Shown piece after piece: positions 1 through 38,696 of a DNA stretch of 38,696 nucleotides. Every line of letters starts with the position of its first letter. Positions within the stretch are counted from its first letter, which is position 1. This DNA is from Scytonema sp. RU_4_4 (GTDB taxonomy: Bacteria > Cyanobacteriota > Cyanobacteriia > Cyanobacteriales > Nostocaceae): assembly GCA_012031965.1 (NCBI GenBank), contig JAAUSC010000047.1, positions 1 through 38,696 on the forward strand. The letters run 5' to 3'. Under the pieces are notes generated by a model. That model saw nothing but the letters and a program-made list of their open reading frames with translations. It made no database searches and had not been told where the DNA came from. A program made the translations under genes and the position numbers.

Positions 1-2
1 GC

Positions 3-557
3 CAAATTCCACCGACTACACCCACCCCAACCCCAACTCCAACTCCAACTCCAACTCCAACTGGCACTTCGCTCAAACTGCAAGTCACTGACGCTTGGGA
101 TCAGAAGAACCAAAAGACACTGGCTTCTGATCAGAAGGTCTACCTAGTACGGAATAGTGATAACGACAGGCTAGATCTGGAATCCGGCAAATTCTTGTCC
201 TTCCAGTTCCCGCAGAATGTTCCAGCAGATGCTAGCATCCAGTCAGTAAAGGTTTACGTGGAACACTATGAAGAAGAGGGGATATCGCCGAACTCGGTCC
301 AGTTTGAGGTCGGAGGCGGAGCGTTGAAAACCCCCACGACGCTGGCGAAACAATCGATGTCAGTACTGTCCGGAGAGTCGAGCGAGCGCACAGTGGAGTG
401 GGACATGACCTCGACAATCAACACCCCAGCACTAGTCAATGACCTTAAGGTCGTCGTGCGTAACACTGGTACAAACGGCAAGAAAATCAAAATTGATCGG
501 GTCTACGTAGTGGTAACCTACAGCGGTGGTACGTCAAGCTCAACGCTCTCACCCTGA
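3..557 (+). CDS. C-terminal part of a Pro/Thr-linker, probably surface or secreted protein (5' end outside window)
   Basis: The reading frame is open from the first bases of the window to a TGA at 555-557, giving 184 residues without an N-terminus. It starts with a low-complexity Thr-Pro linker (about residues 4-19, DNA 12-62, made of CCAACT/CCAACC hexamers). A region of about 150 residues follows with alternating hydrophobic strands and few helices, which I read as a beta-sandwich, ending in VYVVVTYSGG and a short Ser-rich tail. Pro/Thr linkers commonly join modules of extracellular proteins, so an exported location is inferred; the signal peptide would lie upstream. A TTG at 195 could be called as a start, but the linker and domain continue upstream in frame, so it is not the true one. 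I do not recognise the family. The codons look more GC-rich than those of the neighbouring genes, a weak hint of different ancestry. Confidence 0.7.
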   Translation, partial: QIPPTTPTPTPTPTPTPTPTGTSLKLQVTDAWDQKNQKTLASDQKVYLVRNSDNDRLDLESGKFLSFQFPQNVPADASIQSVKVYVEHYEEEGISPNSVQFEVGGGALKTPTTLAKQSMSVLSGESSERTVEWDMTSTINTPALVNDLKVVVRNTGTNGKKIKIDRVYVVVTYSGGTSSSTLSP

Positions 558-600
558 TCAACCCCAACTCCGTCCCCTGCACCTGATAGTGATGACTCTT

Positions 601-654
601 AATATCCAACCTTGTTTCCCGCCCAGTGAGCAGGAAACAAGGTTGGATATTTTT
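601..654 (+). terminator. Rho-independent terminator after the Pro/Thr-linker gene
   Basis: A perfect 19-bp inverted repeat (601-619 with 633-651) with a 13-nt loop is followed directly by a T run on the plus strand (650-654). It lies 44 bp after the stop codon at 557 and separates that gene from the phosphoketolase transcription unit. Confidence 0.85.
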
Positions 655-687
655 CGCACTGGAGAAACCCGATTGTAAAGTTTTAGC

Positions 688-701
688 CACACAATAGTGT
701 G
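688..701. promoter_or_regulatory. Short palindrome upstream of phosphoketolase (possible operator)
   Basis: CACAC-AATA-GTGTG forms a perfect 5-bp dyad about 85 bp before the phosphoketolase ATG and after the upstream terminator, so it lies in the likely promoter region. No regulator can be assigned. It could equally be a chance palindrome. Confidence 0.2.
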
Positions 702-786
702 TCATAGGTAGGATGATCATAATGCCGGAAATCACTAAACTTTCATAGTGAAAATTCGTGGAAATTATTTTGTCAAGGAGTTTGAT

Positions 787-3168
787 ATGACTCTAGCAAG
801 TCCTCCACAAACGAAGCCTTTAACAGGTGAAGAACTGAGAAAAATGAACGCCTACTGGCGTGCAGCCAATTATCTTTCCGTTGGACAAATATATTTACTC
901 GACAACCCACTACTCAAAGAACCGCTGAAACTAGAACATATCAAACCCAGACTTTTAGGTCACTGGGGAACAACTCCAGGTCTTAACTTTATCTACGTTC
1001 ATCTCAATCGGATTATCAAAAAGTATGACCAGAATATGATCTACATTGCTGGTCCTGGTCATGGTGGTCCTGGAATAGTTGCAAACGCTTACTTAGAAGG
1101 GACTTACAGCGAATACTACCCTAACATCTCCCAAGATGCTGAGGGAATGAAGAAACTCTTCGTACAATTCTCATTCCCTGGCGGTGTTGGTAGCCATTGC
1201 ACCCCTGAACTTCCCGGTTCTATCCACGAAGGTGGTGAACTTGGTTACTCCTTGGTTCATGCATACGGCGCTGCATTTGACAACCCTGACCTCATTGTTG
1301 CTTGTGTTGTTGGTGATGGCGAAGCAGAAACTGGACCCCTAGCCACGAGTTGGCACTCGAACAAGTTCCTCAACCCTGTGTATGATGGTGCTGTCCTCCC
1401 CATCCTTCATCTCAACGGCTACAAAATTGCTAACCCGACAGTGCTGGCGCGGTTAAGCCATCAAGAGCTAGAAAGTTTATTTGTCGGCTACGGCTACAAG
1501 CCTTACTTTGTAGAAGGGTCTGACCCAGAAACAATGCACCAGCTGATGGCGGCGACTTTGGATACCATAATTCACGAAATTAAAGAAATTCAGGAAGACG
1601 CCCGTAACAATGGCTTTACCAAGCGTCCGCAATGGCCGATGATGATCCTCAGAAGCCCTAAAGGTTGGACAGGACCCAAGGAAGTTGATGGCGAGAAAGT
1701 AGAAGATTTTTGGCGATCGCACCAAGTTCCTTTTGGCGAGTTAGCAAGCAAGCCAGAACACATCAAACTTTTAGAAGAATGGATGAAGAGTTACAAAAGC
1801 GAAGAACTCTTCGATGAAAATGGCAAGTTTATTCCAGAACTAGCAGAACTGGCTCCCAAAGGAAAGCGACGCATGGGTGACAATCCTCATGTCAACGGCG
1901 GTCTTTTGCTGCGCGACTTGAAAATGCCTGATTTTCGGAATTATGGCGTTGAGGTTTCTGAACCAGGTAGAGTTATTTCCGAAGCCACTAAGGTGATGGC
2001 AAAATTTCTGCGGGATGTGATGAAATTTAACTTAGAGTCCCGCAACTTCCGCATTTTCGGTCCGGACGAAACCAAATCAAATCGCTTGGATGCTGTGTTT
2101 GAGGTGACAGACCGAACTTGGGAAGCCGAGAGATTTCCTTATGACGCCAACTTGTCTCCCGAAGGTCGAGTGATGGAAATTCTTAGTGAAACAACTTGCC
2201 AAGGTTGGTTAGAAGGATACCTCCTCACTGGTCGCCACGGTTTCTTCTCCTGCTACGAGGCGTTTATCCACATTGTAGACTCAATGTTCAACCAACACGC
2301 CAAGTGGATCGACAGTTGTCTTGACATTCCTTGGCGCAGATCCATTGCTTCGCTCAACTACTTGCTGACATCTCACGTTTGGCGACAAGACCACAATGGT
2401 TTTTCTCATCAAGATCCCGGTTTCATTGACCTTGTAGTCAACAAGAAAGCAAAAGTTATTCGGGTGTATTTACCCCCCGATGCAAATTGTTTGCTGTCGG
2501 TCACTGACCACTGTCTGCGAAGCCGCAACTATGTCAACGTCATTATCGCTGGGAAACAACCTGCTTTGCAATACCTGAATATGGATGCAGCAATAAAGCA
2601 CTGCACCAAAGGTATCAGTATTTGGGAATGTGCAAGTAATGACCAAGGTAGTGAGCCAGATGTGGTGATGGCGTGTGCAGGAGATATTCCTACAATGGAA
2701 ACCTTAGCAGCAGTGGACATCCTGCGCCAAAACTTCCCAGATCTGAAGGTGCGGGTGGTGAACGTCGTAGACTTGATGAAACTTCAACCTGAAACAGAAC
2801 ATCCTCACGGACTCAGCGAGAAAGACTTTGATAGTATTTTCACCACTGACAAGCCGATTATCTTTGCCTTCCACGGTTATCCTTGGCTGATTCACCGTTT
2901 GAGCTACCGCCGCACGAATCATGCAAATCTCCATGTGCGGGGTTACAAGGAAGAGGGAACGACTACCACGCCTTTTGATATGGTTGTCATTAACGATTTG
3001 GATCGCTTCCACCTGGCGATGGACGTGATCAACCGCGTACCAAAACTGGGCTATAAAGCAGCTTATGTCAAGCAGATGTTGCAAGACAAACTGATCGAAC
3101 ACAAGCACTACATTAACAAGCATGGTGAGGATATGCCAGAAATTCAGAATTGGCAGTGGCCCTACTAA
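787..3168 (+). CDS. xfp: Xylulose-5-phosphate/fructose-6-phosphate phosphoketolase
   Basis: A thiamine-diphosphate enzyme that splits xylulose-5-P (or fructose-6-P) with phosphate to acetyl-phosphate and glyceraldehyde-3-P (or erythrose-4-P); cytosolic. The protein is 793 residues, the normal family length. Visible family features are [14 protein letters not shown] with His59, GPGHGGP at 89-95, [10 protein letters not shown] with His137 and the ThDP/Mg signature GDGEAETGP at 176-184; these histidines match the conserved active-site histidines of the family. The frame is open from a GTG at 748, but the ATG at 787 has AAGGAG at 775-780 with a 6-nt spacer and gives the usual N-terminus, so I use it. 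No acetate kinase or phosphotransacetylase gene lies beside it, so acetyl-phosphate use must depend on genes elsewhere. In cyanobacteria this enzyme serves dark or mixotrophic sugar breakdown and a carbon-saving route to acetyl-CoA. Confidence 0.95.
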
Positions 3169-3362
3169 TACCATTTTGGATTTTAGATTTTAGATAATGG
3201 AATTGTCAAAGAGTTATTGACTAAGCTTTTTGGCAATCCATCTGTCGCAATCATTTTTCACGCTTGGTATAAGCAATTAAAAATTTCAGGGAGCATTTGT
3301 TAGCAATGGGTAACCAAAGTTGACTTAAAACGTTCAGCTTGAAAGGGAATTTTGAGATATTC

Positions 3363-3419
3363 ATCGACACCACTCGCCAAATCGCCGAAATCCTATATTT
3401 TTGATTGAGTGGTGTCGAT
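3363..3419. repeat. 13-bp inverted repeat in the phosphoketolase-globin gap
   Basis: The arms 3363-3375 (ATCGACACCACTC) and 3407-3419 match perfectly and enclose 31 nt. The gap lies between two convergent genes, so it could be a 3'-end hairpin for either. Neither strand shows a following T tract, which argues against an ordinary intrinsic terminator. The rest of 3169-3456 shows nothing I can assign. Confidence 0.45.
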
Positions 3420-3456
3420 TGCTTGTAAGCATTGTGAGCACCAAAATTCAGAATGT

Positions 3457-3909
3457 TTATCGGACAAGAACGCTCATTTGTTCTTCATAAATATCATATT
3501 CTCTTGCAATAAATATATCAGACAATGCTTGATAAGCTTCTGTCCAAGCTACCATCACTTCGTCGGTGACGACTTCAGCCAACACATCCTTCATTGCTTG
3601 CAGTAGGCTTGAGCCGACAATCGAATATTCTTCTGGTAAGACATCGGTCTGCACATGGCGATAGGCAATCCTTTCAACCATCGGCTTTAAAGCAGGTAAA
3701 TCGTCAATTTTGCTGGCATAACTATAAATTGCTGAAGCTAATCTTGCAGGCTGAGAACCATCCGCTTGAGCCGACATATCAAATTTTTCTTTTACCTCTG
3801 GATGATTATAAAACATAATTTCATACATCCTTTTGGTAATTTGTGGACCATACTTTTTCAAGATGGGTGCTGTAGATTTGACTACCTCTATTGTTTTTTG
3901 GTTAAGCAT
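3457..3909 (-). CDS. Single-domain bacterial haemoglobin (Vitreoscilla-haemoglobin type)
   Basis: A 150-residue globin corresponding to the haem domain of flavohaemoglobins, without the FAD/NAD reductase part. By eye the key positions fall at the same numbers as in Vitreoscilla haemoglobin: Tyr29 (B10), Phe43 (CD1), Gln53-Pro54 (E7-E8) and proximal His85 (F8) in IAYRHVQTDVLPEEY. The C-terminal pattern of the family (TDEVMVAWTEAY) is also present. Such proteins bind O2 or NO and are linked to microaerobic respiration or NO detoxification, with an external reductase; which role applies here is not known. The start has AAGGAG 6 nt before the ATG. The gene is convergent with phosphoketolase, not in one operon with it. 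It is distinct from the truncated haemoglobins (GlbN) better known in cyanobacteria. Confidence 0.88.
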   Translation of the reverse strand: MLNQKTIEVVKSTAPILKKYGPQITKRMYEIMFYNHPEVKEKFDMSAQADGSQPARLASAIYSYASKIDDLPALKPMVERIAYRHVQTDVLPEEYSIVGSSLLQAMKDVLAEVVTDEVMVAWTEAYQALSDIFIAREYDIYEEQMSVLVR

Positions 3910-4148
3910 ATTTCACTCCTTTAAATTCATTGAATTCTTTTGATTTACCCTGATCTTAGAGAGCATTTCTAATTGCTTCTATGAGGTAGCTCATACTATC
4001 GGAGGAAAAATATTAGATACTCATACTTGAAATTCATCGCATACAGTTCCAGTTCTGGGGGAAACTTGAGCGATAAGCCAGACGCTTGACGCTCCGCGTA
4101 TCGCAAGGTAGCAACAGACGCATAAAGGCGTATCGTGACTTCTTTCTC

Positions 4149-4276
4149 CTAGAGCGCCGGTACATTAGTCAAGCAGGAGCGATGAAAAACCCGGTTTCTG
4201 TCGTCGAAAAGACTGATTTTTCGTTGAACCACCTTAAAGAAACCGGGTTTTTGGGATGACTGTACCGATGCTCTAG
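4149..4276. repeat. 128-bp nested palindromic repeat in the glgC upstream region
   Basis: The outer arms begin and end with CTAGAGC/GCTCTAG (4149-4155, 4270-4276) and stay complementary, with a few mismatches, for about 22 bp each. Inside, a perfect 15-bp pair (4185-4199 and 4238-4252) contains AAACCCGGTTT. The same core occurs at 29652-29666 and 36697-36711, so this is a dispersed repeat. The whole 3910-4520 gap has no supported gene. At about 4070-4135 it also holds GC-rich direct and inverted fragments (GCGTATCG and relatives) typical of cyanobacterial intergenic repeats. The promoter of glgC should lie downstream of the element. Confidence 0.6.
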
Positions 4277-4520
4277 AACCAGGGATACTCAGCGCTTGGT
4301 CCCAAAGGTAGTCGTGCTTATTACATCCTCCGGACCTAGGTAATAGGTTTTGAACTATTTTGTGTTTTTACAAAAAAGTCAAGTGACTGGAACAACAAAA
4401 TATTGGTCATTTGAAAATCCGTCATAAGCAATAACATAATCTACCCTCCCCCCCTTTATTCGCGGTCTCAGCTAGCCCTAAACTGTAGGTGAGAGTTGAA
4501 AGGCAGTCGGGAGAAATCTT

Positions 4521-5810
4521 GTGAAAAGAGTTTTGGCAATAATCCTTGGAGGGGGTGCAGGTACCCGCCTTTATCCACTCACTAAGTTACGTGCTAAACC
4601 AGCCGTACCAGTGGCTGGAAAATATCGTTTAATCGATATTCCAGTCAGTAACTGTATAAATTCAGAAATATTCAAAATCTACGTTCTGACTCAATTCAAC
4701 TCAGCTTCTCTGAATCGCCACATTGCCCGTACTTATAGCTTTGCTGGCTTCACAGATGGTTTTGTAGAAGTTCTCGCTGCACAGCAAACCCTAGAAAACC
4801 TCAACTGGTTCCAAGGTACAGCTGATGCGGTTCGCCAGTACTTGTGGCTGATAGAAGAGTGGGATGTAGATGAATATCTTATCCTTTCCGGTGACCACCT
4901 GTACCGCATGGACTACCGTCAGTTCGTACAGCGTCACAGGGAAACTGGAGCTGATATTACTCTCTCTGTGCTACCAATTGATGAGCGTCGCGCCTCTGAC
5001 TTTGGCTTAGTGAAAATTGATGAGTCCGGTAGGATAATCAATTTCAGCGAAAAGCCCAAAGGTGATGCTTTAAAGGTGATGCACGTCGATACAACTGTAC
5101 TGGGATTAACTCCAGAACAGGCTCAAGAACAGCCTTATATCGCCTCAATGGGGATTTATGTCTTTAAAAAAGAAGTTTTAACTAAGCTGTTGAAAGAAGC
5201 TTCAGAACGAACAGATTTTGGAAAAGAAATTATTCCTGACGCCTCAAAAGATTACAACGTTCAAGCCTACTTATACGATGGATACTGGGAAGATATCGGA
5301 ACAATCGAAGCATTTTATCATGCAAACTTAGCACTGACCAAGCAACCTCAGCCGCCTTTTAGCTTCTACGATGAACAAGCGCCAATTTATACTCGCGCTC
5401 GTTACTTACCTCCCAGTAAATTGTTAGATTGCCAAATCACAGAATCAATGATTGGAGAAGGTTGCATTCTAAAAAATTGCCGCATTGAACACTCAGTGTT
5501 GGGAGTGCGATCGCGCATTGAAGCTGGCTCTCTCATTCAAGATTCCTTGATCATGGGAGCAGATTTCTATCAACCCTTCGCTGAACGCCAGTCTGACTGC
5601 GAAACTGGGGAAATTCCCTTAGGTATTGGTGCTAACACGACAATTCGTCGTGCCATCATTGACAAAAATGCCCGTATAGGTTGTGACGTGCAAATTGTCA
5701 ATAAAGACAATGTCCAAGAAGCTGAGCGCGAAAATCAAGGCTTCTATATCAAAAATGGTATCGTTGTCGTGCTCAAAAATGCCGTCATTCCTGATGGAAC
5801 GATTATTTAG
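4521..5810 (+). CDS. glgC: Glucose-1-phosphate adenylyltransferase (ADP-glucose pyrophosphorylase)
   Basis: Makes ADP-glucose from glucose-1-P and ATP, the committed step of glycogen synthesis. The 429-residue length and the sequence closely fit the cyanobacterial enzymes. The nucleotidyltransferase signature [12 protein letters not shown] is at residues 10-21, followed by the region around [27 protein letters not shown] and [12 protein letters not shown] lie in mid-protein, and a left-handed beta-helix domain fills the C-terminal third, with [16 protein letters not shown]-type hexads. The start is a GTG preceded by GGGAG at 7-nt spacing, and it gives the expected N-terminus. Family members are allosterically controlled by 3-phosphoglycerate and phosphate, and the regulatory lysine region near the C-terminus ([17 protein letters not shown]) is present. 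Together with the debranching enzyme at 10295 it links this window to glycogen turnover. Confidence 0.97.
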
Positions 5811-5838
5811 TCATGAGTCATTAGTCATGAGTTAGTAG
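5811..5838. repeat. Heptanucleotide tandem repeat (STRR type)
   Basis: Directly after the glgC stop codon are three imperfect heptamers (TCATGAG, TCATTAG, TCATGAG) and a partial fourth. Such short tandem repeats are characteristic of heterocystous cyanobacteria. The low-complexity sequence continues into the first codons of the next gene, which makes its start uncertain. Confidence 0.6.
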
Positions 5839-5864
5839 AATAACCAACAACTAACGATTAACTA

Positions 5865-6401
5865 ATGACAACAGACAATAGACAAATGACTCAGTTAATT
5901 ATGTTAATTGGTCTTCCTGGTAGCGGTAAGTCTACTTTGGCAAAGCAATTGCTCGCAGAATGCTCTTGGGGGGAACTCGTTTCTACCGATGCCATCCGAG
6001 GGCAGCTGTTTGGCAATGAAGCCCTTCAGGGACCTTGGTTACTGATTTGGCGGGAAATTCAGCGGCAATTTCAGCAAGCGGTAACCGCAGGTAGTACAAC
6101 AACAATCTACGATGCTACCAATGCCCAGCGACGTCATCGCCGTGAACTGATCGCCATAGCCCGCGAACTAGGCTTCACCCACATGACCGGAGTGTGGGTG
6201 AAAACCCCAGTATGGCTGTGTTTAGCACGCAACAAAAAACGGGAACGTAAAGTGAGCGAAGATGTCATATTTCGTATGTATCGTCAACTTCGCGATACAT
6301 CTCCAAGTCTAGAGGAAGGGTTTGATAATTTGATTTGCTATTGTCCGGAAACTCAGGAGTACGGGAATTGCACTCGTGTTGTGAGCAAGAACCCCACTTG
6401 A
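5865..6401 (+). CDS. Small AAA/P-loop kinase (polynucleotide-kinase-like)
   Basis: A 178-residue P-loop protein. Walker A is GLPGSGKST at residues 16-24, followed by STDAIRGQLFG, a YDATNAQRRHRREL segment (the second acidic/basic motif of the zeta-toxin/PNK-like kinases) and a basic stretch with NKKRERKVSE that may be the lid. This pattern fits the family of small ATP-dependent kinases often annotated as 'AAA family ATPase' or 'ATP-binding protein'; the substrate is unknown. The ATG at 5865 lies in repeat-like sequence with no clear ribosome site. The ATG at 5886, just before MTQLIMLIG, is an equally good start and would give 171 residues. It lies 54 nt after glgC and could be co-transcribed with it, but I see no functional link. 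Confidence 0.8.
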   Translation: MTTDNRQMTQLIMLIGLPGSGKSTLAKQLLAECSWGELVSTDAIRGQLFGNEALQGPWLLIWREIQRQFQQAVTAGSTTTIYDATNAQRRHRRELIAIARELGFTHMTGVWVKTPVWLCLARNKKRERKVSEDVIFRMYRQLRDTSPSLEEGFDNLICYCPETQEYGNCTRVVSKNPT

Positions 6402-6522
6402 GTTTATTTAATATTTGTTAATTTATGATCAGAAGTATATGTACCGGAATTATGTCTGGAGCACTATCTTGACTTTAATTTTAGATAAAAATTTAACAGA
6501 AATTTTTAAAGGAGGTTGGTAG

Positions 6523-7515
6523 ATGGCTGCAACTGACTTCAAGGATTATTACGCAACATTGGGCGTTAGTAAGACTGCTAGTCAAGAAGAAATTAAACAA
6601 GCCTTTCGCAAATTAGCTCGGAAATATCACCCCGACGTCAACCCAAACAACAAACAAGCTGAAGCACGCTTCAAAGAAGTCAACGAAGCATACGAAGTTT
6701 TGTCAGATTCAGACAAACGCAAAAAGTATGACCAATTTGGTCAATACTGGAAACAAGCGGCTGACGGCTTTCCGTCTGGAGCTGGTGTTGATATGGGTGG
6801 TTTTGACTTCAGCCAGTATGGTAGTTTTGATGAATTTATTAACGAGTTATTAGGGCGCTTTGGGACTAGCAGTACACGCGGTGGGCGACAAACTTATTAC
6901 CGCACTTCCACAGGGGGACCTGGTGGTTTTGGCGGCTTTAATGATTTTAATTTTCAAGATGTAGGTACTGCTGGCGCTACCCAAGATAGCGAAGCTGCGA
7001 TCGCCCTAACTTTTTCCGAAGCATTTCATGGTGTACAAAAGCACCTAAATCTAGGCAACGAAGTTATTGATGTTCGCATACCCGCCGGTGCTAAATCTGG
7101 TAGTCGTCTGCGCGTACGCGGTAAAGGACCAGTGAGTCCTTTCACCCAACAACGTGGCGATTTGTATCTAAAAGTTGAACTTCAACCCCACTCTTTGTTC
7201 CAGTTTGACGGAGATAACTTGGTGTGCGAAATACCAATTACACCAGACGAAGCCGTTTTAGGAGCCTCAGTTGAGGTACCTACACCAGATGGTTCGGTTA
7301 CGGTGAAGCTTCCTGCTGGAGTGCGTTCTGGTCAATCTCTGCGCCTGCGTGGTAAAGGCTGGCCCCAACCTCGGGGTGGACGTGGTGACCAGTTAGTGAA
7401 AGTTGCTATTGTTCCACCAAAAGATATAAGCCAGCAGGAACGCGAATACTATGAAAAAATCCGCTCTATTCGTACTTCCAATCCCCGCGCCCATTTGCAG
7501 CATATTAGGCTCTAA
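6523..7515 (+). CDS. DnaJ/CbpA-type co-chaperone without zinc finger
   Basis: A 330-residue Hsp40. The J domain occupies about residues 8-73, with HPD at 36-38 and the usual KYDQFGQ end. A Gly/Phe-rich linker (about 75-150) follows, then two C-terminal substrate-binding beta domains, the first around [13 protein letters not shown] and the second around [23 protein letters not shown]. The four CxxCxGxG zinc motifs of classical DnaJ are absent, so it is a type II (CbpA-like) co-chaperone that would stimulate DnaK. Cyanobacteria have several dnaJ genes, so I give no symbol. A strong ribosome site (AAAGGAGG) precedes the ATG. The gene appears to be transcribed alone. Confidence 0.93.
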
Positions 7516-7600
7516 AGATTTGGGATTAGAGATTGTTGGTAGTTGAGTTGTCAGGTGTCAAAAAATAATTAACTACTGGCGACTAACTACCTAACTGTAA

Positions 7601-7824
7601 CGTGAGTTCGATGAACTAGAAGCTCTGAAAGACCTAGCTAGAAAAGGTTTTGGGAAATCGTAACTTCTAAAAGTTTATGAGCTTATTGAAAATAAAGTCA
7701 GCAACTCAAGAATTCTATTAACTATTGACTTTATTCTCAAGATTGATTGACATTTGCTTTGATGCTTAATTTCATAAGCCCTGCTATGTAAGGCTTTCAG
7801 CTTCTAAATCCTGTCGAACTCACG
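7601..7824. mobile_element. MITE-like insertion with terminal inverted repeats and 9-bp target duplication
   Basis: The 224-bp element starts CGTGAGTTCGA (7601-7611) and ends with its exact complement (7814-7824). The inverted similarity continues imperfectly for about 35 bp (TAGAAGCT..GAAAG in both). The same 9 bp, TAACTGTAA, stands directly outside both ends (7592-7600 and 7825-7833), as expected for a target-site duplication. Inside is a second inverted pair, AATAAAGTCA/TGACTTTATT. There is no open frame for a transposase, so it would have moved with a transposase encoded elsewhere. I cannot name the parent IS family from sequence alone. Confidence 0.75.
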
Positions 7825-7869
7825 TAACTGTAAAAAGCGATAAAAAGTGTTTCTAGCCATGAATTATTT

Positions 7870-8541
7870 CTATACCCCAGATTCACGCTGCTTCATTAAA
7901 GCTTCCATGCGAGATTTAAAAGCATCAATTGTCTCCTGAGTTGGCTGAGTTGTTTGCCATGCAGGACGTTGCATTAAACGTTCAGCCCAAGCACTCAATT
8001 TTGGGTAATCAATAAGAGGAAAACCCAGCATAGGAAACCAGGGTACTGCAGTTCCGGCGACGATATCCGCTAGAGTGAATTGCTCATCACCAAAATATGA
8101 GCCATTTCCCAATAATTTTTCAAAGAATTTCAGCACCATAGCTGCTTTCTCTTTTGCTTGTTCTAGCTTTTGTGGGTTATTTCCATCAGGAAAACCCATC
8201 ATTTGACTAATCAATGGATTCATTGCAGGCAATAGTTCATTGACGGTTACTATTTCCACCATCCGCACAGTTGCCAAAGTCTTTGCATCCCTTGGGAGCA
8301 TCGCAGGGGCAGGGTATTTTGCTTCCAAGTAGTCGAGAATTGCAAGAGATTCTAATACGGTGAAGCCATCATCTTCTAAAACTGGAATGTGGTGGAATGG
8401 GTTCATCTCAAGAAACTCTGGCTGCAACTGGTCGCCATCCAGTTTGAGTTCCACTAATTCAAATTCAAGTTTTTTCTCCAGTAATGCAATCCAAACACGG
8501 CGGGAGTTTACCGAAAGAGGGTTGTGATAAAGTTTAAGCAT
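7870..8541 (-). CDS. Glutathione S-transferase family protein
   Basis: A 223-residue soluble enzyme of the GST superfamily. The N-terminal thioredoxin-like domain (about 1-78) shows MLKLYHNPLSVNSRRV with a candidate catalytic Ser, the cis-Pro motif HIPVLEDDG and the glutathione-contact residues ESLAILDYLE. An all-helical C-terminal domain follows, with FTLADIVAGTAVPWFPM. It would conjugate or reduce substrates with glutathione; the substrate cannot be told. The stop of the redoxin gene lies 19 nt before this ATG on the same strand, so the two are likely co-transcribed. The 2-Cys peroxiredoxin lies further upstream on the same strand. The glutathione biosynthesis gene gshA is about 9 kb away in this window. 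Confidence 0.9.
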   Translation of the reverse strand: MLKLYHNPLSVNSRRVWIALLEKKLEFELVELKLDGDQLQPEFLEMNPFHHIPVLEDDGFTVLESLAILDYLEAKYPAPAMLPRDAKTLATVRMVEIVTVNELLPAMNPLISQMMGFPDGNNPQKLEQAKEKAAMVLKFFEKLLGNGSYFGDEQFTLADIVAGTAVPWFPMLGFPLIDYPKLSAWAERLMQRPAWQTTQPTQETIDAFKSRMEALMKQRESGV

Positions 8542-8560
8542 GGAAAAAATCTCTCAGCTT

Positions 8561-9102
8561 TCATGAAAAATTGTATTGCTCTAATAATTTCTCCACGCTA
8601 GCGTTGTGGTCAAGGAAGGAAAATAAATGTTTGTAACGAAGTTTACCTTCTTTATCTAACACAAACTGTGCTGGTAAAGGTGCTCCCAATGCTTGTCCGA
8701 CTTTATAGGTGCGAAATACACGGCAGGTGGGGTCACTCAAGAGCGGCATTTTTAAACTCAAATCTCTCACAACAATTTGACTCTGCCGTTCATCGGTACT
8801 AGTAATCATTAAAACTTCTATGCCCCGATTTTGAAATAGCTCATAGTTTTCATTTAAGGATTTCATGTGAGGATAGCAAAAAGGGCAATAATTTTTTTCT
8901 GTGAAGATACGAGTCAAGGCAATTAACACAGGTTGCTTGCCTCTATAATCAGATAATTTGACTAAAGTACCATGAGTGATATCCGGTAGTTGAAAATCTG
9001 GTCCTATATATCCCAATTCCAATGTATTAGATGCTGGAATTGGTAAAAGTTGCGGAAGAATCGTTCATTAAATAAGCCACGAGAAGCAGTTGAAGTTACC
9101 AT
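8561..9102 (-). CDS. Peroxiredoxin-like/AhpC-TSA redoxin, frameshifted near the N-terminus
   Basis: A thioredoxin-fold redoxin with a CPFC pair (Cys46/Cys49 counted from the TTG at 9022) instead of the single peroxidatic Cys context of classical peroxiredoxins. It also has GPDFQLPDITHG at the start of the domain and APLPAQFVLDKEGKLRYKH. The domain is intact from 9022. Upstream in the -1 frame there is a natural start: an ATG at 9100-9102 with AGGA before it, encoding MVTSTASRGLFNERFFRNF. The frames join if one T is added to the TTTT run (plus-strand AAAA 9045-9048), which gives RNFLPIPASNTLELGYIG. I therefore annotate the full span with a one-base deletion. If the deletion is real, only translation from a weak internal start such as the TTG at 9022 could give product. 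It is in the same direction as the GST gene, 19 nt away. Confidence 0.78.
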
Positions 9103-9320
9103 CTTTTTATTCCTAACATGATTAAGTTCTTAAATAAGAAACCACAGATATACACGACTTTTCAGCAAATAATTAGTAATTTTTAACTCGCATTTCAGGA
9201 TGAAATAGATTACGAATTCTTCATTACGAATTTGATTTACTTGTGTTTATCTGTGGCTAAGCTTAAGTGAGTGTGTAGTAGCACGCCCGTGTACTACTGC
9301 GACTTTATTACCTTTGAAAC

Positions 9321-9932
9321 CTAAACAGCAGCAAAGTAAACTTTGGACTTCACTGGGTCGGGAACCATTGTCTTGTCACCGGGTTGCCAGCCAGCAGGGC
9401 AAACTTCGTCCGGATGGGACTGAACGTGTTGAATGGCTTGCAAAGTCCGCAGGGTCTCATCAACGTTGCGACCAAAAGCTAGGTTGTTGATGGTAGCATG
9501 TTGTAAGACACCTTCTTTGTCAAGAATGAATAGACCGCGCAAGGCAACGCCAGCTGCTGGGTCAAGCACATTGTAAGCCGCACTAACCTCTTTTTTGATG
9601 TCGGAAACTAAGGGGTAGTTGAGGTCACCGACACCACCAGACTTGCGATCTGTTTGAATCCATGCTAAGTGAGAAAACTCACTGTCAACGGAAACACCAA
9701 GGATTTCGGTGTTAAGATTCTTAAATTCTTCATGGCGATCGCTAAAGGCTGTGATTTCAGTGGGACAAACAAAGGTAAAGTCTAAGGGATAGAAAAACAG
9801 TACGACGTACTTGCCGCGATAGTCGGAAAGTTTAAGGGTTTGAAATTCCTGATCTACCACAGCCGTTGCTGTAAAGTCGGGAGCCTGTTGACCTACACGG
9901 AGGCATCCTTCTGATGGGTAAGTGAGAGGCAT
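9321..9932 (-). CDS. Typical 2-Cys peroxiredoxin
   Basis: A 203-residue thiol peroxidase that reduces H2O2 and alkyl hydroperoxides using thioredoxin-type donors. The peroxidatic Cys56 is in [10 protein letters not shown] and the resolving Cys178 in EVCPAGW, so it is a typical 2-Cys enzyme working as an obligate dimer or decamer. It carries GGVG (residues 99-102) and a C-terminal YF (in KVYFAAV). These correspond to the GGLG and YF motifs that make eukaryotic-type peroxiredoxins prone to over-oxidation and repair by sulfiredoxin. GGAGA stands upstream of the ATG at a somewhat long spacing. The gene lies in the same direction as redoxin and GST but 218 bp away, so it probably has its own promoter. 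Confidence 0.95.
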
Positions 9933-9959
9933 TAACCTAATTCTCCTTCAACTTATTAT

Positions 9960-10240
9960 CTATCTAGTATTGTCGGAGTTCGGGTCAGGTAATCTCACCC
10001 GTTCTCGTCATCACCCTTTGGGTATGCCTATGACTAACGCCACGGCTATCGCCGCAATTCGTAGCTCCTCCCGAATGAGGTACGGCACACCTTAGCACAG
10101 AGCGCAGGCTACACGTTGGTGTAGCCTATCCGCAGGACTTACGGTGAACGCCAGTCCGCTGGGCGTGGGAAACCCAACGCCAGCTCCCTACGGAGGGATA
10201 CCCTCCTGGAGGAGTGGCTCGCCTGCAGGGCTGGACTCAC
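9960..10240. repeat. Palindrome-rich intergenic repeat region
   Basis: The gap between the peroxiredoxin and debranching genes holds several hairpins. The clearest is AGGCTACAC/GTGTAGCCT at 10106-10114/10119-10127. GGCGT..AACGCC at about 10158-10180 and CTCC..GGAG pairs up to 10215 are others. This is the style of short interspersed repeat seen widely in filamentous cyanobacteria, and similar fragments occur inside the downstream coding sequence. I see no gene here. Confidence 0.5.
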
Positions 10241-10294
10241 AGTTTAATTACGATCCGTTACGAATATATCATACTCATAACGATTTTGAGTAAA

Positions 10295-12790
10295 ATGGTG
10301 GATTTAGATACACGAGAATGGTTACTGACTAATGGCTTAGGAAGTTTTGCCAGTGGAACAGTTTGTGATGTCCGCACTCGCACTTATCACGGCTGGCTGT
10401 TTGCCGCTACCAGTCCGCCTTCTGGACGCACTCTACTGCTTTCGCACCTAGAAGCTAGCTTAGAACTACCAGATCGGGTTGTAGCATTGGGGACAAATTT
10501 CTGGGGCAGTGGTCAGATAGAGCCAAAGGGTTACCAACTGCTGCGCTCTTTTGAGATTAACCCAGTTCCAAAGTGGATTTGGGCTGAGGACGACTGGCAG
10601 TTGACTAGGCTTTTGATGATGCCGTATGGATTGGTAGAGGAAGTCAGGGGAGAAAGCAATTCAAAATGGACTGCGTCCCGCTGCGCTAACAAAATATGTC
10701 CTGCGGACACGCTACGCGTTAACGCAGTTCCTCTGCAGGAGGCACAAAATTCAAAATTAGAAGTCTCTGCCTCATCTTCCCCATTTCAGTTTTGCCATCG
10801 TATCTTAGTTCAATATCGCTATGAAGGTACACAAACAGGGACATTGAAGCTGCGAGTGCTTATAGGCGATCGCGACTTTCACCATCAACAAAAGGTTATT
10901 CCAGAATTACAGTTCTCGCAATTGCTGGGACAAAAGCAAGTTTGTCTGCAAGCAATAAGTTCTCACAACTTTGGGACACCTTGGCACTTGCGCTGGACGC
11001 AAGGAAACTATCAACCAGACGCATTTTGGTACTGGAATTATAGACTCCCAGAGGAAACTCTACGGGGGTTGGACGATCACGAAGACCTCTACAGCCCTGG
11101 TTACTTAACCATGACACTCTCCCCAGGAGATACCGTGACTTTGGAAGCGCGAGTGGGTAATCCTTGTGAACTGCAAAGTCCCTTGACCTCAGAAACCTTT
11201 GCAGAAGCTCTGGAAACAGAGCAAGAGCGACTGTCTCAGATTTTTGGGTGGGAAGATGGGGTGGAGAGGTGGGGGGCTAGGGATTCCCACGTTCGCGTCC
11301 CTTGCGGTCCTCTGGACTCAACGTTTCCGTATCTCCTGCAAAGACGCAGCGCTAACGGCGCAGCCGTACCGCACTCTGAGGACATAGTGGGATTGGGAGA
11401 CAATGAGGAGTCGGGGAAAGAACTTCCCTTCATCACCCCAAACTCCTTCAAAGACCCTCTTGCGCCAGAGCAGGCTACGCGTCAGTCCAGCGGACAGACG
11501 ACACCACATTCGCGTAGCGTGCCCATATCTCCGGAGGAGACGCTACGCGAACGGCAAAACCATACCGCAGGCTCAGGGCTCAATGTCTCCCAAAGAGGAA
11601 TACCCCATCAACCCATCTCAAAAGACTTTCACCTCTGGCGACAATTACTACAAGCTGCGGATCAATTTATTGTATATCGTGCTTCTATTGCTGGTCCTAC
11701 CGTCATCGCTGGATATCACTGGTTTAATGACTGGGGGCGCGATACCTTGATTGCCTTACCAGGGTTGGCACTGATTCCGCAGCGTTTTGACTTGGCAAAA
11801 GGACTGCTGCAAACTTTTGGGCGTTACTGTCGTCACGGTTTAATTCCCAATGCATTTGGTGATATGGATGGCGAACCATTTTATAACAGTATCGATGCGG
11901 CACTGTGGTGGATTGAAACTCTGGGGCTTTACTTGGAAGCCACTCAAGACTGGCAGTTTTTGGCGGAGCAATATCCAGTGGTGCAGCAAATCTACAAAGC
12001 TTTTATTGGGGGGACGCGCTATAATATCCAAATTGATGCTACCGATGGGCTACTTGGTTGGTATGCTCCTGCTGTAGCTCTTACTTGGATGGATGCGATA
12101 GTAGAGGGGCAGCCTGTCACTCCCCGTCGTGGTAAACCAGTGGAAATTAATGCTCTGTGGTATTCAGCGCTTTGTTGGGCAAGTCGATGGGCAGAAATCT
12201 TGAGTGAACAGGAAGCTATGCTTGACCGAGCGCGTCTTGCTAAGCAGGCTTTACGTTACACTCAGCTCGCACAACAAGTGAAAGCTTCTATGCAACAGTA
12301 CTGGAATCCTCAACTGAGTTACTTGTACGATATCATTGAGCCAGACGACCACCGAAATTCTCAGATTCGCCCAAATGCCGTTTTGGCAATTTCGCTTTCA
12401 CATTGTGCTTTCTCTCAACAGCAAGGGCAAAATATTCTTAACCTAGCTCGTTCTTGCTTGCTGACTCCTTATGGTCTTCGCAGTCTCGCTCCAACAGATC
12501 CAGAATATATTGGCAAATACAAGGGTAAACCGGAAAAACGCGATCGTGCTTATCATCAAGGCACAGTGTGGAGTTGGTTGATTGGTCCTTTCATCCGTGC
12601 GAGTGAGCGTTTTTACCCTGAAGAACCATTGCCCTTTGATTGGCAACCCTTACTACAACACTTTTTATATGATGCCTGTCTTGGCTCTATTTCCGAAATT
12701 TTTGATGGCGATGAGCCGCACACACCTAGAGGAGCTATCGCTCAAGCTTGGTCTGTTGCTGAAGTCATTCGACACTTGAGAAAGTATTGA
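10295..12790 (+). CDS. Glycogen debranching enzyme (amylo-alpha-1,6-glucosidase type)
   Basis: Hydrolyses alpha-1,6 branch points of glycogen. The N-terminal domain begins REWLLTNGLGSFASG, with RTYHGWL soon after, which is typical of the bacterial/archaeal amylo-1,6-glucosidase N-domain. The C-terminal (alpha/alpha)6 catalytic domain shows GYHWFNDWGRDTLIALPGL at about residues 473-491, NALWYSALCWA, RPNAVLAISL and AYHQGTVWSWLIGPF. The frame is open from 10214, but residues before MVDLDTREW derive from repeat DNA, so I take the ATG at 10295 (831 residues). Two internal segments, about 10658-10757 and 11250-11625, are not expected in the family and read as repeat-derived inserts that keep the frame. 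The second separates the N-domain from the catalytic domain. Whether the enzyme is active is unknown. Its product complements glgC in glycogen turnover. Confidence 0.9.
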   Translation: MVDLDTREWLLTNGLGSFASGTVCDVRTRTYHGWLFAATSPPSGRTLLLSHLEASLELPDRVVALGTNFWGSGQIEPKGYQLLRSFEINPVPKWIWAEDDWQLTRLLMMPYGLVEEVRGESNSKWTASRCANKICPADTLRVNAVPLQEAQNSKLEVSASSSPFQFCHRILVQYRYEGTQTGTLKLRVLIGDRDFHHQQKVIPELQFSQLLGQKQVCLQAISSHNFGTPWHLRWTQGNYQPDAFWYWNYRLPEETLRGLDDHEDLYSPGYLTMTLSPGDTVTLEARVGNPCELQSPLTSETFAEALETEQERLSQIFGWEDGVERWGARDSHVRVPCGPLDSTFPYLLQRRSANGAAVPHSEDIVGLGDNEESGKELPFITPNSFKDPLAPEQATRQSSGQTTPHSRSVPISPEETLRERQNHTAGSGLNVSQRGIPHQPISKDFHLWRQLLQAADQFIVYRASIAGPTVIAGYHWFNDWGRDTLIALPGLALIPQRFDLAKGLLQTFGRYCRHGLIPNAFGDMDGEPFYNSIDAALWWIETLGLYLEATQDWQFLAEQYPVVQQIYKAFIGGTRYNIQIDATDGLLGWYAPAVALTWMDAIVEGQPVTPRRGKPVEINALWYSALCWASRWAEILSEQEAMLDRARLAKQALRYTQLAQQVKASMQQYWNPQLSYLYDIIEPDDHRNSQIRPNAVLAISLSHCAFSQQQGQNILNLARSCLLTPYGLRSLAPTDPEYIGKYKGKPEKRDRAYHQGTVWSWLIGPFIRASERFYPEEPLPFDWQPLLQHFLYDACLGSISEIFDGDEPHTPRGAIAQAWSVAEVIRHLRKY
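10658..10757. repeat. In-frame repeat insertion 1 inside the debranching-enzyme gene
   Basis: A palindrome-rich 80-bp segment (10668-10747) is flanked by exact 10-bp direct repeats AATTCAAAAT at 10658-10667 and 10748-10757. The repeats are 90 bp apart, which is 30 codons, so the reading frame is kept. Inside are GTCC-TGC-GGAC, GCGTTAACGC and the arms GACTGCGT/ACGCAGTT. The flanking repeats look like a target duplication. Confidence 0.65.
11250..11625. repeat. In-frame repeat-derived segment 2 inside the debranching-enzyme gene
   Basis: About 125 codons of Ser/Pro/Arg-rich, low-complexity sequence between the N-domain (ending SQIFGW) and the catalytic domain (starting about FHLWRQLLQAADQFIV). 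The DNA contains the perfect 11-bp pair TTCGCGTAGCG/CGCTACGCGAA (11509-11519 and 11541-11551), other CGCTACGC-type fragments and CTCCGGAGG. These resemble the intergenic repeats of this window. The boundaries are approximate and more than one insertion may be present. Confidence 0.5.
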
Positions 12791-12859
12791 ATCATGAGTA
12801 CTGAGTTCTGGGTTACTTTGACTCAGCGCTCGGTACGCATAATTTATCACTCATAAAAG

Positions 12860-12933
12860 TGGCTCAGGTCGGATTTGAACCAACGACCCCAGGCTTATGA
12901 GTCCCGTGCTCTAACCAACTGAGCTACTGAGCC
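12860..12933 (-). tRNA. tRNA-Met (CAT), elongator type
   Basis: A 74-nt cloverleaf on the minus strand. The acceptor stem GGCTCAG pairs with CTGAGCC, the D-arm is GCTCAGTTGGTTAGAGC, the anticodon loop is CTCATAA and the T-arm is GTTGGTTCAAATCCGAC. The anticodon is CAT. The paired first base (G1-C72) argues against initiator tRNA. The top pair of the anticodon stem is an A-G mismatch. CCA is not encoded. A lysidine-modified tRNA-Ile(CAT) is possible in principle, but the elongator-Met loop sequence fits better. Confidence 0.9.
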
Positions 12934-13051
12934 ATATATTTTTTCATTTTCCTAAGATAGCATACAAATACTTTGAAGTCAAAATTCAAGAATCACTCCA
13001 CTTCCCGTCAATAGTCTTTAATTTTACGAATACTTGCTGGGCGATACCTAT

Positions 13052-13078
13052 AAAAAAAGTAAGGGAGCTAGGCTCCCT
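13052..13078 (-). terminator. Rho-independent terminator of the LysM/M23 peptidase gene
   Basis: A 7-bp stem AGGGAGC/GCTCCCT (13062-13068 and 13072-13078) with a 3-nt loop is followed on the minus strand by a T-rich tail (plus-strand A run 13052-13058). It lies about 40 bp beyond the stop codon at 13119. Confidence 0.75.
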
Positions 13079-13118
13079 CAAAAGAATAAGCAATTATGCA
13101 GTTACAGATTGCCAATGA

Positions 13119-15419
13119 CTACAGACGTGCTGTTGGTAGCAAGGCTACTGGGTTGACTGCACCTTTGCCAGTTGGATGGATTTCAAAGTGGCTGTGCGGA
13201 CCAGTGCTGAAGCCAGTACTACCCATTAAAGCAATTGTTTGACCTTGGCGTACTTGTTGACCGGGCTGCACCAAAAGCTTGCTATTGTGACCATAGCGAG
13301 TCATGCTGCCATCAGGATGGCGGATATCCACAAGATTGCCATAGCCACCACTGTTCCAGCTTGCTTTTTCTACAACGCCGTCGGCTGATGCATAAATCGG
13401 CGTACCAGTCGAGTTAGCAATATCAATTCCCCTATGCATTCTTCCCCAGCGCCAGCCGTAACCAGAAGTCAGAGTGCCTTTTGCTGGCCACATATAAGCT
13501 GTGGTAGAGGTAGATGGGGGCGCTGTATTCTCGTCAATTGGTCTTGGCAGGTATCTATCCACTGCTGCTAAAGGCGGTAACTGTGGAGAAACTGTGCTTC
13601 CCCGCAGAGAGCCAAGGGAGCGAGAGGAATCGACACCCATAGAAGGTGTTACTATCGCTTGATTTGGTAGCAGTTCTGGATTAATTGGTTCGTTTATAGG
13701 CCTTCGATTAGCGCGGTATACAGGCCTACTTGGTTTGTTACCATAGTTAGGCGTTAGCGGTCTGGGAACGACTATCGGAATAACAGTGTTGTTCTGTCCA
13801 GTGGCGGGCATTTGCACTGCTGCATCATTTGGTATAGGAACAGAAATTCGCACCGCACCATCATTTTGATTGGAAACGGGAACTGCTACTGGAGTATCAT
13901 TAGCTTCATACTCCTCTGACACAACTGTACTACCGGCTTGCTGAGAGCGGTATTTCTCCCGCAATTTTTCAATCTCCAATTGCAAGCTGCGGAGACGTTG
14001 GTTACTTTTTACCTGTTTTGCTGTTGTAGCAGTTGGTCTTTGTGCCAATTGAGCTTCTGTAAAAACTCTCGGCACTGGGGTGTCACCACCAACACCATAA
14101 GATGTAATTGTGCTAGAAGTTTGGGTATTTGTAATATTATTTTCTGCTAAGTTAGCTGTCGTTGATTCAATGTATGACTGAAACTGGGTGTTACCAAGTA
14201 CTGGTGTCGGAACGGTGACACTGTTATTGTTGGTAATGACTGAGTTTGCAGTTGTTTCGCCTACGTTGGTAGTACGACTAGCTCCAACAGTACTTGATTC
14301 CATTGTGACAGTTAGCTGGGTAGTACTGCTGTTTTCTGTCACAGGAATGGACAGTTTTTGGCTAATTTGCAGCTGATGAGGATTGTTGAGATGATTTGCC
14401 TTTACAAGTTCTGAGACGGAAATACCATAATCATTGGCGATCGCCCCTATTGTATCTCCTGGTTTCACTTCGTATGTTGCAGTGGCTGTTTGTGCGACGA
14501 CTGCTGTTGGTGCAACAACTGCTGCTGAGGCTGGTACTGTTGATACTGACGCCTCTGACTTTTGCTTTAACCTCGACACGAGCCTTGCTCGGCTGACATC
14601 GCTGATTGTGGGAGACGACTGCTCAGTAGCAGTCATTATGCTTGTCTGTGGCATTTTCTCAGCCACAGCCATCGGCTGTACGAACCTAGTCGCTGGTTGT
14701 TGTGATAAATCTTTGGTTTCCTCAGACCGCCATTCAACCAGACTTTTTTTTAAACTGTTCGATTTTTCCTGTAATTGGTTGAGAGCAAATCCTTGCTGCG
14801 CTTTCAGTTGAGTCTTGACTTCCGATTCTACTGTTTTTGGTTGAGCAGATACGGAGGACACGGTTTGCACATTAGCAATACCATCAGTATGAGAGAGTGT
14901 TTTTACTCCCTGCTTTCTAGACTGTTGTAGGTTGTTTTTTTCCCAGGCAATGCTTTGTTGCTCTATTGCTTTTGGTGAGTTTGAAACTCCTACTGGTGCT
15001 GAGGTTTGCACTGACGTCTTGCTTGCCCCAACTTGCCATTTCGCTCTCAGTTCGGTTACCTGTGAAATTGCTGTTGGTTCCACTACTACAGCATTTTCTG
15101 GCACGCTCACTGAAGAGACGGCTTGTGACTTTAGTTTTTTTGTGGAAGCAAACTTCACCTCATCAGCATCAGAAGTGGAAATCGTTGAGGCTGCATTTTG
15201 ATTACCTAACGCTTCTGCTGCTGCAGCTTGATCGCTTTGTCGAGTCACCAAAAGGCTAGTTGTTCCCATTGATATTGCCAAGCCAATCATCGCGGCTGTC
15301 GTGGGCACTCGACATTGGTTAACCTTTGGATTAACTGCGTCTATCGGTTCCACCGGAACATCATCGCCTTGGGTATTTTCCAACTCAGCTTTTACTTTCT
15401 TCTTCAATGCTCGTTTCAA
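13119..15419 (-). CDS. LysM-containing M23 family peptidoglycan metallopeptidase
   Basis: A 766-residue envelope protein. After a basic cytoplasmic start, a membrane segment (about 42-60, AAMIGLAISMGTTSLLV) anchors it. A long Ser/Thr/Gln-rich spacer follows, then one LysM domain (about 314-358, YEVKPGDTIGAIANDYGIS) for peptidoglycan binding. A short coiled segment (LRSLQLEIEKLREKYRSQ) and a Pro-rich stretch precede a C-terminal M23 (lysostaphin-like) domain (about 642-766). The zinc-ligand motifs HRGID and HSHFEI are intact, so it is probably an active endopeptidase rather than a degenerate activator. It would cut peptidoglycan cross-links in the periplasm during growth or septum formation. 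The start codon is TTG, supported by AGGAGG at a 6-nt spacing and by the lack of a nearby upstream ATG in frame. Confidence 0.92.
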   Translation of the reverse strand: MKRALKKKVKAELENTQGDDVPVEPIDAVNPKVNQCRVPTTAAMIGLAISMGTTSLLVTRQSDQAAAAEALGNQNAASTISTSDADEVKFASTKKLKSQAVSSVSVPENAVVVEPTAISQVTELRAKWQVGASKTSVQTSAPVGVSNSPKAIEQQSIAWEKNNLQQSRKQGVKTLSHTDGIANVQTVSSVSAQPKTVESEVKTQLKAQQGFALNQLQEKSNSLKKSLVEWRSEETKDLSQQPATRFVQPMAVAEKMPQTSIMTATEQSSPTISDVSRARLVSRLKQKSEASVSTVPASAAVVAPTAVVAQTATATYEVKPGDTIGAIANDYGISVSELVKANHLNNPHQLQISQKLSIPVTENSSTTQLTVTMESSTVGASRTTNVGETTANSVITNNNSVTVPTPVLGNTQFQSYIESTTANLAENNITNTQTSSTITSYGVGGDTPVPRVFTEAQLAQRPTATTAKQVKSNQRLRSLQLEIEKLREKYRSQQAGSTVVSEEYEANDTPVAVPVSNQNDGAVRISVPIPNDAAVQMPATGQNNTVIPIVVPRPLTPNYGNKPSRPVYRANRRPINEPINPELLPNQAIVTPSMGVDSSRSLGSLRGSTVSPQLPPLAAVDRYLPRPIDENTAPPSTSTTAYMWPAKGTLTSGYGWRWGRMHRGIDIANSTGTPIYASADGVVEKASWNSGGYGNLVDIRHPDGSMTRYGHNSKLLVQPGQQVRQGQTIALMGSTGFSTGPHSHFEIHPTGKGAVNPVALLPTARL

Positions 15420-15674
15420 AGACGACCTCCTATGAACACGCTTCGCTTAACTGACCTCAATTTTCCTGTCTGATACTAGTCAATGATTTAGATCACCATA
15501 ACCAATAGATAAATATCATATACGCCAGTAGGTAAATATCATATACGCCAGATATACTTAGCAAGATTAACCTGGTTCTCTGATTTAGACAAGTTCACAC
15601 CATACTATTAAAAATTAAATTTGTGCGTTAGCTTGTCTTGTTCACACCTGACACCTTTTATTCCATAGACCATA

Positions 15675-15812
15675 TCAGCTTTCTTCTGTACAGTTCGCGC
15701 CGTTAGTGCTAAAGCCGCCCGACGGACAATCACACATTTGCCATGCCTTGTATTGCTTTGAGCCATTGGATGCGGCGACTTCATAGATACGATACCCTGC
15801 TGTAGATATTTT
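15675..15812 (-). pseudogene. Possible remnant of a small Cys-containing protein
   Basis: The minus-strand frame between a TGA at 15815-15813 and a TGA at 15677-15675 is open for 45 codons. It reads like real protein at its end: GYRIYEVAASNGSKQYKAW, then MCDCPSGGFSTNGANC, with three cysteines and normal codon use. There is no convincing start codon or ribosome site, so it may be the 3' end of a decayed gene. The family is not recognised, and chance cannot be excluded. Confidence 0.25.
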
Positions 15813-16260
15813 TCAGAGTTTTTCTGCCTTCATCCGCCTCCCCCACACGAGACTTTACGTTTATTATTCCCCAAAAGCAACCGTATTAACGCGCAGATTT
15901 TTCTCGCTGAGATGAAAATAACACATGAGTCAAATTAGATTAAACTCTTGATATGACTGGATAGTGATGTTTTTGTTCCTTGTTTCTATAGAAAATTTTA
16001 ATTCACGAGAATCTATCATTCAACCTCGGCTGTCCCTAAAATATCCTATAGAAATTTCTTATATCAATCTCTCTATAGTCTTTAGGTAATTTTGGCTATT
16101 CATTACTTGTAGTGTATGTCACCATTCATTTTTTCATGAGAAACATCATGAGAAACAATAGTAGGACATTTTTTTTGATCAACTGTAATTATTAATTTAT
16201 TATTTTGATTTTTTATTTAATTATTTATACCAAAAAAAGGAAAAAATTTGAAGAAGAACT

Positions 16261-16288
16261 CAGAACGCAGAACGCAGAACGCAGAACT
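16261..16288. repeat. Tandem heptamer repeat (CAGAACG x3 plus CAGAACT)
   Basis: Four head-to-tail heptamers, the last with one changed base. This is an STRR-type repeat of heterocystous cyanobacteria, about 130 bp after the end of trmL on the minus strand. Confidence 0.7.
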
Positions 16289-16328
16289 CTACAATTTATA
16301 CTTAAATCTTGCTGAAACATTGCTGACG

Positions 16329-16386
16329 ACTGGAGCGCGTAGCTAGGCGTAGCCCGTACTGGAGCGCACAGCGGGGCGCAGCCCGT
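16329..16386. repeat. Two tandem 29-bp GC-rich units
   Basis: Units at 16329-16357 and 16358-16386 share ACTGGAGCGC at the start and AGCCCGT at the end, differing at a handful of inner positions. Each contains GCGTAGC-like motifs also found in other repeats of this window. Confidence 0.6.
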
Positions 16387-16420
16387 ACTTTTTTGGTCAG
16401 AAAGACTGTAACGACTTGAA

Positions 16421-16879
16421 TTACTCTAACCCTAACTGACGGCGAGCTTCAAAAAGACCTACTGCTACACTCACAGAAAGATTTAAGCTGCGAACATTTG
16501 ATTCGCTCATAGGAATGTATAGGGTAACATCACAAGCTGATATGATCTCAAGCGGTAAGCCAGTGGTTTCACAACCAAACAGCAACCAATCATGAGGTTG
16601 AAACTGAACATCCACATACTTGCAACTGCCTTTGACACTAAAACCTAACAATCTTCCGCCACGTGCCTGATGTAAAGACTTAAAGGCTTCCAGGGATTCG
16701 TGATAGTGCAATTTGACGTAAGGCCAGTAATCTAAGCCAGCTCTTTTGAGGTAGCGATCGCTAATTTCAAACCCCAAAGGTCCTACCAAATGTAATTCAG
16801 TGCCTGTGGCAGCACAAGTGCGAGCAATATTACCTGTATTGGGAGGAATGAGCGGATTCACTAAAACGACCTGCGGCAT
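16421..16879 (-). CDS. trmL: tRNA (cytidine(34)-2'-O)-methyltransferase, SPOUT family
   Basis: A 152-residue SPOUT-fold enzyme that methylates the wobble ribose of tRNA-Leu species using S-adenosylmethionine. The three family motifs are clear: NPLIPPNTGNIARTCAATG at the N-terminus (motif 1), LLFGCETTGLP (motif 2) and IPMSESNVRSLNLSVSVAVG (motif 3, part of the knotted SAM site). The length is that of TrmL, without the extra RNA-binding domain of TrmH or RlmB. It stands alone, between repeat-rich sequence and gshA. There is no obvious Shine-Dalgarno sequence before the ATG, which is common in cyanobacteria. Confidence 0.93.
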   Translation of the reverse strand: MPQVVLVNPLIPPNTGNIARTCAATGTELHLVGPLGFEISDRYLKRAGLDYWPYVKLHYHESLEAFKSLHQARGGRLLGFSVKGSCKYVDVQFQPHDWLLFGCETTGLPLEIISACDVTLYIPMSESNVRSLNLSVSVAVGLFEARRQLGLE

Positions 16880-17085
16880 TGGCGGAGGAATAAATAATTT
16901 TGAAGAAAAGCAATTTCTGAGATTTTATAAATCTACCTTAAGATAGAATTATGATATAGCTTTTATGAAAATTTTTCATCATCTATGTGATTAGAAATTT
17001 TAAATAGATATAAAACTTCTCTCAGAATATCTAAGAGATATCTGAGATCTATTAAGATTTACTAATTTACGTAACGAAGTTTAGA

Positions 17086-18222
17086 CTAAGCAGCCAGAAG
17101 CGAACACAATTTATCTTCTAGTTCAATTTCGCGTTCTCTTGTGGCACGGATAGCCTGAGTGAGAACGTGCCTTTCACTCAAGCCAAGTGAGCGTAGTTGC
17201 AGCCACTGTTGGGCTTCATTACCTTCGCGCAGGATTTTTTGTACTGGTGAAAGGAAACAGGCAAAGCCATGTTGCTTAGTAATCGCCCAGACTTGTTGAT
17301 ATATTTCGGCAATCCAATCTCTAGCTAAAAGACTTCTACCATCTTGCCAATGCTTGAGTTGAGCATTAAGACTAGAAGTCGCAACTGCAGCTTCGTTAGC
17401 ATAGGTTAAGGAGACAAGTTCGTCTGGGGAGAACATACTTTGGGTTAGCGGATCGAGATCGGGATTATTGATAACTTGCACTAGACGCGCCTCTAGTAGG
17501 GCTGTTATCGCCAGTAAAGCAATTGGATCTGTGACTAAATCGCAAATTCGTAGTTCTAGACGATTTAAATCATAAGGACGGCGATCGCCATTTGGTCGAA
17601 CTGAGACCCAAAGATGACGAACACTTTGCATCGTTCCAGTCATGAGCTGGTTTTCCACCCATTCAATGTGATGAGCATGGCTTTCAAATAACGGTACTTG
17701 AGAAGGCGTTTGCGGAAAAACACTCCAGCGTGTGGAATGATAACCAGTTGCTTTGCCATTCAAGAAAGGAGACGAGGCGCTTAGGGCAAGGAACAAAGGT
17801 GCTTCTACCCTTATAACCCGACACGCCCGCATTAAGACTTCTGGATCGCTAATTCCTATATTGATGTGAACGCTGGCGGTCACGACCTTGGTACCATATG
17901 TTTGCTCAATGTAGTCGTGATAAGGGTTTGTTGGGTCAGAGCGAAAAAAGCGATCGCCTCCACCTAACGACAGAGTGCTTCCTGGAATCAGTGTATAATC
18001 ACCCAGTTGCTTGATGAAGTTTCTCAGTTTGAGCCGAGGATGCAGCAAGGCACATAAAAGCTGGTCGTAATTCAGTTCTGGAGCAGTTATGTATTCTACA
18101 TTTCGACTGTCTGGTTCTCGGACAAATCCATCCAAAGACCCAACAATCTTGTCGGAGAGTCCGACGATATCACCACTGGGCGTGCCAGTGTACATCTCAA
18201 TTTCAAAGCCTTTCAATAGCAC
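17086..18222 (-). CDS. gshA: Glutamate-cysteine ligase, cyanobacterial type
   Basis: First enzyme of glutathione synthesis, joining glutamate and cysteine with ATP. The 378-residue length and the sequence fit the cyanobacterial branch of glutamate-cysteine ligases. The N-terminus shows KGFEIEMYTGTPSGDIVGLS, where the FEIE core includes metal/substrate acidic residues. ASVHINIGI, HLWVSVRPNGDRRPYDLNRLELRICD and the long helical C-terminal region with QAIRATREREIELE follow. The start codon is GTG with GAGGAG about 9 nt upstream. The gene is divergent from the deacylase gene at 18373. Glutathione made here would serve the GST at 7870 and related peroxide defence. Confidence 0.88.
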   Translation of the reverse strand: MLLKGFEIEMYTGTPSGDIVGLSDKIVGSLDGFVREPDSRNVEYITAPELNYDQLLCALLHPRLKLRNFIKQLGDYTLIPGSTLSLGGGDRFFRSDPTNPYHDYIEQTYGTKVVTASVHINIGISDPEVLMRACRVIRVEAPLFLALSASSPFLNGKATGYHSTRWSVFPQTPSQVPLFESHAHHIEWVENQLMTGTMQSVRHLWVSVRPNGDRRPYDLNRLELRICDLVTDPIALLAITALLEARLVQVINNPDLDPLTQSMFSPDELVSLTYANEAAVATSSLNAQLKHWQDGRSLLARDWIAEIYQQVWAITKQHGFACFLSPVQKILREGNEAQQWLQLRSLGLSERHVLTQAIRATREREIELEDKLCSLLAA

Positions 18223-18372
18223 TCGTTTGTTCTCCTCGGCTCTCCCTTCCTTTAGATTGTATCGAAAGCGACGAAATTTTGCTTATGGCGTTAGGGTTAG
18301 GAACGGTTTACTGTCAGAATAGTCAGGATACAATTTCAATCAGTATCTGCTGTTGCTGATTTCACTCGCTCT

Positions 18373-19289
18373 ATGTTGCCAGTCATTTATTCCGACGAGT
18401 TTCTGGATCACAAGACTGGATCTTTCCATCCAGAGAAACCAGAACGTCTCTTGGCGATCGCCACCGCCTTAAAACAAGCTGCGTTTGCACAACACATTGA
18501 ATGGCGTTTACCCACTCCACCCCAAAAGCGCCATATGATGTCTGTGTTGGAACAAGCACACACTCAGCGATACATCAAAAAAGTCCAGGAAATTGCTCTT
18601 GCTGGCGGCGGTTATTTGGATGGAGATACGCCTGTTTCTGTGCGTAGTTATGATGTTGCTTTGTTGGCGGTGAGTGCTTGGTTGGATGGAGTTGATGCTG
18701 TGCTTACTACTGATAAACCAGCTTTTGTGTTGGCGCGTCCACCAGGACATCATGCTGAAAGTAATATGGGGATGGGGTTTTGCTTGTTTTCCAATGCGCG
18801 ATCGCGGCTTTCTATGCTCTACAACTACCGGAGATTAACCGTGTCGCCATCCTTGACTGGGACGTACATCACGGTAATGGTACGCAGGCAATCGTAGAAA
18901 AGTACCCACAAATTGCCTACTGTTCTCTGCATCAGTACCCCTGCTACCCAGGAACTGGACATCATACAGAGCAAGGTTTCCATAAGAATGTGTTAAATTT
19001 GCCTTTTCCTCCTGGCAGTGATATCAAAATATACCAATCTGTTTTTGAAAAAAAGGTTGTGCCCTTTTTATCTAGTTTTCAGCCGGATTTACTTATTGTG
19101 AGTGCAGGTTACGACGCCAACGCGGATGATCCGTTGGCTAGTATAAATTTGCAACCGCAAGATTATGGTTTATTCACAGACTATTGTCTGGGAATAACTC
19201 GTAAAATACTGTTTGGCTTGGAAGGCGGTTACGATTTTGACGCACTTTCCCAGTCGGTTTTAGCAACAATTGAGCGCTGTATCGCCTGA
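18373..19289 (+). pseudogene. Histone-deacetylase-superfamily deacylase, frameshifted
   Basis: Together two overlapping frames encode a complete Zn-dependent deacylase of the HDAC/acetoin-utilisation/acetylpolyamine amidohydrolase superfamily (about 305 residues). Frame 1 gives the N-terminus from the ATG at 18373 to RPPGHHAE and GMGFCLFSN. Frame 2 continues AIAAFYALQ, DWDVHHGNGTQ with the metal-binding Asp/His, VSAGYDANADDP and the GLEGGYD end. The switch is at about 18797, directly before a HIP1 octamer (18798-18805). One added base there restores N-A-A-I-A-A, so a single-base deletion is the simplest reading. All catalytic motifs survive, suggesting a recent change or a sequencing error. 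The substrate is unknown; bacterial members act on acetylated small molecules or proteins. Confidence 0.85.
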
Positions 19290-19329
19290 GCAGTGACTAG
19301 TTTGTGCCTAATGCATCTTTGCGCGAAAT

Positions 19330-20196
19330 TTATGCCAAAATTTGGGTAATCATCCGGTTCGCTTGCGACAAATAACCACCACCAAATAAATTGAAATGGT
19401 TCAAGATGTGATATAGGTTATATAAAGTTTTTCTTTGCTCATACCCCTTATCTAACTGCCAAACTTCGTTGTAACCGCGATAAAACGCAGCTGAGAAACC
19501 ACCGAATAATTCTGTCATGGCAATATCAACTTCGCGATCGCCAAAATAAGTGGCTGGATCAAAAATCACCGGCTCTCCTGAAACAGTACACCCAGCATTT
19601 CCTCCCCACAAATCACCGTGTACCAAAGAAGGCTGGGGTTTGTGAGTGGCTAAGAGTTCAGGAATTGCCTCTAATAACTCTTTCTCCTGGGGAAAATCAC
19701 CCCCCCTCCGTCTTCCCAACTGGAATTGATAACCCAGGCGATGTTTAGCATAAAACTCAGCCCAATTTGCTGTCCAGGTATTAACTTGAGGCGTGGAACC
19801 AATAGTATTGTTTATGTCCCACCCCATACCTTGGCTACTGGTTGCTTTATGCATCGCTGCTAACTTGCGCCCCATTTCTTCCCAAGATGTGGTGTTTCCT
19901 GAACCCATTTCCAGCCATTCCAAAACTAGGTAGCTAGAATCACCAGCAGTACCCCAGCAAATGGGTTTGGGAACACGGATAGTAGCTGTTTGGTACATTT
20001 GCTGTAAGCCCAGCGCTTCAGCCTCAAACATCGTGACTTGCGACGCTTGATTGAACTTGACAAAATAGGTGCGCTGACCATCACAGACACTGTAACCTTG
20101 ATTTATACATCCACCACCGACTGAGCGCCGCTGTGACGATTGAAATTTTTCTCCAGTCACTTGGCTAATATGGGTATCAATTTCAGTCCACATCAT
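19330..20196 (-). CDS. Fructosamine kinase family protein
   Basis: A 288-residue protein-kinase-like-fold enzyme of the fructosamine-3-kinase/ketosamine kinase family, which phosphorylates sugars bound to protein amines (Amadori or ribulosamine adducts) so that they detach. Visible are GGGCINQGY in the P-loop-like segment, YFVKFN with the ATP lysine, EAEALGL, the catalytic LVHGDLWGGNAG and the metal site FDPATYFGDREVDIAMTELFGGF. Two Met codons stand at the start (ATGATG), and either could be used. The gene is convergent with the deacylase gene and followed upstream by the M16 peptidase. It may repair glycated proteins in a sugar-rich phototroph, but this is inference from the family. Confidence 0.9.
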   Translation of the reverse strand: MMWTEIDTHISQVTGEKFQSSQRRSVGGGCINQGYSVCDGQRTYFVKFNQASQVTMFEAEALGLQQMYQTATIRVPKPICWGTAGDSSYLVLEWLEMGSGNTTSWEEMGRKLAAMHKATSSQGMGWDINNTIGSTPQVNTWTANWAEFYAKHRLGYQFQLGRRRGGDFPQEKELLEAIPELLATHKPQPSLVHGDLWGGNAGCTVSGEPVIFDPATYFGDREVDIAMTELFGGFSAAFYRGYNEVWQLDKGYEQRKTLYNLYHILNHFNLFGGGYLSQANRMITQILA

Positions 20197-20338
20197 AGGA
20201 ATAGGAAATGGGGGATGAGGGGGATTAACAAGTAAAAAGAACCAAGTAAAAAGAAGGAATTTTTTCTTTTAACTTTTCACTTTTAACTTTATTCGGTTCA
20301 GGGGGATGAGGAAGATAGCTTTCTCCAGGGTCGTTCGT

Positions 20339-21622
20339 CTAAGATGGTTTGATAACAACGACACCGTAAGCATCTGGGGAAAGGTATTCTTGTGCTGCTT
20401 GCATCAAGCTCGTTGCATCTTGGGCTTGAATGCGAGCTGGGTAGTTAAGTGCTGGTTCCAAATCTCCTACCATTGATTGGTAGTAACCGTATAAAGTGGC
20501 GCGATCGCTTGGTGTTTCATTGCCAAAAACAAATCTGTTAGCCACTTTTGTCCTGACACGAGCTATTTCCGCTTCCTTCACCATTTCTGTTTGCAGATTG
20601 CGCATATGCTGCACAATCCCAGCCTCTGTTGCCGACAGATTTTCTATTGTACAGGAAGCTGTAATGTAAAATATCCCTTGCAACTGCTGCGTCATATTGC
20701 TGACAGAAATATAGGAAACCAGTCCTTGCTCCTCGCGCAAATCCCGCACTAGCCTGGATGTGAATCCATGTCCTAAAATACCTGCTAAAACATCCAACGC
20801 GTAAGTTTTTTCTAACTCGTTCAACCCAGGTACTCGCCAGACCATGACTAGCCTTGCTTGCTGGAGGCTTTCATCAATAAATTCTTTACGGACAATTTCT
20901 GTAAACAGAGGTTCAGAGTTAGCCAGTGCGTGCTGAGTCATCAATGGTGAGGAGTCAATGTTAACAGCTTGTTCAAAACCTTTAGCAACAATTTCAATCA
21001 ACTCTTCCACTGGTAAATTACCGACAGCCACAGCAGTCATTGAGCGGGGTTGATACCAGGTTGCATGAAAATCTCGCATCTGGCGAGGTTGCAATTGAGA
21101 AATGACAGTTTCTGGTCCCAAAACTGGACGCCGATAAGGTAGCCTATCAAAAGCTGTCTCTATTGCTCGTTGAAAAGTGCGGCGACGGGGATTATCTTCT
21201 GAACGTCGAATTTCTTCTAGAACGACCAATCGTTCACGTTCAAAAGCTTCGTTAGGTATACTGGCATTGAGTACGACATCAATTTGCAGTGGAGCAAGCT
21301 CTGCAAAATCCTTGGGAGCAGCCGTAATGTAGTAATGAGTATAGTCTTGACTTGTTGCAGCATTCGTGATAGCACCCCGCTCTTCAATTCGACGTTCAAA
21401 CTCGCCGCTTGTCAGTCGTTCAGTTCCCTTAAAAATCATATGCTCGAGAAAGTGAGCCATACCGTTAATGGTATCTGACTCGGCGGCTGAACCAACGTTA
21501 ACCCACAAACTCAGGTTAACTGCTTCAACAGGCATCTGCTCTGCCACTATAGTCAAACCATCAGGCAATTGGTAAAGTTTTGGAGTATTTAGACGAGGAA
21601 TCTTTAGCAGGGTTGAGGTCAT
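20339..21622 (-). CDS. M16 family zinc metallopeptidase (processing-peptidase-like)
   Basis: A 427-residue single-chain pitrilysin-family protein. The inverted zinc motif HFLEH is at residues 57-61, within NGMAHFLEHMIFKGTERL, and VVLEEIRRSEDNP carries the likely third ligand. The C-terminal half shows the usual QARLVMVWRVPG and GILGHGFTSRLVRDLREEQGL features. It is probably the active subunit of a cyanobacterial M16 pair; the usual inactive partner with an R/Y motif is not next to it. The frame is open to an ATG at 21718, but the ATG at 21622 (MTSTLLKIPRL) gives the family N-terminus and the upstream 32 residues look non-coding. No signal peptide is seen from this start. Its role could be peptide processing or turnover; the substrate is unknown. 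Confidence 0.88.
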   Translation of the reverse strand: MTSTLLKIPRLNTPKLYQLPDGLTIVAEQMPVEAVNLSLWVNVGSAAESDTINGMAHFLEHMIFKGTERLTSGEFERRIEERGAITNAATSQDYTHYYITAAPKDFAELAPLQIDVVLNASIPNEAFERERLVVLEEIRRSEDNPRRRTFQRAIETAFDRLPYRRPVLGPETVISQLQPRQMRDFHATWYQPRSMTAVAVGNLPVEELIEIVAKGFEQAVNIDSSPLMTQHALANSEPLFTEIVRKEFIDESLQQARLVMVWRVPGLNELEKTYALDVLAGILGHGFTSRLVRDLREEQGLVSYISVSNMTQQLQGIFYITASCTIENLSATEAGIVQHMRNLQTEMVKEAEIARVRTKVANRFVFGNETPSDRATLYGYYQSMVGDLEPALNYPARIQAQDATSLMQAAQEYLSPDAYGVVVIKPS

Positions 21623-21718
21623 TTGAACTTCTGGGGTAAGCCTACATCTTTTTATCTTACCTAGGACTGAAATTTGTACCGGACTTATCGGTGTATGAGT
21701 CGCGGTTGGCTGTGTCAA

Positions 21719-22241
21719 ACAGTAAAAAAAATTATACTTTGGTTATATGTTCAGAATTACTTAGCAATTATATGATAATTTTGATACAAAAAAATCTTAA
21801 ATAAGTTGTTGACTTTTTTGTCAAAAACCAGGCGTTGCATGAGAAATTCTTACAATACAAGAGTCGTCATCGACGATTGGACGGAGCGCAGTACCCTGCT
21901 TTGCGTATCGCCCACTAGTACAAATGGAAATCTATTTCCAACTCAGCATCTTACATTCCAACTCAGCATCTTAGGCTAAGATTTTATTAATGAGCAAACC
22001 CTTACAGAGTCTGCTTTTGAGGAGAATAGTATTCTCATTACCTGCATATGCCGTCAGTCAATTAGCTGTTTTCAATCAAGATTTGCAAATGTCAAGTTAG
22101 TTTTCACCGCTCGTTGTGTAAAATTTCGTTTGTCTTTCGCAAATTAAGCATGTTTGACTCAAAAACATCTTTTTTCGTATTGCGAAATCTTTGTCTGCTT
22201 TCACTTTCTGTGTAGCTTGTTAACCAGTTATCCACAATACG
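21719..22241. other. Intergenic region with a 20-bp tandem duplication
   Basis: No gene is supported. TTCCAACTCAGCATCTTA occurs twice in tandem with a 20-bp period (21936-21953 and 21956-21973). Fragments of GC-rich cyanobacterial repeat (around 21880-21915, GGAGCGCAG and GCGTATCGC) precede it. A perfect DnaA-box match, TTATCCACA, lies at about 22228 but is single. The promoter for the polysaccharide cluster should lie in the right part of this gap. Confidence 0.5.
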
Positions 22242-22250
22242 GTGAATAAA

Positions 22251-23411
22251 ATGAAGAGTGAATTGCCATTAGTTTCAGTTATCATTCCTGCGTATAACGC
22301 AGAAGCTTTTATTGGTCGAACCTTGCAATCAGTTATATCTCAAACGTATGAAAACATAGAAGTTTTAGTAGTTGATGATGGTTCCCGAGATAAAACACCT
22401 GAAATCGTAGAATCTTTTGCTCAAAAAGACAGTCGCATTACTCTTTTCAAGCAACTCAATTCAGGAGTAGCATCAGCTCGTAATTTAGCAATTGAAAATT
22501 CTAAAGGTGAATATATTGCACCCCTAGATGCTGATGATATCTGGTATCCTCAGAAACTCGAAAAACAGGTACAATGTATGTTAAAGGCAGACGAATCGGT
22601 AGGATTAGTCTATGCCTGGTCAGTGTTTATTGATGAAGAGGATGCAATTATAGGACAGTACAGTCCTCATCACCATTTAAATATTCTCAGCATAGAAGGA
22701 GAGGTCTACCCAGCTCTGCTATATACGAACTTTATCAGCAGTGCAAGTGTCCCTCTGATTCGTCGAGTTTGTTTTGAGAAACTTGGTGGTTATAACTGCA
22801 AACTAAAAGAGCAGAATGCACAAGGTTGTGAGGATTGGGATATTTACTTACGTATTGCTGAAAATTATCAATTTCGAGTTGTACCTGAGTTTTTGATTGG
22901 GTATCGTCAGGTCAAGGCAAGTATGTCTAACAGTTGTCAGGCAATGGCGAAGTCTTACAATCTATTTATGGAAGATTTTAAGAAAAGACATCCAGAGATT
23001 CCTACTCACATATATAATTGGTCTGCTAGTTCTTATTATGTCTATCTTGCATGGAAAAGTAGAGCGAGTGGAGATTATTGGAGTACACTAACTTGGTTTT
23101 ACAAAAGCATCAAACTAGACTATACTCCATTATTACTTCGACCTGTTCATCAATGCATTATTGAATGCCTTTTCCAAATTGCAGCTAAGCCTATTACATC
23201 TTTAATCTGGCAAGACCATAATTCTTGGTTGCAGTTTCAGGAAAAACTTAATATCCATAAAGATAAGGTGGCGGTTAGTCAATTAATTACAGTTTCTGAT
23301 GTCCAAAAACAAATGTCTCAATCTAACGCACTTCCGCTGAAACCGCACGCAATAATTATGTGGCAAAGATGGTTAAAAGTTTTGCAGCTTTGTCGTGAAT
23401 TATCTCATTAA
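22251..23411 (+). CDS. Family 2 glycosyltransferase
   Basis: A GT-A-fold transferase of about 386 residues. VSVIIPAYNAEAFIGRTL opens the nucleotide-sugar domain, followed by VLVVDDGSRDKTPEIV, NSGVASARNLAI and the DXD-type metal motif LDADDIW. CEDWDIYLRIAENY fits the acceptor-side catalytic region. The frame opens with a GTG at 22242; I prefer the ATG at 22251, which has GGTGA 5 nt upstream. It is the first gene of a plus-strand run with an ABC exporter and two more glycosyltransferases, so it probably builds a surface polysaccharide or glycolipid. The sugar donor and acceptor cannot be told. Confidence 0.9.
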   Translation: MKSELPLVSVIIPAYNAEAFIGRTLQSVISQTYENIEVLVVDDGSRDKTPEIVESFAQKDSRITLFKQLNSGVASARNLAIENSKGEYIAPLDADDIWYPQKLEKQVQCMLKADESVGLVYAWSVFIDEEDAIIGQYSPHHHLNILSIEGEVYPALLYTNFISSASVPLIRRVCFEKLGGYNCKLKEQNAQGCEDWDIYLRIAENYQFRVVPEFLIGYRQVKASMSNSCQAMAKSYNLFMEDFKKRHPEIPTHIYNWSASSYYVYLAWKSRASGDYWSTLTWFYKSIKLDYTPLLLRPVHQCIIECLFQIAAKPITSLIWQDHNSWLQFQEKLNIHKDKVAVSQLITVSDVQKQMSQSNALPLKPHAIIMWQRWLKVLQLCRELSH

Positions 23412-23472
23412 GTCAGTGTTCAAAGGTTTTTCATGATTTTCTAAAACCTTCATGCCAGAAAAGGGGAACAAC

Positions 23473-25266
23473 ATGCAAGAGGCGAAGGTTGTAAAAACCT
23501 TATTACCAGTACTGAAATTCTACCGTTGGGCTATTCCTGTTATTATCCTTTTAGGAGTTTTATCATCCTTTTTTGAAGGGTTTGGAATTATTTTATTTAT
23601 TCCACTTCTACAAAGTTTTGTTCAAAACAATTCTCAAACAACAAGTAATAGTGCTTTTGTAGATGTTCTGAACAAAATCTTTGTTAATTTTTCAACCAAT
23701 GACCGTCTTGCTATTATTGCTTTATGCATTTTGGGCAGTATTGTACTAAAAAACTGCCTTTTTTATAGCAATACGGTTTTGTTTGCTTGGTTAAATTCAC
23801 GAATTGGGCATCGATTGCGCTCAGGGATTTTTAATCAACTTTTGAGTGTCAGCTACTCCTTTTTGGAAGGTAATGATTCAGGCAAGTTGATAAACACTCT
23901 GTCAAGAGAAACATGGCAAACTAGTATCGCTTTATCGACTTTAGTAACCCTGACCATCACTATTTGTACGGTTAGTGTTTATGTGATTCTATTGTTGCTC
24001 ATCTCTTGGCAACTCACTTTGATAGTGAGTGTCTTGATGGTACTCATCTCCCTTTTTATTCAGTTCGTGACTCGCCAAGTAAAAATTTTGGGAGAACAAG
24101 CTGTAAAAGCTAATTCGGATTTGGCAACCCGTATGTGGGAAGGGCTCGCAGGAATGAAGGTAATTCGAGCCTTTGGACGTGAATCTTATGAACAACAACG
24201 TTTCGATCTAGCCTCAAAAAAGGTCGTTAATACCTTTTTGAAACTCGACATTTTTTCTGGATCTGTACAACCAATATCTGAAGTATTATCGTCTATTCTG
24301 CTCCTGTGTATCCTCGTACTTGCTCTACTGCAAGATCCAAGTTCTTTACCTACGTTGCTGACTTTTATTTTTCTTCTTTACCGCTTACAGCCGCAGGTAA
24401 AACAATTGGAGAGTACGCGGGTTGGACTGATAGGTTTGACAAGTTCTGTCCAGGATGTCATGCACTTTTTAGACAGATCGGATAAACCTTACATTCATTC
24501 TGGTCATATTCCCTTAAAAAATTTAGAACAAGGGATCTATTTTGAATCAGTAAACTTTCGCTATAATCCTCAAGAAGAACTGGCACTTCAAGACGTGTCA
24601 ATTTGTTTTCCTAAGGGGAAAACGACTGCGATTGTCGGTCCTTCGGGTGCGGGAAAGTCCACATTAATTAGCTTGATATGTCGTTTTTCTGACATAACAT
24701 CAGGCGAAATTTATGTAGATAAATACCCCTTACGAGAACTGAACATAACTGACTGGCGTCATCAAATTGCTATTGTTAGCCAAGATGTGTACATGTTTAG
24801 TACAAGCGTCATGGAGAATATTGCCTATGGTCGGTTAGATGCAACAGAAAAGGAAATTATAGAAGCGGCAACACTTGCCAATGCTCATGAATTTATCATG
24901 CAACTGCCCGAAGGTTATTCCACTAAAGTGGGCGATCGCGGAGTGCGGCTCTCAGGAGGACAAAGACAGCGTATTGCTCTAGCTCGCGCTATTGTCCGCA
25001 ATCCACAGATTCTTATTCTAGATGAGGCGACAAATGCTCTCGATACTATTTCCGAACACTTGATTCAAGAAGCGCTCAATACCCTTAGTCAAAGCCGTAC
25101 AGTGATTGTCATCGCTCATCGTCTGTCTACAATCGAACAAGCCGATCAAATTATTGTGCTCGACAAAGGGCGAGTTATCGAACAGGGTAACCTCCAACAG
25201 TTACTTGAGCAGGACGGTTTGTTTGCTCAACTTTATCATTTGCAATACCGCAATGCTTCCATTTGA
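23473..25266 (+). CDS. ABC exporter, fused permease and ATPase (MsbA/HepA-like)
   Basis: A half-transporter of about 597 residues. The N-terminal part has about six membrane segments (for example AIPVIILLGVLSSFFEGF, ISWQLTLIVSVLMVLISLF and ILLLCILVLALL). The ATPase has Walker A GPSGAGKST (about 389-397), the Q-loop in IAIVSQDVYMF, signature LSGGQRQRIALARAI (from about 493), Walker B ILILDEATNALD and the switch histidine in VIAHRLST. It would work as a homodimer exporting a lipid-linked or hydrophobic glycan. An ATG at 23452 is in frame, but the ATG at 23473 has AAGGGG 6 nt before it. The placement among glycosyltransferases recalls the heterocyst-envelope polysaccharide exporter HepA of Anabaena, but the resemblance is by context and general architecture only. 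Confidence 0.92.
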   Translation: MQEAKVVKTLLPVLKFYRWAIPVIILLGVLSSFFEGFGIILFIPLLQSFVQNNSQTTSNSAFVDVLNKIFVNFSTNDRLAIIALCILGSIVLKNCLFYSNTVLFAWLNSRIGHRLRSGIFNQLLSVSYSFLEGNDSGKLINTLSRETWQTSIALSTLVTLTITICTVSVYVILLLLISWQLTLIVSVLMVLISLFIQFVTRQVKILGEQAVKANSDLATRMWEGLAGMKVIRAFGRESYEQQRFDLASKKVVNTFLKLDIFSGSVQPISEVLSSILLLCILVLALLQDPSSLPTLLTFIFLLYRLQPQVKQLESTRVGLIGLTSSVQDVMHFLDRSDKPYIHSGHIPLKNLEQGIYFESVNFRYNPQEELALQDVSICFPKGKTTAIVGPSGAGKSTLISLICRFSDITSGEIYVDKYPLRELNITDWRHQIAIVSQDVYMFSTSVMENIAYGRLDATEKEIIEAATLANAHEFIMQLPEGYSTKVGDRGVRLSGGQRQRIALARAIVRNPQILILDEATNALDTISEHLIQEALNTLSQSRTVIVIAHRLSTIEQADQIIVLDKGRVIEQGNLQQLLEQDGLFAQLYHLQYRNASI

Positions 25267-25287
25267 CAAAGCTAGGTTAAGCGTTTT

Positions 25288-26493
25288 ATGCCTTACAGCA
25301 TCATCGAAATCGAAGTCACTCAACCTTTGCCCACTCTTTCACTTTCAGAAAGTGACACAGGTATTGCGTTGATTTTGCGACGTAAAGATCAGCCTATTGG
25401 CTTTTTGATGCAAGCACTACCGGCAAAAAGTGTGCTTAGCCCGGAAGATTTAGCTCAATTGATTACTAAGGAAGTTGGAACTAAACTCCTTCAGGAAAGT
25501 ATACGAGAAGAATTAATTGCCAAAGCAGATTTCAAACCACTTCCTTCTGTGACGGTGGCGATTTGTACTAAAGACCGACCAGATGATTTAGCTCGTTGTC
25601 TAAATCATTTGCTGGCGCTTAAAAGTGCAGACAACGTTTTTGAAGTGCTAGTGGTTGATAATGCTTCTAGCGATGAACGAACACACCAAGTTTGCAGTGC
25701 ATTACCTGGGGTGCGCTACGTTCGAGAAATGAAAGCAGGGTTAGGCTTTGCTCGGAATCGAGCACTCCAGGAAGCAACAGGCGAGATGATTACCTTTATT
25801 GATGATGATGTGGTGGTAGATCGTAACTGGTGGCGCGGATTGACAGCAGCTATTGCCGAAAATCCTGATGCAGCGGGTTTTACTGGTTTAGTTTTACCCT
25901 ATGAACTCGTCACACAAGCGCAAATTTTGTTTGAGCAACGGGGTGGTTTTCGTCGTGGCTTTGAGACAATTCACTACGGTCAAATCCTACCAGGGAATAA
26001 TCTTTATCCCTGTGGCTCAGGAATATTTGGAGCCGGATGCAATATGACATTTCGCAGGGACGTTTTACTCAAACTTGGTGGTTTTGACGAAGCCCTCGCA
26101 GCCCCTCGCCCAGGGGGTGATGATTTAGATATTTTTTATCGGATCATCCGAGAGGGTTACTCGCTCGTCTATGAACCTCGATATATGGTTTTTCATAGAC
26201 ATCGCCGCGAATATGAAAAACTGCGTCATCAATATTGGACTTGGGGTTTGGGATTTATGGCATTCATAGTAAAATCCTACACAAGTGACCCTGCCAAACG
26301 TTCTGTGTTGAGCAAAACTATTCTTTGGTGGTTTAAATACGAGTTACGTCAAATCAAGCAATGTCTGACGAATCAGCATCCCCTACCCGTAGAGATGATC
26401 CTGGCAGAATTGTGGGGTGGTGTTGTTGGAATTTTAGGAGAATACCCTCGTTCACTACGACGTGCAGAAAAAATTCGGAGGCAATTTTCATGA
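25288..26493 (+). CDS. Family 2 glycosyltransferase with N-terminal extension
   Basis: A 401-residue protein. The first 85 residues form an extra domain of unknown fold, starting MPYSIIEIEVTQPLP and carrying a predicted helix pair. The GT-A domain starts at VTVAICTKDRPDDLARCL and includes VLVVDNASSDERT, GLGFARNRAL, the metal motif FIDDDVVVD and PGGDDLDIFYRII. A similar extension, at lower identity, is present in the next gene, so the two probably arose by duplication. It starts 21 nt after the ABC exporter stop and overlaps the next gene by 4 nt (ATGA), consistent with one operon. The substrate is unknown. Confidence 0.9.
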   Translation: MPYSIIEIEVTQPLPTLSLSESDTGIALILRRKDQPIGFLMQALPAKSVLSPEDLAQLITKEVGTKLLQESIREELIAKADFKPLPSVTVAICTKDRPDDLARCLNHLLALKSADNVFEVLVVDNASSDERTHQVCSALPGVRYVREMKAGLGFARNRALQEATGEMITFIDDDVVVDRNWWRGLTAAIAENPDAAGFTGLVLPYELVTQAQILFEQRGGFRRGFETIHYGQILPGNNLYPCGSGIFGAGCNMTFRRDVLLKLGGFDEALAAPRPGGDDLDIFYRIIREGYSLVYEPRYMVFHRHRREYEKLRHQYWTWGLGFMAFIVKSYTSDPAKRSVLSKTILWWFKYELRQIKQCLTNQHPLPVEMILAELWGGVVGILGEYPRSLRRAEKIRRQFS

Positions 26494-27761
26494 ATCGGTT
26501 TGCTCCTTGGAAAGTTATGCACATTGAATTGAGTGAAGACATCTCTACACTAACTGCTGAACCAAAGTATCAAGGTATCTATGCGATTTTCTGGTGGTGT
26601 GGAATTCCCTTAGGTCATGAGGAAATTTCAGCAGCACAGTTGCCAATGTCTGCTGCGCAACTCGTGAATTTGGCTGTGCAAAAGATTACGCCAGCAGTAG
26701 GCGATCGCCTATTAAACCAGGGTTTTAAAGCACCTTTGCCTGTCATTTCCCAAAACCCTTCAAGGGATGCACCACCTGAGTTTCAATCTCTGATAGCATT
26801 GCAGCAACCCCTGAAAAGACTCCAAGAATGCAGTTTGCAACCTGTGAGTGGTTCTGTTTCCGTAGTGGTCTGTACGCGCAACCGACCGGAACAATTGGTG
26901 CGATGCTTGCGATCGCTGCAAAATTTGTCGCAACCCCCACAGCAGATTATTGTCATTGACAATGCCCCTTCGGACGACGCTACACGCCAACTAGTTGCAC
27001 AAATGCCTGGTATCCAGTATATGTTAGAGCCTCGTCCGGGGCTGAGTGTAGCTCGTAATACTGGCATTCGCCACAGTATTGGCGACATTATTGCCTTTAC
27101 TGATGATGATGTAGAAGTTCATCCTAACTGGATTGCACGATTGCAACAAAGCTTTGAAAACCCAAAGGTGATGGCTGTGACTGGGCTAATCCTTCCAGGA
27201 GAACTAGAAACAGAAGCGCAAGTAGCCTTTGAAAAAGGCTTTGGAGGATTTAACCAGGGATACCGTGTTCTCACTTTTGATTCTCAGTTCTTTGAGGAGA
27301 TGAGGTACCGAGGTGTTCCTGTTTGGCATATTGGTGCTGGAGCCAATATGGCTTTCCGGCGCAAGGCGTTTGAGCTAGTAGGGTACTTTGACGAACGGCT
27401 GGGCGCAGGTGCTTCAGGATGTAGTGAAGATTCAGAATTCTGGTACAGAATCTTAGCTGAAGGTTGGTTTTGTCACTATGAACCAACAGCGGTCGTTTAC
27501 CATTTTCATCGCAGCGACCTAGATAGCTTGAAACATCAAATTTATCAGTATATGCGTGGTCATGTGGCGGCTCTTTTGGTTCAGTTTGCGAGATATAAGC
27601 ACTGGGGTAATCTGTATCGTCTATTTGTGACCTTACCTAAATACTATACTCGGCAGTTTTTCTCAGGACTTTTAAAGGGCTTTAATTTTTTCAACAAAAT
27701 GCTATTCGTAGAGGTATTAGGCTGTTTTTCAGGAGTTCAATATTACTTACAGAATAAATAG
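26490..27761 (+). CDS. Family 2 glycosyltransferase, paralogue of the preceding gene
   Basis: A 423-residue enzyme with the same layout as its upstream neighbour. A 120-residue N-terminal extension is followed by VSVVVCTRNRPEQLVRCL, QIIVIDNAPSDDATRQL, GLSVARNTGI, the metal motif FTDDDVEVH and GASGCSEDSEFWYRIL. A weakly hydrophobic C-terminus may sit at the membrane. The frame is open upstream to 26361, but the ATG at 26490 has GGAGG 8 nt before it and overlaps the previous stop codon as ATGA, which decides the start and suggests translational coupling. It is probably a second sugar-adding step of the same glycan pathway. Confidence 0.9.
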   Translation: MNRFAPWKVMHIELSEDISTLTAEPKYQGIYAIFWWCGIPLGHEEISAAQLPMSAAQLVNLAVQKITPAVGDRLLNQGFKAPLPVISQNPSRDAPPEFQSLIALQQPLKRLQECSLQPVSGSVSVVVCTRNRPEQLVRCLRSLQNLSQPPQQIIVIDNAPSDDATRQLVAQMPGIQYMLEPRPGLSVARNTGIRHSIGDIIAFTDDDVEVHPNWIARLQQSFENPKVMAVTGLILPGELETEAQVAFEKGFGGFNQGYRVLTFDSQFFEEMRYRGVPVWHIGAGANMAFRRKAFELVGYFDERLGAGASGCSEDSEFWYRILAEGWFCHYEPTAVVYHFHRSDLDSLKHQIYQYMRGHVAALLVQFARYKHWGNLYRLFVTLPKYYTRQFFSGLLKGFNFFNKMLFVEVLGCFSGVQYYLQNK

Positions 27762-27946
27762 TCTACTAACATTTTAAAAACAAAAAAGTTACAAGCAAAA
27801 AAGAAATTGGAATCAGAAAAAAGCACTTTTTAGTATTGCACTCGACTCAGAAACCAGAAGCTGAAAAAAGGAAGCTATTTTTTGAAAAATCATCACACTT
27901 AGACTTCTTATATCCTTAACTCAAAACACAAACTCAAAACACATTT

Positions 27947-28696
27947 ATGCATAAAACACCATTAACTCATTTTCTGTCTCAGAATCCTTTTCCCTATCCC
28001 TTAACTCAGGGATTTTTCTACCGCGAAAAGATGCGTGCTATCCACCGTATGACTCCCAACAAATCCTTTCAACACATTTTAGAAGTTGGGGGTGGTCAAA
28101 GCGGTTTAAGTGCCTTGTTATTTCCCGAGGCGAAAGTTACCAATCTAGATTTTAATCCTGAATATGCCCAAGCTCCATGTAACCAACAGGAAAGGGTGCG
28201 CTTTGTTTGTGCTGATGCAACTGCTTTGCCCTTTGAGAATCAGTCTTTTGATGCTGTAACGATGTTCGACCTTTTAGAACATGTACCAGATGATAAAAAG
28301 GCAATATCAGAAGCTTTGCGAGTATTGCGTCCTGGTGGTTTTCTCTTAATTAGTACTCCCAATGAAAACTGGCGGTTTCCCTACTACGAATTTATGAAAC
28401 CTCTTTGCCCTGCTGAAGCAGAAGTTATGGCTGAATGGGGTCATGTCCGACGTGGCTACACTTTAGCAGAACTCCAGGCTTTGATAAATTTGCCCTACCA
28501 GGGATATGCTACGTTCATTAACCCCCTGACGGTTCTTGGTCATGATATTGCATTTTCACATTTATCTCATCGTCGGCGTCAATTATTGTGTACGATGCTT
28601 AGTCCGTTGACATGGCTGAGTTATTATCTCCATAAACCACAAGCAATGGGTACAGAAACCGCATCGGCTTGGCAGAAGGAGGAAGCAAAGCTATGA
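27947..28696 (+). CDS. Class I SAM-dependent methyltransferase
   Basis: A 249-residue Rossmann-fold methyltransferase. Motif I is ILEVGGGQSGLSALL, the acidic loop is VTNLDFNPEYAQ, motif II is VRFVCADATALPFENQSFD and MFDLLEHVPDD, and motif III is VLRPGGFLLISTPN. No substrate-specific domain can be recognised. It follows the glycosyltransferases after a 185-bp gap of A-rich, partly repeated sequence (ACTCAAAACAC twice before the ATG), so it may be a separate transcript. No clear ribosome site precedes the ATG. The last 4 nt overlap the next methyltransferase gene. Modification of the glycan or its lipid carrier is a reasonable inference. Confidence 0.87.
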   Translation: MHKTPLTHFLSQNPFPYPLTQGFFYREKMRAIHRMTPNKSFQHILEVGGGQSGLSALLFPEAKVTNLDFNPEYAQAPCNQQERVRFVCADATALPFENQSFDAVTMFDLLEHVPDDKKAISEALRVLRPGGFLLISTPNENWRFPYYEFMKPLCPAEAEVMAEWGHVRRGYTLAELQALINLPYQGYATFINPLTVLGHDIAFSHLSHRRRQLLCTMLSPLTWLSYYLHKPQAMGTETASAWQKEEAKL

Positions 28697-29574
28697 AAAA
28701 TCTATTTAAGAGAACAACTGATTTAAGACGAATTTTCCGGAAAACAAATATACTAAAACAGCCTTGGGTTGCGTATCAACCTGAACTCATTCCACCACTG
28801 GATCTCATGCGTCAGGAAGGTATTGATGTCCTTGAAGAGTGGTTTCGCTGGGCGGAAGAATGGAGTATGCTCCTGCGCGTCTACGGTAGCATAACTAAGA
28901 ACAGCTCTGTACTTGAGATAGGTTGCGGATTGGGGCGAATCGCTTTTCCCCTACGCTACATATTATCTTCCGATGGCTCTTACGATGGCTTTGAAATTTG
29001 CCACGACAAGATAATCTTTTTGCAGAAAACTTTTCATAAGGCGTATCCAAACTTCCGTTTTATTTGGGCAAATATTCACAACACCTTTTACAATCCCGAA
29101 GGGCAAGTTAGTCCTGTTGACTACTGCTTTCCCTATCCCGACAAGTCCTTTAATATTGTTTATGCTGCCTCTGTCTTTACCCATATGCTACCTGAAACAA
29201 CTGCCAATTACTTCCAACAGGCGGCGCGGGTGTTAAAGCCAGATGGACGTTGTTTGTTCAGTTTCTTCCTACTTGACAATTACCAACCCGGACAACCAAG
29301 ACCTTTGGGATTTGCACGACCCGACTTCAATTTTGACCATCATTATGGCAACAACGGCGATGATTTTGCTGTTGTAACACCAGACAACCCTGAATATATG
29401 ACAGCATACAGCCTAAACCTCATTAAACGCCTTGCAACACAGGCAGGTTTAGAGTTAGCTCAAGCACCTTTACCAGGACTGTGGTCAGGAAGTACGTCAA
29501 CTTGGATTGGTGCGCAAGACCTTGTGATTTTGAAAGTGTGTTCTTCTTACAATACCTTCGCCAAAAATAAATAG
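28693..29574 (+). CDS. Class I SAM-dependent methyltransferase with repeat-derived C-terminal tail
   Basis: A 293-residue methyltransferase. Motif I is VLEIGCGLGRIAFPL, followed by YDGFEICHDK, FRFIWANIHN, DKSFNIVYAASVFTHML and RVLKPDGRCLFSFFLLD. The frame extends upstream to a TTG at 28669, but the ATG at 28693 has AAGGAGG about 10 nt before it and overlaps the previous stop codon (ATGA), so the two methyltransferases are coupled. The last 7-8 codons and the stop fall inside a dispersed repeat (29550-29645), so the natural C-terminus was probably replaced by repeat sequence. The substrate is unknown. It is the last gene of the plus-strand polysaccharide cluster. Confidence 0.87.
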   Translation: MKNLFKRTTDLRRIFRKTNILKQPWVAYQPELIPPLDLMRQEGIDVLEEWFRWAEEWSMLLRVYGSITKNSSVLEIGCGLGRIAFPLRYILSSDGSYDGFEICHDKIIFLQKTFHKAYPNFRFIWANIHNTFYNPEGQVSPVDYCFPYPDKSFNIVYAASVFTHMLPETTANYFQQAARVLKPDGRCLFSFFLLDNYQPGQPRPLGFARPDFNFDHHYGNNGDDFAVVTPDNPEYMTAYSLNLIKRLATQAGLELAQAPLPGLWSGSTSTWIGAQDLVILKVCSSYNTFAKNK

Positions 29575-29645
29575 GGCGTTCCGTAGTAAAGTTGTTGTTT
29601 ACGACAACGACAACTTCCAGCTTACAGAACGCCGATGCTAGATAT
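29550..29645. repeat. Dispersed repeat, copy 1 (inverted relative to 36842-36938)
   Basis: These 96 bp match the reverse complement of 36842-36938 except for one substitution and one indel in the middle. The repeat starts CAATACCTTCGCCAA and contains nested hairpins (GGCGTTC..GAACGCC outside, AAGTTGT..ACAACTT inside). It begins inside the methyltransferase coding sequence. The rest of 29646-29803 holds another AAACCCGGTTT core (29652-29666) and a small hairpin at 29767-29787, but no gene. Confidence 0.8.
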
Positions 29646-29803
29646 TGCTCAAGAAACCCGGTTTTTGACCCTGGTGCAAGATGTCTGTTAGCGAAGCTCT
29701 TCCAAGAGCAGGCTTTGAGGTTTCCTCGGTACCCTAACGGGAAGCTGATCCGCGTCTACAGACTTCTCTCGTTTTGTTCAAACGAGAATCGCTATCTTTT
29801 TCG

Positions 29804-30607
29804 TTACTGCTCCAACTCTTTAATATTGTTCATCACTTGTTGATACAACTGTTTATTATTCTGTTTTTGAAAGATTTGTGCTGCTCGCCGTAAGTCTTGC
29901 ATAGCTTTTTGTTTATCACCTTGTGCAGCATAGGCATTTCCTCGGTTATTGTATGCTGCAGCAAAGTTAGGAGCAAGACGAATGGCTTCATTGTAATCTG
30001 CGATCGCCCCTTCTCTATCTCCTTGAGCGGCGCGGGCATTCCCCCGATTATTGTAAGCAACAGCAAAGTTAGAATTGAGATTAATTGCTTGGCTGTAATC
30101 GTCTATCGCCCTGTTTTTATCTCCATTTGCACTAAGAGTATTTGCCCGATTATTATACGCTTCTGCATACTTAGGATTGAGGCGAATTGCTTGGCTATAA
30201 TCGTCTATCGCCCCGTCTCTATCTCCTTGCGCGGCGCGAGCATTTCCTCGGTTATTGTATGCTTGAGCATCGTTAGAATTTATCCTCAGTGCTTGATTAT
30301 AATCTTCTATCGCCCCTTGCTGATCTCCTGTGTCAAAGCGAGCAAGCCCCCGACTATTATATGCACTTCCATAGTTGGGGTTGAGGCTAATTGCTTTGGA
30401 ATAAGAAGCGATCGCGCCTTGTGAGTCCCCTTTGATTTGCTTATATTGACCCTGAATATAAAAGTCTTTAGCTTTAGATGGTCGTGCTGCTTGACGTCCA
30501 GCAGGACGAACTCCGATTTCTGTGACTAATACATCATTTTCATTACCACAGGAAACGGTTGCAAGGGCGACAAATGTGGTCAGCGCAGCTATGCAGACAG
30601 CATTCAT
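29804..30607 (-). CDS. TPR-repeat protein, probably exported or lipid-anchored
   Basis: A 267-residue protein. A hydrophobic N-terminal segment (VCIAALTTFVALATVSC) ends at Cys20, with a near-lipobox sequence, so it is probably a lipoprotein or otherwise secreted. From about residue 47 there are six 34-residue tetratricopeptide units, the later ones starting AYNNRGNA and ending with NP/NSN-type turns. At DNA level the units form a 102-bp tandem array, including nearly identical AYNNRGNARAAQGDR copies. TPRs mediate protein-protein contacts; the partner is unknown. It stands alone between repeats and the exonuclease gene, whose end lies 39 bp upstream. Confidence 0.88.
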   Translation of the reverse strand: MNAVCIAALTTFVALATVSCGNENDVLVTEIGVRPAGRQAARPSKAKDFYIQGQYKQIKGDSQGAIASYSKAISLNPNYGSAYNSRGLARFDTGDQQGAIEDYNQALRINSNDAQAYNNRGNARAAQGDRDGAIDDYSQAIRLNPKYAEAYNNRANTLSANGDKNRAIDDYSQAINLNSNFAVAYNNRGNARAAQGDREGAIADYNEAIRLAPNFAAAYNNRGNAYAAQGDKQKAMQDLRRAAQIFQKQNNKQLYQQVMNNIKELEQ

Positions 30608-30646
30608 TCTTTACCATTTATCCTTATGAGCAGTATTCATCCCTTA

Positions 30647-31557
30647 TCACTCATCACTATCTTGATTTTTGGGAGTCAATCGCCAGGTCGTGATTTTCTC
30701 AATATCTACAGAGAGTTGTTCGAGATTTTCTCCTAAATCTTTTTGTAGTTTCTGAGTCAGTGTAATGGGAAAATTTAAATCGATGTCTTGAGTTTGTACT
30801 AGCCTAACGAGTTCTACAAATGATACTTTCACTGTTTTTCGATCATAAGAAGAAAGCTTGAAATGTGAGCTTTCTGATAGATTCTGAGCAAGCATCGCGT
30901 TTTTGATTCGCTCTTGTAAATGTGCGAATTCTGAGTCTAACAGTTTCCACTGTTGCTCAAGCTCTGCATATCTTGCGTTCAGTGATGTTAAGTTTTCTGT
31001 TGCAGGCTCTGGATAAATTTCTTTATTTAATTCTATCAAACGTTGATGGACTTGAGCAAGATAAATGCAGTCTAGGTAAGCATACTCTATTTGTTCTTCT
31101 GTGAGTGGTCGCCTTCCCCAGTCACTATTTTGTTCTTGTTTATCTATATTCTTAAAATGACAAAGTTCTGTCGCGAGAGTTTTTAATTGGTAGTTAGGCA
31201 ATGGTAAAGCATAATAGGGAATTTTTTTTGCTATTTCTAAAGTACAAGTGATATTTTTTGCTTGTTTATTACCGAGATATTTCACATCAAAACTAGCATT
31301 ATGAAAACTTTTTCAATGTGGGAATTGACCATGATTTTGTCAATCAACTCAGCCACAACGTCAGGATGGTTGAGTACATCTAAAACATAAGTGCGATCGC
31401 CACTTAAATCTGTTGGCTCGTCTAATACCTGAATTAACGACAGTCTAGGATTACGACTTTTGTATTCTGCGATTTCTGTATCAATCCACAAAATCCTCGC
31501 TTGAGTATATTCAGCAATAAGAGAACGGATTTCGCTGGCTGAAGTTAAATATGGCAT
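30647..31557 (-). pseudogene. 3'-5' exonuclease (RNase D-like DEDD fold), frameshifted
   Basis: Two frames together give one DEDDy-type exonuclease of about 300 residues. The upstream frame begins at an ATG (31557), reading MPYLTSASEIRSLIAEY, then ILWIDTEIAEY (motif I, Asp/Glu) and ends at VEKVF-like sequence. The downstream frame continues DVKYLGNKQAKN, PLPNYQLKTLATELC and EEQIEYAYLDCIYLAQVH (motif III, Tyr-x3-Asp). Adding one C at about 31303 turns VFIMLVLM-stop into VFHNASFDVKYL, which restores motif II. So the gene lost one base, or this is a sequence error. A C-terminal extension of about 110 residues with a helical, charged sequence is family-atypical or a nucleic-acid contact region. 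It would trim RNA or DNA 3' ends. Confidence 0.8.
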
Positions 31558-31789
31558 GAGGTGATATTTCCAACAAAAATGACCAAGGGCAATGACAGCG
31601 CTTATTTTTATAATTAGACCACAAATCTTGAAAAATGAACCGCACCCTTCACGCGGATGGACACAGATAAAATACGACGCTCTCACAATTTATTTAGGAT
31701 TGCCATAGATCATGACACAAACGTGTGTTTTCACGGGATGTGGGCTACAACGTGAAATAATGCCTTGACTTGGTACAGGTTGTCGTCTG

Positions 31790-31836
31790 CTCTGAACTTT
31801 GAACTCATTGATTGTTGATGAGTCCAAAGTTCAGAG
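31790..31836. repeat. 18-bp inverted repeat downstream of the histidine kinase
   Basis: The arms 31790-31807 and 31819-31836 (CTCTGAACTTTGAACTCA and its complement) have one mismatch and an 11-nt loop. It lies 40 bp past the histidine-kinase stop codon and could be its 3' hairpin. No T run follows on either strand, so it is not a standard intrinsic terminator. Confidence 0.5.
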
Positions 31837-31877
31837 TTCATGACCTTTAAGTGAGTACTTTAAAGTTTATTGATTTA

Positions 31878-33296
31878 CTATGCAGGTAAAGTGAGTGTAA
31901 ACACACTCCCTTCCCCCAACTTTGATTGCACACTGACACTACCACCCATACCCTCTACAAGAGTTTTTACAATCGATAAGCCTAAACCGCAACCTCCAGT
32001 AGCATGGTTACGGGATTCATCTACGCGGTAAAATCGCTCAAAAATTCGTGATTGGTGTTGCAAAGGAATGCCATAACCTTTGTCACAAACTTGAAGAATT
32101 GCCTTGTCCTGAAGCTGATTTAACTTTAAAATCACAGGCGTACCAGCTTCAGAATAATTAACAGCATTATCAATCAAATTTAACAAGACTTGTTTGAGAC
32201 GATTGTAGTCTGATTTCACCTTAATTGGGTAAGTTGTTGACTCGATTGTAATTACGCGTTCGCTATATTTTTGGGCCATCTCTACGACTTCTTCAACCAA
32301 GTCATTCAGCACGTAAGATTTCATGTTAAAGTGCAAATAACCACTGTCTGCCCGTGCTAAATCAAGTAAATCTTGTAGCAGGCGGATGGTACGTTCTGCT
32401 TCCGATGCAGCGGTTTCTAAAGCTTCTTGTTGGGTTTGGGTTAAGTTATTTTGGCGTCGTAAAACGCTTTGTAAGTAACCATGTACAATCGTCAGTGGTG
32501 TGCGTAATTCGTGAGAAACGTTACTCACGAATTCGCGTTCTTGCTCCCAAGATTGGGATAGGCGCGATAACAGCATGGTTAAAGTTTGAGCTAATTCCTT
32601 GACTTCGCTGGGTGCATTATCAAGATATAACTGCGCTTGTCCTAAATCTTGTGCGGAAATGACAGAAGTCATTTTACTTAGCTGGCGCAGAGGTTGCAAA
32701 GAACGCTTGATAGAAAATGCGATTGCAACTGTGAGCACGATAATTGCTAAAATACTGGCAATACCTAAACTCTGCACCATTACCGCAAACATTGTCTGTT
32801 CGTGGGTAATATCCTGCACTACAAATAGCTTACCCAGCACCTTACCCTGCACTTGTAAGGAATCACCACTCAAAACAAAGTAGCTTTGGTTAACTTTATA
32901 AATTTGGGGTTTAATCGACATCTTGGTGAGGGACATTAACTCAGCCACCGTCGAATCAGATAACAAATCTAAATTCGCAGATTTTACCAGAATCTTATGA
33001 TCAGGGCTTTTTAGCCATAACAATGTATTGGTAGCCGCCAAGTTATTAATTGCCTTTTGTAACCCAGTTTCGGGTTGCATCATTTCACTATAAAGTCCCA
33101 CATCGCGCGGTAAGCGTTCGGCTATTTGTTGAATGTTACGCTTATGATTATCAATCAAAATTTGCTGCATTTTCCAACTCGTCCATGTAGCAAGGCTCAC
33201 TAATACCAAAGCTGAAAATGCAGCAATACCAATCGTCAGGCGTAGCTGTAATGAAAATGGATCAATATTTCTCCAAAATTTTCTGATTTGCTTCAC
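31878..33296 (-). CDS. Membrane sensor histidine kinase (orphan)
   Basis: A 472-residue two-component sensor. Membrane segments at about 19-41 (LTIGIAAFSALVLVSLATW) and 174-198 enclose a periplasmic sensor of about 130 residues with no recognised domain. A HAMP linker (SIKRSLQPLRQLSKM), a HisKA dimerisation helix with the phospho-acceptor His near residue 262 (VSHELRTPLTIVHGYL) and an ATPase domain follow. The ATPase has its N-box in NLIDNAVNYSE, G1 in DKGYGIP and G2 in GGCGLGLSIVKTL. All catalytic motifs are present. The start codon is GTG with a weak upstream site. No response-regulator gene is adjacent, so its partner is elsewhere. The signal is unknown. Confidence 0.93.
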   Translation of the reverse strand: MKQIRKFWRNIDPFSLQLRLTIGIAAFSALVLVSLATWTSWKMQQILIDNHKRNIQQIAERLPRDVGLYSEMMQPETGLQKAINNLAATNTLLWLKSPDHKILVKSANLDLLSDSTVAELMSLTKMSIKPQIYKVNQSYFVLSGDSLQVQGKVLGKLFVVQDITHEQTMFAVMVQSLGIASILAIIVLTVAIAFSIKRSLQPLRQLSKMTSVISAQDLGQAQLYLDNAPSEVKELAQTLTMLLSRLSQSWEQEREFVSNVSHELRTPLTIVHGYLQSVLRRQNNLTQTQQEALETAASEAERTIRLLQDLLDLARADSGYLHFNMKSYVLNDLVEEVVEMAQKYSERVITIESTTYPIKVKSDYNRLKQVLLNLIDNAVNYSEAGTPVILKLNQLQDKAILQVCDKGYGIPLQHQSRIFERFYRVDESRNHATGGCGLGLSIVKTLVEGMGGSVSVQSKLGEGSVFTLTLPA

Positions 33297-34131
33297 TGTT
33301 TTAGTTGCGCTTTAGGTGTCGGAGAAGGATTTATTAACAACAGTACAACACACCATACGTCTTCAGGACTGTTTACTGTTCACTGGTTTAATAAAGTCAT
33401 ATTGATAAATGTAAGATGACTGTCAATCGCTGCATCTATGGTTATAGCCGATTTGAACTTACCTCTGTTGCAGATCTACAGTGAAAAGGGAAGCCATTAC
33501 AGGAAGATTGCTAAATATTTTTAATTTTATCGCCCTCTCAACTCCTCAAAATCATCTCTAATAAGTAGGTCGGTACAAATAAAGTTAACTAGTTAAGGCA
33601 GTCATTAGTCATTAGTCATTAGGAGCCAGTGCGTTGGGCGGGTTCCCCGACTTGTAGCACCTGGCGTTCATTAGTAAGGGTTTTAGAGGATTTTACCTTT
33701 CTTAACATAGTTGGTGTTTATTTCTACCTATCTACTTAATAATTTAAACGCGCTTGCCAATCATTAAATTAATTTCAGCTAAGAATTTGCTGAATACTTC
33801 TACTGTTGTTTGTCCAGCATTTTTACTCTTGTTTGAATGTAGGAGCTATAGCAGTCCTAAATAATTCATGAAATTCTCTGTTTCTTTACTTGGCGACGGA
33901 CACTTTCCAAGGGCGGGGGGCTCATGTGTTCCCACAGAGTGGGTTGGGGGGAAACCCCCGCTTAGAATGCGGATTGGTAGAAATCTCACTTATAGTCAGA
34001 AGACACAAAACTTTTGTTAGATATTTACTCATCCAAAAGTCTTACTGACGAAAGAGTCAATCCAGATTTTGATTGTTTACATTGATTTTAGTCATACCCA
34101 AATTTTAAAAACAAAAGCATCGGATAGAACC
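33297..34131. other. Gene-free region with STRR repeat and GC-rich hairpins
   Basis: No gene is supported in these 835 bp. Three perfect tandem heptamers GTCATTA are at 33601-33621, followed by GC-rich repeat sequence (about 33625-33665, TTGGGCGGGTTCCCC). A G/C-rich stretch at about 33910-33970 contains CCCAC-AGA-GTGGG and GGGGG..CCCCC pairs and could be a structured RNA or another dispersed repeat. The promoters of the histidine kinase and the following small gene must lie in it, but I cannot place them. Confidence 0.45.
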
Positions 34132-34464
34132 ATGACTAATCAGCTAGAAAATAATCAAATTAGACAACCAGTAAGCGTAGATTGGCACGCTCAAGAAGAA
34201 CCAACAGCAAAGGAAAGAAATTTAACTGTGAATCCAGGAGATATCATTACTGATAAGCCTCAAACAGTTGAAGAAAAAGCTAAGCAGATTGCCGTAGACC
34301 AACCTGACATTACAGGTGACTGGATTAAAGTGCCTACTTACTTTGTTGTGGAATATCCAAATGGCGAAAAGAAGGCACTTCATCATGTGAAGGATGCAGA
34401 AGAGATTTCTGATGTTATTCGGCAAGCACGAGTCGATGAAAATGGCAATCGTATTTGGTGGTAG
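34132..34464 (+). CDS. Small conserved-looking hypothetical protein
   Basis: 110 residues, hydrophilic, with no signal peptide or membrane segment. The first 60 residues are Gln/Glu/Lys-rich and probably flexible. The C-terminal 50, from ITGDWIKVPTYFVVEYPNG through VKDAEEISDVIRQARVDENG, alternate strand and helix like a small folded domain, and the protein ends in Trp-Trp. The frame is open from a TTG at 34069, but the ATG at 34132 fits better with the codon pattern. It is not recognised as a named family. The divergent D1 gene lies on the opposite strand 177 bp downstream, so the two are convergent. Confidence 0.65.
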   Translation: MTNQLENNQIRQPVSVDWHAQEEPTAKERNLTVNPGDIITDKPQTVEEKAKQIAVDQPDITGDWIKVPTYFVVEYPNGEKKALHHVKDAEEISDVIRQARVDENGNRIWW

Positions 34465-34531
34465 TAACAAATGACGTTGCTACTCAGTGGGGGACTTGAA
34501 CCCTCTACTCATCTACGGAGTCTAACACGTA

Positions 34532-34568
34532 AGAAATGTTAGCGGACCGTAGATCCGCTAACATTTCT
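34532..34568. repeat. Perfect 15-bp hairpin between the small hypothetical gene and psbA
   Basis: The arms AGAAATGTTAGCGGA (34532-34546) and its complement (34554-34568) have a 7-nt loop. Both flanking genes converge on it, so it may be a shared terminator or an mRNA 3' stabiliser. Only a short T-rich stretch (TTTCTTA) is seen on the minus strand side. Confidence 0.5.
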
Positions 34569-34640
34569 AGGGGACAGTGCGTCGCTAGTCGCACAGAATT
34601 TAGACCTTATTCTGGCAACTGACACCTTCGTTCTTTCTTG

Positions 34641-35711
34641 TTAACTCACTGGAATAGGTTCACCACCAGACAGAACTATGGGAAAATGATGGGTGTTAGG
34701 AGCATGCATTGCCTGTAGCCCAAGATTAGCTCGATTGAGCAAATCTGCTTCTGTTCTAATCACTGCGCCTCGACTATCTAAAAGGGACTGATTGAAGTTA
34801 AATCCATTTAAATTAAACGCCATCACGCATATACCCAACGCAGCGAACCATAAACCGACTGTTGGTAAAGCGGCTAAAAGGAGATGGAATGCACGGTGAT
34901 TTTGACTACCAAAAGAGGGAATCAGCAAGCGACCCAGGAAACCATAATGACCTGCTAAAAAGCTGTAGGTCGTTTTCGTTTGACCAAGCTTATATCCTGC
35001 TTCTGGAGGTTCATTTTCGTTAGTTTGTCGAAAGAGTGTTGAGCTAACTAATGAACCGTGCAAAGAACTCAAGAGTGCGCCGCCAAAAACTCCTGCAACT
35101 CCTAACATATGAAAGGGATGCATAAGGATATTGTGGTCTGCTTGGAATGCCATCATAAAATGGAAAGTACCTGCAATACCCAAAGGTAGCCCGTCAGAAA
35201 AACTACCTTGACCAATAGGATAAATCAGTAAAACTGCTGTTGCTGCCATAGCAGGTGCAGAGAAAGCAACAGCAATCCAAGGACGCGAACCGAGACGATA
35301 GCTCAATTCCCAAAGTCGTCCTAGATAACACCAAATCCCAATGAGAAAATGCAGTACTATCAGTTGATAGGGACCACCGTTGTAGAGCCACTCATCAAGG
35401 GAAGCAGCTTCCCAAATTGGATAAAAGTGCAAACCAATAGCAGCTGAAGTTGGCACAACAGCCGCTGTGATTAAATTGTTACCGTCCATCAAAGAACCCA
35501 TGATTGGCTCTCTAATGCCTTCCATATCTACACCAGGAGCCATAACATAAGCCAGGATGAAGCAAGTGACAGCAACAAGCAAGGTGGGAATCATGAGGAC
35601 ACCAAACCAGCCAATGTAGAGACGATTTTCAGTACTGGTTATCCACTCGCAGAAAATATCCCACAATCTCGATAAATCGAATTCCTTTCGACGCCAAACA
35701 GTGGTATTCAT
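34641..35711 (-). CDS. psbA: Divergent photosystem II D1 protein lacking several Mn-cluster ligands (rogue/sentinel D1 type)
   Basis: A 356-residue D1 homologue. The five-helix framework is kept, with [47 protein letters not shown] and [21 protein letters not shown]. Numbering here runs 3-4 above canonical D1. Kept are TyrZ (Tyr164, canonical 161), its partner His193 (190), the chlorophyll ligand His201 (198), the iron ligands His218 (215) and His276 (272), Asp173 (170) and His336 (332). Changed are canonical Glu189 to Asp192, Glu333 to Ala337, Asp342 to Val346, Ala344 to Ser348 and Gln/Glu130 to Leu133. The C-terminus ends GGEPIPVS. Loss of carboxylate ligands implies a PSII that cannot assemble a normal oxygen-evolving cluster. 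The Gln-Asp pair reported for chlorophyll f synthase is absent. The ATG at 35711 has GGAG 7 nt upstream; a longer TTG frame to 35774 is unlikely. Confidence 0.93.
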
Positions 35712-36264
35712 AGTATCTCCGTCCTCTTTTGAAGAGAATACTCGGAATTCTGATAAAAAGATTCTGAAACTCAAGAACTCACAGTTGTATTTTTCAGAAC
35801 CTATTATTGGTTTTTAAGTGTTAGATTTAGCAGTCTGAACGCGTTTTTGCTGCGGACATTACAGACTATTAAATTTCAGAATTTGTCCGAGTACTTTAAT
35901 TATAGAACAATACAATTCAGTGAAGTCTCAAATCGGCTCAATCGTTACGGGGCAAAGGTTTGATACAGGGGGATGTCTGACGACAAGCCGCTTTGCGTCT
36001 ACGCCCTATGCTGTTACCGTTACAGTCGTGCAACGTCTGGCAACAAGCGGCTACGGTCAATGAAAAACAATCAATATTATATAGATAATCCTATTTACAA
36101 ACCTGACAGCGCTGAACAAGGCTTTTCATCTGATTCTTATTTTAATTTCATTTTATTTGTCAATTTCTCAACTCTCTCTCATTAAGTCATCATATCTACC
36201 TCAGTTGACGGCTGCAATCTATTAATTATGAACAGTCAAACTGATTTTTCAGGGAGTTGATACA
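35712..36264. other. Upstream region of the divergent psbA and the small secreted-protein gene
   Basis: A divergent gap of 553 bp. On the minus strand a TATAAT-like hexamer (plus ATTATA 35899-35904) could be the psbA -10 box with a leader of nearly 190 nt, but no well-spaced -35 is seen. At about 35945-36060 are GC-rich repeat fragments (AAGCGGCTACGG, AAGCCGCTTTGCG). A 70-codon open frame at 35973-36185 has no protein-like character. A ribosome site GGGAG stands 8 nt before the ATG at 36265. Confidence 0.4.
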
Positions 36265-36621
36265 ATGAAACGGATATTTATTGGTAGTTTATCTTGCTTG
36301 CTTCTGTACGTTGCTGCTGCGCCTGCTGTTCGTGCTGAAATGGTCAATTCTACAGTATCAAATAATCAGACCAATACTCCTATTTCTCGCAGTCTCACAC
36401 CTAATGAACTGGTGACTTTTGCGATGAGAGGACAATTCAAAGAACAGGGTATTCCTAGTAACAATCTCCTACTTTCTGCCTATGCCTCTGGTACAGTAAC
36501 ACCAGAATCATTAATTAAGGCTGGCATTGCAGCAGGTAGAGTATCGCCTAATACTCTGAATGACCGAGGGTATTTGAATACTGTCGCTGACAAACTTCAA
36601 CGGCTGAACCAGCAGAACTAA
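36265..36621 (+). CDS. Small secreted hypothetical protein
   Basis: 118 residues. A clear Sec signal peptide (basic MKR, hydrophobic IFIGSLSCLLLYVAAAP, cleavage after VRA before residue 25) predicts export to the periplasm or beyond. The mature part of about 94 residues starts Asn/Thr/Ser-rich and continues with SLTPNELVTFAMRGQFKEQG, a helix-rich pattern, and TVTPESLIKAGIAAGRVSP. No cysteines remain after cleavage. I do not recognise the family. GGGAG is 8 nt upstream of the ATG. The gene is divergent from the psbA variant across a 553-bp gap, so shared control is possible but unproven. Confidence 0.8.
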   Translation: MKRIFIGSLSCLLLYVAAAPAVRAEMVNSTVSNNQTNTPISRSLTPNELVTFAMRGQFKEQGIPSNNLLLSAYASGTVTPESLIKAGIAAGRVSPNTLNDRGYLNTVADKLQRLNQQN

Positions 36622-36715
36622 GTTTCTGCAACCATACTTTACCCAGAAGTTCTTTAAGCAGGTATTGTTTGAAAAGGAATTGTCGTTCGCGTGCGTAGAA
36701 ACCCGGTTTCTTGAA

Positions 36716-36938
36716 CAATACCTTCGCCAATTATGAAGTGGTGACAGAAGGCTTAGGGGCGTGAATACGCAGGCTATTCTACTCATTTGACGTAAGCTTG
36801 TTTTGCTCACATCAACTTTTAAACTGAAAAGAAGTGTTACTATATCTAGCATCGGCGTTCTGTAAGCTGGAAGTTGTCGTTGTCGTAAACAACAGCCTTT
36901 ACTACGGAACGCCCTATTTATTTTTGGCGAAGGTATTG
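36716..36938. mobile_element. 223-bp non-coding element with perfect 15-bp terminal inverted repeats
   Basis: The ends are CAATACCTTCGCCAA (36716-36730) and its exact complement (36924-36938). The right 97 bp (36842-36938) recur inverted at 29550-29645. An AAACCCGGTTT palindrome (36697-36711) sits just outside the left end; a similar one follows copy 1. No transposase is encoded, and no convincing target duplication is seen. I read it as a MITE-like or otherwise dispersed repeat. The rest of 36622-37107 shows no gene. Confidence 0.6.
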
Positions 36939-37107
36939 ATAATGGAGTGAGGGAATATATTTTTACTATTTCTTGCTTTGATTCACTATATGTCCAAAGG
37001 GTTAACTTCTGCGAAAACCCTCTCCTCAAATCTTCGATTTGAGCCAACCAAGCGGAGCGATTTTGGGACATAGGACCGTCGAAGCCATCGCCTTATACTT
37101 AGTAAGT

Positions 37108-38696
37108 ATGGCAGACCTCCAAAAGTTTAGATATCAAACACCTTGCGCTCAACTAGTTCCACGTTGTTTCACTGTATCTAAAATACGCTGGTTGCTGCGC
37201 TGCTTACTACTCATTGTACTCTGCTGCTTTCTGCTACCCAGACCGTCTCTTGCCAACAGTTTCACATCATCACAACAGCAGCCACTTGTGACCCAAGAAA
37301 TTCGCTATCAAATGGCTGAGGCTAAACAGGTCTTTCTAGTCTGGGGGGTCAACGGTTGGAAGCTTGTTCCCGAAACACAGCAACCAGCAGGAACAGTATT
37401 GAAAGATGGGGTCATGTACACACCGATGACCCTACTGAATGATGTCTTTTTCACGAAAGTAAAGGTTCCCCCCAAGACAACAATTGACTATGTTTTCCAA
37501 GTAACACAAAAACGTAGCAGTCAATTACCACCAGGAACCACTATTGATCATTTCTTCCAAATAAACAGCCATCACAGAAGCACTACCGAGGTTTGGGATG
37601 CAATTGGTCGTCAGAGATACAGCTATCATAGTGTTGCTGTGCAAAGTGGCGTTGTCGAAGTAAAAGCACTTGTACAAGGTAAGATTTCTCCAAATGCTCT
37701 CGACATTGGACTGCAATGGCGCAATCTTTTACTCATGCTTGGATTCTGTGCAATTTTTGGCATTATTACAAAACGCATACGTTTCAGGCAACTCGCTTTG
37801 ACACTAGACCTGCTCAGAAATGATACATCAAAATTAGTGATATTTGCGCTGGTAAATCGGCTTTTTTTACTATTTATTGGTTACTTGTTCTATGTGTCAT
37901 ATTCAAATGCAAATGCAGAATATGTTGCTTTCAATATTGATAGCCTTAAGCAATTAGGACAAGTGATCAAGTCTTTTCAATATGGAGATGTCGGAGATTA
38001 CATAAATATTGCTCAAAATGGTTATGAAGCTAGGGCTTTTTCTGTAGACAGACAAGCGAACTGGGCTTTTTATCCTTTATATCCTATAGCTTTAAAAATA
38101 TCCAGCTTCTTCATTTCAAATATGCTGGTTTCAGGTATAGTTTTAAGCAATATTTTCTTTCTTTTTTCTGTCGTTTACTTAGACAAGCTAATATCTCTTG
38201 ATTACAACAAAAATATAGCTATATTAACTTCAACTTTAATGATAATTTTTCCCGCTTCATATTTTTTCTCTCGACCAGGACCAGAGGCTCTTTTTTTATT
38301 ATTAGTCACTTCTTCACTATATTATGCTCGAAAAAAACAATGGCTGCTTTCAGGAACTTTGAGCGCTTTAGCAGTCTTAACAAGGCTGCAAGGTATATTT
38401 CTATTTTTGCCGTTAATTTATCTTTACTACCAACACTATAAAAAATCAAAAGAACATAATTGGGGTATTTTATCCCTATTATTAATGCCTTTATCGCTAT
38501 TAGCTTTCATGCTTCATATTTATTTTTTAACTGGTAATATATTTGCAAGCTTTGTTATACAGAAAGCATGGGATCAGAGCTTATCATATCCTTTTCGTCC
38601 GATTTAGATTATCTAGTTAATCATAGTCTTATTTCCTATTATAGCTGGGATTTAAGCATAATAAGTATCATATTTCTATTGTTTGCAGTTATCCTA
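37108..38696 (+). CDS. Multi-membrane PIG-V-like glycosyltransferase with N-terminal beta domain (frameshift at about 38604, 3' end outside window)
   Basis: An N-terminal hydrophobic segment (WLLRCLLLIVLCCFLL) leads to an extracytoplasmic beta-rich domain of about 150 residues. It has QVFLVWGVNGWKLVPETQQP and KVPPKTTIDYVFQV, which recall starch/carbohydrate-binding modules. About 10 membrane helices follow. Their first loop, GDYINIAQNGYEAR then WAFYPLYPIAL, matches the layout of PIG-V-like and other lipid-sugar-dependent GT-C mannosyltransferases. A TAG at 38605-38607 interrupts the frame, but the +2 frame continues DYLVNHSLISYYSWD and IISIIFLLFAVIL to the window end. One extra T in the TTT at 38603-38605 would join them. 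I chose the ATG at 37108; a TTG at 37039 is in frame but lies in less protein-like sequence. It is probably membrane-bound glycan assembly; the substrate is unknown. Confidence 0.75.

Follow-up and report, generated by a model that had tools for sequence, protein, structure and literature searches.

What does a photosystem II D1 protein do once it has lost ligands of the Mn4CaO5 cluster? The question is raised by a psbA gene in Scytonema sp. RU_4_4, which lies in the 38,696-nucleotide stretch of contig JAAUSC010000047.1 that was analysed here as a whole (the window). A preliminary description of the gene, made by eye from its letters, had proposed a D1 variant of the rogue or sentinel kind. 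The features discussed below were as follows.

34641..35711, minus strand: group 2 (rogue/sentinel) psbA, encoding a 356-aa D1 without the E189, E333 and D342 ligands and the LDLA site (from frame, profile, alignment and tree)
35717..35720, minus strand: GGAG, seen by eye and ending five bases 5' of the ATG; from the familiar motif we take it to be the probable ribosome-binding site of psbA
35722..35900, minus strand: predicted structured 5' leader (fold prediction with MFE -46.6 kcal/mol and z -4.9)
35899..35904, minus strand: TATAAT, a probable -10 promoter element just before the leader, kept in G000, G001 and G006
36265..36621, plus strand: 118-aa ORF, upstream and divergent, also present beside the orthologue in G001 (94%) and G006 (85%)

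The window gene and its product

The minus-strand frame was uninterrupted between its ATG (35711) and its stop codon (34641). Its product matched the NCBIfam psbA model TIGR01151 at 575 bits, just under the 596-bit cut-off, and it also matched Pfam Photo_RC. In the gene's own genome, which was 96.6% complete in 400 contigs and had two short contig-end psbA pieces that were left unclassed, we found one copy of this type of D1, two full standard D1 genes (about 67% identity to the window D1), a D2 gene (L004) and nifH.

Residues were numbered on an alignment to a standard D1 from the same genome. The alignment confirmed that TyrZ (Tyr161), His190, Asp170 and His332 were kept, as the preliminary description had stated, and showed that His337, His118, His198, His215, His252 and His272 were retained as well; the retention of His337 and the minus strand were points added to the earlier account. 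The claimed changes E189D, E333A, D342V and A344S were all found. An S264G change (own residue 268), which had been put forward with doubt, proved to be real and stood alongside F265S, E244T, N181H and D61E, and the indel suspected near the QB region was a single extra residue after His252. The sequence IVLS occupied the place where the LDLA processing motif would stand. The full Mn4CaO5 ligand set of standard D1 proteins (groups 3 and 4) was not present in the window D1. Position 130 was Leu, as described, and positions 127 and 128 were Leu-Gly; the Gln127-Asp128 pair of ChlF was absent.

The divergent 118-aa ORF was the sole conserved one of eight neighbours compared with G001 and G006, and it had no Pfam match. 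Elsewhere in the window, two genes were split over two overlapping frames, each by a frameshift or an assembly error: an RNase D-like gene at 30647-31686 (Pfam PF01612 in both pieces) and a deacetylase-like gene, recognised by eye, at 18373-19289.

Family placement and conservation across group 2

The main tree was built from 67 D1 proteins, with D2 omitted because of its very long branch; a 68-row tree that included D2 was also built. The 67-row tree was split into ChlF (4 rows, 100/99), standard D1 including far-red D1 (26 rows, 98/90) and an atypical clade (37 rows, 100/98). The window D1 was placed within this last, ligand-less group 2 clade, beside its same-genus orthologues in G001 and G006 and inside nested clades of 16 rows (96/83) and 19 rows (99/93). 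Forcing the window D1 and the two orthologues into standard D1 cost 66 log-likelihood units (AU p=1.3e-4), and forcing them into ChlF cost 45 (AU p=7.6e-4). The phylogeny against standard, rogue and ChlF groups that had been suggested earlier did not place the protein inside the standard clade, and the rogue/sentinel assignment was borne out by the 37-row clade and the AU rejections. The earlier view that a ChlF role was unlikely also held; that role was rejected on the residues, the separate clade and the AU test. Among the at least 80 IMG/VR loci (best of 600), which stood outside the class counts, identities were 62-68%, no closer than those of standard D1s.

Cardona 2016 (PMC4773611), in the portion available, describes group 2 as rogue or sentinel D1 proteins with missing ligands and with E170 or D170, which puts Asp170 of the window D1 within the known range. 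The window protein belongs to a known type, here in a new genome, and it was correctly spotted.

Across 74 distinct group 2 proteins, Tyr161, His190, His118, Asn298 and His337 were invariant (74/74). The remaining pigment and iron ligands and His332 were retained in most of them (H198 in 67, H215 in 72, H272 in 71 and H332 in 65), D170 was present in 20, and F265, E244 and S264 were found in 17, 9 and 6, respectively. E333 was kept in one protein and D342 in none, counts that are partly a matter of definition because both residues served to sort the classes. None of the 74 carried the full Mn4CaO5 ligand set. In the standard D1 proteins, all of these residues were invariant (73/73). Across group 2, the donor-side pair is strictly held, and the metal site and the QB/bicarbonate site have been let go. 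Our own reading of the 74 of 74 is that the TyrZ-His190 pair may be what defines group 2. In six group 2 D1s (L228 and L235-L239, family f32), Ser198 replaced His198, the ligand of the P_D1 chlorophyll.

At the C terminus, A344 was kept in many group 2 rows, D342 in none. Six group 2 proteins had no residue beyond position 344, and the G006 orthologue stopped at 341. The missing tail would fit a C terminus that no longer needs processing.

The orthologues in the two same-genus genomes (G001 and G006) were 92% and 91% identical to the window D1, the G006 copy ending early. The three pairs among these genes gave dN/dS values of 0.116, 0.127 and 0.151, and nine group 2 pairs gave 0.08-0.21; a tenth pair gave no estimate. 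The window gene is under purifying selection, and the low dN/dS values indicate that neither it nor the group 2 genes are decaying.

Upstream sites, hydrogenase genes and the leader

A direct repeat, TCACAAnTTCCTCA, was found 5' of psbA in 11 of the 19 members of the window's clade, and in the Nostoc members of the clade the conserved direct repeat was CCTCACAAGTTCCTCAAATTCTT. The upstream region of the window gene had no site of the TCACAAnTTCCTCA type (score -7, null maximum 10). Within the 19-row clade, one change was enough to account for the distribution of the site, and the eight siteless rows formed one subclade (94/60). Because these rows form one subclade and one change suffices, a single loss of the site is the simplest reading; three close relatives outside the tree (L221, L224 and L225) also were without the site and could add changes. 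By eye, a different conserved stretch (approximately GATTGCAAAGATATTTGAC) preceded the sentinel psbA in L012, L015, L047, L049 and L221; these genomes were Fischerella-like, plus one other, and all were without the hox-type site.

A strict pattern, YYTCAYAANTTCCTCAWA, matched exactly at 83 sites, spread over 16 of 20 genomes, and the reversed control had 0. Calothrix sp. NIES-3974 (G025) carried 19 of the 83 sites, the window's own genome carried 5 (0 in the window), and G001 and G006 carried 0. The sequence TCTCACAAATTCCTCAAA occurred 13 times among the 19 NIES-3974 sites, perhaps in a dispersed repeat, and sites with it were excluded from the matrix described below. Three of the 83 sites preceded a sentinel psbA. 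Neighbouring genes were inspected for 19 of the 83 sites, and they included hoxE and the hox subunit following it, a hydrogenase protease paired with either HypA or acetate-CoA ligase, PFOR, PEP synthase, 6-phosphofructokinase and universal stress proteins; further genes (a release-factor-like protein, a Uma2 protein, a P-type ATPase and unknowns) showed no clear theme. In the window's own genome, the sites were at hoxE (L310), at protease-hypA (L309), at PEP synthase (L307), at a release-factor-like gene (L308) and 1.3 kb before an HlyD-like gene (L306); PFOR was not among these.

A matrix was then derived from 35 non-psbA sites. Scores of at least 25 bits were reached by 15 of the 82 group 2 upstreams, representing 14 distinct genes, and by none of the 73 standard upstreams. 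The test is not fully independent because the core of the matrix came from the psbA-site pattern. Scores above the null maximum were found in 18 of the 82 group 2 upstreams (the other 64 not exceeding it), in 0 of 73 standard upstreams and in 3 of 4 ChlF upstreams, where the null was 600 shuffles of two-base blocks, not a strict dinucleotide shuffle. The strong matches came from Nostoc/Calothrix, Pleurocapsales and several Leptolyngbya-like genomes, and the group 2 count is inflated by close relatives. With an earlier matrix seeded from psbA sites, the far-red D1 L202, which was classed as standard, scored 19.7.

Gene order gave a similar indication at a few loci. Structural hox genes lay within 6 kb of 3 of 64 group 2 loci versus 0 of 53 standard loci (Fisher p=0.25). 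Under random placement with a 27-kb target, the probability of at least three hox-linked loci was 0.0026, a rough value with target and genome sizes assumed. In the case of Calothrix NIES-3974 (L043), the sentinel psbA was followed about 0.3 kb on by hoxE and then by hoxF; this hoxE (L043:7386-7925) was only 57% identical to the hoxE of the window's genome, and the match was flagged with one TGA. In Leptolyngbya sp. Heron Island J (L051), the order was hoxU-hoxY-hoxH-protease-hypA-hypB-psbA-small ORF-hypF, with a near-match of the site before the sentinel psbA and with hoxE and hoxF further up behind another site (L324). The small ORF 3' of the sentinel psbA was also present in G228 and G322. 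In Atlanticothrix silvestris (L037), psbA was located between a divergent PFOR gene and a convergent hoxH, and the site was in the gap shared with PFOR. HoxF, HoxY and HoxH were named by order and similarity, their NCBIfam matches being below the cut-offs. PEP synthase was found within 6 kb of two more group 2 loci (L038 and L332), and one standard locus (L072) had a 96-residue, 33% match to PEP synthase. The window gene itself was not near hox. Since the orthologue is present in G001 and G006, which have no hoxE, hox cannot be required. Taken together, the promoter sites and neighbours of the relatives hint at a connection with hydrogenase and fermentation genes.

A candidate regulator was encoded beside a site in G020. 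It was a 943-residue protein with an N-terminal receiver and an OmpR-type DNA-binding domain, and with further receiver, Hpt, PAS and GAF domains, and a similar protein was found at a similar place in G384. The first 240 residues had relatives of 71-86% identity in 12 of the 16 other genomes searched, among them the window's own genome (73%). Genes adjoining chlF in G014, G034 and G025 were 58-61% identical to the receiver/DNA-binding part of the regulator, where the name RfpB denotes the position beside chlF, not a model match. This likeness agrees with the presence of a sister repeat in ChlF upstreams. T-rich motifs at chlF have already been published, according to the available text of PMC12924786, which cites Antonaru 2025.

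The window gene is preceded by the structured leader instead. The leader folded far better than shuffled versions (z -4.9), and in the predicted fold its 5' end pairs with a stretch before the ribosome-binding site. The leader (about 190 nt) was compared in three sequences (G000, G001 and G006) and was 86-87% identical within the genus (93% in one 45-base piece) though the gene dS was 0.28-0.34. This long stem was also predicted in the G006 leader but not in the G001 leader, which had about 60 extra bases. Rfam gave two weak matches for the leader, both far below the gathering scores. A dispersed repeat was ruled out, as the only matches besides the psbA copies of G000, G001 and G006 were scraps of 19-39 bases in 8 genomes, with E values of 0.017 or weaker. 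RNA-level control of the window gene is a guess from the conservation and predicted fold of the leader.

Possible roles and known systems

The most likely explanation, and in our judgement a probable one, is that the sentinel D1 would take the place of normal D1 in photosystem II during darkness, micro-oxic conditions or fermentation. With His118, His198, His215, His272 and the Tyr161-His190 pair kept, the centre should still separate charge and may oxidise TyrZ. With E189, E333, D342 and LDLA changed, it presumably could not hold a Mn cluster and would make no O2, and with the acceptor side changed at Ser264, Phe265 and Glu244, it would pass electrons to QB poorly. Such a protein might hold the photosystem II place, or use another donor, without oxygenating a cell that is running O2-sensitive hydrogenase, PFOR or nitrogenase. 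Ancestrally in the clade, an OmpR/RfpB-like response regulator probably induced the sentinel psbA together with hox, PFOR and PEP synthase; the window lineage would have lost the site and now appears to bear the structured leader.

In favour of this explanation are the 37-row clade, the AU rejections, the group 2 residue pattern, the purifying selection, the matrix sites and the hox-adjacent loci. Against it stand the window gene, which has no site and is not near hox, the siteless L221, L224 and L225, and the 3/64 versus 0/53 comparison, which was not significant (p=0.25). As reported in the portion of PMC9640542 available, Cyanothece PsbA4 has no LDLA and was seen in the dark, and a Synechocystis strain given PsbA4 as its sole D1 was non-photosynthetic. 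A broader proposal, which we advance tentatively and consider possible rather than probable, is that the sentinel D1 was at root part of an anoxic hydrogen and fermentation metabolism. A photosystem II without water oxidation would have been co-ordered with Hox and PFOR by an RfpB-like regulator, light still driving electrons from a non-water donor or through TyrZ chemistry while hydrogenase works; links to nitrogenase would have arisen by secondary recruitment, and the window lineage would have been rewired by its RNA leader.

The preliminary description had also noted that such proteins may protect nitrogenase or act at night. A protein that serves mainly in this way, by shutting down O2 evolution at night or in cells that fix N2, was first proposed for Cyanothece, and we regard it as unlikely here. 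The own genome has nifH (466 bits), and among 388 genomes of the class, NifH was over the cut-off in 25 of 38 group 2 carriers versus 89 of 350 others (Fisher p=1.8e-6). The carrier set comprised the 38 residue-checked genomes scoring 655 bits or more, plus two of family f14 below that score; four checked f49 carriers were uncounted, and weak group 2 copies may be missed because the survey scored about five candidates per genome. Thirteen of the 38 carriers had no NifH over the cut-off, one of them (G400) having an interrupted nifH piece, and this genome may fix N2. In many genomes of the window's own family (f1), the nifH match broke off about 140 residues in, as though an inserted element interrupted the gene. 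Within seven families (147 genomes; f1, families without NifH and families without both classes being omitted), 19 carriers with NifH were seen versus 13.9 expected (CMH, OR 3.1, p=0.027), and much of the overall enrichment may be shared ancestry.

Individual genomes also pointed both ways. Downstream of a second, distinct sentinel psbA in G006, and on its strand, lay an HTH-PBP regulator, nifH and an N-terminal fragment of NifE (L213:9242-14406, G006:C88), but the same-genus genomes G002-G005 had nifH and no orthologue of the window gene. In the Cyanothece work (PMC9640542, available portion), the effects of deleting the sentinel gene psbA4 appeared under N2-fixing conditions and were only modest: without added nitrogen, the mutant showed slightly faster growth and faster charge recombination than the wild type. 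Together with promoter sites that indicate hydrogenase and fermentation genes, these results leave modest overall support for the nitrogenase claim, and a nitrogenase role of the window protein is doubtful.

Less likely still is a ChlF-like, light-driven enzyme on the D1 scaffold, that is, a photo-oxidoreductase of unspecified substrate and not a silent placeholder. The strict retention of TyrZ, His190 and His118, the high retention of His198, His215 and His272, the loss of the oxygen-evolving complex (OEC) ligands and S264, and the strong selection on group 2 genes would suit an enzyme, as would the related repeat in ChlF upstreams and the regulator part shared with chlF-adjacent genes; a suggestion of enzymatic function is also cited in the available text of PMC9640542. 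Yet the window D1 has no Gln-Asp pair and belongs to a clade separate from ChlF, and its S264 and F265 are changed, whereas ChlF rows keep F265 in 4 of 4 and S264 in 3 of 4. We consider it very improbable that a weak or altered Mn cluster persists with some water oxidation: D170, H332 and H337 are present in the window protein, but E189, E333, D342 and the A344 end are lost, and the Cyanothece homologue made Synechocystis cells non-photosynthetic in the part of PMC9640542 noted above. A decaying psbA copy or an assembly error is hardly credible, for although the G006 copy stops short at FPI, where a TAG is followed by unrelated sequence, and some other window ORFs look split, the frame of the window gene is intact, orthologues occur across many genera and the dN/dS values of the nine pairs contradict decay.

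The link of the relatives to hox and PFOR is the lead worth following. In a literature search of mostly non-subscription papers, no title or abstract opening among the papers listed connected hydrogenase, hox or fermentation to a sentinel or rogue D1. The available text of PMC5061849 places a Geitlerinema group 2 gene near ntcA, psbN and psbH, and both sentinel-D1 and hydrogenase/fermentation terms occur in it. If true, the shared promoter site and the clusters with hox and PFOR would shift the purpose of sentinel D1 toward dark anoxic energy metabolism, with bearing on photobiological hydrogen and on the means by which an oxygenic cell stops producing O2. Testable strains can be named (Calothrix sp. 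NIES-3974, Atlanticothrix silvestris and Leptolyngbya sp. Heron Island J), as can a candidate regulator family.

The closest known system is the group 2 PsbA4 of Cyanothece sp. ATCC 51142, which has likewise lost the OEC ligands, kept TyrZ and no LDLA. The same description applies to the sentinel D1 of Crocosphaera watsonii WH 8501 (L059), which is in the same clade; there, residue 170 is Glu and the protein ends at residue 344, whereas the window D1 has Asp170, Gly264, Ser265, Ser344 and an 8-residue tail. ChlF (group 1, super-rogue) is similarly a D1 paralogue without OEC ligands and with TyrZ kept, and a related repeat occurs in relatives of the window gene. Unlike ChlF, the window D1 has no QD pair, keeps His332, His337 and Asn298, has lost S264 and F265, and falls in a separate clade. 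The D1' (group 3, microaerobic) and standard D1 (group 4) proteins share about 67% identity and the same pigment and iron ligands with the window D1, but all 73 of those sampled retain every Mn4CaO5 ligand and S264. Finally, the hoxEFUYH and PFOR cluster of Lyngbya aestuarii (PMC3858816) resembles the loci described here in having PFOR beside hox and in its dark anaerobic use; psbA goes unmentioned in the main text of that paper, whereas a sentinel psbA is present in L043, L051 and L037.
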